From Fragilaria crotonensis (taxonomy: Eukaryota > Bacillariophyta > Fragilariophyceae > Fragilariales > Fragilariaceae), in the NCBI GenBank assembly GCA_022925895.1, contig JAKSYS010000003.1, positions 310,001 through 374,000 of the forward strand: DNA of 64,000 nucleotides. The letters run 5' to 3'. The position numbers and the translations under genes are program-made. Under the pieces are notes generated by a model, which saw only the letters and a list, made by a program, of their open reading frames with translations, was not told the origin of the DNA and did not search any database. Shown here piece by piece: positions 1 through 64,000 of this stretch (positions are counted from its first letter, which is position 1; each line of letters opens with the position of its first letter).

Positions 1-1112
1 GGAGTTGTTGAAAAGCAGAAAGAAAGCCTCTTCAGAATCAGGGCAATGGAACTTATGTAAGTCTAGGATTGGCAATGCTGGTGTAAAATTAGAAGCACAG
101 AAGAGGCAGCTTGAATTTAATGAGCACCAAGCAAGCGAGGCTTGCACTTGAGATTTAAAAGAACGAGGCACAGACACTCGAGAAAGCGCAGACGACCACT
201 GGAGAAGTACAGTGCAGATGAGAATTCCGTGAATAAAAAGGTTTGGGGAGATATGGTTGTTAGGTGGGTTCGTCCGCCTGCAGCATAGGTTGATCATCTC
301 CTGAAGGACTTGAACTGTAAAGATTGAATTCCCCCCAAACCAGCATCTGTACCTCATGAGGAGGGGATGATGTATGTTCTTCCAAGAAGAGGACATGATG
401 CAAATGCCCCTACCCATTCCAATCACACCAGTGATAACAGTCTAATCAATAAAGTAACAACATGCATGTTTCCCATAAAAAAATCACTCTTGACCAACTC
501 AAATACCATGGATCAACATCGCGTGGCATCGGGAATATGATTTCGAAGTATGGATAATTGAATTGTGCCAATACATGACTATACTATCGTCTCCATCACT
601 AAGTCTGATGCGACAGCCCCAAAGTTGACACACAGTGTTTCACTTTGTAACATTCAGTCGTAGAGCAATCATGAATGAATGTCGAATTGAATGAAAATTG
701 CGTCACTAGTGACTCGACAGTCCAGTTACTAGTACTACAGTATGACGATCAAAAATGCAGAAGAAAAGTTCGATTAAGCATATCTCCGTCAATGTCGGTT
801 GCCCCATCAATATGATTATATTATGTGAGTCTTAGATGTGTCACATTTGTCTTTTCCAATGTGACGGAATTTGTGGACATCCGAGCTTTGCTACCGGTAC
901 CAGGTACTTGTAGTGAATAATTCTTCTTTGGGTCCAGGGAGTTCGGAGCACTGTGTAGCACTGTAGTAGTGTGTACCCGTGACCCGTAGTGCCAAGATGT
1001 GTACGGTAGTGTCTAATGTCGACTGTCAAATCCAGAGTAACAAGTACTGGTACTCAAAAACAATTTTACTGTGTTACCACCTGTTACTCCAGATCCTGTA
1101 GCTGCTACTGTA

Positions 1113-1147
1113 CATTCCTCATTCCTCATTCCTCATCCCTCATTCCA
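1113..1147. repeat. Tandem CATTCCT heptamer, five units
   Basis: Five consecutive 7-bp units of CATTCCT with single-base variation in the last two. It lies in non-coding sequence and is an ordinary microsatellite. Confidence 0.85.
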
Positions 1148-1198
1148 TACATTTTTGAATTGATAGATATCCTACTCCTTTTTAAATTTGGTTTGTGC

Positions 1199-1216
1199 GT
1201 GTGTGTGTGTGTGTGT
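1199..1216. repeat. (GT)n microsatellite
   Basis: A short uninterrupted GT dinucleotide run in non-coding sequence. No function is apparent. Confidence 0.85.
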
Positions 1217-1728
1217 CTGTTACGGAGTATGACCACTCTGGGGTACTGTTGTACTGTTACGTGGATTACATGTACTACAGGTCTACAGTACATAAATCGA
1301 CGGTAATTTATGTTGAAACGACAGTGTCTTACATTACTGTAGTACCGTACTGTATTAATTCAAAGCTACTGGACGGAATAGTCATCGAATTTGCTGTAAA
1401 CAGGTTGTTTCACAAATGCTACTGTAAACACCAGTATGTATCATACGCCTCCGATCAGTTGTGAGGAACCCACTAGTATATTTTAAAAAGATGTTTTAAG
1501 TTTTTTGTAACGATATATAGGTATATAGGGAATCTGTACTGTCACAACATTTCTCCGTAGGCTCCCGTTTCCCGTCTATCAGTACTGCATTTTAGGAGGA
1601 GAAAAAATGTATGAAGGCAGTCGTTTGGCCGCCAAAAATTCTTATCAAGTCACGGGAAAACTCCGAAAACAGCGATGAGCAACCGTTGCGGTTCGTGAAC
1701 GCTTGTGCACCATTGCACGCAGTCGTGA

Positions 1729-2568
1729 ATGAGCACCATGCACAGGCGGGCCAAGTCTGAAAACTATTGTGTCAACGAAGTGGAGTTGCTTCGAACAGAA
1801 AAACAAGAACTGGCAAAAAAGGGTAACACAACTCCCTCCACAACAATACGTGAAGCAGGAACACAGCGAGAATCAAACCTGTTTGTGCTGGCTGAACGCA
1901 GGACGATAACTACATATTGGATGGGTGCTCGAAGGCATACAAAGAAGGTCACCGTGACACCAGGAGACTGTTCGTCAGTCTCAACGGACGAAACGCATGA
2001 ATCGTCGCCCTTCACCCCAATTCATGAAAATCGCCCCCGTCGACAGAGCCTGATGACGATGATCGACCGGTTACCTCCCGAACGACAGACTGAACTACTT
2101 CTTCCTGATCTTGACCATGATGTCGATCTTGTCAAACCGCAAAAGATCAGCATTTGGACTTCCAAGTTCATGACGACAATGTACATTATTACCGCAGTTG
2201 CATTTGTATCGAGGAACCATCGATTACTCTACGCCATTCCTCTCTATGTTCTCTATGAAGGCCTCCAAGTTATTCTGAAGTGGAAGAACTTTGTTGCTGA
2301 CGACCCTCAGTTGAAGGTGGCACGATCGCATATTTCTGGCCACATGAGGATAGTCACGAAGGAAGCAAATAAGTCGAAAGAGGGCGGTTACATCCGACGA
2401 CGACAAGAAGCATTTGTGGCTGGAATGAGCGGGACGTCGCTTACTTATGCACACGAGTTTTTGGCACGACAATCAGATGCGATTCGACGTCGAGTTATGG
2501 ACGAGCACAGGCGAACGATGGTATCGTATGGCATTGGTGGAGGCACTGGTGGGATTGAACCAAAATAG
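1729..2568 (+). CDS. Hypothetical membrane protein
   Basis: An open frame of 279 residues that I do not recognise. Residues 1-140 are hydrophilic, rich in Arg, Thr and Ser, and look disordered. A hydrophobic part follows at about 146-183 (FMTTMYIITAVAF, then LLYAIPLYVLYEGLQVIL), best read as two short membrane segments or a hairpin. The tail is basic and charged (RRRQEAF, RRRVMDEHRR). A second Met at residue 4 could also start the protein. No neighbour suggests a role. The frame is clearly longer than its shadows and its composition is protein-like, so I think the gene is real, but the function is unknown. Confidence 0.5.
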   Translation: MSTMHRRAKSENYCVNEVELLRTEKQELAKKGNTTPSTTIREAGTQRESNLFVLAERRTITTYWMGARRHTKKVTVTPGDCSSVSTDETHESSPFTPIHENRPRRQSLMTMIDRLPPERQTELLLPDLDHDVDLVKPQKISIWTSKFMTTMYIITAVAFVSRNHRLLYAIPLYVLYEGLQVILKWKNFVADDPQLKVARSHISGHMRIVTKEANKSKEGGYIRRRQEAFVAGMSGTSLTYAHEFLARQSDAIRRRVMDEHRRTMVSYGIGGGTGGIEPK

Positions 2569-3595
2569 TCCCCTCTCAGTCGGTATTGCTCTGCTCAGAA
2601 GTCCGAAGATTGCATATCATAATCATGTTGGTTTTAGGATAGATTTTCAAAGAGATACATTAGGTTCTACCAGAATACGGTTAGACACTCTCTAGCTAGA
2701 CCTGCGGAACTCGGCGGATTTGGTACGACTGTTCGTACAGTATGACATGTATGCAAAAGGAATGATGTGTAGGACACTGTATAATGAGTACAGCTACTCT
2801 TCTACTAGAGTATTGAACAATATCGGTAGTTGTTCGCTGTGGAACACGGGCTCTAAATGGTTCAATCCCACATCCAAGGACACCCATCCGAGTGACCAGG
2901 TACCAGTACTAAAACCGTGTCTGCGTATGTCATACAACACCATATCACGACTGACTACAAGACAAGATTTCACAACACGAATTTCGAAAATGTGGGCACA
3001 ACATGTCGTCTGTCCGGCTTACGGCAGCGCGTGGAGTTGCGACCTGCGGAAATTGTCTGAAAACGAACCTTCCTGGACTCGTCGTCATCTTCAGAAACCT
3101 TGAGGCTCGCGACTCCTACGGCTCAGCTCCAGAGTCGATAGCTTAATGACCAAGAGGTCGGCATCTGAAATGGCAAATGGAAGCCCCACCGATGGAGAAC
3201 CCATGGTAAGAGACGATACATCCCTGGAACCACGTCGGCTGTAGTTTTTAAATCGTCGAGAGCTCGCGCAGGCGTGGCGTCAAGCATCGAAATCACATTT
3301 TTTTCTCCCAATTTTTCGAATCCCTGAACTACGAGAAAGCCAACTAAGCCAAATAGGTCGTATGCCATCACATTCCTCCGACGTCGATGATTGAAGCGGT
3401 GCGCGGTCCTGGTTACCTCTGGTGTACAAATGGCAAGCATTTTGCTTGTTTGAAGTCCTTTTGATACTCACACGTTTTGTCATATTCCGTTTTCGACGTT
3501 ATCGCGTCTAGGAGATTGATCAACCCAAGCGGGGATCTCTCCTCACGCTTCTAAGTCGTCCTTCACCTTATGCATCCGAATCGGGTGCCCTACCG
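2569..3595. other. Intergenic, possible small gene only
   Basis: About 1 kb between the hypothetical membrane protein and UBA3. A minus-strand open stretch at 3123-3440 has protein-like composition (from 3368: MAYDLFGLVGFLVVQ). I could not build a satisfying spliced model around it, so it is not called as a gene. Nothing else is recognised. Confidence 0.4.
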
Positions 3596-4837
3596 ATGGG
3601 AGAGTTTGAACCTGTCACATGTGACCTTAGTGATACAACGCTGGCGAAATTCGTCGGCAAAATGCTCGCTGACAGCGCTAAGGTCTTAGTGGTGGGGGCC
3701 GGAGGTTTGGGATGTGAGCTTCTTAAGGATCTGGCTATGTCTGGAATTTCTAATGTGGAAGTCATTGATCTTGATACTATTGATGTCACCAACTTGAATC
3801 GCCAATTTCTCTTTCGACAAAAGGACGTCGGCTCGTCCAAAGCTAAGGTGGCTGCCGCATTTATCAATGAACGATGTCCCTGGATGAAAGTGGTGGCACA
3901 TCATGGCATGATTCAAGACAAGCCGTCCTCGTTCTATGCATCTTTCAACTGTATCATTTCGGGACTTGACAATGTCGAGGCGCGCAGGTGGTTGAATGCT
4001 ACTGTTTGTGGACTGGTGCAATTTGATGAAGATGGTGATCCTGACCCATCGACAATAATTCCGATCATAGACGGGGGCACCGAGGGCTTTTCGGGTCAAG
4101 CTCGTGTGATTCTTCCACGGATCACCTCTTGCTTCGAGTGCTCTTTGGATGCCTTTCCTCCTCAAAGATCCTTTCCACTCTGTACCATTGCTGAAACACC
4201 ACGGAAACCTGAACACTGCATCGCCTACGCCTCCATTCTGCAGTGGCCCAAGGAGTTCCCTGAGAAGAAGTTGGATACAGACTCGCCAGAGGATATGAAG
4301 TGGATTTACGAAAAAGCCCTTGAGCGATCGAAACAATACAACATCCCTGGTGTGACGTACATGCTCACCATGGGCGTCATTAAGAATATCATTCCTGCGG
4401 TGGCATCAACTAATGCTATCGTATCTGCTGCTTGCGTGAACGAGGCGATCAAAATTCTGACATTTTGCTCGCAAACGCTCAACACGTATATGATGTACAT
4501 GGGCTCGGAAGGCGTTTACTCTCACACCTTTGTGTACGAGCGCAAGGATGACTGTCCTGTTTGCACATCCGCCGTTCGCACCATGACAGTTCGCCCGCAC
4601 CAGTCGCTCAATCAGGTGCTTCAGCAGCTCAAGGATGGAGATCTACGTCTCCAATCACCTTCCGTCACCAGTGGTCACAAGACCTTGTACATGCAAAAGC
4701 CTCCCGCCCTGGAAAAGGCGACACGACCTAACCTTGACAAGGCCATGTCGGCTTTGATCGATTCCGGGGATGAACTGACAATCACGGATCCTGTCTTGCA
4801 GAATATCAATTTGACGCTCTCCGTCGTTTTCGAATAG
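3596..4837 (+). CDS. UBA3: NEDD8-activating enzyme E1 catalytic subunit (UBA3)
   Basis: Catalytic half of the heterodimeric E1 that adenylates NEDD8 and passes it as a thioester to the E2 UBC12, feeding cullin neddylation. The 413-residue product is close to the usual UBA3 length. The nucleotide-binding loop GAGGLG is at 34-39, followed by the acidic strand VIDLDTIDVTNLNRQF at 56-71. The catalytic cysteine is C196 in FPLCTIAETPRKPEHC, the UBA3-type crossover motif. Zinc ligand pairs are C179/C182 and C320/C323 (CPVC). The C-terminal part from about 330 is the ubiquitin-fold domain that docks the E2. An upstream ATG at 3571 is out of frame, so the start at 3596 is preferred. The gene is intronless and converges on the racemase gene, with 91 bp between stop codons. 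Confidence 0.95.
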   Translation: MGEFEPVTCDLSDTTLAKFVGKMLADSAKVLVVGAGGLGCELLKDLAMSGISNVEVIDLDTIDVTNLNRQFLFRQKDVGSSKAKVAAAFINERCPWMKVVAHHGMIQDKPSSFYASFNCIISGLDNVEARRWLNATVCGLVQFDEDGDPDPSTIIPIIDGGTEGFSGQARVILPRITSCFECSLDAFPPQRSFPLCTIAETPRKPEHCIAYASILQWPKEFPEKKLDTDSPEDMKWIYEKALERSKQYNIPGVTYMLTMGVIKNIIPAVASTNAIVSAACVNEAIKILTFCSQTLNTYMMYMGSEGVYSHTFVYERKDDCPVCTSAVRTMTVRPHQSLNQVLQQLKDGDLRLQSPSVTSGHKTLYMQKPPALEKATRPNLDKAMSALIDSGDELTITDPVLQNINLTLSVVFE

Positions 4838-4928
4838 ACAAATTTTACAACGCACGCCGAAAAGTTGGGAATAAGCGTAACCTACAGTCTTCTGTTAGCG
4901 TTCTGCCATATACCCGGAAAGCACTGTC

Positions 4929-6053
4929 TTATAGTCCCATCTCCTCCATCAGCCTGCACGTCTTCAATATATCTACGTTCCCACCACACAGGACGATGAC
5001 AATGTTCGTAACACCATTTTCGGCAGTGTATTTTGCATTGAATTCCTTGCCCATGGCAACAGCGACACCGACACCCGCACTGGGTTCAATGCAGACTTTG
5101 AGTTGCTCCCAAATCAGCTTGGTGGCACGAAGAATCTCCTCTTCCGACACTGTAAAAATATCATCCACAAGATCGCGAATAACTGGCCACGTATTCGGAC
5201 CAAGGGTCGTTTTGAGACCATCCGCGACGCTGTCCAACTTATTGTCGGCGGCATGCTTCAAAGGTTCTCCAGCCTCGAAAGATCGTTTGGCATCGTCTAG
5301 TCGGGAGGGTTCTGCCAAGATGATTTTGACGTTGTCGCCCAACATTCCCCGCAGTGCCACAGCGTTGCCGGATGCCAAACCGCCACCTCCGACGGGAATG
5401 ATCACGGCATCTGGCTTTTCGACTCCAAAGTCCTTGATTTGTTCCAATAGCTCGAGCGATGCCGTCCCCTGACCGGCAATTACCTTGGGATTCTCCGATG
5501 GGTGAATGAAGATGGCGCCTCGTTCGGCAACAATTCGATCGGCTTCTTCTTCGCGAGCCTCATTGGTGTTTTCCACCAAGATAACTTCCGCTCCGTAGGA
5601 TCTTGTTCCTTCCTGCTTGATTGCTGGTGCACCCTTGGGCATGACGATCGTAGCCTTGACAAGACGTTTTTCAGTCGATGCGGCTTGAGCTGCCAGCGCC
5701 AGGGCTTGTGCATGATTTCCACTGGAATGCGTCACGACTGCCAGGGGTTGTTGTTGCGTCGTTGTTGTTGATGACGATGACGTAGTATTCGTTGTATTTT
5801 CCAGTTCATACTGGACAGCATTGAGAGCCCCACGAAACTTGAAAGATCCCGTGCGTTGCATGGCTTCAACCTTGAAAAATAAGGCTTTGTTGTTTAGTAA
5901 TCCTCCCGAGTTTATCATTGACAACATGCTCGCAGACGCCGGAAGCAAGGGCGTCCGCGTGGCCAAACCATTGATCCGGACTGCCGCATCCTGGACGTCG
6001 CTCAAGCTAATGCAGTGTTCATGCTTAACTTCTGCTTCGTCGCCGGACGACAT
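4929..6053 (-). CDS. SRR: Serine racemase / threonine dehydratase-like PLP enzyme
   Basis: A fold-type II PLP enzyme of 374 residues. The family interconverts L- and D-serine and also eliminates water from serine or threonine. The Schiff-base lysine is K72 in SFKFRGA. The phosphate and substrate loop SSGNHAQAL is at 110-118, with S111 at the position of the second catalytic base of serine racemase. The glycine loop VGGGGLASG (221-229) binds the PLP phosphate. A Thr/Ser/Gln-rich stretch (about 88-102) interrupts the N-terminal domain and looks like a species-specific loop. The length and the lack of a C-terminal ACT domain favour serine racemase over biosynthetic threonine deaminase, but sequence alone cannot separate racemase from dehydratase activity. 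No targeting peptide is seen, so it is probably cytosolic. Confidence 0.85.
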   Translation of the reverse strand: MSSGDEAEVKHEHCISLSDVQDAAVRINGLATRTPLLPASASMLSMINSGGLLNNKALFFKVEAMQRTGSFKFRGALNAVQYELENTTNTTSSSSTTTTQQQPLAVVTHSSGNHAQALALAAQAASTEKRLVKATIVMPKGAPAIKQEGTRSYGAEVILVENTNEAREEEADRIVAERGAIFIHPSENPKVIAGQGTASLELLEQIKDFGVEKPDAVIIPVGGGGLASGNAVALRGMLGDNVKIILAEPSRLDDAKRSFEAGEPLKHAADNKLDSVADGLKTTLGPNTWPVIRDLVDDIFTVSEEEILRATKLIWEQLKVCIEPSAGVGVAVAMGKEFNAKYTAENGVTNIVIVLCGGNVDILKTCRLMEEMGL

Positions 6054-6709
6054 ATCTCAGGATTCAAGAGGACTTGTTGACAGGGTGAAAGGAAGGAGGA
6101 AGAAGTCAGACCAGGTCTAAAACGCCACACTTGAATCGTATGGCTGCAAGTCAACAATGTGATGAGGAAAGATACAACTGTCCGATGACGGCCTTTCTGG
6201 GACACTCATCAGCGTAAGTACATATACTCCAGTATCCAGTACCAGGTACTCAGTACATGGTACCTGGTACCGTACCGGCATCCACTCGGTACTGTACAAC
6301 TGCGTTGAGAAGTACCTGGTAGTAGTACTGTCGTATGTGCCACCGTACGTACCAGACAGAGCTGCTGGTCAAATACTGGTAGTGTTGCGTACTGTACTCC
6401 AATCTCCAGTACTTGTATGCCAGGTAGACATTGCACAAGAAAAAGTAATCGTTACCAAACTGGGGTTGCCTGCCAATCAGGAATCAGGATGAGCCTATGG
6501 TCATGCAAACAACTTCTTGAAACACTTTTAGTGTCATCCATAAACTACTTGGAGTATTCCGTATTCTGCAGTTATATCATAGCAAATCTGTTTTGGGATT
6601 GCCTGTTGAGTCGTTCATATGTTGTCGGTGATCGTTCCTCCGCATACAAACCCCGTCCCAATAAATCCGACCAAATCTCTATGGAATGATATCACAGTCC
6701 CATTGTGGA
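6054..6709. repeat. GTAC-rich intergenic tract
   Basis: Between two minus-strand genes. About 6225-6430 is densely packed with overlapping words such as CCAGTACC, GTACCTGGTACC and TACTGTAC, many of them palindromic around GTAC. Similar tracts occur in most gene-poor parts of the window. No gene is supported. Confidence 0.5.
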
Positions 6710-7276
6710 CTATGTAAAGCATTGCATAGAATCTACGCTTGTCCTCTGGCGCTTGTGTCGATTTTGCAGTTTCATGCTGTTATCGATTGTACCTTGCGGA
6801 CTAGTAGTATAAGTACCAGTAGAAACCACATTAGTGTTCGCATCCTGCCCCTGGAATCGCTTACCCCTTCCCTCGTGTAAAATCAACATGAAGTCCGCTT
6901 GACTCATAAATCTATTCTCCTGCAAACACAACGTGGCACACTGGAGAAAGAGTTGCTGCAGACGCCGACTGCTAAGACTGTCAAAGGCCTCGCCGAACGC
7001 CTGTCGTTGAGGTCCGGCACCCAACGAATAATACACTCTCCTCCCGTGCCGCACAGAAGCAACGTCGTGAAGATACAACTTTCGCATCGCCGTCCCCTGA
7101 AAGACAGGCTCCCACTCGGACAAGTCCAGGCGATTCCACGACTGCTGGAGGTATGCGAGGATCTGGCGATCCTGGAGCGACTGGTCTCGCGATGTTGACG
7201 TAACGTCCACTTCCATTGCTGTTTTCGAGTCGGGAGATGCCACCATGGAACCGAATGGATCGAGAGAAGCAGTCAT
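6710..7276 (-). CDS. Hypothetical protein, possibly nuclear
   Basis: An open frame of 188 residues that I do not recognise. It has a mostly helical centre (residues 35-125, with RQILAYLQQSWNRL and LSSRRLQQLFLQCATLC). It ends in a basic run (KLQNRHKRQRTSVD) that could be a nuclear localisation signal. The composition is protein-like and the frame is clearly better than the overlapping frames on the other strand. Function is unknown. Extra exons on either side cannot be excluded. Confidence 0.45.
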   Translation of the reverse strand: MTASLDPFGSMVASPDSKTAMEVDVTSTSRDQSLQDRQILAYLQQSWNRLDLSEWEPVFQGTAMRKLYLHDVASVRHGRRVYYSLGAGPQRQAFGEAFDSLSSRRLQQLFLQCATLCLQENRFMSQADFMLILHEGRGKRFQGQDANTNVVSTGTYTTSPQGTIDNSMKLQNRHKRQRTSVDSMQCFT

Positions 7277-8029
7277 TTTATTGTTTGGACTTTGGACTCT
7301 TATCTCTTGTGATCCGACGGCAGGTCAATCCAACGTGCGAGCACTACAATGAACGCTCTGCCGATGCGAAAGTGAGAGCAAAATTATGTGGCAGATGGTA
7401 CGAAATGTTTGTAAGTGAGGCACCTCCTCCTCCCGAAGGAAATCGTGCAAAGGCAAAATGTCAATCTTTAGAAAGAGAGTACATATCAAAAAATGTTTGT
7501 ACCATATTCGATGTTGCCACGAACTGGAATTTGAACTCGAAGTGTGCGCTCTGTACAAAGATTAGTATTTCTAATTGTCGTCAGCTCTACGAGAACACCA
7601 ACGGTTGGCATTTGGCATCCTGCCAAAGAATGCATATTTCAACTCCGCGTCTCGTGTGTATCTCTCTACTAACTTGTGTAGAACTATACTGATTCCTCAC
7701 CTTTTCCACTGTCACTATTTTCACCCTCAAGATTCAAAATCGGCAACGCGTTTGTCTGAATAAAGATTTCGGCGAGATCTCGTCGATCCTCATCATCCAA
7801 GTGATTCGTTGTGTCTGCGTCATTGGGAGCCCGTTGTACGGCTGACAATACGTACCAGTACCTAGTAGACCCCCTGCGACTGCATCTAAATCAGCACCAA
7901 TTGATTACGGCCAGAACGGAATTAAACTGCTCCGCGCATCGACCAGCACGTGTGACTTGTATGCAGATAGCACAACTTTGAGTTTTGCCATCACTTCCTT
8001 TTTGCGCATTCGACCCAAGAACGAGCAAC
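7277..8029. other. Intergenic, nothing recognised
   Basis: About 750 bases between the divergently placed hypothetical protein and the Pkr1-like gene. A plus-strand open stretch at 7216-7692 lacks protein-like character. The space presumably holds both promoters, but no specific site can be named. Confidence 0.4.
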
Positions 8030-8311
8030 ATGTCATTCATTTCCGACATTATGGCCCCCGGGGGTGGCGTCCTTCTACTTCCGTTTGTCCGAGTGGTGAT
8101 TACTCTCCTGCTGGTGTGCACCATTACGACCTTCATCGCCGGTGTGGCACGTATTCATATGGCAATTCTCTCCTTCCTTTCGGGAGGTTTACTCGTTTCA
8201 CTTCACATGTTTGAGACTGCCTACAATAACATTAAAAATCGATCAGAAAGCAGCAGCAACTCGTCAGTGCCAACAAACAGGAATTCAAGTGATGCAGGCA
8301 AGACCGATTGA
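8030..8311 (+). CDS. Pkr1-like V-ATPase assembly factor (ER membrane)
   Basis: A small protein of 93 residues from the ATG at 8030, which has a good context (CAACATGT). An in-frame ATG at 7985 would add 15 residues. It has an amphipathic start and a proline/glycine-containing linker (MAPGGGVLLLP), then two membrane segments at about 15-36 and 40-62. The second includes the motif RIHMAILSFLSGGLLVSL. This layout and the H-x-x-I-L-S-x-L-x-G-G-L signature resemble Pkr1, the ER protein that helps assemble the V-ATPase V0 sector in fungi. A Ser/Asn-rich hydrophilic tail ends the protein. The family call rests on a short motif remembered from fungal members, so it is tentative. A different small two-helix ER protein is the main alternative. 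Confidence 0.5.
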   Translation: MSFISDIMAPGGGVLLLPFVRVVITLLLVCTITTFIAGVARIHMAILSFLSGGLLVSLHMFETAYNNIKNRSESSSNSSVPTNRNSSDAGKTD

Positions 8312-8730
8312 AGATTGCACTGCACAGCATGCGCGATGACAGCGTCAAGATCTCTCCTCGCGCCACTCAGGGATGTGTGGCGCAGAAAGTGGTTCGAGGG
8401 GATCTCTCGTTGCTGTTGCTTGTTCTTCTGAACACTTCCAGTAACATTTTAGAACACATGTGTTTTCACCATGCTCGATTCAAGCAATATATTGCTCGTA
8501 TCTTAAACTGTCCTCGTATTTAACGGTACTTTTTCCCTACGAAAATGGTCTTACCACCGTCCGGCCGCATTCGATAACCGCCATTCAAAGCTATTTTGTG
8601 AGGTCAAATTCACGGACATCACGCTCGATCACGTGGTTAGTCTTACTATTCATCACCCATGATCGTTCTACCTTGTTATCGACGCAACGAGGGTCGAGAG
8701 GTGTGTGTGCGTGTGTGTGTTTTGTGAACC
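8312..8730. other. Intergenic before PRORP-1
   Basis: About 420 bases with no supported gene, ending in a short GT-rich run (8700-8720) just upstream of the PRORP-1 start. It probably contains the 3' end of the Pkr1-like transcript and the PRORP-1 promoter. Confidence 0.4.
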
Positions 8731-10890
8731 ATGAAGAGTGTTTGGTTGCACATCCTTGGGACTGCTTCATTATCGCACCTCGCCAACAGCTTGGTCGCAG
8801 TTGGACAACGACGACAGCCGCGATTCCCCTCCTGCGTTTTGACGTCGTCCCACACCACGACGCCGGATGTTACTACGATCATGAACAGCGAGAACAACAA
8901 ACAAATGAGACATCGCTTTAGCAAAAGAACAACCGCCACGGCTTGCTTCGGTATGGCTCATAGTCAGGATGTCACTACACCGTCGTCACCCCGAGGAGCG
9001 GACGACCCTTGGGATGCGTATGTGTCCATGGTGAACCTCGTCCAGGGCAAGGTTCGAATCCCTAAAAAGGTGGTCACCGACCCGGGAGAGCTGGACATTG
9101 CTCCCGCCCTACAATATTTGACGTGCCAAGAAGAAATTCTGGAGACGCCAGTTCTCGGCAGTGACTTTGAAACGACATTATCCGGTCAGAGAGCAGCATT
9201 CATGGCAAAGACCAACCTCACGACGTTTCAATATGATTATGCCATGAAGGTACTTGCGTACATTGGTGACTTTTGCGCAAAGAAACAGGAACCGCGTCCT
9301 CTAGCGATTGCTTGGCGCAAACTAATGGAGAGCGGCGTGTCTCCCAGAGAAAACACAATCAGCACCTACATGTATGCCCTCTCACTCGACGAAAGCACGT
9401 CCCAGATGTGCGGGCAAGCCGCCACCTTCCACGACCTTCTGTTTGAACCGAATGAAAAGACAATTGCGCTACGAATTAAAAGTCTGATTGCCTCCGGCGA
9501 CGCGGTAGGTGCCGAGCTGCTTTTGCAGAGGCTTCCCAACAACGATTGGACTCGCCTCCGGACCTATTTGCCAATCCTGATGCACTACCGCGACAAAAGT
9601 GATTCGGGTTCCGTACTGCGACTCCATCGACGAATGAAACAAGCTCCGGGCGTACATTTCGACTCTGACACCTACGCTATAGTGATCGGAACGATTGCCG
9701 AGAATGGAGGATTCCGACGCGACGCGACCCCCATCAATGGCGCACTTGACGTGGGTTACACTAGTACGCACGGTCCCCGTCTTTTGGATGAGATTCTACA
9801 AGAAATGGCAGATGATATATTGGAGCTGAATGTTGCGTCAGTGCGGGTGTTGTACAATGCCTTTGTTCGAGGTTTCAAGGGTTGTCTACCCTCGTCAGTA
9901 GAACCACTCCTCAACGAGGGGGCGGATCTATCGGTGTGCAACGATCCTGCTACGGAGAATGAACTCATTCTTAATCGTGTGGCTGTGGACAAAACCACGG
10001 GCATATGTTCTCGATCTAGAGAAAAGCTGCAACTTTTCCAATTGGACGCGGCAAGTCGGTTGCACGTGCAAAATACGCTAAAATCAATGGCGAAGGATCA
10101 ATTTGCGGAATTCCAACTCAAAGCAACCGATAAATCCTCCAAGTCGCCCAATTCGACCAAACAGAAGAAAAGTGTCGAAGATTTTGACAGTGATTATCCG
10201 GTCGTGGAGCTGCAAAATTTTGCCACTTGGCTGAAGGATCGCGATGGACACTTTACTGCGATTGTTGATGGCGCCAACATCGCCTACTTCGGCCACGGAA
10301 TTGTCAAGTACAGCCAGATTCAACATGTCGTGGCGAAACTAGAAGCCATGAATGAACGCCCTCTCGTTGTGATGCCGTTCAAGTATCTCCAGCCAAGATT
10401 CCACGCGAGCATCGGTAAGGTACAAAATCTATCCGAGAGGGATTTTGCAGTGATAAACCGCCTGGATTTGGAAGGAAAACTGTATCGAGTGCCACCTAAG
10501 TGCTTGGATGACTATTATTGGATGATGGCATCCATCGTTGGTCAAGACGAAACTGCTGTCGATGCTGAAGGCCAGGAGGGACGATTTCCTGGCATCCGTC
10601 CCATGTTGATTACAAATGACCAAATGAGAGACCACAAACTGGAGCTCCTGGAACCCAGGTTGTTCCGCAGATGGTGCAGTTGTCATATCGTGAACTACAG
10701 CTTTCCTGACTCATATAGTGATGAATGGGATGAGAGGACACTCGATTTCTATCCTGCAGATGTGTTCAGCCGAGAGATTCAAGGCAATCCGTCAGAGTTA
10801 AGTGCAGACAGGAATCCCGTTGGCAGCCGCTGTTGGCATTTCCCAGTTAGCGAGTGGGATGATCATGAACTTTTTTGCCTTAGAATATAA
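8731..10890 (+). CDS. PRORP: Protein-only RNase P, copy 1 (PRORP)
   Basis: Single-protein RNase P that removes the 5' leader of precursor tRNAs. It has 719 residues and no intron. The start MKSVWLHILGTASLSHLANS looks like a signal or organelle-targeting peptide. Residues about 160-420 form a helical PPR-type RNA-binding region. The central domain has GICSRS, where the usual CxxC zinc pair is reduced to CxxS. The NYN metallonuclease domain has DGANIAYFG (D513), DDYYWM (D593, D594) and TNDQMRDH (D630, D634), matching the catalytic aspartates of plant PRORP. The C terminus keeps the zinc-binding CWHFP...FC pair (H and C). It converges on a second PRORP gene with 107 bp between stop codons. Targeting to mitochondria or plastid is inferred from the N terminus only. 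Confidence 0.93.
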   Translation: MKSVWLHILGTASLSHLANSLVAVGQRRQPRFPSCVLTSSHTTTPDVTTIMNSENNKQMRHRFSKRTTATACFGMAHSQDVTTPSSPRGADDPWDAYVSMVNLVQGKVRIPKKVVTDPGELDIAPALQYLTCQEEILETPVLGSDFETTLSGQRAAFMAKTNLTTFQYDYAMKVLAYIGDFCAKKQEPRPLAIAWRKLMESGVSPRENTISTYMYALSLDESTSQMCGQAATFHDLLFEPNEKTIALRIKSLIASGDAVGAELLLQRLPNNDWTRLRTYLPILMHYRDKSDSGSVLRLHRRMKQAPGVHFDSDTYAIVIGTIAENGGFRRDATPINGALDVGYTSTHGPRLLDEILQEMADDILELNVASVRVLYNAFVRGFKGCLPSSVEPLLNEGADLSVCNDPATENELILNRVAVDKTTGICSRSREKLQLFQLDAASRLHVQNTLKSMAKDQFAEFQLKATDKSSKSPNSTKQKKSVEDFDSDYPVVELQNFATWLKDRDGHFTAIVDGANIAYFGHGIVKYSQIQHVVAKLEAMNERPLVVMPFKYLQPRFHASIGKVQNLSERDFAVINRLDLEGKLYRVPPKCLDDYYWMMASIVGQDETAVDAEGQEGRFPGIRPMLITNDQMRDHKLELLEPRLFRRWCSCHIVNYSFPDSYSDEWDERTLDFYPADVFSREIQGNPSELSADRNPVGSRCWHFPVSEWDDHELFCLRI

Positions 10891-10997
10891 GTTAACGTCA
10901 ACTATTCTACGAGAGAGCTAAGGCCGCGACTACTTCCTGGGTATTCGAACGCAGAACCGTTCGTTTTCCCCCCAGTCCCTAACTGGAAAGTGCCATA

Positions 10998-13568
10998 TCA
11001 TATCCCTTCGATTTGATTTCCTTGAATCTCACGTGAGAAGAAATCAGCAGGACTAAAGAGGATTTCGTCGTCAACACATCTCGAATTCACAAAGCCTGTA
11101 AAGTTGTAGTTCACAATGTGTGATGAGTACCATCGACGAAAGAGTCGAGGTTCTATCAATTCCAACTTGTGATCCCGCATTTGGTCATTCGATACCAACA
11201 TGGGTCTGATTCCCGGCCACCTGCCAGCCGGATCATCTGGCAGAACATCCAGCGTGCGGCCTCCTCGTGACCGTTCTTGTTCTGAAATGCTTGCAATCAT
11301 CCAGAAGTGGTCATCTTGGGTGCTGGGGGGAGTCACGTAAAGGTTCCCTGACTTCCAGAGAGTGTCGATAATCGAGCGCTCCTTGTCATCCAATTTCTGC
11401 ATCTCAACACCGTGTAATTTGCTTATGGGAAAGGACGATCTAGTGAACTTTTCGGGCAGGACGACAAGCGGCATTTCACCCATTCTTTCTAGAGTTTGCA
11501 CCATGAATAGCATCTGATAAAAGTTGAACTTTCCAGCATCGAAGTTCTGAAGGAAGAAGCCAACATTCGCCCCATCGATGATAGCTGTGAAAGGCTTGCC
11601 TTGACGATTACTTCATGAGCAGGTGTGCATTGGTTAGTGTCAGAGACTCACGACGAGGACGGCACATGAATTGGACTCACTCTAACCAGTTGGCGAAATT
11701 TTCAAGCAATTCTTCGGCACCACGTTTGTTCTTAGGGCCCGGTCTACCTGGCTTCCTTTTCTTTTCGTACTCCTTGTTTTGCCTCCTGGTAACCTCCATT
11801 AATCCGCGCTTGAGCTGAAGACGCTGTTCGTAGGAAAGAGTTATGAGTCTCAATCGTGCCCCGGATTTAGGGCACACCCCTGTGTTCGCGTCAACAGAAA
11901 CACGACTTGCAATCACATTGTCAGCACCCACTTCTTTGTTGTCGAGCTGCAAAGGTGCCAAGGGATGCAGCTCTTCCAGATCACGAGCATGTTCCGTGTC
12001 CTTATAGGCCACAGATATGGCCGTGTGCAACCGTTTTGCTAGGCCAGGGGTAACTTCCAAGACGTCTTCCGCCAGCATCGATACAAGTTCATCCAACAAA
12101 CCCGGCCCCGACGGATATTTGAATCCCACATTCAAGCAACCTTCAATAGGTGGTGATTCGGGAAGAAGAAACCCATTCTCCGCCACGGCAGCAATCAACT
12201 GGACGTAGGTTTCAGCTTCGAGCACGACACCAGGTGCCTCCCGCATGCGCTTGAATAGAGAAATTGCAGCGCTGACTTCCCCACGATCGATATAAAGTTT
12301 AAGAATCGGTTGAAAGGTTCGCAACCGGAGCGTCTCGAGATTTGACTGTTGAAAGGAGCTGTTAGTGAGAACATTTGGCAAATCTTGAAGACACGACGAA
12401 GACGGTTTCCAAAACTCACTTGGTCCAAGAGGTTGCTCGCCGCTTTTGCTTGACCTTTTCGTACCATCGCCTTAACTCGTACGGTAAGGCTTTGCTCTGA
12501 CGTATTGTACAGGTTATCGTGAAACGCTGCCACTTCTTCAGCCACATCAACACCTTGGCTTTCGCCCTCCGATCCAGACGTTCCATTGTCCGGTGGTGCG
12601 GCAGCACGTTCCTTGTGAGGTGAATCAAACAGACCAATCATGGAGCCCAAAGGACCTTCCGACCTTGTTTGAATACCGTATGTTACCAAAACGTACATAT
12701 AATTGCTAAGACAATCATCATCCACGAGTACACCGGCTTCCTTGATCTTTTCCCATGCAATTTCGACGGGAAGTGCCATACCCTTTTTGGCACATACGCG
12801 TCCTAGGAGCACTAAGGCACGTGCGGCATCATTGTATTGCTCATGCGTAATGTTCAATGCCCCCATGAAACGCAAGCGCTGTTTCTCAAGCTCATCACGA
12901 AAATGCAAAAAGTTGGGGTTGCTTACTCCGGAGCTTATACTTTGGTTCAAGGTCGGCAGATTGGATTCCACCAGGGGTTTGTCGCTGAGCAACCAGTCAA
13001 AGACCACTTCAGAACTGTAAGTTCGCTTCAGGGGAAGCATGAGTTCCGTGTATTGAGCAAAGGCCTCTTCGTCAAAGGCAGTCGGACTTCGTGCTGGCGT
13101 TTCGCTTCCTGCCGGCAGAGGAAAGGCATCCAAGATGGACCGTCGTCGACCTGTCATGTCATCGTTCAATAGGAGCTTATGTCCTTTGTTAATTGCATTA
13201 GAATTAAGTGCCACATCCTTATCAATATCATCAAACAGATTCTCGAGGCTCAGCTTCTTTTTCGTCGTCGGAGCACGCATAGACGATGGATTGGTCATAT
13301 ACGCATCGACTTCGTCAAAGAAATGTACAAACGAAGTGGCGACTGGACTGATCTCTTCTTCTTTGCCCCACATTGATGCAATGGACGTGGTCTGTTCTTC
13401 TCCTTCTCGATATCGATAATTGACAGTCTCCTTGGTCGCAGTGTTTCGTTTGGAAGGTCGTGTGGCTCGCAAATCTTGTCGGATAGCTTCCGGATCCTTC
13501 GACAAATGCTGGACCTGCCGCCGACATTGGCCGACTAGGTAGTGGTGGCGAGATAGACGGCGCAGCAT
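10998..13568 (-). CDS. PRORP: Protein-only RNase P, copy 2 (three exons, altered C terminus)
   Basis: Paralogue of the neighbouring PRORP in inverted orientation. Exons on the minus strand: 13568-12420, 12345-11681 and 11610-10998. The two introns (12346-12419, 74 bp; 11611-11680, 70 bp) begin GTGAGT, end AG and contain CTAAC. The start MLRRLSRHHYLVGQCRR looks like a mitochondrial-type presequence; an in-frame ATG at 13862 gives a longer, less protein-like N terminus. The joined product contains GVCPKS (CxxS), DGANVGFF, DDHFWM and SNDQMRDH, so the catalytic aspartates are present. The frame stops after IQGNQIEGI. The expected zinc tail (IWHFPVRDW...FC) lies just downstream at 10930-10995 in another frame. 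So the gene is either slightly broken at its end, differently spliced, or affected by a sequence error. Confidence 0.88.
11611..11680 (-). other. Intron 2 of PRORP copy 2
   Basis: A 70-bp GT-AG intron with donor GTGAGT and a CTAAC motif. Splicing gives NFANWLDNRQGKPFTAIIDG, which matches NFATWLKDRDGHFTAIVDG of copy 1 and fixes the acceptor at 11611. Confidence 0.85.
12346..12419 (-). other. Intron 1 of PRORP copy 2
   Basis: A 74-bp GT-AG intron. The donor GTGAGT follows LLDQ, a CTAAC branch-point-like motif lies about 20 bases before the acceptor, and TTTCAACAG ends it. Joining across it continues the alignment with PRORP copy 1 (LLDQ then SNLETLRLRTFQPIL against the ...WTRLRTYLPIL segment). 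Confidence 0.85.
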
Positions 13569-13986
13569 ATTTGGGCAACAATTATTGCAATGTTCTGGGG
13601 AGAAGACGCACTGGTGGCATACAAGGCGAGGACAACGGGTAACAGGTAACTGATGACTGATGTGCTGATGTGATACGATGCGAGTTTTGAGAACGATGCA
13701 AAGAAAACGAGGACAAATTTTATGTGTGGTTGGCGTTCTGCGACTCGTTCGAGTGACAACTGCGGCCTGAGGAACCCTGGAAAAAATTCTACAAATCAGG
13801 ATGGATACTGTATAGTGTTCAAGGTTCAGTACTACAGTGCCGCTTACTTGTACGTGTCGCACTGATCACGGCAACACTGACACTGATCTCTCAAGTTCAG
13901 GCACCATTTCCTGAACACAATCAAAAATCCTATGAACACATCTGATCAACCATCGACAGGTTACCAGGTCACAGCTCTCCCTCTCG
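13569..13986. promoter_or_regulatory. Divergent promoter region, PRORP-2 / ALG1
   Basis: About 420 bases between two divergent starts, which must hold both promoters and 5' leaders. An open frame continues upstream of the PRORP-2 start to 13862 but is Cys/His/Ser-rich without domain character, so I read it as leader. No specific site is recognised. Confidence 0.4.
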
Positions 13987-15324
13987 TTGCTCTATCTAAT
14001 TTCGATCATGCACGTCGTTGTCGTTGTCTTGGGAGATGTCGGTCGCTCTCCTCGAATGCAGTATCACGCACTATCGTTGCTGCAGGAGGGGTACGATGTT
14101 TCGTTGGTGGGATATGACGGTGAAGAGTTGATTCCGGATCTGCTGAGGAATGGAGAGGCGCTGAATGTCGTCCGCTTCTCCGCCTCCTCGCCGCCGAAAT
14201 TTTTGCGCCAAAAGATGGTTCTGCCTCTCTACTTTCTCTGGAGGGTGTGTTCTTTGGTGGGCGGTCTGTTGCGAGCGCTCTGGATTGTGCAGATCCGACG
14301 ACCCGTGGTGGACTGCGTTTTAGTGCAAAACCCGCCGGCTATTCCTCTCTTGATTGTGGCATACCTTTATTGTCACCTACTTGGGTTAGGAAGAAGAAAA
14401 CGGCCGAAATTAGTCATTGATTGGCATAATCTGGGTTACAGTATGTTACGTGTCGGAATGATTCAGAAAGTGGCAAGAGTGTACGAGGAAACTATGGCAC
14501 CACTAGCGGATGGCCACCTGTGTGTTACAAAGGCCATGAAAGACTTCTTAAGAAGGGACATGAAGGTAATCAAGGATATTTCAGTTCTCTACGACTGTCC
14601 TCCGACCATGTTTCGACCCCTCCCTGTGGAAGAACAACATGCCTTCCTAATTCGGCTTCAACGCGAGTCACTCACAGACTGCGCCGGGACGAACGAGTTG
14701 ACCGAGAATCAAAGTCTGCTCACCGAACATGTTGATGGAAAGATCATGCCTCGTCGGAATCGCCCAGTGCTGATAACCAGCTCGACGTCGTGGACGGAGG
14801 ACGAAGACTTTAGTATCCTTCTCGAAGCTCTCGTAAATCTAGATCAACGTCTGGGTTCCCTCCGTGCATTGGTCTTTGTGACGGGCAAGGGTCCAATGAA
14901 GGAATTTTATCAAGACAAGATTTCTCAACTGCAGCTTCGCAACATTTCTATTCACACCTTGTGGCTAACACCCAGGGACTATCCACTTCTCCTGGCATGC
15001 GCCGACCTCGGAGTTTCTCTCCATACGTCCACATCGGGGCTTGACTTGCCGATGAAGGTCCTCGATTTGTATGGCTGCGAAACACCCGTCTGTGCGATGG
15101 GTTTCAAATGTCTTGACGAATTGGTACAAGACAAGGTGACTGGCCGCATATTTACAACGTCTGATGAATTGGCTGACCAACTAGACACGCTCCTTCGTCC
15201 CATTCCAGAACGAGCTGGACCGCATGCCTTCGGTAATCTTGCTACCTACTCGGCCAACCTCAAAGGTCGCCAAAGATGGAGCGAAAATTGGAAAGCTCAT
15301 GCCCTGCCCCTCCTCGCAGGCTAG
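13987..15324 (+). CDS. ALG1: Chitobiosyldiphosphodolichol beta-1,4-mannosyltransferase (ALG1)
   Basis: Adds the first mannose from GDP-mannose to GlcNAc2-PP-dolichol on the cytosolic face of the ER, the committing step of N-glycan core assembly. The product is 445 residues, typical for the family. The start of the GT-B fold is VVVVLGDVGRSPRMQYHALSL, and the in-frame Met at 14008 just before it is the more likely start. Hydrophobic segments at about 75-98 and 115-132 fit ER attachment. WHNLGYSML (about 146-154) and the GT33/GT4-type donor-binding segment TSTSGLDLPMKVLDLYGCET (about 352-371) are diagnostic. An insertion at about 225-250 is variable in the family. The gene is intronless. Confidence 0.92.
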   Translation: MLYLISIMHVVVVVLGDVGRSPRMQYHALSLLQEGYDVSLVGYDGEELIPDLLRNGEALNVVRFSASSPPKFLRQKMVLPLYFLWRVCSLVGGLLRALWIVQIRRPVVDCVLVQNPPAIPLLIVAYLYCHLLGLGRRKRPKLVIDWHNLGYSMLRVGMIQKVARVYEETMAPLADGHLCVTKAMKDFLRRDMKVIKDISVLYDCPPTMFRPLPVEEQHAFLIRLQRESLTDCAGTNELTENQSLLTEHVDGKIMPRRNRPVLITSSTSWTEDEDFSILLEALVNLDQRLGSLRALVFVTGKGPMKEFYQDKISQLQLRNISIHTLWLTPRDYPLLLACADLGVSLHTSTSGLDLPMKVLDLYGCETPVCAMGFKCLDELVQDKVTGRIFTTSDELADQLDTLLRPIPERAGPHAFGNLATYSANLKGRQRWSENWKAHALPLLAG

Positions 15325-16591
15325 TGTTGATCTCGTTCGATGCAGATGACATGTGTTTACTTGGTATCTCGAGGAAGCGACATTCTGACCCAAAGGCGAA
15401 GTTTGGAGGTTTGATTTTTATGCAGTTGCGCTGTGGGAATGTTCATCTTGCCATGGCAGGAATACTACGCGTTAGGTAGCTCAAATGCAACGCGGTTTTA
15501 AGATTGACAATTCTGTTGGCCAGCGAAGAATTTGTCCGGTTGAAACGATTCCAAAACAAGGGATGCAATTAAACTTCGCTTTCCTCCTTAAAGGCTGAGA
15601 TACAACAGCCATCGCTGCCATGTTTCCAAGGAGCGATATAGTGTGAAGTGCAGTATACTTCAACATCCATGGTTGGTGTGCCGCGGCAGGGGATTTACGC
15701 ACTGATGTGGTGGGGTATAAAATGTGGGTCAGCGCTAGTTGGTACTGTAGTACAGTACAAGTACCTGGTATATTTGTACACCGAGTACTTCCAACCACTG
15801 TACGACAGTATCGAGTACCAAAAACATCGTCGTGGATCGAGGTGCAAATACTTGTATTACACTATCCTACTACTACAGCACATACAAGCACTCTACTCAA
15901 CCTACTCAAGCTACTGTACCGGAAGGATGATTCGACTATGCCCATACTGCATACCGTACTACCTGGTAGTATTCATACCTGGTGGCTTGGTGGTACTAGC
16001 TAGTACAGCATACTTCGAGAGCTGTGTGTTAGGGCCTATGGTACCAGTATGACATTTTAAGTCCCTGTTATCTTCGTCCCTCGTACTAAACGCCAATGGC
16101 AGGTCGAAGGTATCATATCACTATCTTTCTGGAAAACGTCAGTCAAAACTAGTATAAAAAAAACTACTCATAATTCAAATCCTCAACAGAAATCAATAAC
16201 GCTTCTGCATTTTTGAAGTGAAAATGAAAAAAGTTTGTCTCTATATATTATTGAGGTATTTGGCTTTCTGAGTCAAAAACAAGACTTGATGTTTCGTTGG
16301 ATGTCTTACTGAAAGTATGTTTCTATACGGAGTATATACATATAACCGTTTCGTAAGAACCAACCCGAGCATGCATCACATCCGGGATCGGACCAATATC
16401 ATAAGGTGAAATCGACCTCGCCCTCGACCACGAATTGTTTAGGTACCTGGTATCCCGATGGCGGTCAGCGATCCAGCAAGCCAGGATCAAAGAGATGACA
16501 TTGATCTCATACAATCCCAGTTAGAAAGATTTATCTATAAATGAATGAACGTTAGTGCCATCGGAAGTTTCATTCCATTGCTGCATCCAGT
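15325..16591. repeat. Intergenic with GTAC-rich tract
   Basis: About 1.27 kb without a supported gene. The part at about 15715-16050 is dense in TACTGTAC, GTACCTGGTA and CCAGTAC words; open frames there are by-products of the repetitive sequence. The rest, to 16590, is AT-richer and featureless. Confidence 0.5.
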
Positions 16592-16975
16592 TTATCTAGC
16601 GTAGTCACTTATTTTGATGTTCCCTTGACGCCGAAGCGACCCACCCTTCTTTCGGAGTAATCCTCGGCGCTTCCGTCCAGAACTGTCCATGGATGAAAAG
16701 GAATCGTCGTCGGACAAGGCTTTCCGGGCTGTAGTCTTCTTCTCAGTGGTCACCAAGGTCAAAAGGTCCAACAGAGCGGAGAGCCAACACTTATCATCAT
16801 CGTCGTCGTCGAACGTTGTTGAACCTGAAAAACAGGAGGCCGACTGCCATAAACTAAAATCTTTCTTAGAAGAGTAGATAGAGTCTGATGAACGGTACTT
16901 TTTGTGGAAACTGGACCATGATTCTTCGTCGACCATCTTTCTGCCTGACATTTTCCCGAAGTCGTCGGGATGCAC
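16592..16975 (-). CDS. Hypothetical Ser/Asp-rich protein
   Basis: An open frame of 127 residues, unrecognised. It is rich in Ser, Lys and Asp, with an acidic run (FDDDDDDKCW, about 56-65), a short hydrophobic helix (LSALLDLLTLV) and a basic C terminus (GRKRRGLLRKKGGSLRRQG). It looks like a short disordered, possibly nuclear protein. Low-complexity DNA (a GAC/GTC triplet run) contributes to the frame, so it could be spurious. Confidence 0.3.
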   Translation of the reverse strand: MHPDDFGKMSGRKMVDEESWSSFHKKYRSSDSIYSSKKDFSLWQSASCFSGSTTFDDDDDDKCWLSALLDLLTLVTTEKKTTARKALSDDDSFSSMDSSGRKRRGLLRKKGGSLRRQGNIKISDYAR

Positions 16976-17350
16976 CGCTTCCGTACAATTTCAATCAACA
17001 AGGGACTTGATCTTGTTCGTTTCGCCTAATCAAAATGATGAAATTGGCGCCGACGATGTCGTTGTGGTTGATTGAAACGAAGCTGCAAAGAATCAGAGCC
17101 TGAAAAGAATACGACCGATCGTCAAGGGAGTGGCACAAATGTTGTTGCACATCCAGATTTTTATGGGTTCCCAATTATGCCACGACTCGGGTTTTTGCGG
17201 GAATTCAAATCCGATCGGTTACCCAAAAAAACTGATATACATGAATGGAAAGCCTTTTCATTTTCGTCATACGAGTAGAATGTAGAATCGACCAAGCCTC
17301 GAGGTCCTAAAGCTATACAGCATCATCAATAGCTCGCATCCTATTCTGCC

Positions 17351-17521
17351 GGATCCGATTAGAATGCAAGGAAATGACGTCAAGCCGTACTCAGTACCAA
17401 TCAGCATGCTCTCCCTATGCTACTGTCTTACTGGAGTACTGTATCACCGTAGGTTGTACATGCAGGGCTCAGTACTGATTGGTACGGCTTGACGTCATTT
17501 CCTTGCATTCTAATCGAAACC
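17351..17521. mobile_element. MITE with GGATCCGATTAG ends, copy 1
   Basis: A 171-bp element whose ends are long inverted repeats of about 38 bp with two mismatches: the left end begins GGATCCGATTAGAATGC and the right end, reversed, begins GGTTTCGATTAGAATGC. Each arm contains TGACGTCA. The centre is GTAC-rich. A second copy in opposite orientation at 45919-46081 shares the same ends and centre, which fixes the boundaries. It has no coding capacity. No clear target-site duplication is visible, so the transposase family is uncertain. Confidence 0.75.
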
Positions 17522-17998
17522 GTCAATTCAAATTCGTATCCAGATTTGAATAAATTTTATGGACGTGCCTCGGCAGCCTCGACGATCGAATCTTGCATTT
17601 ATGGCCTCTGTGTGCACGTACCAGAGCAGACGTACGTTTTTGGGTTTATTTCACTTTCGTGTATTAGTGTCCGGTTGTCTAGATAGAATGTGAGAGTTCT
17701 GTTGTACGCAGACTTCGCCAAAGTGCACCTCCATCTTGCCATAGACAGCGTTAGGAAGCACCACGAGTGACAACAACCGTCTGAATCATCGCTCGCATTG
17801 CTCTTGAATAAACGTGTTGTGTCGCTCTCGACTTTTATCGTTCCTTGTAGTTTATCAACTGCATATATTCGCCTTCGTCTAGCTGTTATTAGCCTCTGCG
17901 GAAAAGGCTCGTTTTTGGTTTGCAGAAACGTGCAAAGGCAGAATCTCAGGCTCTGCAAACCAAGAACGAATTGAATCCGTTCTTGCTCCTACTACCCA

Positions 17999-20392
17999 AT
18001 GGAATCGACCACTAGTGCTGATCAAGGGCACAGTCCAACTCATGTTGTTGACTTTGAAGCGACGAAGATGTCTGAAGCGAACGAATTGCAACAACTAGCA
18101 CCAATACTGGAGACTGCAAAAGCTGCGAGAGCCTCCCCGGTGACTCGGTCCTCACCCAAACGGCCTACGAAAGTAATACCAACTCCACTGCCGACGTTAG
18201 AAGAAAGCGAACGAAGCGTATCCTCCGCTGAAGAATCTCAGGGGTCACCACGGAGGAAGCGTCACGTGGAGAAAGTTAAAAAGGATGAATTTGATGTTGT
18301 AGAATTTGTCGATGATGTTGATGATGATATTGCGGATCCTCCCGAGACCTCCCCCAAAAGTGGACTCCGAAATTTAGTCGAAATTGATAACCTCAAGTCG
18401 CGTGCTGCCATGCTAGCTTCGCGAGGAAAGGAAGAAGAAGCAGTCCAATTTTATTCTCGTGCCCTTCGATTGATGAAAATTGATCTCAATGCCGTTACCA
18501 GGAGAGTGAGCACCAACCCTACCGACAAGAAGTGGGGCAACGAATGGCTTCTCGTTGCCGGAGCTATCGCTGAGGTCCGGACAGCTATTGCCATCTTGTG
18601 TGAACGCCTCGGGGCGTATGCGAAGGCTATTCAGGCCTGTAAGGATGCTCGCGATATATACGAGTGCTCGCCCCTTCAACCTCAGGAAGGCGAGGAGACG
18701 GTTCCTGAAGTCGATGCTGGCGTGAAGCAAATGAATGATATGGTGGAGCGACTTAACAGTGCCCAAGATAGCTTTGATGCTAGGAAGAAACTTCACGAAG
18801 AAGCCATCCAACTACGGAGACAAATTTCGGTTACTCGTGATCCCTCGGCGAAAGATGACCTGGGTAGGAAGGCCTTTGTAGTGCTATACGGAGCATTGGA
18901 CATGGAGAAGGAAAGTCTTGGTGAAACGCATCCTCAGGTTGCTGACACTCACAACGCAATCGGAATGCTCCACCATGAGCGGAACGAAATGAAAGACGCG
19001 ATCAAGCACTTGAACAAGTCGGTGTCGATTCTGAAATTGTGCCTTGGCCCCTACCATCCCAGGAGTGCCATTGCATTCAGGGAGCTTGCCAAACTGTATG
19101 ATGCGCGACGGGCTAACTCAGGTGATATCGATATGGCCATTGGATTGTATTCGCAAGCGACGGCATCCTTAAGGGAATGCTACGGACCGAAGAGTGCCAT
19201 GGTCGGAGCTAGTCTCAACAACGAGGCAGTGATGCATATTTTGCAATCAAATTATGATTTGGCGGTTGAAAAGCTCAGTGACGCGTTGGTAGCATACGAA
19301 ACATCAAAGATGAACAAGAACAAAATCATCAATACTGAATCGGCGCAAGTCTGGAAGAATTTGGGCGAGTGCCACTGTCGAAGACAAGAATTCGAAAGCG
19401 CACATTTTGCTTATAACAACGCTCTGAGTATCCAGAAAGACGCGAGGCGACAAGCTGAACAGTTGGGTGCCGCAGTCACACCAGGATGTGATGACGCAAG
19501 CATTGCAGACACCTTGCTTCGTCTTGGAAATGCAACGAAGCAAACTCTCCGGTACGAGGATGCTCATCGAATTTACAGAGAAGCGCTGCTTATCTTTCGC
19601 AAGCATTACGCCTCTGCGTACCGTGCCTCCAATGGTCGTGTTTGCGACAACCTTGCAGATGCCCAGGATCGCCTTGCACACACGCTTTATTGCATAGCGG
19701 AAGTGCAGGAGATCCGTGGTATTTATGAAGAAGCAGAAGCGCTCTACGCTGAAGCACTACAATTGCGACTTCACAGTGATGCTCAGCGGGAGCAGAGCCG
19801 TATGAACTTGGTCCACGTGGCAATGTCGCTGGCGGGTACTGCCTCGTGCAATATGAAAAGAGGTGAATTTGATGATGCAATTGCTGCTTACAAGGAATCG
19901 ATCAAATATCTTGAGAAACATGGCGTCCCTGAGGACCACGAGTTGATGAAGAAGGTAAGAAATCGCTTGGAGGACGCTGAGCGACGTGTCTTGTCCGATG
20001 ACACGTTGCATGATGACAGCGACGATAGCGACAATGACGGATGCGACGTTACGTTAGAAATGGACGCTGAGAGCAAACGCCTCATGGAGAATGGCGAGTT
20101 CGACAAAGCAATCGAAGTGCTATCCCAGGCGCTTACAATCCGCCGTCGCCGTTTGACGAGGAGACAGAAAGAAGAGAATTTGCCATTACATCTTCCTGAG
20201 AAGGAGGACGTTGCAATGACTCTGGTCAACTATGCGACAATTTTGTTCCAAAAGGGTGAAGTTAGTCAAGCAGAAATGCTAACCAGAGAAGCTGTGCGGA
20301 TGCATCAGTCTAACGGCCATGACGACCAACACCCCATTGTCCGATCACTGCTGGACCAGCTTGATAGGCTTAGCCATCTACATACTCTATAA
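17999..20392 (+). CDS. Large TPR protein, kinesin-light-chain-like repeats
   Basis: A 797-residue intronless protein. Residues 1-110 are disordered (Ser/Pro/Arg-rich, then an acidic run VEFVDDVDDD). From about 125 onward there are many tetratricopeptide repeats, including the kinesin-light-chain style (AIKHLNKSVSILKLCLGPYHP, with similar phrases at SLGETHPQVADTHNAIGMLH and EEAEALYAEALQLRL). A charged linker (DDSDDSDNDGCD, about 673-684) precedes a last pair of repeats. TPR superhelices act as docking surfaces; the partner cannot be told from sequence. There is no catalytic domain or membrane segment. It converges on the HAD gene, with only 25 bp between the two coding ends. Confidence 0.8.
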   Translation: MESTTSADQGHSPTHVVDFEATKMSEANELQQLAPILETAKAARASPVTRSSPKRPTKVIPTPLPTLEESERSVSSAEESQGSPRRKRHVEKVKKDEFDVVEFVDDVDDDIADPPETSPKSGLRNLVEIDNLKSRAAMLASRGKEEEAVQFYSRALRLMKIDLNAVTRRVSTNPTDKKWGNEWLLVAGAIAEVRTAIAILCERLGAYAKAIQACKDARDIYECSPLQPQEGEETVPEVDAGVKQMNDMVERLNSAQDSFDARKKLHEEAIQLRRQISVTRDPSAKDDLGRKAFVVLYGALDMEKESLGETHPQVADTHNAIGMLHHERNEMKDAIKHLNKSVSILKLCLGPYHPRSAIAFRELAKLYDARRANSGDIDMAIGLYSQATASLRECYGPKSAMVGASLNNEAVMHILQSNYDLAVEKLSDALVAYETSKMNKNKIINTESAQVWKNLGECHCRRQEFESAHFAYNNALSIQKDARRQAEQLGAAVTPGCDDASIADTLLRLGNATKQTLRYEDAHRIYREALLIFRKHYASAYRASNGRVCDNLADAQDRLAHTLYCIAEVQEIRGIYEEAEALYAEALQLRLHSDAQREQSRMNLVHVAMSLAGTASCNMKRGEFDDAIAAYKESIKYLEKHGVPEDHELMKKVRNRLEDAERRVLSDDTLHDDSDDSDNDGCDVTLEMDAESKRLMENGEFDKAIEVLSQALTIRRRRLTRRQKEENLPLHLPEKEDVAMTLVNYATILFQKGEVSQAEMLTREAVRMHQSNGHDDQHPIVRSLLDQLDRLSHLHTL

Positions 20393-20417
20393 GAATGTAG
20401 TTTTCTATCGTCTTAAA

Positions 20418-21605
20418 TCATAATTGTTTTTCTCCGCAAGACGAACAAAACTTCGCTGTGGCGGGGAGTTTCCCCCCACAGAACATGCAAAACTTGGAAG
20501 TTCCCACTGGAGACGGGGAAGTATAAATACTTGGATTCGAGGCGCTTGAGGAATTCTCCACCGGTAAGTCCTCGTCACCGTGGTTCAGAGTCAGGTCGGC
20601 TTGTTGGTGCCAGTTGATGACCGTCGCGCCGATGTCCGCAAAGGTGAACACGGTAGAATCGGCGAATTCGTCTCTAAGTGACCGGGCTAAATAGTCGTCG
20701 GCACCAACCGTCATTTCAATCACTGAGTTGTCGGCAAGCTTGTCTGACATTTCCTTTACAAATTCTTCAACGGACTTTTTCGGAAGCTGAGGCGGGTCTG
20801 GTTCACACAGTTCTGGGATGAGCTCCTTTGCCCAAATACTCCGCATGCCCAAATCCTTTGCTGCAACAATATCTTTCAGGAAGTCGTCACCAACATGAAC
20901 CCACCAAGGCCCAACGATGTCTTCCAAAATATCGACGTCTTTGATATCGACTTTGTTGAAGATATCACTGAGGTACGGATGCGACGCAGCTTCCTTGATG
21001 GCTTTCATATATACGCGACGATCCGGCTTGCCAACCTGAACGCTCTCTGAATTGACCACAAAGTCAAAAAACTCACCGATTAATGGCACTTTACGAGGAT
21101 CCGAGTTTCCGTCAGTGATTGCGCCGATAAGCACTGGCTGACCTGTGGACGAGCGTATTTGTCGAATCTGCTGAAGGCAATCAAGCACATTCGACGCAAG
21201 ATGTTGAGGCAACACCTCGTGTCGTGCATTTGTCCACACATCAAAGGCAAGATCCGAAAAATCCTTGGCATCTGTTTCACTAAATCCGTTGCTGTTCTCC
21301 AGGATAAAGCGCACTGCATCTTTTCTCAGTTGCGTCAACAGAATGGGTGCCTTAGGATCGTCCCCACCCAACGGCGCGTACGTCGATTTTGATTGTCGGA
21401 AAAGTCGACCCATGACCGTTTCTACACGCTCCGGTTGCTCAATGCCTTGCTTCTCTAAGTAGGATGCTAAGACATCGTTCGCGGCTTGAATGGTCGGACC
21501 AGTCTTCCACACGGTGTTATCAAGATCGAACGAAACAACTCGCACTTCACTTGAACCACCGCCATGGTGGTAGGCCAACTTGTCTGATACATCATCGTCC
21601 TTCAT
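20418..21605 (-). CDS. HAD-family hydrolase with C-terminal zinc ribbon
   Basis: A 395-residue protein in two parts. Residues 20-275 are a haloacid-dehalogenase-type phosphatase: motif I is SFDLDNTVW (nucleophile D27, acid D29), a T/S-type motif II is near GAITDGNSD, the motif III lysine is in VGKPDRRVY, and motif IV is HVGDDFLKDI. The helical cap between motifs I and II resembles the pyrimidine 5'-nucleotidase/HDHD subgroup. After a linker with acidic and Ser-rich parts, the last 25 residues form a zinc ribbon with two CxxC knuckles (C373/C376 and C387/C390). Substrate is unknown; the ribbon may bind nucleic acid or a partner. The fusion is unusual for this hydrolase class. Confidence 0.8.
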   Translation of the reverse strand: MKDDDVSDKLAYHHGGGSSEVRVVSFDLDNTVWKTGPTIQAANDVLASYLEKQGIEQPERVETVMGRLFRQSKSTYAPLGGDDPKAPILLTQLRKDAVRFILENSNGFSETDAKDFSDLAFDVWTNARHEVLPQHLASNVLDCLQQIRQIRSSTGQPVLIGAITDGNSDPRKVPLIGEFFDFVVNSESVQVGKPDRRVYMKAIKEAASHPYLSDIFNKVDIKDVDILEDIVGPWWVHVGDDFLKDIVAAKDLGMRSIWAKELIPELCEPDPPQLPKKSVEEFVKEMSDKLADNSVIEMTVGADDYLARSLRDEFADSTVFTFADIGATVINWHQQADLTLNHGDEDLPVENSSSASNPSIYTSPSPVGTSKFCMFCGGKLPATAKFCSSCGEKQL

Positions 21606-22522
21606 CTCAGATCTAAGTGACGGATAAGAATATCATAAGAAATGGAAACCTGGAGTTGGAACGACGAGGAGGCTACTGCACTTACTTTCCCTCACGAAAC
21701 AATCGTTCCCATCGAACAAGGTCGTCTTCGGATGCGATATTGGAAAGGTAACAGCACGTATGAGTAGCGGGTAATCGAGATCGGAAGGCGATGCTCGTTG
21801 AAAACCCTCGCGCTGGTATAGCCGAACGAAGTAAGACAAGAACTGAGGAAATCGTGATGACTGGAACGGATTCCTTTACCCTCATCGTCCTCAGCCACAG
21901 AGAATGGCATGAAATGTGCCGATTTATGCGGTCCGAAAAACCGATAACCGCATGTAACCGCTGATGCTTGTGTCACCCGTCGCCCGTTACCTGTTCCACA
22001 CCGTACAGTACCTGGTACAAGGTACCTGGTAGCAGTAGTACCTTGTACTTGTAGTCTACTCAGAGAATGCATGTACTGTACTGTATGTATAGTATCTACG
22101 CTGAGTGTACGCAATGCATAGTCTGCACTCTGCACGGCTGGACTCTGCACTAATTGTAAAAGGCGTATGATGATATCACTATAGTCACAGCATACAGCCT
22201 AGTAGATGTAGCTTCTACTCTTGCGTATCAGGTACTGTACAAGTCACAGCATAAAGTACAGCCTATGTAGATTCTACTCTAGTAGCGAATCAGGAAGTGC
22301 TAGAGGTATAAGCAATAATCTTGTCATGGACTTTCAAGAAGCAGCCCTTCTCACGCCATGCCGGTACCATTCATTGCGTGTGTTGCACACCAATAAAAGA
22401 GTTGTTATGGTTTCACTAATTTAAGCACATGGGGCTCAATGAGCACTCTAGTGGTTATACCTTGTCATGATTCGTCATCTAAGTTGCAACTCTGGTTGTG
22501 GTGGATGGTGGTGAAGGGTTGC
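21606..22522. other. Intergenic, GTAC-rich
   Basis: About 900 bases. The first 300 probably hold the HAD promoter. From 21985 to about 22290 the sequence is full of GTACCTGGTA, TACTGTAC and related words. A 152-residue minus-strand open frame at 21692-22150 overlaps this and lacks protein character. Confidence 0.45.
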
Positions 22523-23524
22523 TCAGGCAACTTCAGCACGCGTCATGTACTCCTTGTGATCAAGGTATCCCTCATACGACTCTGCCTTGTGTCCGCACAC
22601 CTTCTCGAAATCATGAGAAACAAAGGCGAGTTGCTCTTCCAACCCGGTAGCCTTTATCTTCTCAAGGGCCACCAAGTCCTCGATGAGCCACTCTGGATCG
22701 CCCCCAGCCTTTTCGCCTTCCTCGAATACGTGCAAGGGTTGATCCACAAATTCAACGGGCTTTTTCAAGTGCTTGGAGAGAAGCGATGCCACAACTTGAT
22801 CCGTCATCGCGTAGGGACCAGTAAGAGTATATTCCTTATCGTAGTGAGTTTTTGGTTCTAACAAGACACGCACAGCAACTTCGGCAACATCGTTAGGGCT
22901 AACGTAGTTGACTCCCCTTCCACGTGAGGAACCGTACATTGCTGCTGGTTTCTGATCCGAGCGGAGTTCTTTGCCTTGAAATAAGAGAGGGTTCGACATG
23001 AAGTGGCTAGCAGAGAGAATGGTGTATGCTAGCCCAGAATCGGCTAACATCTGATCACACTGGCCATGAGCCTTGACAAGTGGAACACTCTGGAGAATGC
23101 TATTCGAACGGCGTGCATGGTAGAAGGAGAGCTTGACAAAGTGCTTCACCCCCGCTGCCTCGCATGCTTCCAAGAAGAGCGGGAACTTTTCATCCCAGTT
23201 CGCCACATATGGTGCCGTGCAAAATACAGACTTCACACCTTGCAATGCCTTCTCGTAGGTGGCATCGTTATCCCAGCGGAAGTCCGCGATTTCAGCGCCC
23301 TCCTTGCCGAGCTCTTCCGCGACGTCGGGATGGTGAACCCCGAGCCTCACTGTGGGATATCCAGCCCTCAAGAGACGTGTCGCGACACGGTATCCCACGA
23401 CTCCAGTTCCTCCTGTGATGAAGATTGTACCGGAAGTTGGATCCAAGTTCGGGATGCCCAGTTTTTCCCCCACATCGGCCAGGACAAGGCCGAGGCTGGA
23501 CACAACATCTTTTACCTTCTCCAT
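22523..23524 (-). CDS. NmrA-like NAD(P)-binding protein, copy 1
   Basis: A 333-residue atypical short-chain dehydrogenase of the NmrA/isoflavone-reductase-like type. The Rossmann nucleotide loop GGTGVVG is at 38-44, after a 30-residue amphipathic N-terminal extension. Further family features are VKHFVKLSFYHA (about 125-136), where the catalytic Tyr of classical SDRs is not clearly kept, and VNYVSPNDVAEVAVRVLLEP, the usual substrate-domain helix. Proteins of this type act as NADPH-dependent reductases or redox sensors; the substrate is unknown. No signal peptide is seen. A near-identical paralogue lies 3.3 kb upstream in the same orientation (26855-27853), so this is a local tandem duplication. 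Confidence 0.85.
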   Translation of the reverse strand: MEKVKDVVSSLGLVLADVGEKLGIPNLDPTSGTIFITGGTGVVGYRVATRLLRAGYPTVRLGVHHPDVAEELGKEGAEIADFRWDNDATYEKALQGVKSVFCTAPYVANWDEKFPLFLEACEAAGVKHFVKLSFYHARRSNSILQSVPLVKAHGQCDQMLADSGLAYTILSASHFMSNPLLFQGKELRSDQKPAAMYGSSRGRGVNYVSPNDVAEVAVRVLLEPKTHYDKEYTLTGPYAMTDQVVASLLSKHLKKPVEFVDQPLHVFEEGEKAGGDPEWLIEDLVALEKIKATGLEEQLAFVSHDFEKVCGHKAESYEGYLDHKEYMTRAEVA

Positions 23525-24157
23525 GCCGGATGTCTTTCAATATCTTAGTTGCTGTTTTTAGTCGAGTTGTAGGTCAAAAAATAATGTGCCCCAAAATGAA
23601 ATTGATGTTTTCTGCGGGTTCGCAATCTTATCCACCTGCAATCAACAGTATACGCCGTGTACGAGTACAAGTACCTGGTAGCTCTGGTGGGATGTCACGA
23701 TGTCACTATGTCACGATTCACGATGCTAACCCTGCCATTTTTCTTGATTGACACCGTTCTCATTCAACTCGAGAGATGAATTTCGAAGATTTTCGCACCA
23801 CTTTCGGATTCGGTACATGTACTACTCGGAGTTTTCGTCATTCGGACTGCAGGGTTACGTTGTATATAGCATATAGTACCCGGTACTCACGAGTCACGAA
23901 TCATAAGTGGACTCTACGCTATTGTACCGGTACCAGCCTGTATATCTAGGTTGATTGTACAGTACCAGGTAGTTGTTTTACATATTGGATGTCGGGAATT
24001 TCTGTATCGCAACATGTATCATATGGAACTACAATACTCGAGTATGACTTATCGAAAATGTCATACGCTAAGAAATAGTAGTGGTACAACTTGTACTGTA
24101 TACTGTAGGTGGCTGTCATCCCACCCAGGGTGATGGTCATCCGTGTGAGTCGAGTAT
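23525..24157. other. Intergenic upstream of NmrA-like copy 1
   Basis: About 630 bases that include the promoter of NmrA-like copy 1 and GTAC-rich stretches (about 23640-23690 and 23870-23970). No gene is supported. It ends where the inverted-repeat element begins. Confidence 0.4.
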
Positions 24158-24194
24158 CCCGGGTCCGATTAGGTTTCACCAATTTGACGTCAGC
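24158..24194 (+). repeat. Left terminal inverted repeat
   Basis: Left arm of the 2.27-kb element. It pairs with 26388-26425 over about 37 bp and includes TCCGATTAGGTTTCACC and TGACGTCA. Confidence 0.75.
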
Positions 24195-25020
24195 ACTTTT
24201 CAGCACTTTTGTTGCGGAATTTAACTTGTACGGAATCTTTATCTTTGATTTTCTCAGCGCCCACTTTTCAAACCACCTCTTGTGCAAAACTACGTTCTAG
24301 ATAAGGAACATAAATCAGCGCCACATTTGTTTGAATAGAAATAAAAATGATCGTGTCTAGATGTGTATATAACAGGGTACCAGTAGTGGATTCAAGTTTA
24401 CTCACACAAAACTCATAATTTTGATATTTCACAACCACGATGGTACGGCACTTTGTCTCCCTGTCATTCTTGTTTCTCTTGTTGTTCTTGCTCTCCTTGC
24501 TGCTTTTGTTTCTCTTGTTGCTGTTGTTCTGTTTTTGCTCTTGTTCGCTCTCTGTCTGTTGCCATTTTGCGTTACTACAGCACCCACCTACCGATTATTC
24601 TGTAACCAACCCCCTGTTTTGTTCTCTTTAGGATCATCCACAACAAGCAAGAAGGACCATTGATGCAGGATCCACATCCAGTGGATCAGACTCTATCTGC
24701 TCTCAAGGCTATGTCATGGACTGCTTCTTTGCCTTTCAAAGGTCATTTTTGTCATGCAACCGATTTCAATGTATCATTGGAAACCAAGTATGACCTCTTT
24801 CAGTACACTACTTCTATGTACAAAGGTTCCAAGCACATTATTTGGTCCTAGCTAATCAATGTCGCAAGAGATCCACTTGCCTGAGGCACCACTCAACGAC
24901 CTCTGTTCTGGACATGAAACTGATGTTTCTGATAATTTTGTTGATGTACAGCACACGAAGTACATTTAGTAGAATTAAAAACAACTTTCGTTCTTGTTCG
25001 ACATCATGAGTAGGATGGGG

Positions 25021-26110
25021 ACTACTATTTGGTGATCGAAATTTGATCTTCAAATAGTCGTACAGTACGAGTAACACTAGTACAGTACAATGGCGACTAT
25101 TTGGTGATCAAATTGATCTTCAAATAGTCGTCACATACAGTATCACCAGTACAGTACAATGGCGACTATTTGGTGATCGAAATTGATCTTCAAATAGTCG
25201 TCACAGTATGAGTAACACCAGTACAGTACAATGGCGACTATTTGGTGATCAAAATTGATCTTCAAATAGTCGTCACAGTACGAGTATCACCAGTACAGTA
25301 CAATGGTGACTATTTGGTGATCAAAATTTGATCTTCAAATAGTCATCACAGTATGAGTAACACCAGTACAGTACAATGGCGACTATTTGGTGATCGAAAT
25401 TGATCTTCAAATAGTCGTCACACGAGTATCACCAGTACAGTACAATGGCGACTATTTGGTGATCGAAATTGATCTTCAAATAGTCGCACAGTATGAGTAA
25501 CACCAGTACAGTACAATGGCGACTATTTGGTGATCGAAATTCGATCTTCAAATAGTCGTCACAGTACCAGTAACACCAGTACAGTACAATGGCGACTATT
25601 TGGTGATCAAAATTCGATCTTCAAATAGTCGTCACAGTACGAGTAACACCAGTACAGTACAATGGCGACTATTTGGTGATCGAAATTTGATCTTCAAATA
25701 GTCGTCACAGTACGAAAACAGCAGTACAGTACAATGGCGACTATTTGGTGATCGAAATTGATCTTCAAATAGTCGTCACAGTACGAGTATCACCAGTACA
25801 GTACAATGGCGACTATTTGGTGATCGAAATTTGATCTTCAAATAGTCGTCACAGTACGAGTAACACTAGTACAGTACAATGGCGACTATTTGGTGATCGA
25901 AATTTGATCTTCAAATAGTCGTCACAGTACCAGTAACACCAGTACAGTACAATGGCGACTATTTGGTGATCGAAATTCGATCTTCAAATAGTCGTCACAG
26001 TATGAGTAACACCAGTACAGTACAATGGCGACTATTTGGTGATCGAAATTGATCTTCAAATAGTCGTCACAGTACCAGTAACAGCAGTACAGTACAATGG
26101 CAAATAGTCC
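25021..26110. repeat. Hairpin minisatellite, about 15 units of 73 bp
   Basis: Fifteen near-identical tandem units plus a partial one. Each unit has an inverted repeat, CGACTATTTGGTGATC then a 5-7 base loop (GAAATT, AAAATTT, GAAATTC) then GATCTTCAAATAGTCG. A spacer of about 30 bases follows, with CAGTACGAGTAACACCAGT and ACAGTACAATGG. As RNA the arms would pair over about 16 positions with one U-U mismatch and one G-U pair. Arms are very constant, while loop and spacer vary in sequence and by a few bases in length. Unit five differs at both partners of one stem pair (T25307 and A25345 in place of C and G), so pairing is kept. Transcription is unknown. Confidence 0.95.
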
Positions 26111-26387
26111 TTTGAGTACGGTAGTACTGTTGCAGTACAGTGTAGTACTCGAGTGATTCAAAAGGGAAACACATGAAGATTCAAAAGGGAAACACATGAA
26201 TCACTGATAGAAGGAGAAGAGTAGCAGTTATCTATCTGACATGACAAAGGCTTGGCATGCGCATTAGGAAAAGCACCGATAGAAGTCAACAACAAAGATT
26301 CCGTGTTTTGTCAGCCATTCAAATTTCCGATGTCTTCAAAATTCTTCTACAGGAGGTCTCACTGTAGATTATTACTATGACGTGGGC

Positions 26388-26425
26388 GCTGACGTCAAAT
26401 TGGTGAAACCTAATCGGATCCTGGG
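26388..26425 (-). repeat. Right terminal inverted repeat
   Basis: Right arm of the 2.27-kb element, the reverse complement of 24158-24194 with two or three differences. It ends GGATCCTGGG and is followed by TA. Confidence 0.75.
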
Positions 26426-26854
26426 TACAGCGGCAGCACGGTAAATTAGGTTTCTGGTTGTTTTTTTTTGTACTGTATACTGTATATAGTACATAACCAG
26501 TCTGGTAGCATGATAATTCGTCGCGGATGAAAACGTTCATTTCTCTACCGTCGTAGTATTGGAGTACTGGTAATCAGGTACTGGTACTCGATGTCAATTT
26601 TGCGGAGAGATTGCTTCACAACATCATACACTTTGGTAATCTGTGACATGAGCGTCTACCGAGCTCCCAGAAGTCCGTTTATAGTTAGAGGTTAGAAGAG
26701 GTGCACTGGAATAATGATTCGCAAGCGCCCAACGTATCATCGTAGTAATGTTGATTCGGTCAGTACCTCGTTTCACAAGATAATGTATGTTGTACGTGAA
26801 TTGCATACCGCAACTTATGTTCGCTAATACCCTAACATGGCACGGATGCGCTCC
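26426..26854. other. Intergenic downstream of NmrA-like copy 2
   Basis: About 430 bases between the inverted-repeat element and the end of NmrA-like copy 2. Apart from a short GTAC-rich stretch (26560-26595), nothing is recognised. Confidence 0.4.
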
Positions 26855-27853
26855 TCACACTACTTCTGCCTGCGACATGCACTCGTTGTGATCAAGGTAT
26901 CCCTCATACGACTCTGCCTTGTGTCCGCACACCTTCTCGAAATCATGAGAAACGAAGAGATGTTCTTCCAATCCAGTAGACTTGATCATCTCAAAAGCAA
27001 CCAAGTCGTGAACGAGCCACTCTGGGTCCCCTCCGAGTTTTTCGCCGTCCTCAAACACGTGCAACGGTTGATCCACGAACATGATGGGCTTCTCCAAGAA
27101 CTTCGAGAGAAGCGACGCCACAACTTGATCCGTCAAGGCACAGGGGCCAGTAAGATTGTATTCCTTATCGTAGTGAGACTTTGGTTCTAACAAGACACGC
27201 ACAGCAACTTCGGCAACATCGTTAGGGCTAACATAGTTGACTCCCTTTCCATGAGAGGAACCATACAAGGTTGCTGGTTTACGATCGGCACGAAGTTCTT
27301 TGCCTTGAAATACAAGAGGGTTCGACATGAAGTGGCTAGCAGAGAGGATGGTATATGGTAGTCCGGAGTCGGCTAACATCTGATCACACTCGCCATGGGC
27401 CTTGACAAGAGGGACACTCTGAAAAATGCTTTCCTTACGGCGTGCATGGTAGAAAGAGAGCTTGACAAAGTGCTTCACCCCCGCCGCCTTACAAGCTTTT
27501 AGAAAGAGCGGGAACTTTTCCTTCCAGTTCTCCACATACGGAGCATTGCAAAATACAGACTTCACACCTTGCAATGCCTTCTCGTAGGTGGCATCGTTAT
27601 CCCAGCGAAAGTCTGCGATTTCAGCGCCCTCCTTGCCGAGCTCTTCCGCAACGTCGGGATGGTGAACCCCGAGCCTCACTGTGGGGTATCCAGCTTTTAA
27701 GAGACGTGTTGAGACACGATATCCCAAGACGCCGGTTCCTCCTGTGATAAAGATGGTGCCGGAAGTTGGATCCAAGTTTGGGATACCTAACTTCTCTCCC
27801 ACACCGGCGAGGACAAGGCCAAGGGTGGACGCAACCTCTTCTACTTTTTCCAT
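26855..27853 (-). CDS. NmrA-like NAD(P)-binding protein, copy 2
   Basis: A 332-residue paralogue of the protein at 22523-23524, with long identical blocks through the Rossmann fold (GGTGVLG at 38-44, VRLGVHHPDVAEELGKEGAE). Similarity continues through VNYVSPNDVAEVAVRVLLEP to the C-terminal SHDFEKVCGHKAESYEGYLD. Differences cluster in surface positions and near the end of the substrate domain, so specificity may differ slightly. Similarity at the DNA level runs through the coding region and stops at its ends, which suggests an old enough copy for the flanks to have diverged, or a gene-sized duplication. Role as for copy 1: NADPH-dependent reductase or redox sensor, substrate unknown. Confidence 0.85.
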   Translation of the reverse strand: MEKVEEVASTLGLVLAGVGEKLGIPNLDPTSGTIFITGGTGVLGYRVSTRLLKAGYPTVRLGVHHPDVAEELGKEGAEIADFRWDNDATYEKALQGVKSVFCNAPYVENWKEKFPLFLKACKAAGVKHFVKLSFYHARRKESIFQSVPLVKAHGECDQMLADSGLPYTILSASHFMSNPLVFQGKELRADRKPATLYGSSHGKGVNYVSPNDVAEVAVRVLLEPKSHYDKEYNLTGPCALTDQVVASLLSKFLEKPIMFVDQPLHVFEDGEKLGGDPEWLVHDLVAFEMIKSTGLEEHLFVSHDFEKVCGHKAESYEGYLDHNECMSQAEVV

Positions 27854-30800
27854 GTTGAATAAATGTTTGTGTTCTGATTTCGGGAGTTGTTAATATTGTG
27901 TGCTTTTGAGGGGTTCGGATCCTAGTTCAGTCGCAATGATCAGTGGACTCACAGCATGAGTTCTCAACGATGTCACGACTGCAGGGTTTCGCTGACAACT
28001 CGCAGTTCGCTTTCAGAGCCTCTATACGAACTGTGTACATTGAACTTGTGAGCGGAGTTCGCATTCAGTACGAATGGAACAATTCGAAAGATATCAATTT
28101 CTCTGATGTAGGACACCACTTTTCCTGCATCATTGTTCATCATCTCTAACCAAGCTGAGACTGTTCTCGGGACAGGTTGATCGCCCTGGCTCTCACGTCC
28201 TGATTGCCGAAGCGATTTACGGAATTCAAGTGACGATGACACAGGACACGAGGGGAATTTGTCGCCGACATTGAAACGGGAGTGCCTTAAAAGTGCGCTT
28301 TTTAAGAGACAGTCCGCTGAGCTCAAACCTGAAACGGAGTCGATTTAGCGCTGATGACGTTTCAGTGGATTCTGATTGGCCCAAGTGCTTTTTAAGGGGA
28401 TTCTACTATACGTTAGAGAGGTCCGGGCTAGTGTAAATACGATGCAAATTTTCCCTATTTATCCTTTATCCCCAGTACCGGATCTGAGCCCAATGTTCTG
28501 TTCAAGGTGAAACGGGACTCGCTCTCAAACTTACGTTATTTCAGTACGTAGAGTTGAAGAGCGCATTTGCAACCAAATTCACATCACCAGAATTCCGTTC
28601 CACGTGTTCAATTTATTCTGTTCTTAGTTCCACCTTGCATCAGATTTACGTTGACCAACATTGCTTGACAGTGGTAGTTAGAAACAATTTCATGCTCAAA
28701 CATTCAAACTAATCATCTGGAGGCGTGCTCTGACAGAATTCAGAATCTGATAAATTCCAGCAGAATGTAGATTCTGCCTCGCAGAACAAAAAATTGCATG
28801 CCGTCTGTTGATGCCGATGATGTTGATGATTGATTGCAACTGCAATGTGGTTGTTGCAGCAACCACATGGCAATGTAGGTCATTTGAACACCCTCGATTT
28901 GGATGAGGATGCAACGGGAGAAACGACGATTCCCTTGGTGTAAGACCCATAAAGAAAGTCAAAATCTATGAGAGGAGCTTGTCATCTTAGGTGGATGAGT
29001 GCTGTCACTGTAACCATTGTCAAGGATGGACCAAGCCTTCAATTTTCAGAAGCAGCAGCTCTGGCTTCAAACTGCAATGTTTGCTTCTTTCAAACAACTC
29101 AGCGTGGCAACAAAACATGAAATAAAGGGAAATGTTGATTGAGAGTAGCTACAGGTAGTGTGCTAGTGTACATCTACTTTTGAAACGACAACATGTGTAT
29201 TCGTAGTACTACTATTCTGCTGCAGTAGACAATGAGTAGTTACGAGAGTGTTGTATTCATTACAAGCTACTACAGTACTAGAGAATGTAAATGAACGAGA
29301 CAATGATGGTCCTCCCAAAATGACGTCCATCGTCGAGTCGACATGTTGAAATCAATGAGTGATTTGATTGAAGGTCAAATTGGCGCCAAAACGTCAGGGC
29401 TTCTAAATCAAGATCCTCCGATCCGGCTACCGGTAGATGGATGGAATCTTACTTTAAAGTCATAGAAGACTCCTAGGAATCTTTTTTTTTAAACAAATTT
29501 ACCAGGACATCTATTTTACAGTGTAAATAACGTTGCAGAAAAAACTATATCTTTGTAAGGTTAAGGGCTTTCACACTGTAAATTACAGTAGCCTGGACCT
29601 CTCTGTTGTAATGGATTGACAACACTGTAAACAATTGTGTTAGAGGTTTTACTCTGTTCCTGCCATGTTGAGATTAGTAGCTACTGGTTCCATCAATCCT
29701 ACCAAGCCTCTTGTAGGTCTTACCAAATTGATCATCTTCTTCTTGAAAGAAACTTTCTTGCCTAGTAGCTAATGTTGCTCAGCAGCTCATTCTACACTTC
29801 TTTATTGGCTAGATTTGTAACTTTCTTGTTGGTTTCTCTTGTTTTGATCATGCCCTTCAATTTTCCAGCAGTTTCTTGGGCTCTGCCTATACAAAGTCAC
29901 ACTCCATTTGCAAATCCTGAGTACCTGATCTCACTCAAATCTTTCATGTTCTGCATGACTGTTGGCCATGCATAATACACTGTCATCATAGTCCTGTTTG
30001 TACTCCTGGTACTACTAGTAGTAGGCAGTAGGCAGTAGTCACTTATCCTCAACATATGAGGGGCGGCATGTGAAAATCAATTGAAGTTTCCAATAACACA
30101 TAACACATGTATTTGTGATTCATTCCCTTGTCTGACAGGGCTCATCTTTTGTTTACCTTGACAGCCAGCAACATCCAAGTTGACATTTTTGGCCAAGTTC
30201 ACAAATTCAAGCTTTATTGAATTATTGAATTCTGACCTCAAGTTTTGAATAAGCTATTAGAGACCTCCTCAACTACAAGAACTGAACTTGCTTGACGTAT
30301 AAGGATCAGAGCTATGACCCCTACTACTAAGCAGATTAATATGCAATAAAGACAATTGCAGTCAGATAAACTTAATGAATTGGCAGAATGATGTTTTGAA
30401 TCAAGGAGAACATCATAGGTTGGCTTGGTGAAACAGAGACAGGAGTCACATTGCTCACCAAAGGGAACAACACGACATAAAGGAAGAGAAGCCATGACTT
30501 GGATTGTTCAAGCAGACACAAATAAATGGCTTGTTGAAGCCGCCAAAACAAAAATGAAGCTTTAGCTACGAAGTCATCAACATCTTCACCTCTTCTTTGT
30601 CTACCAGTATGTAGATGATGAAACCTTGAGATACCTTACTAAAGAACAAGGTCCATAAGAAGGTATATCAGCAATTTTTTGCTGACGTTGAGTTTGGTTA
30701 TTGAAAGCAAATTGCACATATGTTATTCTGTCAGCAAATTTTTTGCAAACATCAGCAGCACAATAAGAAAGGAGGAATACTTAGTGTTGAGCCCATTATC

Positions 30801-31612
30801 ATGACTCAGAATTTTATACAATTTCCCTCTGGGCTGGTTTGCATTTGCTTCATGCACAATTCAGGTTGTATTGCAGGTCCTTTCTTCCTAAACAACGTAT
30901 CATTCACAAGTAGCAGTGCAACACTTGGGGTAAACAACATTTCAACAGTTTTCATTGAAATATTCATTGCAACAATTTGATGTTTCTTAGTGGCTCGAGG
31001 CCAGTTTTTGTTGGTACTCCGGGTACTTCAGTTCCAGTTGTGTGCTAGGTGATAGGTGCCACGATAGGACTGTACTAGCTAGCAGTAACTAATGCAATAC
31101 TGAGGAACTGGTCACCGTATGTGCAAGTACTGTTGCAGAGTTCTGGAGCATACGTCAAAAAGCAACTACCGGTAGTTGGGAGACTCACGAGCTGGAAGGT
31201 GCAAGTCTGCTCTGTTAGGGTGACGTTTAGGTGGTCTAGTCTTAACACACATCAAATCCTAAACTTATATAATCTAATGTAGTACATCAATCTCATGCAA
31301 TGATCTCAGACAGGGACCACTGTCTGTTCAGAGACGGTCGCGGAGTAGCAATTCAAGCAATGCGGAGGAGCACCTTAATTGCTAAACCTCAATTGGCGTT
31401 ACAGACGACACTAGCACTGCAATGGCCGTTACAATTTGTGTACAAGTACTTGTAGACATTTTGAAGTTTGCGAAGGAGCCAGGACAGCAGCGGTTCGAGC
31501 ACGACAGTAGTCGTGGAACGACTAAGCTGTAGGACAGTGCCAGTCCAACAGAACAGTAGCCGGTTCCGTAGAGCGTCTGCCGCAACTCAACTCGATCATT
31601 GATAGAAACCTT
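27854..31612. other. 3.8-kb gene desert
   Basis: No convincing coding region on either strand. The longest open frames (28027, 30238, 30720) are short and lack protein character. The first 500 bases probably hold the promoter of NmrA-like copy 2. The region from about 28.6 to 31.0 kb is AT-richer than the gene-bearing parts and may be decayed transposon sequence; I could find no paired ends. A GTAC-rich part lies at about 31010-31170. Confidence 0.4.
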
Positions 31613-33712
31613 TTGGACTGTGGACAACAACTTTCTCATCGTCTTGATTCCGCTACCAATGCAATCATGCCAATCGCTCTTTGCGACATTTGCGATTACA
31701 AAGATGACCACGAAGGCCTCAGATTGGTAACATGCAGAAATTGTAATGTGAGCGTCCACCGGGAATGTTACGGCCTCACAGACATTTCGGAATCGAAGTT
31801 TATCATTGGGTGTCCACCCTGCAAGGCTGTTGGAAGGGAGTTTCTGGGAAGAACAAAGAAAGGCGAAGAAATGCGAGTAATGCAAACTGAGAGGCCTGCT
31901 GCGTGCGTTCTGTGCAGCGTAAATACCGGCACTCACGCCATGCACCCACTTTACGATGTGAATGGAAAAAAAGGTCGTCAGTTGGTGCTACCCGGTGGGA
32001 AACTCGCCTGGGTCCATACTTTGTGTGCCAGTGCTATTTGCCAACATCACGTCATGAAAGGATGCGTCTACGGGTGTGATGTCACAGGAGGTTTGGGCGA
32101 AGACACCTCATCAGACAGCAACAGCAACGACGACAATGATGAGCAGCCCTTCGATGTGACGACTCACCATTATGTCATGTGCAATCCGAAGGACACGGAT
32201 TGGTGGCGTCAAATACGTGAAAGCCGACGTCTTAAGTGTATTGACTGTGGAAAGAAAGATAATGGACTGCGAATTCCTGTCCAATGAACTGCCGGAGATA
32301 GTAATGAATCCGTAAAGTTTCGCAACTCGCATCAAGGATTAGTCGAAACATGCACTCAGGCCATGCACGTCGGATGCGCCATGTGGAGAAGTGACAGAGG
32401 TCCCTATCGTCGAATCTACTTCCACCCGGGCTCGGGCACAAGCGATCCTTTCGAAGAGTGCTACTGTCCGCAGCATGCGCGGGATGTCGGTACCATAGAA
32501 GTCCCCAGCGCCAGTGTCGCCCAACGCAGAGGGTCAGACACAACGGTTGGATACAGCCAACTGGAAGGTTCAGGCGGCCTAAAGAAAGTTTCAGAATCTT
32601 CAAAGAGGTCAAGAGAGGCCGTTGTGCCAGTGCGTGTTGCTCGCGTGGGAAGCACCGGAACTTCCCAGCCCATGAAACGGACAAGCCATGCTCTTGCGCC
32701 GGTGCCGCCATCACGCGCTAATGGCCAACAGGGAATAAAACGCCCGTCGTATTATATGACAGAAATATCGACTGAGCGGACAAGGGATAATCAATCTAAA
32801 AAGCCGGCACCCGAACGCGTTGCTCGTAGCAGCAGCGCTCCCGCGAACCTGCTTCAACCTCTTCCCATTCCTAAGAAGCAGGCTCCTGCGACCACTATCT
32901 CTGCGAAAGAAATACTTGCTATTGACAATTCACTTGCGATCAATATGCTTTCAGCTAGTGTGCCTCGAAAGAAATTGAACACCATGTCAAGACGTCTGGG
33001 AAGCTATGTGGCATCTGCTCAGGCTGTTGCACCCGTCTCAAGAAACGTGAACGCAGCCAACCAACAACGCACATCCACAAAGCCAATCAAAGAACTGCCA
33101 CAGGCCCCTCGATACCAACGAAATTCATCCGTCGCCAAGGTTGTAAAGGATCCGATCGCCGGCAAGAAAAGACGGAAGATAAGTGTCGATGTCGTCGACG
33201 ATGCAAACTTCGATGCAGATGCCGAGAACTCGCTGCCTCCCATGAAGTCGAAATCTGTCCGACGACGTTACCTTAGCGAGAGCAAGGTGGACGACGACTT
33301 TTATCCCGACGACTTCGATTGGCTTGGAACAATTACTTCAGATGTCGAAAATGCGCTCTCGCTGGCAAAGAAGTTTGGCAGCGATCCAAACGAAGTCCTG
33401 GAGGCTCGTCGTTTTTATTGGCGACGCCGGAGTGGAATTTATGGTTCTGATTTCGTTCAGATTTGGGACAAAGTAAGCAAGAGATTTGCGACGGATCTTT
33501 TCCCGCAGGGTGACGACAATTTGAGCGTATCAGATTGTGCCATCATCATCGAGCACCATGTCGATGAAGACGTGGATTACAGTGAATTACATGGAAACAA
33601 TAAATGGGCCAACTTATCGAACGAGAGTTCGCCGTTATTTCAGTTCGGCGACTGGGACTCGGAGACACAGGTGATGAAACGAGGAGCACAGGACATCTGC
33701 CCTGATTCGTGA
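31613..33712 (+). CDS. PHD / extended-PHD finger protein with in-frame TGA
   Basis: A chromatin-reader-type protein of 699 codons in one frame, interrupted by TGA at codon 225 (32285-32287). The first PHD finger is at about 24-67 (CDIC...CRNC...HREC...CPPC). Then comes an extended PHD of the JADE/BRPF/AF10 kind: CVLC at about 101, WVHTLCA at about 134-140, CIDC at about 208, then after the TGA CTQAMHVGC and YCPQH. In this fold a zinc-binding Cys is expected close to the TGA position, just after GLRIPVQ. The remaining C-terminal 400 residues are basic and disordered, with a small acidic, folded-looking domain near 550-640 (DDFDWLGTITSDVENALSL). PHD-knuckle-PHD modules bind histone H3 and nucleosomal DNA. 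The TGA may be a selenocysteine, a nonsense mutation or a sequence error. Confidence 0.8.
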
Positions 33713-33835
33713 AGCAGTTGCAAAAGTGCAAGGACTCACAGTGAAGACATACGCCCTACGAATATCTATCAGTGCACACGAACCTAACCTTCTGATAACA
33801 CATTCCTCTATATGATGGCGACAAAGTCTGCGCGT

Positions 33836-34780
33836 TCACGCAAGGAATACATTTACATGCCCACGATATCCGTCGCCTAAATCAGTCTCATGGACCTCTC
33901 CCAACGGATGCTGATGTATTAGTGTCCACCCCTCATTTTGCATTCCGACCTGAAAGGCCTCTACCTTTTCACGAAAGGTATTCTTCGCGCGTTCAAGGAG
34001 AGTCTCATCGCGAATCTTCGACATTGCATCAGCAGTATCCGAATTTTGGCTTTGTTGTCGGATCATGCGGCTGCCAACTTCGCCGTACACATCGGCCAAC
34101 TTTTCGTAATTGATTTTACCCGGTTTGAGATTCGGCGAAGGGTTGTTGCTATAATCCAAGCAGTCACCCTGAGGAGTGTTCATAAAGTTTTCATCAGTGT
34201 GGGGCAATCCGAATCCATGACCGATTTCGTGGCACATTGTGTACTGCTTGTCATCACTGTTCGTAGAACTTGTCAGATAAAACTCATTCATCTTGGCGAC
34301 ACTGCTGACAATTTTATTAGCGGATGTCAAGATGAGTTCGTTTATACCACGCCAACCTGTATCACCATAGTTTCCATTGCAAACTTTCATCACTCCCTCG
34401 ACTTGGGAGCAAGCGGATTCGGCCGAAATCCGAGTCGTGGATAAAGTTAATGCATCAGGTGTCCCTGACTGCCAATCGGAGACCGCTTGCGCAAAGTAGA
34501 CTTGCCAATCGTCATCGAGAGCATTCAAGATCTCCAATGTAAGACCTCCTCTGCCTTTACTGAGCCGCCACTGATATACAGTTCCATTCACCCCGCCGCC
34601 ACTCGCAAGCCCCGCGAAGGGGTCCGTGTCCAAGACATCACCAAACCCACCTCGCAACGAGTCACCGAGATTTTGGATATCTTGCCGGCTGAAAAAGCCA
34701 AAGTAAAGGCCAACGCCGATGGCAGCAAGTGCACACATAGCGGTAGTCAATAGACAGCTGCAGCATGATCCCTGTGCCAT
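33836..34780 (-). CDS. Membrane-anchored metzincin-like metalloprotease, copy 1
   Basis: A 314-residue protein with an uncleaved signal anchor (about 11-30, TAMCALAAIGVGLYFGFF), so probably type II with the catalytic domain outside the cytosol. The zinc motif HEIGHGFGLPH is at 184-194 (H184, H188, H194 as ligands, E185 as catalytic base). It is followed by the family-specific ENFMNTPQGDCLDYSN, where the Met may form the metzincin Met-turn. Several Cys in the domain suggest disulfides. I do not recognise the exact family; it resembles small fungal and protist metzincins. The C terminus (EAFQVGMQNEGWTLIHQH) is shared with the second copy at 40523-41443. It ends 123 bp from the end of the PHD gene. 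Confidence 0.8.
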   Translation of the reverse strand: MAQGSCCSCLLTTAMCALAAIGVGLYFGFFSRQDIQNLGDSLRGGFGDVLDTDPFAGLASGGGVNGTVYQWRLSKGRGGLTLEILNALDDDWQVYFAQAVSDWQSGTPDALTLSTTRISAESACSQVEGVMKVCNGNYGDTGWRGINELILTSANKIVSSVAKMNEFYLTSSTNSDDKQYTMCHEIGHGFGLPHTDENFMNTPQGDCLDYSNNPSPNLKPGKINYEKLADVYGEVGSRMIRQQSQNSDTADAMSKIRDETLLERAKNTFREKVEAFQVGMQNEGWTLIHQHPLGEVHETDLGDGYRGHVNVFLA

Positions 34781-35067
34781 GTTGGAAAGCGCTCTCCTAT
34801 CGATGGTGGATCGTGTAAGGCGTGAATTATGTCCCTCACGAATTGCAGCACGAGAATTGAGGTGGGCGGGTCCGGCAGAAAATCACTGTCAAGTCACGAT
34901 CGAGTGGTTCGTGCCTTTAATGTACTGCGGAAATGATGGTTACTTTTCTTATATGTATGTTCTACGACGTATGCGTATGAAAACTACATATACATGTACA
35001 TAGAGCATAAAGGCGAAGAGGATACGAAGATGTCATCAAGATGCTCGACCAATCTTTGTGTATGCAT
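34781..35067. other. Intergenic upstream of metalloprotease copy 1
   Basis: Promoter-side region of metalloprotease copy 1 with no recognised site. It ends in GTATGCAT (35060-35067), the left target-site duplication of the hAT-type MITE. Confidence 0.4.
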
Positions 35068-35389
35068 CAGAGACGGGGAATTTCAAACCCAGCCCACCCA
35101 AACCCACGGCCCACCCAAACCCATTGGGTTAAGGGTGGGTTTTGGGTGAGCTCAGGATTTCATGGGTGGGTCTGGGTGGGCCGGCAAATCATAGCAAAAA
35201 ATGACAGTAGATGTTTGCTACCGGTAGTAGTAGAACCATGTACTCCAGGACTGGCTACTGGGTTTGGGTGGGTTTGGGTTGGTCTTGGTAGATCGTATGG
35301 GTTCTGGGTGGGTTTGGGCTGGTACTTCCGTGAGCGTAGCTTTACGTGGGTACCCATGGGTTTGATGTTTTCAGAAATTCCCGTCTCTG
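35068..35389. mobile_element. hAT-type MITE with 8-bp target duplication
   Basis: A 322-bp non-coding element. Its ends are inverted repeats starting CAGAGACGGGGAATTTC (left) and, reversed, CAGAGACGGGAATTTC (right). Both sides are flanked by GTATGCAT (35060-35067 and 35390-35397). An 8-bp duplication and CAGRG-type ends are the marks of the hAT superfamily. Inside, arms of CCCACCCAAACCCA and GGGTTTGGGTGGG words face each other, giving large fold-back potential. The middle has a GTAC-type stretch. The perfect duplication suggests a fairly recent insertion. Confidence 0.85.
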
Positions 35390-35619
35390 GTATGCATACT
35401 GTACATACTAGTAGAGAGAGTATGAGTAAAAATCAAGTACCACGTACTACCGTAGGTGCTAGCTAGGTGGTACTCCCGAGTACTATGTACTGCTATAGCT
35501 GTGAAGTGCGTACTGTACCCGAGTACAAGGTACAGTGTACTTTTAGAGGAGATGTGGGGTTTCATTGTTTCACAGTGTGTCAAGCTTGTATGGCGATTTT
35601 CGCGTCCAATATCCTTATA

Positions 35620-38600
35620 GTAGGACTCAGTACAAAATGTACGCGCAGCCAATAGAAATATAGGTACTTCGTCATCAATAGATTCTTCTCTCGTGTTGGA
35701 AGCAAGCGTTCCACAATGAGATTGCACACCGTCGTTTGCGACAATTTCACGCTTTTGAAATCACCCGACCCCAACAGTTGCCTTCAAAACACTTTGAAGA
35801 AACACATTGTGTAGGCTGGGTGATTTCTCTCGATGGCTGACAAAAGAATTTACAGCATTGTAATCAGTGCTGTCGTATTGATTCGTTCCGACAATATCTA
35901 CGCGCCGCGATTAATGAATTGTTGGCTTCCAGCTGAAACTTGGGTTGAGGCACTGCAAAAATTAGGTCACATTGATGCTTCCCTAACCTTTACTGTCCGC
36001 CAATTTAATGCGGCATTTTCAAGGTCAAGTTCCTTCGGATCTGTCATGTCAAGGTTTGACGGATCAAACGAGAGCGGAATGTTCCGAGTCACCTTCCAGC
36101 ATCGCCACTACTACTACTTGACTCAGGTGAAGAAGCAGGTGACTTATCCAAGTCCACTGGACCGAGGTTGGAAGGAAAAAGTGCTCGAATACGCTGCAAA
36201 TGTGCTTGTCATTCCATCTACAAGAGCGAGACCAGCTCCTGCTCGCGCAAGTGTGGAAGACACGACGACGGCAGAAAACACCAACGGTGATCCTGCTGGA
36301 CAAAGTATTGAAGATCAAGCGCCGTCACCGTCAAAGCGTCAGAGAACTGATGCTCCTCTTGACAGCAGCACCAGAAGTATTACGACAACAACCTATTGGG
36401 CCAGCCCAGAAGCGCACGCATTGTTTCGCCCTCGGAGACGAAGTGGGGGAAGTGTTTCTGGCGTCACAGTATGCAATGAAAGTCCTCTTGAGGCAGTCGA
36501 GCGTCGTATCCGGGTCTTACAATCGGTGCACAAGGGTGAAGACTGCTGGCAAAATGTCGTTATTGGAAGGGATGCCGACAACTTCTGCACTAAGGCAGAG
36601 ATATTCAAAATCCGCCAAAGAGCAACATTTTTATGTAGAGCTTATCAGTTAGCAATTTTACAAATGAACCAGTGGACATGGTACAAGTGTTGTCAAGAGG
36701 CTTGTAATGAGCTCAATGAGCTCGGGATGCTCCAGGCTAGGTCCCATAAGACTGTAGCAGTATGGAACATGACGTATCGACAGTTTGAAGGGTTTCCTCA
36801 CCCAAATCCGTACATACAATGTGGGAAGCGACCTTTGCCAAGACTTTTGGAGGTCTTTCCGGATGCGAAGGATCAGATTGTATCATTTGCACTGAAGAAT
36901 TTAGCGAAGCTAACGATAGAAGGTGTACACGATTTCATCCTATCGAAAGTCATTCCGCGACTTATTACTCTATGGAAAAGCGATGTTGCAGCTTCAATTT
37001 CATCATCGCCGACAACAACGAGAACCAGCACCACAAATGATTCAACCAATGAAGAGCTCTCTGATCACGATGATCGGATCCGTTTGTTTCTCAAAGCTCA
37101 TCGACTTGAATCATTTAGTTTAACAACCGCATGGAGGTGGATGCGCTTACTTGGATTCCACTACGACCTGAAAAAGAAGAGCTTCTATGTTGATGGGCAC
37201 GAACGTGAGGATGTTGTTGCAAATCGCAAGACATTTTGCAGAGAATATCTCACAGAGTACGAACCTTACTGTCACCGATGGGTGCAAATATCAAAGGAGG
37301 ATGCTGCAGCAATCAAAGATCTCGACGTAGGATTCGGATATCACTATCACAACATCATTGCTGGCAAAGATTACATCGAGTTCCATGTTGACTACTGGAA
37401 TCGCTTCCGTTTCAAAGAAACAGCACCAGGAAGAAGCACAGTCCCAATCATAGAGCCAACAATGAGCATCCGAGTGTCATCGATGGCGAAACCCATCATG
37501 CTGATAGGTCAGGATGAAAGTGTTTTTGCTCAGTATCTTCTGGGGTCGAAGACATGGATCGGACCAAAAGGTTAACGACCGCTCCTTCCCAAGTCAGAAA
37601 GGGATGGGTACATGCTCTCGGCGTTCGTCTCAAGGGACTTTGGATTTGGGAGGAGATTGACGGCAGATGAGTTGACAAGAATAAACAACGAGAGACGAAT
37701 CGGAAAGACTAACACAGATACTCAAGCCGCCGAGGAGATCCTCAAGACTCATCGCAAACCACTCCTCACCGAATCACCATTTGTTAAGTATTTATACATC
37801 GGTGCAAATAATGAGGGTTTCTGGAACAGCTATCATATGGCTCTTCAATTTGAAGATGTCGTTGATTGTCTTATGGTATTGTATCCAGAGTTCGAGTTCA
37901 TCTTTCTTTTCGATCACAGTCAGGGACATGCACGGAAGCGAAACGGGGGACTGAATGCTCTTCACATGTCCAAGAACTACGGAGGAGCACAACCGGTGAT
38001 GAGAGATACAACAATAATGTCAGACACAGGATATCTCGGTCCCCACTCACCTGTTTTGAAAGTTGGCGATACCCAATCATTGATCTTCAAGGACGAAGAC
38101 AGTGGGCCATGGTATTTATCCCCGGAGGAGAAGGAACGACAGAGGCACAATAGACCAACAGGGAAGAGGAAACGCATTGAACGCTCGAAGAAAATGCTCG
38201 TTGATGCACTTGCGGCGGCGGGTGTTGTCCTTCAACAGCAACGGAATCATACAAAGAAAGAGCTGATCGAGTTTGCAAATAACAATGGTGTCGACCTCTT
38301 TGAAGACAGAGAGCTTGTTATACCAGGGTGGCAGGGGCAGCCAAAGGGCCTGATGCAAGTTCTGTGGGAGAGAGGGTTCATCGACGAATCATCATTAGAC
38401 AAGTATACTCTTGATGGAAGAAAAAATCCAATTACAGGCGAGGTCAACTTACAATCGTCACTTCGCCACATCCTTGCCAATTGCAAGGACTTCAAAGATG
38501 AAGAAACCGCGCTTGAGTTCTTAGGGACTCAGCTTGGCGTGACGGTGAAACTCACACCGAAGTTTCATGCGGAGCTTGCTGGGGAAGGCATTGAATATAG

Positions 38601-39116
38601 TTGGGCACATTCCAAAGCCTTCTATCGACGTCTTCCTTTATCACAGAAGCGAGGTCGAGAGAGTTTCAAGAAGCTCGTACGAGACTGCACCTGCCCTGAT
38701 AGTGTGTTAACGAAGGTGAGAATGGAAAAATTTGCGGCGAGAGCGAGGGCATACATTTGCACGTACCATCATTTGGAGCAACAGAAAGAACGACTGCTGG
38801 CTGCTGCGAATCAGAATTCTGACAAGAATGACCGTGATGAGATAGAATGGACGAACCAGCAGGAACTCCTCTACTCTGAGATTGAGAGGCTCACGAAGGA
38901 TATGAGACGAGAGGGCACCGGTGTGCCCTTCACTTTGATTGCAAGTTTGTCAATTCAGTGTTGAACGAAGCGACGGCAAGGAATGAAGAAGTGGATGAGA
39001 ATGATTTTTATGAAGTGTGAGTTATGATACATGCAAGGATCTCGGAATCAGTTTCATTTTGGATACGTTTTACTCTTGAATTTTGTATGTCTGGTATATA
39101 TTTTACGAATCCCTAC
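35620..39116 (+). mobile_element. DDE DNA transposon, 3.5 kb, IS630/Tc1-mariner-like
   Basis: A DNA transposon bounded by imperfect inverted repeats. The left end reads GTAGGACTCAGTACAAAATG and the right end, reversed, reads GTAGGGATTCGTAAAATATA. TA stands on both outer sides (35618-35619 and 39117-39118), fitting a TA target duplication. It contains a single transposase gene (35833-38964). The repeats are short and imperfect, so the exact borders are somewhat uncertain. The element sits between two copies of a metalloprotease gene and just right of a hAT-type MITE. Confidence 0.65.
35833..38964 (+). pseudogene. DDE transposase, one in-frame stop
   Basis: A transposase reading frame of 1,043 codons with one in-frame TAA at 37573-37575, directly after WIGPKG. 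The codon may once have been CAA, because the sequence resumes smoothly with RPLLPKSERDGYMLSAFVSR. The N-terminal half (to about 450) has a winged-helix-like DNA-binding region. The motif FYVDGHEREDVVANRKTFCREYL (here abridged from about residue 453) marks a DDE group common in fungi and oomycetes. Likely catalytic acids: D561 in GQDES, D694 in LFDHSQGH, and a third downstream in the segment GGAQPVMRD. A 28-base intron over the stop would be too short to be credible, so this copy is probably inactive. Confidence 0.75.
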
Positions 39117-40522
39117 TAAAGTAAGGTTGAGAGTGAAACTCGCCATAGAATACAAATGGTGTCGTACCGTCGTACATGGATTTCAAGTATCAGTATCCAC
39201 TATCCACTATCCAAGTACCCCTACCTAATTGTGCTCGAATTCACTGCACCAATCGGCGACACTATTTGGCCCCCGTTTGGCGGAGACGCAAGGCGTAGCT
39301 ACAACTGACGGTCCGCTCGCATGGCAACCGACATGCCCTTCCTTCACGTTCTGCTGCCACTGCAAGTGCTGGTGGCCGTTATGCTGGGAGAAAGGAAGGG
39401 CCAATGGTGGCAGGAAATTCCAATTCTGACAATGAGGATGACAAAAGAAGTTATGAGCCTCCTGTAACTTGGCAAAGAATGTGCAATAAGATTGCCATAT
39501 ACCAGCCAGTAAGAAGTACAAGGAGGACATGTTTGTTGTGAAAAACAGTGTTGTTGTTGGCAAATGCAGAGATAGCAGTGATCATCATGGTGAAGTTGTG
39601 ATTTAGGACGTGATTTTACCACGTTAAAATCTTAAGATTGAGTTTTGTACAGAAAATTTTTGCGGAATTTGTTCTTTCATTGACGATTTTTCTAGGACAC
39701 AAATTTGAAATGGGCTTGAAAAAACGCTCTCTCTCTCTTCGTGAAATCATACCACCAATATCAGGCCGTATTACAAATGTAGGACAGATTTAGGAAGTTC
39801 ATGTACTTGCAACTTGCAGACAGTGTGTACTGTACGAATACGATTCTCTTCGTTTTAGAAATTGGGAGTTAGCAAGCATCACAAAAATGTGTCCTTTTTT
39901 GTCCCAATCATTTTCATTTCCAAGCCGGGGTTAAGGCCCAATGCCAGGCTTTCCGAGTCAGATGTCATATATGCATCCAGCAGATATAAAGAAGGAGTTC
40001 TAATACGTACGTATCTTCAACATTGGCAGCATTACCAGTTACAAGGCTCCCGACGTTATCTCCTTGTTAGTATTGTACTATCTTACATTACATTGGATTA
40101 TTACATTATAATAACATTAATACATACACATAAAGACTTTGGCGCTATGGCCCGAGTCCCTCCAGTGATACTGCGCACTTCATACATAGTACCTTGTACC
40201 TTGTATGTATGCACATGTCATACGTGTGATGTGCGCCATGGAAATCAAATACGCGAGAATCGTACTACTCCCGTTCTCCCGTTTCCCGTACTCTGAGTTC
40301 ATAGTTGACAGTACATAAGTACTATACTCGACTGCACTATACTACACTGTAGTTCGCTGGGAAAGTCACACAGCGCACACAGCACTAATTGTACTCTAAT
40401 TAATGCTCGTGTCCTTTAATACTACTCCAGTACACAGTACATTAAGAGCACTAAGGACCTCTAAGTTTGACAAGATGAACTACATGCTAAACACTTTTCT
40501 CTCCGGTAAGGCCCATGTTCGT
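39117..40522. other. Intergenic between transposon and metalloprotease copy 2
   Basis: About 1.4 kb. Open frames at 39225-39640 on both strands are Cys/His-rich without domain character and may be relic sequence. From about 40060 to 40450 the sequence is rich in GTAC and TACT words. No gene is supported. Confidence 0.4.
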
Positions 40523-41443
40523 TTACGCAAGGAGTATATTGACATGACCTCGGTAGCCTTCCCCTATCTCAATTGAGTGGATCTCGCCGAATTCATGCTG
40601 ATGCAACAGGGTCCAACCCTCGTTTTCGATTCCCACCTGAAAGGCCTCCACTTTCTCACGGAAGCTATTCTTCGCCCATTCTGGGATGCGCATAACATGG
40701 CTTGAAGCCTTAGCAATGGCGGAAATCTGGCGGTCTCGACGTTGCCGGCGGGAAGTGACCTCTCCGTACGCACTTACCAACTTCTCATAGTTGATTTCGC
40801 CAGGTTTTTGATTCTGCGACACGCTGTTGGAATAATCCAAGCAATCTCCCAATGGAGTGTTCATAAAGTTTTCATCCGTGTGGGGCAATCCGAATCCGTG
40901 ACCAATTTCGTGGCACATAGTATACTGTTTATCGAGGTCGCTTGTAGTGCTTGTTAGGTAAAACTCATTCATCTTGGCGACACTGCTGACAATTCTATTA
41001 GCGGATGTCAAGATGAGTTCGTTAATGCCGCGCCAGCCAGTTTCCCCGTAGTCGCCGTTGCAAACCTTCATCACTCCCTCAACTTGTTCACATGCTGACT
41101 CGGGAGTTGATTGACTAGTTGACAGGGTTAAGGCATCCGGTGTTCCAGAATCCCAATCACTAATCGCTTGCTCGAAAAAACTCTGCCAAGAGTCGTCTAG
41201 TGCGTTTAAGACTTCCAAAGTAAGTCCTCCTTGACCCTTGGTTCCCACCCATAGGTACACTGTTCCATTGATGCCTCCTTTGCCAGCAAACGGATCTGTA
41301 CCTATAATCTCGGTAAATCCATCTGTGAATGCACCGACAAGATTCCCGAGATCTTGCTTGGAAAAATATCCGAAGTAAAGGCCAAGTCCAAGACCAGCAG
41401 CGATGACTACTATCGTCACCAAGAGGCAGGAAAGCGCTCCCAT
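40523..41443 (-). CDS. Membrane-anchored metzincin-like metalloprotease, copy 2
   Basis: A 306-residue paralogue of 33836-34780 in the same orientation. The signal anchor is LLVTIVVIAAGLGLGLYFGY at about 7-26. The zinc motif HEIGHGFGLPHTDENFMNTP is identical to that of copy 1, as are the segments TGWRGINELILTSAN and SSVAKMNEFYLTS. The stem after the anchor and the region after the catalytic domain are more divergent, as expected if only the protease core is constrained. Both copies keep the three histidines and the glutamate, so both look functional. Roles are unknown; secreted or surface proteolysis is the natural inference. Confidence 0.8.
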   Translation of the reverse strand: MGALSCLLVTIVVIAAGLGLGLYFGYFSKQDLGNLVGAFTDGFTEIIGTDPFAGKGGINGTVYLWVGTKGQGGLTLEVLNALDDSWQSFFEQAISDWDSGTPDALTLSTSQSTPESACEQVEGVMKVCNGDYGETGWRGINELILTSANRIVSSVAKMNEFYLTSTTSDLDKQYTMCHEIGHGFGLPHTDENFMNTPLGDCLDYSNSVSQNQKPGEINYEKLVSAYGEVTSRRQRRDRQISAIAKASSHVMRIPEWAKNSFREKVEAFQVGIENEGWTLLHQHEFGEIHSIEIGEGYRGHVNILLA

Positions 41444-42489
41444 GCTGAGTGTTCAATCGTATGAAATATTGTGCGATGGAGGTTGTTGAAACAGGGCGAG
41501 GCTCTGTTGAGTGAATCAGTGACGGAGTGGGCACACTTCTGCCTTGCCTATGTATCCAGGTAACAGGGTCCTGGTACACAAATAGGAGTAGTAATGTACA
41601 CAACCCAAGACCCAAGAAAGCGCAGCCGACATCCTAAATGATTTGCATTTGGAATACGAATACCCGCATTAAACGTCTAGAGAATTCAGCATGCTCGTTA
41701 CTTAGGAATTATAAAGATGTTATTGGTTTCAACGGCTCATTGTATTCAGTTCAAGCGTCAGGAAATTTTTTCTCGTCGCAGTGCTTTCCACATGTTCTGC
41801 CATGTGTTGCACCATCATGCTGTCCCGGTGATATGCATACCGTATTTTTCATATCTGGTACTCCGAGTACTGCATACTTGCACGCAATACTCGTAGTACT
41901 GTGTTCTGTGGACGAAGAACTGTATGGAGGGCGCATGGCGCAGGCGCAGCTCGAGCTTCTCGCATTCGATCACTCTGAGGTTTGCGTGAGAGAAGGAATG
42001 ATATGCTACCAGGGTACCAGTACTACGTAGCACTTCCACCTTACATACTACATACCAGCTGTACTTGTAGAAAAGTGAATACTCGAGGGGAGGAAGGGGT
42101 TAGGGGTTTTGACGCCGAAGTTTGCCTGTCGTTTAGCAGACCTCCATGGCGTCGTATCTTATATCTTATGGTGTACTGGAGCACTACCACTGGCACTAAA
42201 CCTACTGCAGTAGTATCGTCTACTCCACGAACTACTTGTACTGTATATGGTACTAGTACTACCGGTCGATTGCTGTGAGACAATACGATGCCAGGTACAG
42301 TCCCCAAATCAACACTACACACTTCACACCACACACTACGGTTCGTAGTTGTTCCGCAAATGATCAGTCCACAGTCCACTGCACCACATCAGCTGGCCTC
42401 AGGGCATCACCAATTGTCCCATGGACATCGGAGACAGAACCAAGCCCTATTAGAACATACGCAAGTCTCACCAGCAGGCTACAGATCGC
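41444..42489. other. Intergenic, partly GTAC-rich
   Basis: About 1 kb between the metalloprotease copy 2 promoter and the sensor kinase. The part at about 41840-42300 carries many CAGTAC, CGAGTACT and GGTACTAGTA words. The plus-strand frame at 42288-42605 has a signal-peptide-like stretch (LHLCSAILITGVSA) in a different frame from the kinase. It is noted only as a possible leader exon. Confidence 0.4.
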
Positions 42490-44202
42490 ATGACGAAACT
42501 ACCCTATCATTGCTTCATCTTTGTTCTGCCATTCTCATCACAGGGGTTTCAGCGAGTATGCCCTTCAAGAATGACAAGACCAGGATTTGCTACCCCAACA
42601 ACTAAATCTTCTTACGATGATCAACGATTAACAATCCTTTTCGCTGAATTTTTCGGCGATCATGAATTTCATATTCATCGTCCGATACCTACCATGCCGT
42701 CCCCTCTGTTTGTGAATCTGGCACAATCTCAGATGGAACTCCTAGCATTCAGTGTTGGGAGGATAAAATCCATCTCCCTGTATCTCCCTCAGGAAAACGC
42801 AGAAACAGGGCAACTAGAATTCCTTCCAGCGATATTGTATCCTCACTCGGAGCGTGTCTTCATTGCCAATGATTCCAATTCTGGTGAGGCACCTCGTCTA
42901 CCCCGGACACTCACAAGATTGCCTGGGTTTCAACACGCGACATCCCTGATTCCCGGTTATCCCATGGTGTCGAGTGACTCTCCAGGCGTGGGATCGGTAG
43001 AAGAAGTCATGTGCGACCCATCCACCAAAATGTCCGCATTGTCAGTGCCCCTCTTTCAAGGGAGGCAAACGGTGGGAGTGTTACTTGTTTGGGCACACCC
43101 TCCGAGCCCTTCAACTGGACCTCAATGGACAAAGGGCGAGAAGGAGCAAATATCTAGAGCAGCGCAATCACTGTCACTTGCACTCTCCATGGACTCAGAA
43201 CGCAAAATTTTACAGAAACAGTCGGAAAAGCTGAAGGTGCAGCTGTCAGATGCTCTCCATCAGGTCAAAAATCCTATCCAAGCGTTGCGAACCTATGGGA
43301 AGCTTTTGCAACGAAAGCTTGCAGATTCCGATTTTGGAGAGCTACAAGGTGGTTCGCCACAGCTCTTGGAACTGACACGACACTTGGTCGCGCAATCCGA
43401 TCGCGTAGTTGATCTCATGTCCCCGTTCGATGTCATTGTTGAGTCTCTGCCCTCAGCGAAACAGCCCTTGGCGTTGAACCCATACAGGCCGCCGACGAGC
43501 TCAATGCGTTCTGCTCTTGCTCCATGGCGAAGTACTACCCCGTTCAAGGATTATTCTGACCACGTGGAACAAAGTAATGGACTCAACAACCAAACAATCG
43601 AGTTCAGCCGCGGAGCAAAGGACTTCGCTTTCACAAATGGCACAATTGAGTTCACTCGAGATGTACCTTTCATGGACTCCGCAGACGTCACAGAGTCATC
43701 AATTGTGGCTAGAGATGAAGTCTTGGAGATGGCATTTGTTATGGATATACTTGATCCAATCTTGGCTGCGGGGAAAATGTTTGCTTCAGAGAGTGGAATT
43801 GACCTTAGTGTCGTGGTATCGAAGGAATTACCAGGCGTGTGGGTTTGCCCTACAGCTCTCCAAGAAGCTGTATCGAATGTGTTAGACAATGCCCTCAAAT
43901 ATGTCAGCCTTGGCCATTCGAGTCACCCACGAGTCACTATAGAGATTGAACCACATTCGACGGTTCCAGGTGTTGTGATACGAATAACTGACAATGGTCC
44001 GGGAATTCCAGAAAAAGAACAGAATGAAATTTTCGAGCGTGGATACCGAGGAGAATTAACGAGATCTATAAAAGGATCCGGAATAGGTCTTGATATCAGT
44101 CGATCAATGATAACGAGGATGGGCGGCGAGCTTCGAGTGGCAGAAACCAGTGCAGAAGGGACCACATTCGAATTCATCCTTTACCGTAGTCCTGTAATAT
44201 AG
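42490..44202 (+). CDS. GAF-containing sensor histidine kinase, chloroplast sensor kinase-like
   Basis: A 570-residue two-component-type kinase. Residues about 70-235 form a GAF-like sensor domain. The dimerisation helix carries H257 in LHQVKNPIQALRTYGKLL, the likely phospho-acceptor. The ATPase domain has the N box EAVSNVLDNALKY (N463/N467), the G1 box DNGPGIP (501-507) and the G2 box GSGIGL (529-534). Architecture and the H-box context resemble chloroplast sensor kinase (CSK) and cyanobacterial Hik2, which report plastoquinone redox state to plastid genes. No response-regulator domain is attached. The N terminus is not a clear plastid-targeting sequence as it stands; a missing leader exon is possible. 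It converges on the DHHC gene, with 30 bp between coding ends. Confidence 0.78.
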   Translation: MTKLPYHCFIFVLPFSSQGFQRVCPSRMTRPGFATPTTKSSYDDQRLTILFAEFFGDHEFHIHRPIPTMPSPLFVNLAQSQMELLAFSVGRIKSISLYLPQENAETGQLEFLPAILYPHSERVFIANDSNSGEAPRLPRTLTRLPGFQHATSLIPGYPMVSSDSPGVGSVEEVMCDPSTKMSALSVPLFQGRQTVGVLLVWAHPPSPSTGPQWTKGEKEQISRAAQSLSLALSMDSERKILQKQSEKLKVQLSDALHQVKNPIQALRTYGKLLQRKLADSDFGELQGGSPQLLELTRHLVAQSDRVVDLMSPFDVIVESLPSAKQPLALNPYRPPTSSMRSALAPWRSTTPFKDYSDHVEQSNGLNNQTIEFSRGAKDFAFTNGTIEFTRDVPFMDSADVTESSIVARDEVLEMAFVMDILDPILAAGKMFASESGIDLSVVVSKELPGVWVCPTALQEAVSNVLDNALKYVSLGHSSHPRVTIEIEPHSTVPGVVIRITDNGPGIPEKEQNEIFERGYRGELTRSIKGSGIGLDISRSMITRMGGELRVAETSAEGTTFEFILYRSPVI

Positions 44203-44232
44203 GTGAGCCTCAAAGGGAATACTTCTCGGCAG

Positions 44233-45633
44233 TCAACTTTCCTTCGATTTACTCTTCGGTTGTTTCGAGTCAATAGCTAGGGGAGTCCGCTCCTTTCCCG
44301 CTCTCTGAAGGCGTTCCCTGGCTTGTTTTCTCAGCGAACGAGGATACACTACATCTCGCCAATTTTCGATGAAGCCATAGTTGTAAATATTCTTGGGCCG
44401 TGGGCCTGGGTGGAATATTTGAACAGCTTCCGCTCCACCTTCGCGGTTTTCCTGTCCAGCAGCGCCTGAGCACGTCACATCTCCGTCCGAAACGACCAAC
44501 TTGCTTCCAGTTTTCTCGTTCACCAATCCTTCCTTAACTGCTTTATTATAGCGTTTCAGTTCGGCATTATACCATGCTTTGACCTCGGACCATTTCGATG
44601 CTTCGTTTGTCGTCATTCCACGACTGGTAATCCAGACGTGGTACCCAAGGAACATGGTCAGAACGAAGCCCATGAGAGAGAACAAGAGAAACAAACCCGC
44701 ATGCAACCGGTGCCTCGGGAAGAGGTATTGAAAAATGACGTACGGAGTCGCTTTGAACTCTTCGCCATTCACTCGATTGATGTAAACTACGTCCCATAAT
44801 TTGAGTTTTTCAATCTCGAATTGAAAGAGGTATGCAACAACGATTGCTCCGTATGTCAACATTCCCGCATGAACCAGAAGAAATAACAAGAACCATCTGT
44901 AATTCTCTTCACCAATCGGATTTCCCAACCAGCCACAGAAATGATCAAACTTGGAGACGTGCACACCGCTATAGCGATCATATTTGCTGCGAGCGAGTTT
45001 GGGAATTCCAACTGTCGGACAGATTCTGTCCTTGACAAAGAGGAGCCCATCGTAGGGATAATTGTCGTACTTTTCCAGAGTGTCAGCAGTGATGATTCCA
45101 GGCGATTGCTTGCATGCCAATCTCCACGATGTAACGCATATGATAAATACGATGTATGCCATAGTCTTGTGATAAGACGAGACGTGTCCTTCGCTAGCAT
45201 CAATCCATGGGAATGTGAAGAAGAATATGACAGCCCACGAACTAAAGACAATAATCACGTACAAGACGGCAGGAAAGTGATCGGCCAACGTCTTTAAGCG
45301 CTTGACAGCCTCCTCACCAATTAGATCAGAGGCTCTTTTCCTCAAGTGGGTAGGCCACTCCACTGTGAAGAGATAGGCCAATCGACTCTTGGATGGGTCC
45401 GCGATCGCACAGTAGTATGTGAGGAATGCGATGGCAATCAGGTAAGCTCCTAAGCCGAAAGGCATGGCCACGCTCATTGTAGATAGGTTTTTGAGAACTT
45501 CGCGCGTAAGAAACGTATGAACGAGGACGATAGCAATAACAAGCTTTTCCTTTCGACTCAGTGCCATGAGCACTCTCTCGAATGCTCCTCTTCGTATCTT
45601 TTTTTGAATCGCACAGAGTTGGTCGGACTTCAT
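44233..45633 (-). CDS. DHHC-family membrane protein with DHFC active site
   Basis: From the Met at 45633 the product has 466 residues; an open frame extends to 45855, but the added part falls in GTAC-type sequence. There are membrane segments at about 30-45, 50-67, 115-137, 145-165, 225-250 and 290-315. Between them lies the cysteine-rich-domain region of palmitoyltransferases: ICPTVGIPKLARSKYD, then SKFDHFCGWLGNPIG. The active-site DHHC is DHFC, and most zinc-binding cysteines and histidines of the canonical domain are replaced, for example HC by YD and the last Cys by Pro. ARSK and NPIGEENYRWF show clear ancestry. DHYC forms exist in yeast Akr1, so the variant could still transfer palmitate, but loss of the zinc ligands argues for altered function. 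Confidence 0.75.
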   Translation of the reverse strand: MKSDQLCAIQKKIRRGAFERVLMALSRKEKLVIAIVLVHTFLTREVLKNLSTMSVAMPFGLGAYLIAIAFLTYYCAIADPSKSRLAYLFTVEWPTHLRKRASDLIGEEAVKRLKTLADHFPAVLYVIIVFSSWAVIFFFTFPWIDASEGHVSSYHKTMAYIVFIICVTSWRLACKQSPGIITADTLEKYDNYPYDGLLFVKDRICPTVGIPKLARSKYDRYSGVHVSKFDHFCGWLGNPIGEENYRWFLLFLLVHAGMLTYGAIVVAYLFQFEIEKLKLWDVVYINRVNGEEFKATPYVIFQYLFPRHRLHAGLFLLFSLMGFVLTMFLGYHVWITSRGMTTNEASKWSEVKAWYNAELKRYNKAVKEGLVNEKTGSKLVVSDGDVTCSGAAGQENREGGAEAVQIFHPGPRPKNIYNYGFIENWRDVVYPRSLRKQARERLQRAGKERTPLAIDSKQPKSKSKES

Positions 45634-47669
45634 CAACGCGCGAGCCTTTAGAACATATCTGTATGACTGTATGATTGATACTCCTAACTCATAATAGACA
45701 ACTACCCGTAGTACGGTGCGTGGTAATCTGTATGCATACGTATACAGTATGACAGTATGACACGCATGCATATTGCATATACAGAATATACCCAGCATAC
45801 AGCCGGAGTCCGGAAAAAATAGTGGCATCGCAACGTAGATGAAGGTATGTATCATAGAGTGGTCTACTACCTGGTACTACCGGTAGAGACTAGTAGAGAG
45901 GTACGTTGTACATGTACTGGTTTCGATTAGAATGCAAGAAATGACATCATGGATGACGTCACAGTACCAACCCTTCCACGTACTACCTACGGTGATACAG
46001 TACTCCAGTAAGACAGTAACGTAGGGACAACATGCTGATTGGTATGGCTTGACATCATTTCCTTGCATTCTAATCGGATCCAGTTACTCCAAACGATACC
46101 ATAGCTACCGGTAGGTTCTCAATGCAAGTGGGGCAGACCCTATTGTAGGGCTTGTAGAGACTTCGTGCTCTTCTGGTGTTGTTAAAGTTTATGTACTTGT
46201 TTTCAAACAGTGCATGGTGTCCGTCCAGAGATATTGCCTGTCTTTGCTGCACCGTCACCATGCGGTGGGCAACCCAGTTTTCACAAATTAACTACAGCAA
46301 CCCCAACGAATTCACTGTTTACTACAATTCTCTTCAAGGCCAAAAGGTAGATCCCTTGGTGAATGAATAATTGAAAAACCAAGGTTTGGGTGAGCATCCC
46401 ACTATACTCTTGGAGGAAACCAAGGCTAATTGGACACAAATACAGCACATTCAATTGCCTGCCTCTGCATGAAACTGACAAGTAGCTAGCATACTATCAA
46501 GTGCCACACAAATCAAGAAATTATTGAATGGCTGCATCATGAGCCCAACACATTAGTTTGGTCCTTGTTCAATGTGCAGAATAGGCAAGCAATCCCTCAT
46601 TTTGAACTTGGACACAAATGTATCAGCCTCACATCACATTCAGATTTTCATGATTTTCAGCCAATAGTAGGATTTGTGACTGAAGAACCATTTCAAACTT
46701 GGTCTTTGAGTGTCACCTTTCTGCTTTCTATCAATTAAGGGCGGGCAATGCTCCCAAGACCAATTGCCACCAACATGATGGTGATTGGGGATGACCTTAC
46801 ACTAGTACTGCAGGGATTCAGCGTGTTGCAGTTTTCATGGATAAACACATAGATCGCTAGCATTGCTGGCACAATATGCGAGAATTGGATGTGTGTTTAA
46901 CTTGTTGGCACATTCGTAATTTAACCCTTTTCCCCTACTGTAGAAACGGACTTAAAAACCTGTAAATCCCTGTTTTCGTTATGAGCTGCTAGCCAAAAAT
47001 CTGTTTCAATATAGCAGGTGTGTCCACTTCTGGAGCCATGTCATTAAGAAAATTCTGGCGCCATTCCTCTGAAACGTCATGCCAAACGAATTCCGCTCAG
47101 CGGGTACACGCTGAGTTGTAATGATGACGTCGTTCTTGGCGCAAGTCCTGGAGTTCGCATAACATAAATTCTTCTTCCATGTGATCAGAGCCTAGTAGAT
47201 ATTGTCATAAGTAGGAGGTATGACCCTGAATCTTCATGTACCCTTTTCCAAGATACTCCGAGTACAGGAGATATGAAAAGTAAGTGCCAGAAAATGCAAA
47301 TGGAGTCACAGTCAAGTCGTAATGAGCATAATTATTAGAACTACAAGTGTCATCCCACGTCATTTGTCCTTTACACGAAGGATGCACGGTGAAGCAGTAC
47401 CAAGAACTTGTTCTGCCCTGAAAACAGTTGGCTGATAGGGCGATGTTGGTAGTACTACACATAAGTCGCGGGAAAGCTGGGCATAAATGTGTGCGGTTCA
47501 TTCGAGATCTACAGTAAAAGTCATGGCACCAAGGGAGTTTTTATCGGTTGTTGAATGCCGGCTCCCAGATGCGACCTTGCATTTGTAAAAAAAAGGCAAG
47601 AAAATTCAGGGCAAAAGTCAGGCGGGGCACTCTCGCTAGGAAAGGCTACGCATAACTTCCTAACGTGAA
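45634..47669. other. 2-kb intergenic region with MITE copy 2
   Basis: No supported gene. The first 270 bases are GTAC/TACT-rich and probably include the DHHC gene's promoter. A MITE lies at 45919-46081. From 46.2 to 47.6 kb there are short unrelated open frames and AT-rich sequence that may be old transposon debris. Confidence 0.4.
45919..46081. mobile_element. MITE with GGATCCGATTAG ends, copy 2
   Basis: A 163-bp element in opposite orientation to the copy at 17351-17521. Reversed, it starts GGATCCGATTAGAATGC, shares the central TACTGTCTTACTGGAGTAC segment, and ends CTAATCGAAACC, as copy 1 does. Its arms are less well matched than in copy 1 (TGATGTCA on one side), so it is the older or more diverged copy. 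A perfect TGACGTCA is at 45954-45961. Confidence 0.75.
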
Positions 47670-48426
47670 ATGTTCGACCACATCAAACTCAACAACATCA
47701 CGGCCAATAAAAACAGTTGTTACCCTATGAACTTCAATGGTAGGCTCGCCTCAATCATCAGGTCATACCAGGACCATGATGTGAAATCGGCAGGAGTCAG
47801 AACCAGGGCGTGCAACAAAATCGAAGGAGCATTGCGAGATGCACCTGTAAACCTTACTCACTCATCCACAGAACATCCTCCTTCAAGAATCGAATGCGAC
47901 AACGAACAACGCCCAGGTCAGTGCCTATTGGTTGAGTTTCCTAGCGGCAGCAAGCGAAGAAATGTCCACGCTGACTCGGAGGACGAGAGTTCTATATCCA
48001 CCATTTCAGGGGCGTCAGGTGGAAACTACGTACAAAGCGACTCCATCGCTAAGTTAGTGAATGCGTTCGGCTTCCGCACGGTCAGGAGAACGATGCCGAA
48101 AGAGAAAGTAAGTTATCCGGTTTCAAAAGCAAGGACCTCAAACCAGGGAATACCAGCGACCATGGCACAGAATCTTCCCACCATTGTCATTGTCGAAGAG
48201 AAAGCGCGACGTCTTCGACGATAGAATTTCTAGCGGAGAATCAACACATCATCCGCATCCAAAGTGGAGTGCATTTCTTGTTCGTTTTGATCAATCCCTT
48301 TTGTTGAAGTTGTGTCGCGAGGGAAATTGTATGCGTTTGCTTGGTCGCTCTTCACAGCCCGGGTGTCGAAAACATCGTGCGACAGAAACGATACTGCCGT
48401 CCAGTCGTCGAATCTGCGTCGATTGA
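47670..48426 (+). CDS. Hypothetical protein, two-exon model
   Basis: Proposed exons 47670-48107 and 48199-48426 give 221 residues. The intron (48108-48198, 91 bp) starts GTAAGT and ends AG, and both junctions are in phase 0. Without splicing the frame ends at 48224 with 184 residues. The protein is hydrophilic and basic, with a Ser-rich acidic patch (ADSEDESSISTISG) and RKRDVFDDR after the junction, suggesting a nuclear protein. I do not recognise a domain. AATAAA overlaps the stop codon region (TGAATAAA), which could serve polyadenylation. The model is uncertain. Confidence 0.4.
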
Positions 48427-48753
48427 ATAAAAGTATGCATAGTAGCACTTAGTTGTTAGGGCCGACGTTACAAAAACATCGTTCACGACCTTCGTCCTGA
48501 AAGTGCCTACATGCATCTTAAACAAGCATAGCAATCGTGCCATGAACGTTGACGAACTCAAGCTCGTGCCGCAACGCCACGTATTATTCGATTCGCAGCA
48601 GACTCTGTATGACTTGTTTTGGAATATCGTCGCAACTGCTAGGTCAAAAGGCATGCACAGAGACATGTTGAATCCTATGGCGAATTTGGTCCGCGAGTCC
48701 GTGAATCATTTGAGTTATTATGCTCAGTTCACCTCCGAAACGTGATTTATCGG
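48427..48753. other. Intergenic, possible extra exon
   Basis: About 330 bases. A plus-strand open stretch at 48503-48745 (MNVDELKLVPQRHVLFDSQQ...) has protein-like composition and could be a last exon of the preceding gene or a small separate gene. It ends 9 bases before the end of the membrane protein gene on the other strand. Confidence 0.3.
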
Positions 48754-50946
48754 CTACGGTGTCTCCACAACTCTCAACTTCCACAACCCATGCAGCGAGA
48801 ACCAGAGCAAACCAGTGGACAACATCCGCACCACATTGAGAACGAGTTGGAGCATTCCAAACGACGACTTCACCAAGGCAAGAATGATAGCTAAATGCCC
48901 GACCAAAAGGGCGAACAGCTGGCCCGCAAAGAGTGTAGCGATTGCCAAACTTGGCGGATAGGATGCATACAACAAAGAATCGCTTGCAAAGATGACGAGC
49001 AGACCTCCGAAGTGGAAAAATGTTCCAAGGCCTGGCCAAGTCAAGGCGAGGAGATAAAAGTCGTGCACACACTCAGGCGTCGTCGGGGAAAGAAAGGGCT
49101 CGCTGCAGGAAGCAGAGTATGCTTCTTCGACAATAGCGAGGAACAAACAAGGAATAAACACGTAGTAAAGAATGAACGACGAGCGCTTCAGCCTTCGTTC
49201 GAGTTCGACAGAGGCTCCGACCTCGGTGGCAATAACTTCAATTTCTGGTTCTGTTGTCGTAAGCAAAGAAATGCCGACGCACTGAAAAATACCACACAGC
49301 GCTCGTATCAGAAATAAGACCATTGCAGCCTTGGTTTGCCCATCAAAGTCATCCACATTGCTTGAGCAAAGTATCCATAGTTGCCAGCAGGCAATCGCTG
49401 TGCCACCAGGACAGGCGATCGCCATTAGCCATCGCGCTCGTTCGTATACATGGGCACTGTTGACGCTCATGTGAGCACAAAAGAGATACATGGCACATAC
49501 GTGCATTCCCCACTGATACACTTCCCCGCCAAATCCTGCGACGACTGTGCTATACTGCAGCAGCATCAGGCATTCAAACGTCATTTCAAACAGAAGACAT
49601 CCAGACGATATCCATACCAGAAAAGCGCCACGCCGCTGCCTTAGCGAGAAATGCTCGGATTTGGAAATCTGACGCATCGACAGAGATTCTATTTGACGAA
49701 ATTGGTCCAAGTCCGGAGAATCCGATATGCTGTCGCCTTCACTTTCCGATTCATCATCGTCTTCAACTCGGGTATACTTCGGAGCACCACTCTTCGTCGT
49801 CCATAAATCCGATGCGCTGTTCTCGTGGCGCAAAAGAAGGGTGGTGACAAAAATCGGTAGCATCAACAATACTTCCATGCTCGACGAGAAGATAGATATG
49901 ATCTCTCTGTCAGAGAGTGTTTTGGGGTTCACCAGTGGAACCAAATAGCTCAATGCCAAGGTCAGCCTCCATCCAGAACAAATGATTGCCCCTCCCACGC
50001 AGGATTGATCCCCTGGGAAGGTCGTGACCAAGAACAATAGGGAGAGGAGAAAGGCCCGGTGGGCTCCTTGAGCGTAGGACATTTCCAGGAGACCGACACT
50101 AGTCTCTGACATGCAATCGACGTCGATAATGGCAGTCACCGTTGTCAAGATGGTAAACACTATAGTTGTCCCCTGTAGGCAATCCGCCAGGCGCGCAATA
50201 ATCGCCGTCCTGACAACCTGTGGCCTGGTGGATGGTAGGTACTTTGGGAATTTTGCCTCGTGACCTTGGATGTATTGTTCCACTAGACGCAAGACTTGAC
50301 ATCGAACGATCTCAAGGCGAAGAAAGGCGACGATGCAGCACGATCCCATGACAACGCTCACGATCATGGTGGTTCCGAACGCTTCTTTCCATAAATCGAC
50401 GGCGAAGTATGAAAGTGCCGCCAGGACGAAGTAAAAACAGCAATTGCGGGCGAAGTAGAGCCATACGACATCACCGCGGTAGGCTGCCACGAATCCAGCA
50501 CCGCCAAGTAAGGAAGCATGGACCAGATTTTGTATGATTTGTATTTGTTGGGCCAAAAGATCGGCCCACAACGGAAATGGAGACGTCGAGCTAGAAGAGG
50601 ACCTTGAGGCCGCGACAACCGCGTTGCATTGTTGATGGCTTGTAGCAGGAGCATTATCAAGCGACGGCTCATAGTGGTACTGGATAATCAACGCGACTGA
50701 TATGATGGCCATACAGGTGGACACTGCCACAACTGAAATTAATCCTTGGCCGGCAGTCCCATCGCGGATGCATTTTGACAACACATCTACCTCCTCTTTG
50801 GACGAAATTTCCAGAGTTTTCAGGGTACGGTCTTCATCCTCGCCTATGCTTGACTCTTCTCTCATCGTCCTTACTCGCAGGGAACGAGGGACGGTGCCAA
50901 TAGCGGAGAAAGGTATGCGCAAGGTTTTCAAATCGATAAACTGCAA
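48754..50946 (-). CDS. Large polytopic membrane protein, unknown family
   Basis: A 730-residue intronless protein. A hydrophilic N terminus (1-65, with acidic and Ser residues) is followed by many hydrophobic segments, about 13 by eye. The first is LISVVAVSTCMAIISVALII. A charged cytosolic-type loop (DDDESESEGDSISDSPDLDQ, about 395-414) splits them into two halves of similar size, as in many transporters and receptors. I recognise no transporter, channel or receptor motif. It could be an internal duplication of six or seven helices. The Met at residue 28 could be the true start. The copia element lies only 42 bp upstream of its start codon, inside the presumed promoter. Confidence 0.65.
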   Translation of the reverse strand: MQFIDLKTLRIPFSAIGTVPRSLRVRTMREESSIGEDEDRTLKTLEISSKEEVDVLSKCIRDGTAGQGLISVVAVSTCMAIISVALIIQYHYEPSLDNAPATSHQQCNAVVAASRSSSSSTSPFPLWADLLAQQIQIIQNLVHASLLGGAGFVAAYRGDVVWLYFARNCCFYFVLAALSYFAVDLWKEAFGTTMIVSVVMGSCCIVAFLRLEIVRCQVLRLVEQYIQGHEAKFPKYLPSTRPQVVRTAIIARLADCLQGTTIVFTILTTVTAIIDVDCMSETSVGLLEMSYAQGAHRAFLLSLLFLVTTFPGDQSCVGGAIICSGWRLTLALSYLVPLVNPKTLSDREIISIFSSSMEVLLMLPIFVTTLLLRHENSASDLWTTKSGAPKYTRVEDDDESESEGDSISDSPDLDQFRQIESLSMRQISKSEHFSLRQRRGAFLVWISSGCLLFEMTFECLMLLQYSTVVAGFGGEVYQWGMHVCAMYLFCAHMSVNSAHVYERARWLMAIACPGGTAIACWQLWILCSSNVDDFDGQTKAAMVLFLIRALCGIFQCVGISLLTTTEPEIEVIATEVGASVELERRLKRSSFILYYVFIPCLFLAIVEEAYSASCSEPFLSPTTPECVHDFYLLALTWPGLGTFFHFGGLLVIFASDSLLYASYPPSLAIATLFAGQLFALLVGHLAIILALVKSSFGMLQLVLNVVRMLSTGLLWFSLHGLWKLRVVETP

Positions 50947-50987
50947 ACGTCGAATTGTTGCTGAATGAGAGTAGTACAGTACCTGGT

Positions 50988-51546
50988 TGTCAGATCATAC
51001 TGTGCTACTGTTGGTACTGTTGGTGGAATCGACGGTACGACCGTACGACGCGACAACGATGTCGAGCTCGACAGTACGACTGTACCAAAGTACGACTGTA
51101 GTAAAACTAATTGTTCGTGCGGATCGACGTCCAGCAATGTCTATCAAGAGGAGGATCTTGGTTGGACGATTGTTGGCAAAGGTTCAAAGAAGTACAAGAC
51201 CAAGACCTGACATGAGGAGTTATGCCTTGAAGGCTGGAACTGTATGAAAGCCTTATTAGGCATATGTCTCTTGGGATTTGGAGACTGGATTGATGTACTT
51301 GGTTTGCTTTCGGTCTTGGAGTTGGTCTTGTTCCAACTCGGACTTAAGGAAAGCAATCTTGTGTTTGTGTTGTTTTGTTGGATGGGATGTGTGTTCAATC
51401 TTGGGAGCTTTTGGAGTCCAAGAACAAGATTGGAATCGATCTAGAAAATGTAATTCTAGATCTCACAATATTCGAAAACAGTATTTGGTAGTGTCTAGGA
51501 GAACTACTGGATTAAGAGTCTACGGTATTGTTGAATTGTTTAACAC
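50988..51546 (+). repeat. 5' LTR of the copia element
   Basis: Starts TGTCAGATCATACTG and ends TTGTTTAACAC; 559 bp, the same length as the 3' LTR. The TG start and the A/C-rich end fit the family. Open frames inside it have no coding meaning. Confidence 0.93.
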
Positions 51547-54500
51547 GTTTTAAAACGATCAGTTAGATTGTAACGATGGAAGAGCAGAAGGAAGCTACGT
51601 TCGGGTCTACGATCAGGGCATTCGCCTTCGACGGCGATGAGACGAAGTTCAGGTCCTGGGAAGGGAAGACGATCGCTCTCGCCGGTTCGAAGGGCTTCCT
51701 CCTCGCTCTCACCAAGGCACCTACGGCCACTGGGTTGACTGCTGAAGAGTTCGAGAACGGCGAAGTCGTCGTGCTGGGCGCGCTGTTGACTGGCGGTGGC
51801 GTGGATGCGACCGGAGCACCTCTTCGTGCTGCTTCGACGACTCGTACGCCTACGACTGCGGAGAACAGGAAGTACAGCGCACGTGCGGCCGCTTGGACTT
51901 ACCTTGTTGCTAGCTGCTCGGATAAAGCCTACGCTTTGATTGAGCGCAGCGCCGGCGATCCTTTCATGGCTTGGACGATCTTGCAGGAAAGTATTGCTCT
52001 ACGGACGCGGAAGAGAACTATCCAGATCTCGCGGAGGCTTTCAGCGCATGCAAGTTGGTGGAAGTCAAGCGTGACCCCGAGTTGTGGTTTAACGACTTGG
52101 ATCATCTGAACATGCGCATTGGCAGGATCAACACGAAGTATGAGAAGGACGAACTACAAATGAAAGCCCACATCATGAACGCGATGTCTTCGGGATACGA
52201 TCCGGTGGTGGTGAAGTTTCGCGGCGAACTTGCAGAGACTTCGCTTACCAAGCTCAGAAAGGAGATTGTTCTCCAGTATAAGTCTTTGGTGAAGGTGAAG
52301 GGCAAGTCCACTTCGGAGTCTGCTTTGTTGGCGAATGCGAACAAACATCCATTCAAGAAGTTCAAAGGAACCTGCAGGAATTGTGGCAAGATTGGCCACA
52401 AAGCGGCTGATTGCACCTCGAAGGCAACCGAAGGGAATGGCGCATCCGGAAAGGGCAAAGGCACCGCTGACAAGTCTCACGTCACGTGCTACAATTGCGG
52501 CGAAAAGGGGCACTATTCTAACAAGTGTCCTAAACCCAAGAAGGATAAAGTCAAGGGTGAAGAAGCTGCAGCTGATATGGCTATGTTTGTGGGCGTCGCT
52601 CGCTTCGTTACGGAGATCGGCGACGACAATGGCGGTCAGGAGGCGAGGAACGGCGACAGGACCAACGATTGGGACGATTCTGAGTTTTTTGATTTTGGAG
52701 AAGTATGTGGAGTCATTGGAGTCAGGTCCGACGGCACGATCCCCCACTTTGAAATTCCTACCATTGTCGCGGAGGACTCTGGTACGAAATTTGTCGAAGC
52801 TACGACCATTACGGTCATTAATCACCCTATCGATCATTATGCCGGATACTCCGTGACAAGGGATTTTGTCGGAACTGCGGATGCTTCCTGTGCGAATGGT
52901 ATCGAGGAGTGGCTACTGGATTCGGGTGCCACTTCGGGCGTTACTTACGATAACAGTCATATGACTGATATGCGTCCATCAAACCGCAAGATCGAGATCG
53001 GAAACGGTGACATGATTGAGACATTTGGACAAGGTACGGTGACACTGTTGGACAATGACGGCAAGTTGGTTTACTTCACAGATGTGTACTATGCGCCTGA
53101 GTTTACGAAACATATTGTCAGTTTTCGCCAGCTCATCGAAAAGAATTGGAGTCTCACTTCGGTCTCGCGTGACGAATTTGTCTGGGATGCTCCAATGTCT
53201 ACTGAACCGGTACGATTCAAAATGAATGCCTCGGACAAATTGTGTTACTTTGAGGGTACGAGGACAACGGTGCCGGAGGAACACCTGACCGTAAATAGTT
53301 TAACTGCAAGTCCTGTGACTCTTGATATCAATGTTGCTCACGGACTGCTCGGTCATCCTGACACTCGGACTGTGAAGGCTATGGCGGCGCAACACGATTG
53401 GACTTTGACTGGGTCGGTTCAACCATGTGGATCGTGTGCACTTGCTAAGGCACGAGCCAAAGCAGTTCCTAAGTCTACGCTGACGAAGGCTAAGGTTCCC
53501 GGGAAAGACTCTTTCTGGACATTTCGGGACCATACGCTGACTCGCTGAATCAAAATAAGTACTGGCTTCGGATCGTGGACGACTTTTCGAAATTCAGTTG
53601 GGACTGTTTTCTTCCTAAGAAGAGTGGAATTCAGATTCCGTTGGCGAAATTACTTAAGGCTAATAAAGCCGCTGGAAAGTCCTGCAAATTCTTGCGCTGC
53701 GACAATGCTGGAGAAAACGAGTCTTATGTACAAGAGCTTTGTGTGGAATATGATGTCATACTTGAAATGACTGCTCCTAACACTCCCCAGATGAACGGTG
53801 TCGTGGAACGGAGCTTCGTGACATGTCGTAATCGTGCTTTCGCTACTATGTACTGTGCGAAACTTTCTTTGGAGACCCAGGCATTGTTGTGGCCGGAGGC
53901 AATTAACACGGTTACCAAGCTGGGCAATTCACTACCTAAGAAGGAGCGTCCGATGACCCGTATACTTTGTGGTACGGTGCGGAGGGTAAGAAGAACCGTA
54001 TTCTGGACTATTTGCAACCTTTCGGACGTGTCGCGTACATCACGAATCGGTCGAAGCTCAAGGCTAAGTTGGATCCGAAATCATTTAAGTGCATCTTTGT
54101 CGGATATTCGGATGACCATTCTGGCGACACTTATAAGTTTTATAACCCTGCGACTAAGCAGACCATTTTGTCTCGTGACGTGCATCAGTGGATGGAGTGG
54201 CATGGACGAATCAGTGCTACGGATGACCTACCTCTGTTTGAACAGTTGAAGATTCTCGAGGACAGTTCGGTCATTGTGCCTGCTTCTGCGATTGTTCCTT
54301 ATGTTGAAGATGCCGAAGTTCGTGATGTTGATGATCTTCTGGACATTCCTGCCGCTACGCCTGGACCGGTCGCGGAGGATGTCATACCAAACGCGCCAGC
54401 TATCGTCGATGTTCCTGCACGGAGGAATTTGGCTGCCTCATTCTCGCCAGCGCATACGAGATCGAAGACGGCGAGAGCAGCTATGCCGGACATGGACGTT

Positions 54501-56214
54501 GCTGCGATGTCTGTTCTATGCGAGACGATACTAAGTGCGACGTTGCAATCGGATCCACAGTTGGGAGTACCAAAGAACTACAAGGAGTTAGTTAAACAAA
54601 ACGACCCTCTATGGATAAAGTCGATGCATTCGGAACTCGAGAATTTCCTGAAGCGTAACGCCTGGGAATTCCTACGTCGAAGCATGCTACCGAAAGGCCG
54701 TAAGACACTGCGAACTCGCTGGATATTTAAGGAGAAGACGGACGGGACTAAGAAGTCACGATCAGTCATACTGGGCTACGAGCAGGTACCTGGCGTAGAT
54801 TTCAATGACTCTTACTCGCCACTTGCGTCGAATCCTACCATCAGACTTGTATTATGCATCACATTGGCAAACGGACGTAAGAAAGATTATTGGGTAACGG
54901 ACATGATCGATGTTGAAGCTGCTTTCTTAAATGCTCTTATGGATCAAGACATTTTTATCGAGCTACCTGAAGGGCTGTTGGAATACTTCCTAAGTAAAGG
55001 AAAGGACCTTCGTGATTTCATTATAAAGCTACGGAGCGCACAGTACGGATTGGTTCAGAGTCCGAGACTTTGGATGGAAACTTTTGCTAAGATATTGATC
55101 GGACTGGGTTAATACAGTGTAAAACTGATCCGTGCTTGTTTATGCTGTTTACAGATGGCGAACTTCAAGCTCTCGTGGTGGTTTACTGCGACGACTGCAT
55201 CGTAACGGGCACTCCGTCAGCCGTTAAGACAATCAAGAAGGGGGTCGCTGGCTCTGTCACTATCTCGGACTTAGGCAGGCTAAAGCGACATCTTGGTGTC
55301 AATTATGAGTTCGGAACGGACAAAAATGGCGACTATATTCTGTCCGGTATGACGGATTATCTTGAGGCCATTGTTCGAGACTACGAAGAATACATCGGAA
55401 GTGACGTCAAGGAACGGTCGACTCCCGGTGCATCTGTGACGCCACCCCTGCGCTCTACGCCCGAAGACGAAATCATCAATATGGAAATGTTTCGGTCATT
55501 TGTCGGACGAATTCTATTTGCATGTGGCAAGACGGAACCTACTATAGCTAATGCATGCAGAGAACTGACCTCACACCTTACTGCCCCAAACGAAGAACAT
55601 TGGAACGCTCTGAGTCATTTGGTGGGATATCTTAAGACTGCGTCACTTCAAGGAATCAAGATGAGGACTCCCGATGATTTAAGAGTGGTTGCCTATGTCG
55701 ATTCGGACTATGCCGGTGACAGAAACGATCGGAAGAGTATCTCTGGTTACTTGGTCACGGTTGGAGGATGTCTTGTGTCTTGGATGTCTAAGAAACAGAC
55801 TGGTGTCACTCTGTCCTCAACGGAAGCAGAGTTTGTGGCTATGAGCAACGTGGCGACTGAGGTAAAATTCATTGTGTCTCTACTCACGGAGATTATGGGA
55901 GGCGGACCTGACGGATCCGACGGCGAAGAGAAAGGTCCAATCATGCCGAGCATTCTACGCGAGGATAATACCGGGGCGATCTTTATGGCGAAGAACACTG
56001 CCATCACACCCAGGACGAAACACGTGGACATTCGAGCAAGATTCGTCAATGACATGGTTCAAGCGAAGGAATTGTCCGTGGAACACATTCGGAGTGAGGA
56101 AAACCCGAGCGACTGTATGACGAAGAATCTGCCGTTGGTATTGTTCAAGAAACACGCGGCACTTGTCTGTGACGGAATGTTTACACGACTTCACGAACCG
56201 ACGAACACGGAGGA

Positions 56215-56773
56215 TGTCAGATCATACTGTGCTACCGTTGGTACTGTTGGTGGAATCGACGGTACGACCGTACGACGCGACAACGATATCGAGCTCGACA
56301 GTACGACTGTACCAAAGTACGACTGTAGTAAAACTAATTGTTCGTGCGGATCGACGTCCAGCAATGTCTATCAAGAGGAGGATCTTGGTTGGACGATTGT
56401 GGGCAAAGGTTCAAAGAAGTACAAGACCAAGACCTGACATAAGGAGATATGCCTTGAAGGCTGGAACTGTATGAAAGCCTTATTAGGCATATGTCTCTTG
56501 GGATTTGGAGACTGGATTGATGTACTTGGTTTGCTTTCGGTCTTGGAGTTGGTCTTGTTCCAACTCGGACTTAAGGAAAGCAATCTTGTGTTTGTGTTGT
56601 TTTGTTGGATGGGATGTGTGTTCAATCTTGGGAGCTTTTGGAGTCCAAGAACAAGATTGGAATCGATCTAGAAAATGTAATTCTAGATCTCACAATATTC
56701 GAAAACAGTATTTGGTAGTGTCTAGGAGAACTACTGGATTAAGAGTCTACGGTATTGTTGAATTGTTTAACAC
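56215..56773 (+). repeat. 3' LTR of the copia element
   Basis: 559 bp, nearly identical to 50988-51546. It is followed by CTGGT, matching the five bases before the 5' LTR. Confidence 0.93.
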
Positions 56774-56778
56774 CTGGT

Positions 56779-57290
56779 ACTGTACCTTGAGATCCCTGGA
56801 AACAGCTGCTAACAGCGAGCTGCATCTGTTGGATGTTGGATCATACAGAATAACGTCCTACAAACCTACAACAGCGCACTGTATGACCTACTACGGTGGA
56901 AGGGTTTACGGTAGTCTACTGTCGCGTCCTCGCTTTGTGTATCATACACGCATATTCATATGACATAGACACATACTAGTAGCGTAGACTATCTATTCAT
57001 AGATGGAAGAAAAACCCTTACCGATAGATATGACCATATGACTGTGAGGTCCAGGAATGTCGGTACTATGCACTGTGTTGCGCAGGTTGTTCGTTTGCTT
57101 CCCACCTACCGCTGAGCCCTCCGTTAGACGTACTCCAAGCACCTTGCAGTTCCTTATGACTCGAGGCACAAGGCGTTGGACCGACGGTTGTTAATTGTGA
57201 AAGGCTTGTAGTGTGTGAGTGAAGTCCATTTTCAAGGGCGATGCTCGTTGTTAGATTACGGTTTCATAATTAAGTGGTTTTCGGCAGCCC
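56779..57290. other. Intergenic between copia element and heme oxygenase
   Basis: About 510 bases with no supported gene. It starts in GTAC-type sequence that continues the pre-insertion flank, and ends at the heme oxygenase 3' end. Confidence 0.4.
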
Positions 57291-58264
57291 CTAACGCCCC
57301 GAATTGGCACCAGAAAGGTATGCGTTGATCCCTCCACCACCACGAAAAGCAGATGCCGTACCGCTAACGCAAGCGTCCTTCTCAGCCCGACTCCACTGTG
57401 CTGCCATGGCTTCGATTTCACTTTTCACTGCATTCTTGATTTCATTCAAGTCTCCCTCCCACTATGAAGTTGCCGTTCAAAATTTCGTCAGACAACAGTC
57501 AGCGTACATCATCAACAAAGATGCCTTTTCGGTTACTTTCTTACCTTGTAGAACTCCAGAGTTTTCTTGTCGAGCAAAAGGGCTGACATTTGCTTCCCAA
57601 TCATTCGACCACCAGCAGTGTGTGCGAAGTAAAAGTTGTAGTAATGACACATAAATTCTGGGACGGATTCGATTGCCCTCAATTCTTTCGCATACGTCGT
57701 CCCAAACTCACCCACATCGGGGCGCGTCAGACCATACTCTGAAACCATGAATTCAATATCCTGTTCTAGTGCCTTCGTCCGCTCCAAACCAGTATTGCGG
57801 AATTGTGATAGTTCCTCTTTCTCATTGACGATATCTTCAAATGCTTCGTAGACATGCTTTGAATCGACCAAAAAGGCCAAATAGTCAGCTCGAGTTGGCA
57901 CATATTTTTCTTTGGGTTCCTCCACAATCACTTGACCTTCCTGGGGCGACTGTTGTTTTGTATGCAGTCTCATGGCAGCCCCACGAAGCTCGGTGGCAAT
58001 GAATCCAGCATCAGGTGGTGCATCCGTACTGCTGCTGCTGCTGCCAGTGCTGGTAGTATCTACAGTAGCAAACAGTGCAAGATCACGAGCGAGTTTGCGG
58101 CTGTTGTAGCCGTCTAGCCTGTTACGATTGTACTCCGCTCGTCGAATGCGTTGGGATGGCAGGATCCATCCATCGCATTTCACTGTGACGATATTCGTGG
58201 TTGGAGTAGTGAAGAACGCTAACGCTTGTGTGGAGCACAGTGTAACGGTAAGGAGGACTCTCAT
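57291..58264 (-). CDS. HO: Plastid heme oxygenase (HY1-type), two exons
   Basis: Opens heme to biliverdin, CO and iron, using ferredoxin in plastids; supplies bilins for phytochrome chromophore and retrograde signalling. Exon 1 is 58264-57545, exon 2 is 57461-57291, and the intron (57462-57544, 83 bp) has donor GTAAGA and an AG acceptor. The start MRVLLTVTLCSTQALAFFTTP is a signal peptide ending in ALA|FF, the ASAF-type motif of diatom plastid proteins. An in-frame Met at 58315 would add 17 residues in front. Conserved parts are AMRLHTKQQ, with the likely heme-binding His, LAFLVDSKHVYE, FRNTGLER and YFAHTAGGRMIGK. Exon 2 supplies WEGDLNEIKNAV and ends INAYLSGANSGR. Divergent from the dipeptidase gene. 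Confidence 0.92.
57462..57544 (-). other. Intron of the heme oxygenase gene
   Basis: An 83-bp GT-AG intron. The donor is AAG|GTAAGA after LEFYK and the acceptor is TTCATAG before TGGGAGGGAG. Splicing continues the family phrase EFYK-W-E-G-D-L, matching the plant form EFYKWDGEL. Confidence 0.9.
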
Positions 58265-58585
58265 GATCAATCGAAATGTGACAACGTTGTATGGGCAAAA
58301 CCTTTCAGTTTTCATGATGAATGATTCCTTTTCTTTCGTATAGATTTCGCGCGTGTCCGTGTTGTTCTTGCCCCACCACCTCGGTCAGTACGAGGCGCTC
58401 AAACATCACTCTTCTCTTTGATCGGAGTTCAACTTGCGGCGTATCGAGGACACCCACGCGTGGAATTCCGCGTCGCGTTGTCTGACTGTTGAAAAATATA
58501 TGGTTGGTTCCCTGGACATCGCATATTCAAAAAATATTCCGAACGCCAAATTCATTTTCATAAAAACACAAACAACTCGAGCACA
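58265..58585. promoter_or_regulatory. Divergent promoter region, heme oxygenase / dipeptidase
   Basis: About 320 bases between two divergent start codons, so both promoters lie here. CACAAACAACTCGAGCACA directly precedes the dipeptidase ATG. No specific factor site is recognised. Confidence 0.45.
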
Positions 58586-60130
58586 ATGGCATCCGACGAT
58601 GTCGTTCAATCCTTCTTTCGTTACGTCGATGATCATGTCGAGCTGTACAAGGATCGTCTGAGAGAGGCCGTAGCCATCCCCAGTGTGTCGGCCGAATTGG
58701 ACGAACACCTCGTCGACATTAGTAAAATGATGGAATGGACCAAGGATCACGTGGAGCGCCTTGGCGGTCGAGTGACGTTGCGGGACAATCCTCTCTCGAC
58801 TGCGACCAGTCCTCTGCCTCCCATATTGATGGGAGAGTTTTCATCGGGAGATCCCAAGAAATTAACCGTCTGTGCCTACGGACATTTGGACGTGCAGCCG
58901 GCGAAGATGGCAGATGGATGGGACACGGAGCCGTTTGAGTTGACGGAGAAGGATGGGAAACTGTTTGGCAGGGGATCGACTGATGACAAAGGACCAGCAT
59001 TGTCGTGGTTGTGGGTTGTGGAGGCGCATCAATGTCTGGGCCTGGATCTACCTGTCAATCTGAAGATTCTGTTCGAGGGAATGGAAGAAAGTGGATCCGA
59101 GGGACTCTTCGAAAGCATTGCAGAAGAATCGAATCCTGGAAAGTTCTTGGATGATGTTGATTTCTTTACGATTTGTGATAATTATTGGCTTGGTAAGGAT
59201 AAGCCATGTTTGACGTATGGTCTCCGTGGCATTTCCTACTTCCAAGTGGAAGTCACCTGCGCTGAACAAGACCTGCATTCAGGGGTTCTAGGTGGGACTA
59301 TGCATGAAGGGCTGACTGATTTGGTGCACCTTATGGCATCATTGGTCGATTCGAATGCCAAGATATTGGTAGAGGGTGTTATGGATGACGTGGATCCGGT
59401 TACTCCAGAAGAAGAAGCCCTGTACGAAACGATCGAGTTCAGTTTAGAAGAATTCAAGGATGAGACCACAGTCAAAGGTGTCAGTGACACACTACTACAC
59501 GATAACAAGAAGGACTTGTTGATGAGTCGCTGGCGTTATCCAACTTTATCGCTTCATGGAATCGAAGGAGCGTTTAGCGGACCGGGTCCTAAGACTGTCA
59601 TTCCTGGAAAGGTGATCGGAAAATTCTCCCTTCGTCTCGTTCCAAAGCAAGATCCGAAGCGTATCGAGAAAATTGTCCGCGCTCATTTAGAGAAGAAATT
59701 CAAGGAGATGGGCTCTCCAAATAGAATGACAATTTCCATGATTCACGGAGCAAAGGCTTGGTTGTCCGACCCCAAGCATCCCAATTACGACGCTGCGGCT
59801 CGAGCCGTGAAGAAAGTCTACGGGCAGCTGCCAGACTACACTCGCGAGGGTGGATCAATCCCGATTACGTCCGCCCTGGAGGATTCCACGGGCATGAACG
59901 TTTTGCTCCTGCCTGTGGGTGCCTGTGATGACATGGCTCATTCGCAAAATGAAAAGTATAACTGCTCCAATCTTATCAACGCAATCAAAGTCATTGGGTT
60001 GTACTTGCACGAATTGACGGAGATAAAGGGCCCAAAACCGAGTATGTGTCGGTGCCTTCCTTTGACTGAGGCAGAATTGATGGTTCCAGGGGCGTTCATG
60101 AGAGGTTTTCGTTGCAAATGTGAGATCTAA
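58586..60130 (+). CDS. CNDP2: Cytosolic non-specific metallodipeptidase (CNDP2-type, M20)
   Basis: Hydrolyses dipeptides such as Cys-Gly with a two-metal (Mn or Zn) centre. It has 514 residues and no intron. The M20 catalytic domain has YGHLDVQP (metal His and Asp, about 96-103), RGSTDDKGP (bridging Asp), EGMEESGSEG (catalytic and metal Glu), and the late metal His in DMAHSQNEKYN (about 450). The lid/dimerisation domain lies between, with DLHSGVLGGTMHEG and the GIEGAFSGPGPKTVIPG loop typical of CNDP2/DUG1. After YLHEL the protein has an extra tail of about 35 residues with four cysteines (MCRCLPL, FRCKCEI) that I do not know from the family. No targeting signal is seen, so it is probably cytosolic. 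Confidence 0.93.
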   Translation: MASDDVVQSFFRYVDDHVELYKDRLREAVAIPSVSAELDEHLVDISKMMEWTKDHVERLGGRVTLRDNPLSTATSPLPPILMGEFSSGDPKKLTVCAYGHLDVQPAKMADGWDTEPFELTEKDGKLFGRGSTDDKGPALSWLWVVEAHQCLGLDLPVNLKILFEGMEESGSEGLFESIAEESNPGKFLDDVDFFTICDNYWLGKDKPCLTYGLRGISYFQVEVTCAEQDLHSGVLGGTMHEGLTDLVHLMASLVDSNAKILVEGVMDDVDPVTPEEEALYETIEFSLEEFKDETTVKGVSDTLLHDNKKDLLMSRWRYPTLSLHGIEGAFSGPGPKTVIPGKVIGKFSLRLVPKQDPKRIEKIVRAHLEKKFKEMGSPNRMTISMIHGAKAWLSDPKHPNYDAAARAVKKVYGQLPDYTREGGSIPITSALEDSTGMNVLLLPVGACDDMAHSQNEKYNCSNLINAIKVIGLYLHELTEIKGPKPSMCRCLPLTEAELMVPGAFMRGFRCKCEI

Positions 60131-60160
60131 CAAAAGCCAAACTCTTTTGATAGTCTATTT

Positions 60161-60192
60161 CTAGCTAGCTAGCTAGCTAGCTAGCTAGCTAG
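60161..60192. repeat. (CTAG)8 microsatellite
   Basis: Eight uninterrupted CTAG units, 31 bases after the dipeptidase stop codon and so probably in its 3' UTR. The word is self-complementary, so the run could fold on itself. Confidence 0.9.
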
Positions 60193-62106
60193 ATAGTGCT
60201 TTGGCAAATTTCTGATTGATGAGGCCTCTGGCATTATCAGATCACTTCTCGTACCTTCTACATACACTACACCCCAAGCGGAGGTGCTGCCTTCCCAGGA
60301 AATGAGGTCAAGCAAACAAAACATCTAGTGGCACCGTAGATCATCCACAGCATTTCCTCCATTTTCACAGAGCAACACCATTCCGATTTTTTTTGCCACG
60401 GCACACTCAGCATTTTCATTTCACTTTCGTTTCACCATAGCCACTACTAGAACACAATCTTCACAATGCGACCCTTTCTATGACAAGAAACCATTATGGA
60501 GCTTCTTCACCCCCAGGGGCAAGGTACATTCACATCTGTGTTCTGTAATGAAAACGACTTTTCATTGTCATGAATATGATCATGGTAGTAGATTCCATCA
60601 TTATATAAGTAGTCATTCTGGTTGAGGTGCATCACAGCATACTAACAAACTTGCTAGAGGATAGATGTTCAGGTATTAGCAACGGTTTCAATGAATGCGT
60701 GAGGAGTAATTGCTTGATCACGAAGGTTTTGCTTCATCCAGAACAACAAAGGCAAAGGATATGAAATGCACCACTACTGTGATACCTGAGGCTTTGATGT
60801 CGATGACTTGGACGCATGTACCTGGACAGCTATGCTGAGGACCTCTTCCCTCCTCTGGTTTCCAATGGACTCTCATTCCAGTTCTTCTCTTGCAAAGTAA
60901 GACAAGGCTCGAAGTGTTCCAGCATGTATTCTCATTGTTTTTGATGGCAAAGGCTCATTCTTTTCTGGGAATGCAGACGTAAGGTTTTACAATGCTGTCT
61001 GCAAGTGCTATTGCGAGCTTAATCTTGTCCTCGCACTAGTCACAAACTATGCTGGTGTGAGCTTGCAAAGGAATTCACAAACAGATATCTCGTCTTAAGC
61101 ACAGGTAGCTCTTTCTCTCTGACTATCCTCTAGGTTGTGGTTTGGTGTTGGGTTGATGTCAGCCAGGACCATGGTGGGATGGAATGATGAAGGGCACAAG
61201 AAGGACAGGAAGGCATTCTTCACCACTGAAAAACTGAAAGAAATGCACGTTCAAAGTACATGCTGTACCTCATGTTATACAACTGTTGTGAATTGCTTTC
61301 ATTGAGATCTATGCAAATATTGAATGATGTTTCGGTGAATTGCCAGAATTTCCACTCCAAGGAGAAATCGGACAAGTTCAGCTTTCAGCATATTGCGAAT
61401 TGCGAATTGCGAATTGCGACTGCAATTACAGGACTCCAGGGTACAGCAGGGATTGGAAAAATAATACTGTCCCACGTTGAATCTGGTATTACAGTCCTCC
61501 AGTAGGTAGAATGGTATTGTGCTGTTGCAGTGGGAGGTATTTTGGTATTGAAAAATCCTTCAGTCCGGTATGAATATAACTTCTCTTCATTTTTCGAATC
61601 GCAGTACTTACTCGGTTCCATTGGTTTCGTCCGGTAGGTATAATGGTAGTAAAAACACTACAGTAACAGTAAACTTCAGTACTACAGTACAGAAATGAAC
61701 CGTAAACACACTGATGCAGGACAGAACATTTATGGAAATTCCGACTGGTATTCCCGAACACCGGAATTCAAAATACTACCGACTAAACTCAGTAGAAAAT
61801 AACCAAGGGTCTTGGTTACTGGTTGGTATATTGCAACTCGCAGGTAACCAGTTATTGGGCATCTTAAAAATCACAGTAGTGGCACAGTATAATACCATCG
61901 GTATTTGGTTACCGGTACCGGTGGTTATTTACTTCCAATCCCTGGGGTACAGTACTCCTAGTACCGGCAGATTCGGTGCTACGTAATACTAAGTAGTATT
62001 CAGTACCAGGTATCTCCTACTGGACTACAAGAACCTGAATACTCGAGTACAGAATACCTCAAATGTAATCGGAGTTTGATTTAAACGTTCGAACTTTTAA
62101 GGGGAC

Positions 62107-62143
62107 TACACATAGTGAAATACGTGTTATTTCACTATGTGTA
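62107..62143. repeat. Perfect hairpin with 16-bp stem
   Basis: TACACATAGTGAAATA, a 5-base loop CGTGT, then TATTTCACTATGTGTA: a fully matched inverted repeat in non-coding sequence about 500 bases upstream of MOG1. It could be a hairpin RNA, a tiny fold-back element or a protein-binding palindrome. Confidence 0.85.
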
Positions 62144-62643
62144 TATATCCTTGGACACGTCAGCACAAGAGTGCGAGAGCTATGACTGCAAGCCTTTTAC
62201 TGGATACTACATTCACAGGGCAGTACCGGTAGATCATACCTGTACTCCAGTGCCCTGAGTATTGTACTCAAGGGTTCTTGTACTACTTGTACAAGTACGA
62301 GTACTCGTGCACTGGCAGCATACCCGAAGAACATGAATGTGTGCAAATGAGAAATGACTATGACCTCCTGGAAATAATGACAAGCTACGTGTCGGACCGA
62401 GTGGTGGTAGGTTGTGTCCAATCAAATGCATATTCAGGACTGTTCCTGCTACCTGGTACTCCGATTTAATAGAGAGTACTCCGAGTACCAGGTACAAGTA
62501 CTACACATACAGTTATCATCGGATGTATCATACCGTGCAACATCGTTGTTATCAGTGCCTTTCTTTCATTTCCTGCGATCGCGATTAGACTCACCTTTTA
62601 AGTCACTACTACTACCTGATCCAATTCGTTCGCGCCAATCAAG

Positions 62644-63219
62644 ATGACTGGATTCAAAACAACACCCTTCTACAGCGAAGTCATTGATGGTGGAGCCATT
62701 ACTTGCGACTTGCCCGTTGATTGGAAGGACGTGAGTGAGATCCGCCAGGTTCCGGACCACCAAGAGGTGTTCGTTGGTCCTGGCGATGACGACCCGTGCT
62801 TTATCATTGAAATCCTAGAATATCAAGATTCCGTGCCTGATGAGGAGGCTGCCAAGTATTTCTTCGACGATTTGGCAGCTTCGAATGGATCCTCGAAGAC
62901 CAGTTTCTTCGACCAACCTCCGGTTGCTCCAGCCGATGGGTCAGCCCCACTAAACATGTTTGTCGGCGTTGGCATGCAACGCTTCGGCAGAGGACGAGAC
63001 CGAAATGGTAATGTTGGCAACCCGCAACCCAATCAAGATGACGTAGATGTCGAGATTGAACTTTGCGTTGTACGATTACGGCACGTCGAGACTGACTTGC
63101 TTTTGACCATGTCGCGTACCAAGGGGCGATTCGCTGCGGATACCCAGCAACTGAGCGAAGAGTTTCGACGAGTATTATCAACGATACAGATATTGGATTG
63201 GGACTTGTTTGGTGCGTGA
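62644..63219 (+). CDS. MOG1: MOG1-like Ran guanine nucleotide release factor
   Basis: Binds Ran and releases GTP, supporting nuclear protein import. The product has 191 residues, within the family range. It starts with the MOG1 phrase GGAITCDLPVDWKDVSEIRQVPDHQEVF (abridged from about residue 18), which includes the Ran-binding acidic/valine segment. The beta-rich core follows (FIIEILEY, VEIELCVVRLRHVETDLLLTM). A Gly/Asn/Arg-rich insertion (about 110-128, FGRGRDRNGNVGNPQPNQDD) is lineage-specific. It ends with VLSTIQILDWDLF, the typical MOG1 C-terminal strand and helix. No intron is seen. It converges on the F-box gene, with 34 bp between stop codons. Confidence 0.9.
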   Translation: MTGFKTTPFYSEVIDGGAITCDLPVDWKDVSEIRQVPDHQEVFVGPGDDDPCFIIEILEYQDSVPDEEAAKYFFDDLAASNGSSKTSFFDQPPVAPADGSAPLNMFVGVGMQRFGRGRDRNGNVGNPQPNQDDVDVEIELCVVRLRHVETDLLLTMSRTKGRFAADTQQLSEEFRRVLSTIQILDWDLFGA

Positions 63220-63253
63220 GTTAAGTAGAACTATTATTGAGGAGAAGAAAAAG

Positions 63254-64000
63254 TTAATCGGAGAGGAACTGGTTATTCAGCATTGCATCAATGCTCCATG
63301 CCTTCCATTTGCGATCAAATGCGTCGTAGTATACATTCACTTCTTGCAGAATAGTGAGTGGCAAAACATATAGGAAATCTCGTCGAGCTTGGCGCTCTCC
63401 GTTTTCCAAGTGCTTCCGAATCCTCAGCAATGTCGCTGGTCGTCGGGGGTATCGACTGAATGGAATTGTTCTCAGGCTATCACGCACTTCAGATGCTTTA
63501 CGCACTCCAAATCCATGTTCATCATGACAGGAGAGATCGACCACGGCGCATAATGCCATTGCTCGCCTTCGAGCCGCCATGGAGTGGGCAATGTCTTCAA
63601 AGTGACGAGTGGCTTCCCGTCCAGCATGGATTTGAATCGTTTCGGGTGATCCAGGATGTATATCTAAGAATGCCGTTATGTCATAAATGTTCCCGTGCAG
63701 ACCAACCAAACAATCGTGAATCGAATTGTGCCCAGCAATAAGGTAGTTGATGTATGTTTGCCCAAATTCGAAATATAGTTGCTCGTCCAGGGGTCGGTCT
63801 TTGCATCGACTTCGTTTGCGAGCCTCGACACCAACTTCCCAAGACTGCACCAGCCATGCATAATCTCGAAACCAAAGCACCTTCCACAAGTGTTGACAAA
63901 TGACATTTTCTTCCGAATGCACCATTGCGTTGCATTCCTTATTGCAGCAAGCAAAAGTTGTAATATCTTTGGGATGTAAAAATGAAAACACGTGCAAGAG
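63254..64000 (-). CDS. F-box protein with cytochrome b5-like domain (partial at window edge)
   Basis: The frame is open to the end of the window without an ATG, so the N terminus lies outside. The visible 248 residues begin inside an F-box (LLHVFSFLHPKDITTFACCN), which normally recruits SKP1 and an SCF ubiquitin ligase. A Trp-rich linker follows (LWKVLWFRDYAWLVQSWEV). Residues about 100-145 form a cytochrome b5-like heme-binding domain: GNIYDITAFLDIHPG with the first heme His, then GREATRHFEDIAHS with the second. The remaining 100 residues are basic and unassigned. F-box plus cytochrome b5 is an unusual pairing and suggests a heme- or redox-responsive substrate receptor, which is inference. 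Confidence 0.82.
   Translation of the reverse strand, partial: LLHVFSFLHPKDITTFACCNKECNAMVHSEENVICQHLWKVLWFRDYAWLVQSWEVGVEARKRSRCKDRPLDEQLYFEFGQTYINYLIAGHNSIHDCLVGLHGNIYDITAFLDIHPGSPETIQIHAGREATRHFEDIAHSMAARRRAMALCAVVDLSCHDEHGFGVRKASEVRDSLRTIPFSRYPRRPATLLRIRKHLENGERQARRDFLYVLPLTILQEVNVYYDAFDRKWKAWSIDAMLNNQFLSD

Follow-up and report, generated by a model that had tools for sequence, protein, structure and literature searches.

A dyad-symmetric minisatellite inside a putative terminal-inverted-repeat element of the diatom Fragilaria crotonensis

A stretch of 64,000 nucleotides of the Fragilaria crotonensis genome, which is called the window here, contains a tandem array of units that can each fold into a hairpin. 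The locus raises the question whether the folded form matters, or whether the array is a repeat that grew and decayed by ordinary processes. A first-pass annotation, made from the sequence alone, had favoured a role of the fold, because the arms of the stems seemed constant, the loops and spacers seemed to vary, and a change in one arm of the fifth unit was accompanied by a matching change in the other.

The array and its surroundings

Tandem Repeats Finder (TRF) reported a period of 73, 15.0 copies and 93% matches at 25024-26101. Cutting the sequence at the 5′ arm, with a letter-by-letter check, yielded 15 units of 69-73 bp each on the plus strand at 25020-26098, so that both approaches bore out the 15 units of the first-pass annotation. 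Every unit has the layout GGCGACTATTTG-GT-GATC, a loop of 5-7 nt, GATC-TT-CAAATAGTCG, and then a spacer. Watson-Crick pairing of the ten outer and four inner pairs was retained in 209 of the 210 cells over all 15 units, and the sole broken cell belongs to unit 1 at the edge of the array. Between them, every one of the 15 units has the interior mismatches G13.T31 and T14.T30, and thus the earlier description of a near-16-bp stem was correct, with 14 Watson-Crick pairs and two fixed mismatches. All 15 units are distinct, and the array has the head-to-tail units of about 10-100 bp and the copy-to-copy variation of a minisatellite. Directly downstream, at 26099-26125 (end approximate, plus strand), a possible remnant of a 16th unit was recognized by eye. 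It consists of a GG edge fused to the 3′ arm CAAATAGTC and lacks the 5′ arm and the loop, and it could have originated from a deletion through the hairpin.

On either side of the array lies a copy of an NmrA-like gene (22523-23524 and 26855-27853); the two tandem copies are both encoded on the minus strand and are 86% identical. Further repeats were observed elsewhere in the window. A Copia-type LTR retrotransposon at 50985-56773 has two 562-bp LTRs that are 98.9% identical and differ at 6 positions, and zinc-knuckle, Pol beta-barrel and RVT_2 matches were found in separate open reading frames. A direct duplication (33833-34550 and 40520-41231) is 73% identical and has matches to reprolysin-like metallopeptidases below the Pfam cut-off, and a CTAG tetranucleotide repeat of 9 copies at 60161-60196 includes a 34-bp perfect palindrome.

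Rfam gave no match at gathering thresholds, and a tRNA/tmRNA scan found none. The 15-base pattern GACTATTTGGTGATC matched once in each of 28 stretches of viral contigs, which was taken as chance for a pattern of this length, and the hairpin pattern and a 28-base piece of the inverted repeat described below both had 0 matches in bacterial and archaeal contigs. A bacterial promoter and terminator scan revealed no excess; bacterial models are not meaningful for a eukaryote.

The flanking inverted repeat and shared termini

A self-comparison of the window revealed that the array is flanked by a 41-bp inverted repeat with 93% identity (E 2e-9). The left arm at 24154-24194 (plus strand) contains GGGTCCGATTAG-N12-TGACGTCA, and the right arm at 26388-26428 (minus strand) contains GGATCCGATTAG-N12-TGACGTCA. 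With up to three mismatches the latter motif occurred at 5 places in the window, while the mean of 100 shuffles was 0.00, and a sixth occurrence lacks one nucleotide. The six places are both ends of three elements, in mirror orientation. The other two, at 17351-17521 and 45919-46081, are palindromic MITE-like elements with the terminal motif GGATCCGATTAG-N12-TGACGTCA; the second is inverted relative to the first and has the 1-nt deletion at one end. These two elements could be aligned over their full length with 82% identity over 171 columns. With its paired ends, the region 24154-26428 looks like a larger relative of this MITE family, and the shared ends suggest that its inverted repeat is terminal.

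Open reading frames of at least 150 aa were absent from 24154-26428, and the longest that started with ATG had 91 aa (intron-free reading). Together with the inverted repeat and the shared ends, this suggests that the region is a putative non-autonomous terminal-inverted-repeat element of about 2.27 kb with the array inside. Two small open reading frames within it had no match in Pfam; one of 63 aa (24440-24631) has a Leu/Phe-rich and very hydrophobic N-terminal stretch. The 41-bp arms had no inverted similarity within themselves beyond that of shuffles (45.3, shuffle mean 43.7 and maximum 67.1). The element is present as a single copy in the 64-kb window. The core of the terminal motif matched once in each of 23 stretches of viral contigs, which was taken as chance, and with one match per stretch a mirror pair did not occur within any of them.

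For two of the three elements, a search for target-site duplications yielded a candidate of 8 bp with one mismatch, and the candidate of the array element falls within its own inverted repeat. When random boundary pairs were examined with a slightly different rule, 68 of 400 had a match of similar quality, and thus two or more of three would be expected by chance with a probability of about 0.08. A target-site duplication was therefore not established, and this is in keeping with an alternative view, in which the minisatellite arose locally and the inverted repeat represents a shared promoter-like motif rather than the ends of a transposon. The sequence TGACGTCA, a CRE-type bZIP site, was found 6 times in a plus-strand scan of the window, and one of these occurrences lies outside the three elements. 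However, it is a longer motif that is found at both ends of all three elements in mirrored orientation, and two of the three align over their whole length. This alternative view is thus unlikely.

The paired change in unit 5 and the constancy of the arms

The paired change that had been noticed in unit 5 (25305-25377, plus strand), C25307T together with its partner G25345A, was confirmed in the sequence. Each of the two changes would convert a CpG into TpG or CpA. There are five CpG positions per unit, including columns 25-26, which are a CpG in just 3 of the 15 units. Unit 5 alone has no CpG, while the other 14 units have 2-4. At both stem CpGs the transition is confined to unit 5; the first of the two is absent from edge unit 1 as well, via a different change. 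Transitions were found in 5 of 10 CpG columns, compared with 2 of the remaining 20 C/G columns (p 0.026), or with 1 of 20 when column 53, which lies beside an indel, was dropped (p 0.009); the direction of the CpG changes as losses was read from the units themselves, and not from an outgroup. Arithmetically, two independent single losses would land in one unit by chance in about 1 of 14 cases.

A covariation test over the units, which the first-pass annotation had called for, did not speak for the fold. The observed value was reached in 34 of 500 shuffles, and just 1 of the 14 pairs had a double-sided change. As an internal control, the next CpG pair inward (columns 19/25) exhibited 9 GT, 3 AT, 2 GC and 1 AC, and thus no association (Fisher p = 1). 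Over the 15 units, covariation beyond chance and mutation bias, as it would characterize a structured RNA, was not found; there is a single event, and it lies at CpG sites. The paired change is thus weak evidence for a selected fold, and from the sequences of the units it seems to be better explained by ordinary CpG decay. A role of the fold is not supported by the evidence that the first-pass annotation had put forward for it. Its hairpin anatomy is right, and paired columns do vary less than the rest.

The CpG content of the surroundings was also determined. The observed/expected ratio of the whole window was 0.95, i.e., there was no overall depletion; it was 1.18 in the array, 0.52 and 0.59 in its flanks, and 0.54 and 1.11 in two other intergenic stretches. 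A CpG transition accounted for one of the six differences between the LTRs of the Copia-type element. With this result and the ratio of the window, hypermutability of CpG was not demonstrated outside of the array. For three diatoms, CpG methylation across repeats and transposable elements has been reported (PMC9998398).

The variability of the alignment columns was counted in a hand alignment and again in an independent MAFFT alignment, in both cases for units 2-15 (edge unit 1 was dropped) unless stated otherwise. In both alignments, 2 of 28 paired columns, 0 of 4 interior-mismatch columns and 4 of 7 loop columns were variable. The spacer turned out to be heterogeneous: 13 (hand) or 12 (MAFFT) of the 19 columns 42-60 varied, but 0 of 15 columns in the block formed by columns 61-73 plus 1-2 did so in either alignment. 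With all 15 units, the hand alignment had 3 variable paired, 0 mismatch, 4 loop, 14 spacer (42-60) and 1 spacer-block columns, and the MAFFT alignment had 3, 0, 4, 13 and 1, respectively. Paired columns were less variable than unpaired columns (2/28 versus 17/45, Fisher p 0.005, hand; 2/28 versus 16/45, p 0.006, MAFFT), and the difference persisted when the CpG columns were removed (0/22 versus 13/41, p 0.0024, hand; versus 12/41, p 0.005, MAFFT). The columns are clustered. Shifting the mask of variable columns through all positions of the unit gave equally good values in 3 of 73 rotations, the true position included, or in 4 of 73 without CpG columns, again including the true position. A weak constraint on the arms thus remains compatible with the data. 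The earlier statement that arms are constant while loops and spacers vary held true for the arms, the loop and spacer columns 42-60, but not for the 15 invariant spacer columns and the interior mismatches, a total of 19 non-pairing columns that are as constant as the arms. A constrained fold accounts for this pattern no better than a sequence-specific constraint does, or than a young array that has been homogenised.

Unit 9, the only unit that was folded alone, yielded -26.8 kcal/mol as plus-strand RNA (z -6.4; 0 of 200 shuffles were as good), and it was also more stable than shuffled sequences as minus-strand RNA (z -4.5) and as DNA (z -4.6), so that the dyad symmetry is beyond doubt. A functional RNA, with the array being transcribed and the serial hairpins processed, e.g., to small RNAs that silence the element family, would profit from the stronger plus-strand fold, from the wobble pairs that are possible on the plus strand (G2.U42 in 13 and G13.U31 in all 15 units), and from the fact that paired columns vary less. 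It is very unlikely, considering that Rfam offered no match, that some unpaired blocks are as constant as the arms, and that the one double-sided change lies at CpG sites and is matched by 34 of 500 shuffles. It is rather unlikely that the units act at the DNA level, as palindromes that bind a protein, e.g., the transposase of the element, or that extrude as cruciforms. The invariance of arms, interior mismatches and spacer block regardless of pairing is what a binding site would produce, and the internal repeats of Galileo and Tetris, for which transposase binding is proposed (PMC4079207), are a precedent; on the other hand, the unit had no detectable similarity to the inverted repeat (p 0.19-0.68 in four comparisons), no transposase was identified, and recent homogenisation yields equal constancy. 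If an RNA fold or a palindrome that binds protein were under selection, a single observation would speak for it, namely that paired columns vary less, and this would result from a binding site or from recent homogenisation too. It is quite unlikely that the serial hairpins are the working part of the element, be it as transcripts diced to small RNAs or as extra transposase sites, with arms under selection. As another source of the paired change, copying from arm to arm within one hairpin during repair had been suggested, which would explain a double-sided change in a single step. It is extremely improbable, because the G2.T42 mismatch just outside the changed pair was retained in unit 5, as were both interior mismatches in all 15 units, and because the changed site is a CpG and the other CpGs of unit 5 were lost too.

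A proposed origin of the array and related systems

What was directly observed is the array, the inverted repeat around it and the termini in common with the other elements. The history behind them was probably the following: a minisatellite was amplified from a short dyad-symmetric segment within the non-autonomous terminal-inverted-repeat element (about 24154-26428), which is related to the two MITE-like elements, and the paired change in unit 5 is the result of CpG decay. In this scenario a non-autonomous element with the shared ends would have inserted beside the NmrA-like genes, presumably mobilised by a transposase that was supplied from elsewhere. A dyad-symmetric segment inside of it would then have been amplified head to tail, and the hairpins perhaps aided amplification by stalling replication. 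The array may have grown and been reshuffled via unequal exchange, slippage or conversion between units, and the paired change would represent two of several decays of CpG to TpG or CpA, without selection for the fold.

Several observations bear on the turnover of the units. Among 8 variable sites, which were chosen by hand, all four combinations were found for 10 of 28 pairs, and a higher-order repeat was not detected at lags of 1-7 units, as units at these distances were no more alike than in shuffled order (lowest p 0.13). These two results point to exchange between units or recurrent mutation. In addition, a stretch of 229 nt, which corresponds to about three units, is found again with 96% identity at a distance of 290 bp, or four units, downstream. 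There was no support for an origin of the unit in the inverted repeat or in the interior of the MITE-like elements (lowest p 0.11 over six comparisons).

The element appears analogous to several known systems in its working. Tetris of Drosophila virilis is described as a foldback-like non-autonomous element, the outermost bases of which are common to the MITE DAIBAM (PMC4079207, PMC6278893), so that the same transposase probably mobilises both (PMC4079207). It resembles the element described here in being a non-autonomous terminal-inverted-repeat element with internal tandem repeats and terminal bases in common with a MITE (PMC4079207). The Tetris repeats are, however, about 220 bp long, lie inside the terminal inverted repeats and share a 37-bp stretch with their end (PMC4079207), whereas the hairpin unit of 73 bp is located in the interval that the inverted repeats enclose, and has no detected similarity to them. 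Xstir and miDNA4 of Xenopus are likewise reported to have tandem arrays within miniature terminal-inverted-repeat elements, and it is described that satellite arrays can arise when tandem repeats inside MITEs expand (PMC12628747). In contrast to these MITE-borne satellites, copies of the array outside of the element were not found in this window. Tandem units with inverted-repeat hairpin potential are also reported for the satellites of Tribolium madens, which are multi-megabase and putatively (peri)centromeric (PMC13081366), while the array described here comprises 1.1 kb between two genes. In a group of diatom Mutator-type elements the terminal inverted repeats are given as 123-124 bp (PMC6446971); no transposase was found here that could be compared with them. 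Among the listed titles and abstract openings of open-licence papers, none describes a diatom repeat of this kind.

Taken together, a probable MITE-related element that bears a dyad-symmetric minisatellite represents a stage that has been proposed for the birth of satellite DNA. The locus also holds the lesson that two CpG decays can pass for a lone "compensatory" change within a tandem array. If the constancy of the stems held over independent arrays, it would become testable whether hairpin units have an advantage in amplification or in silencing.
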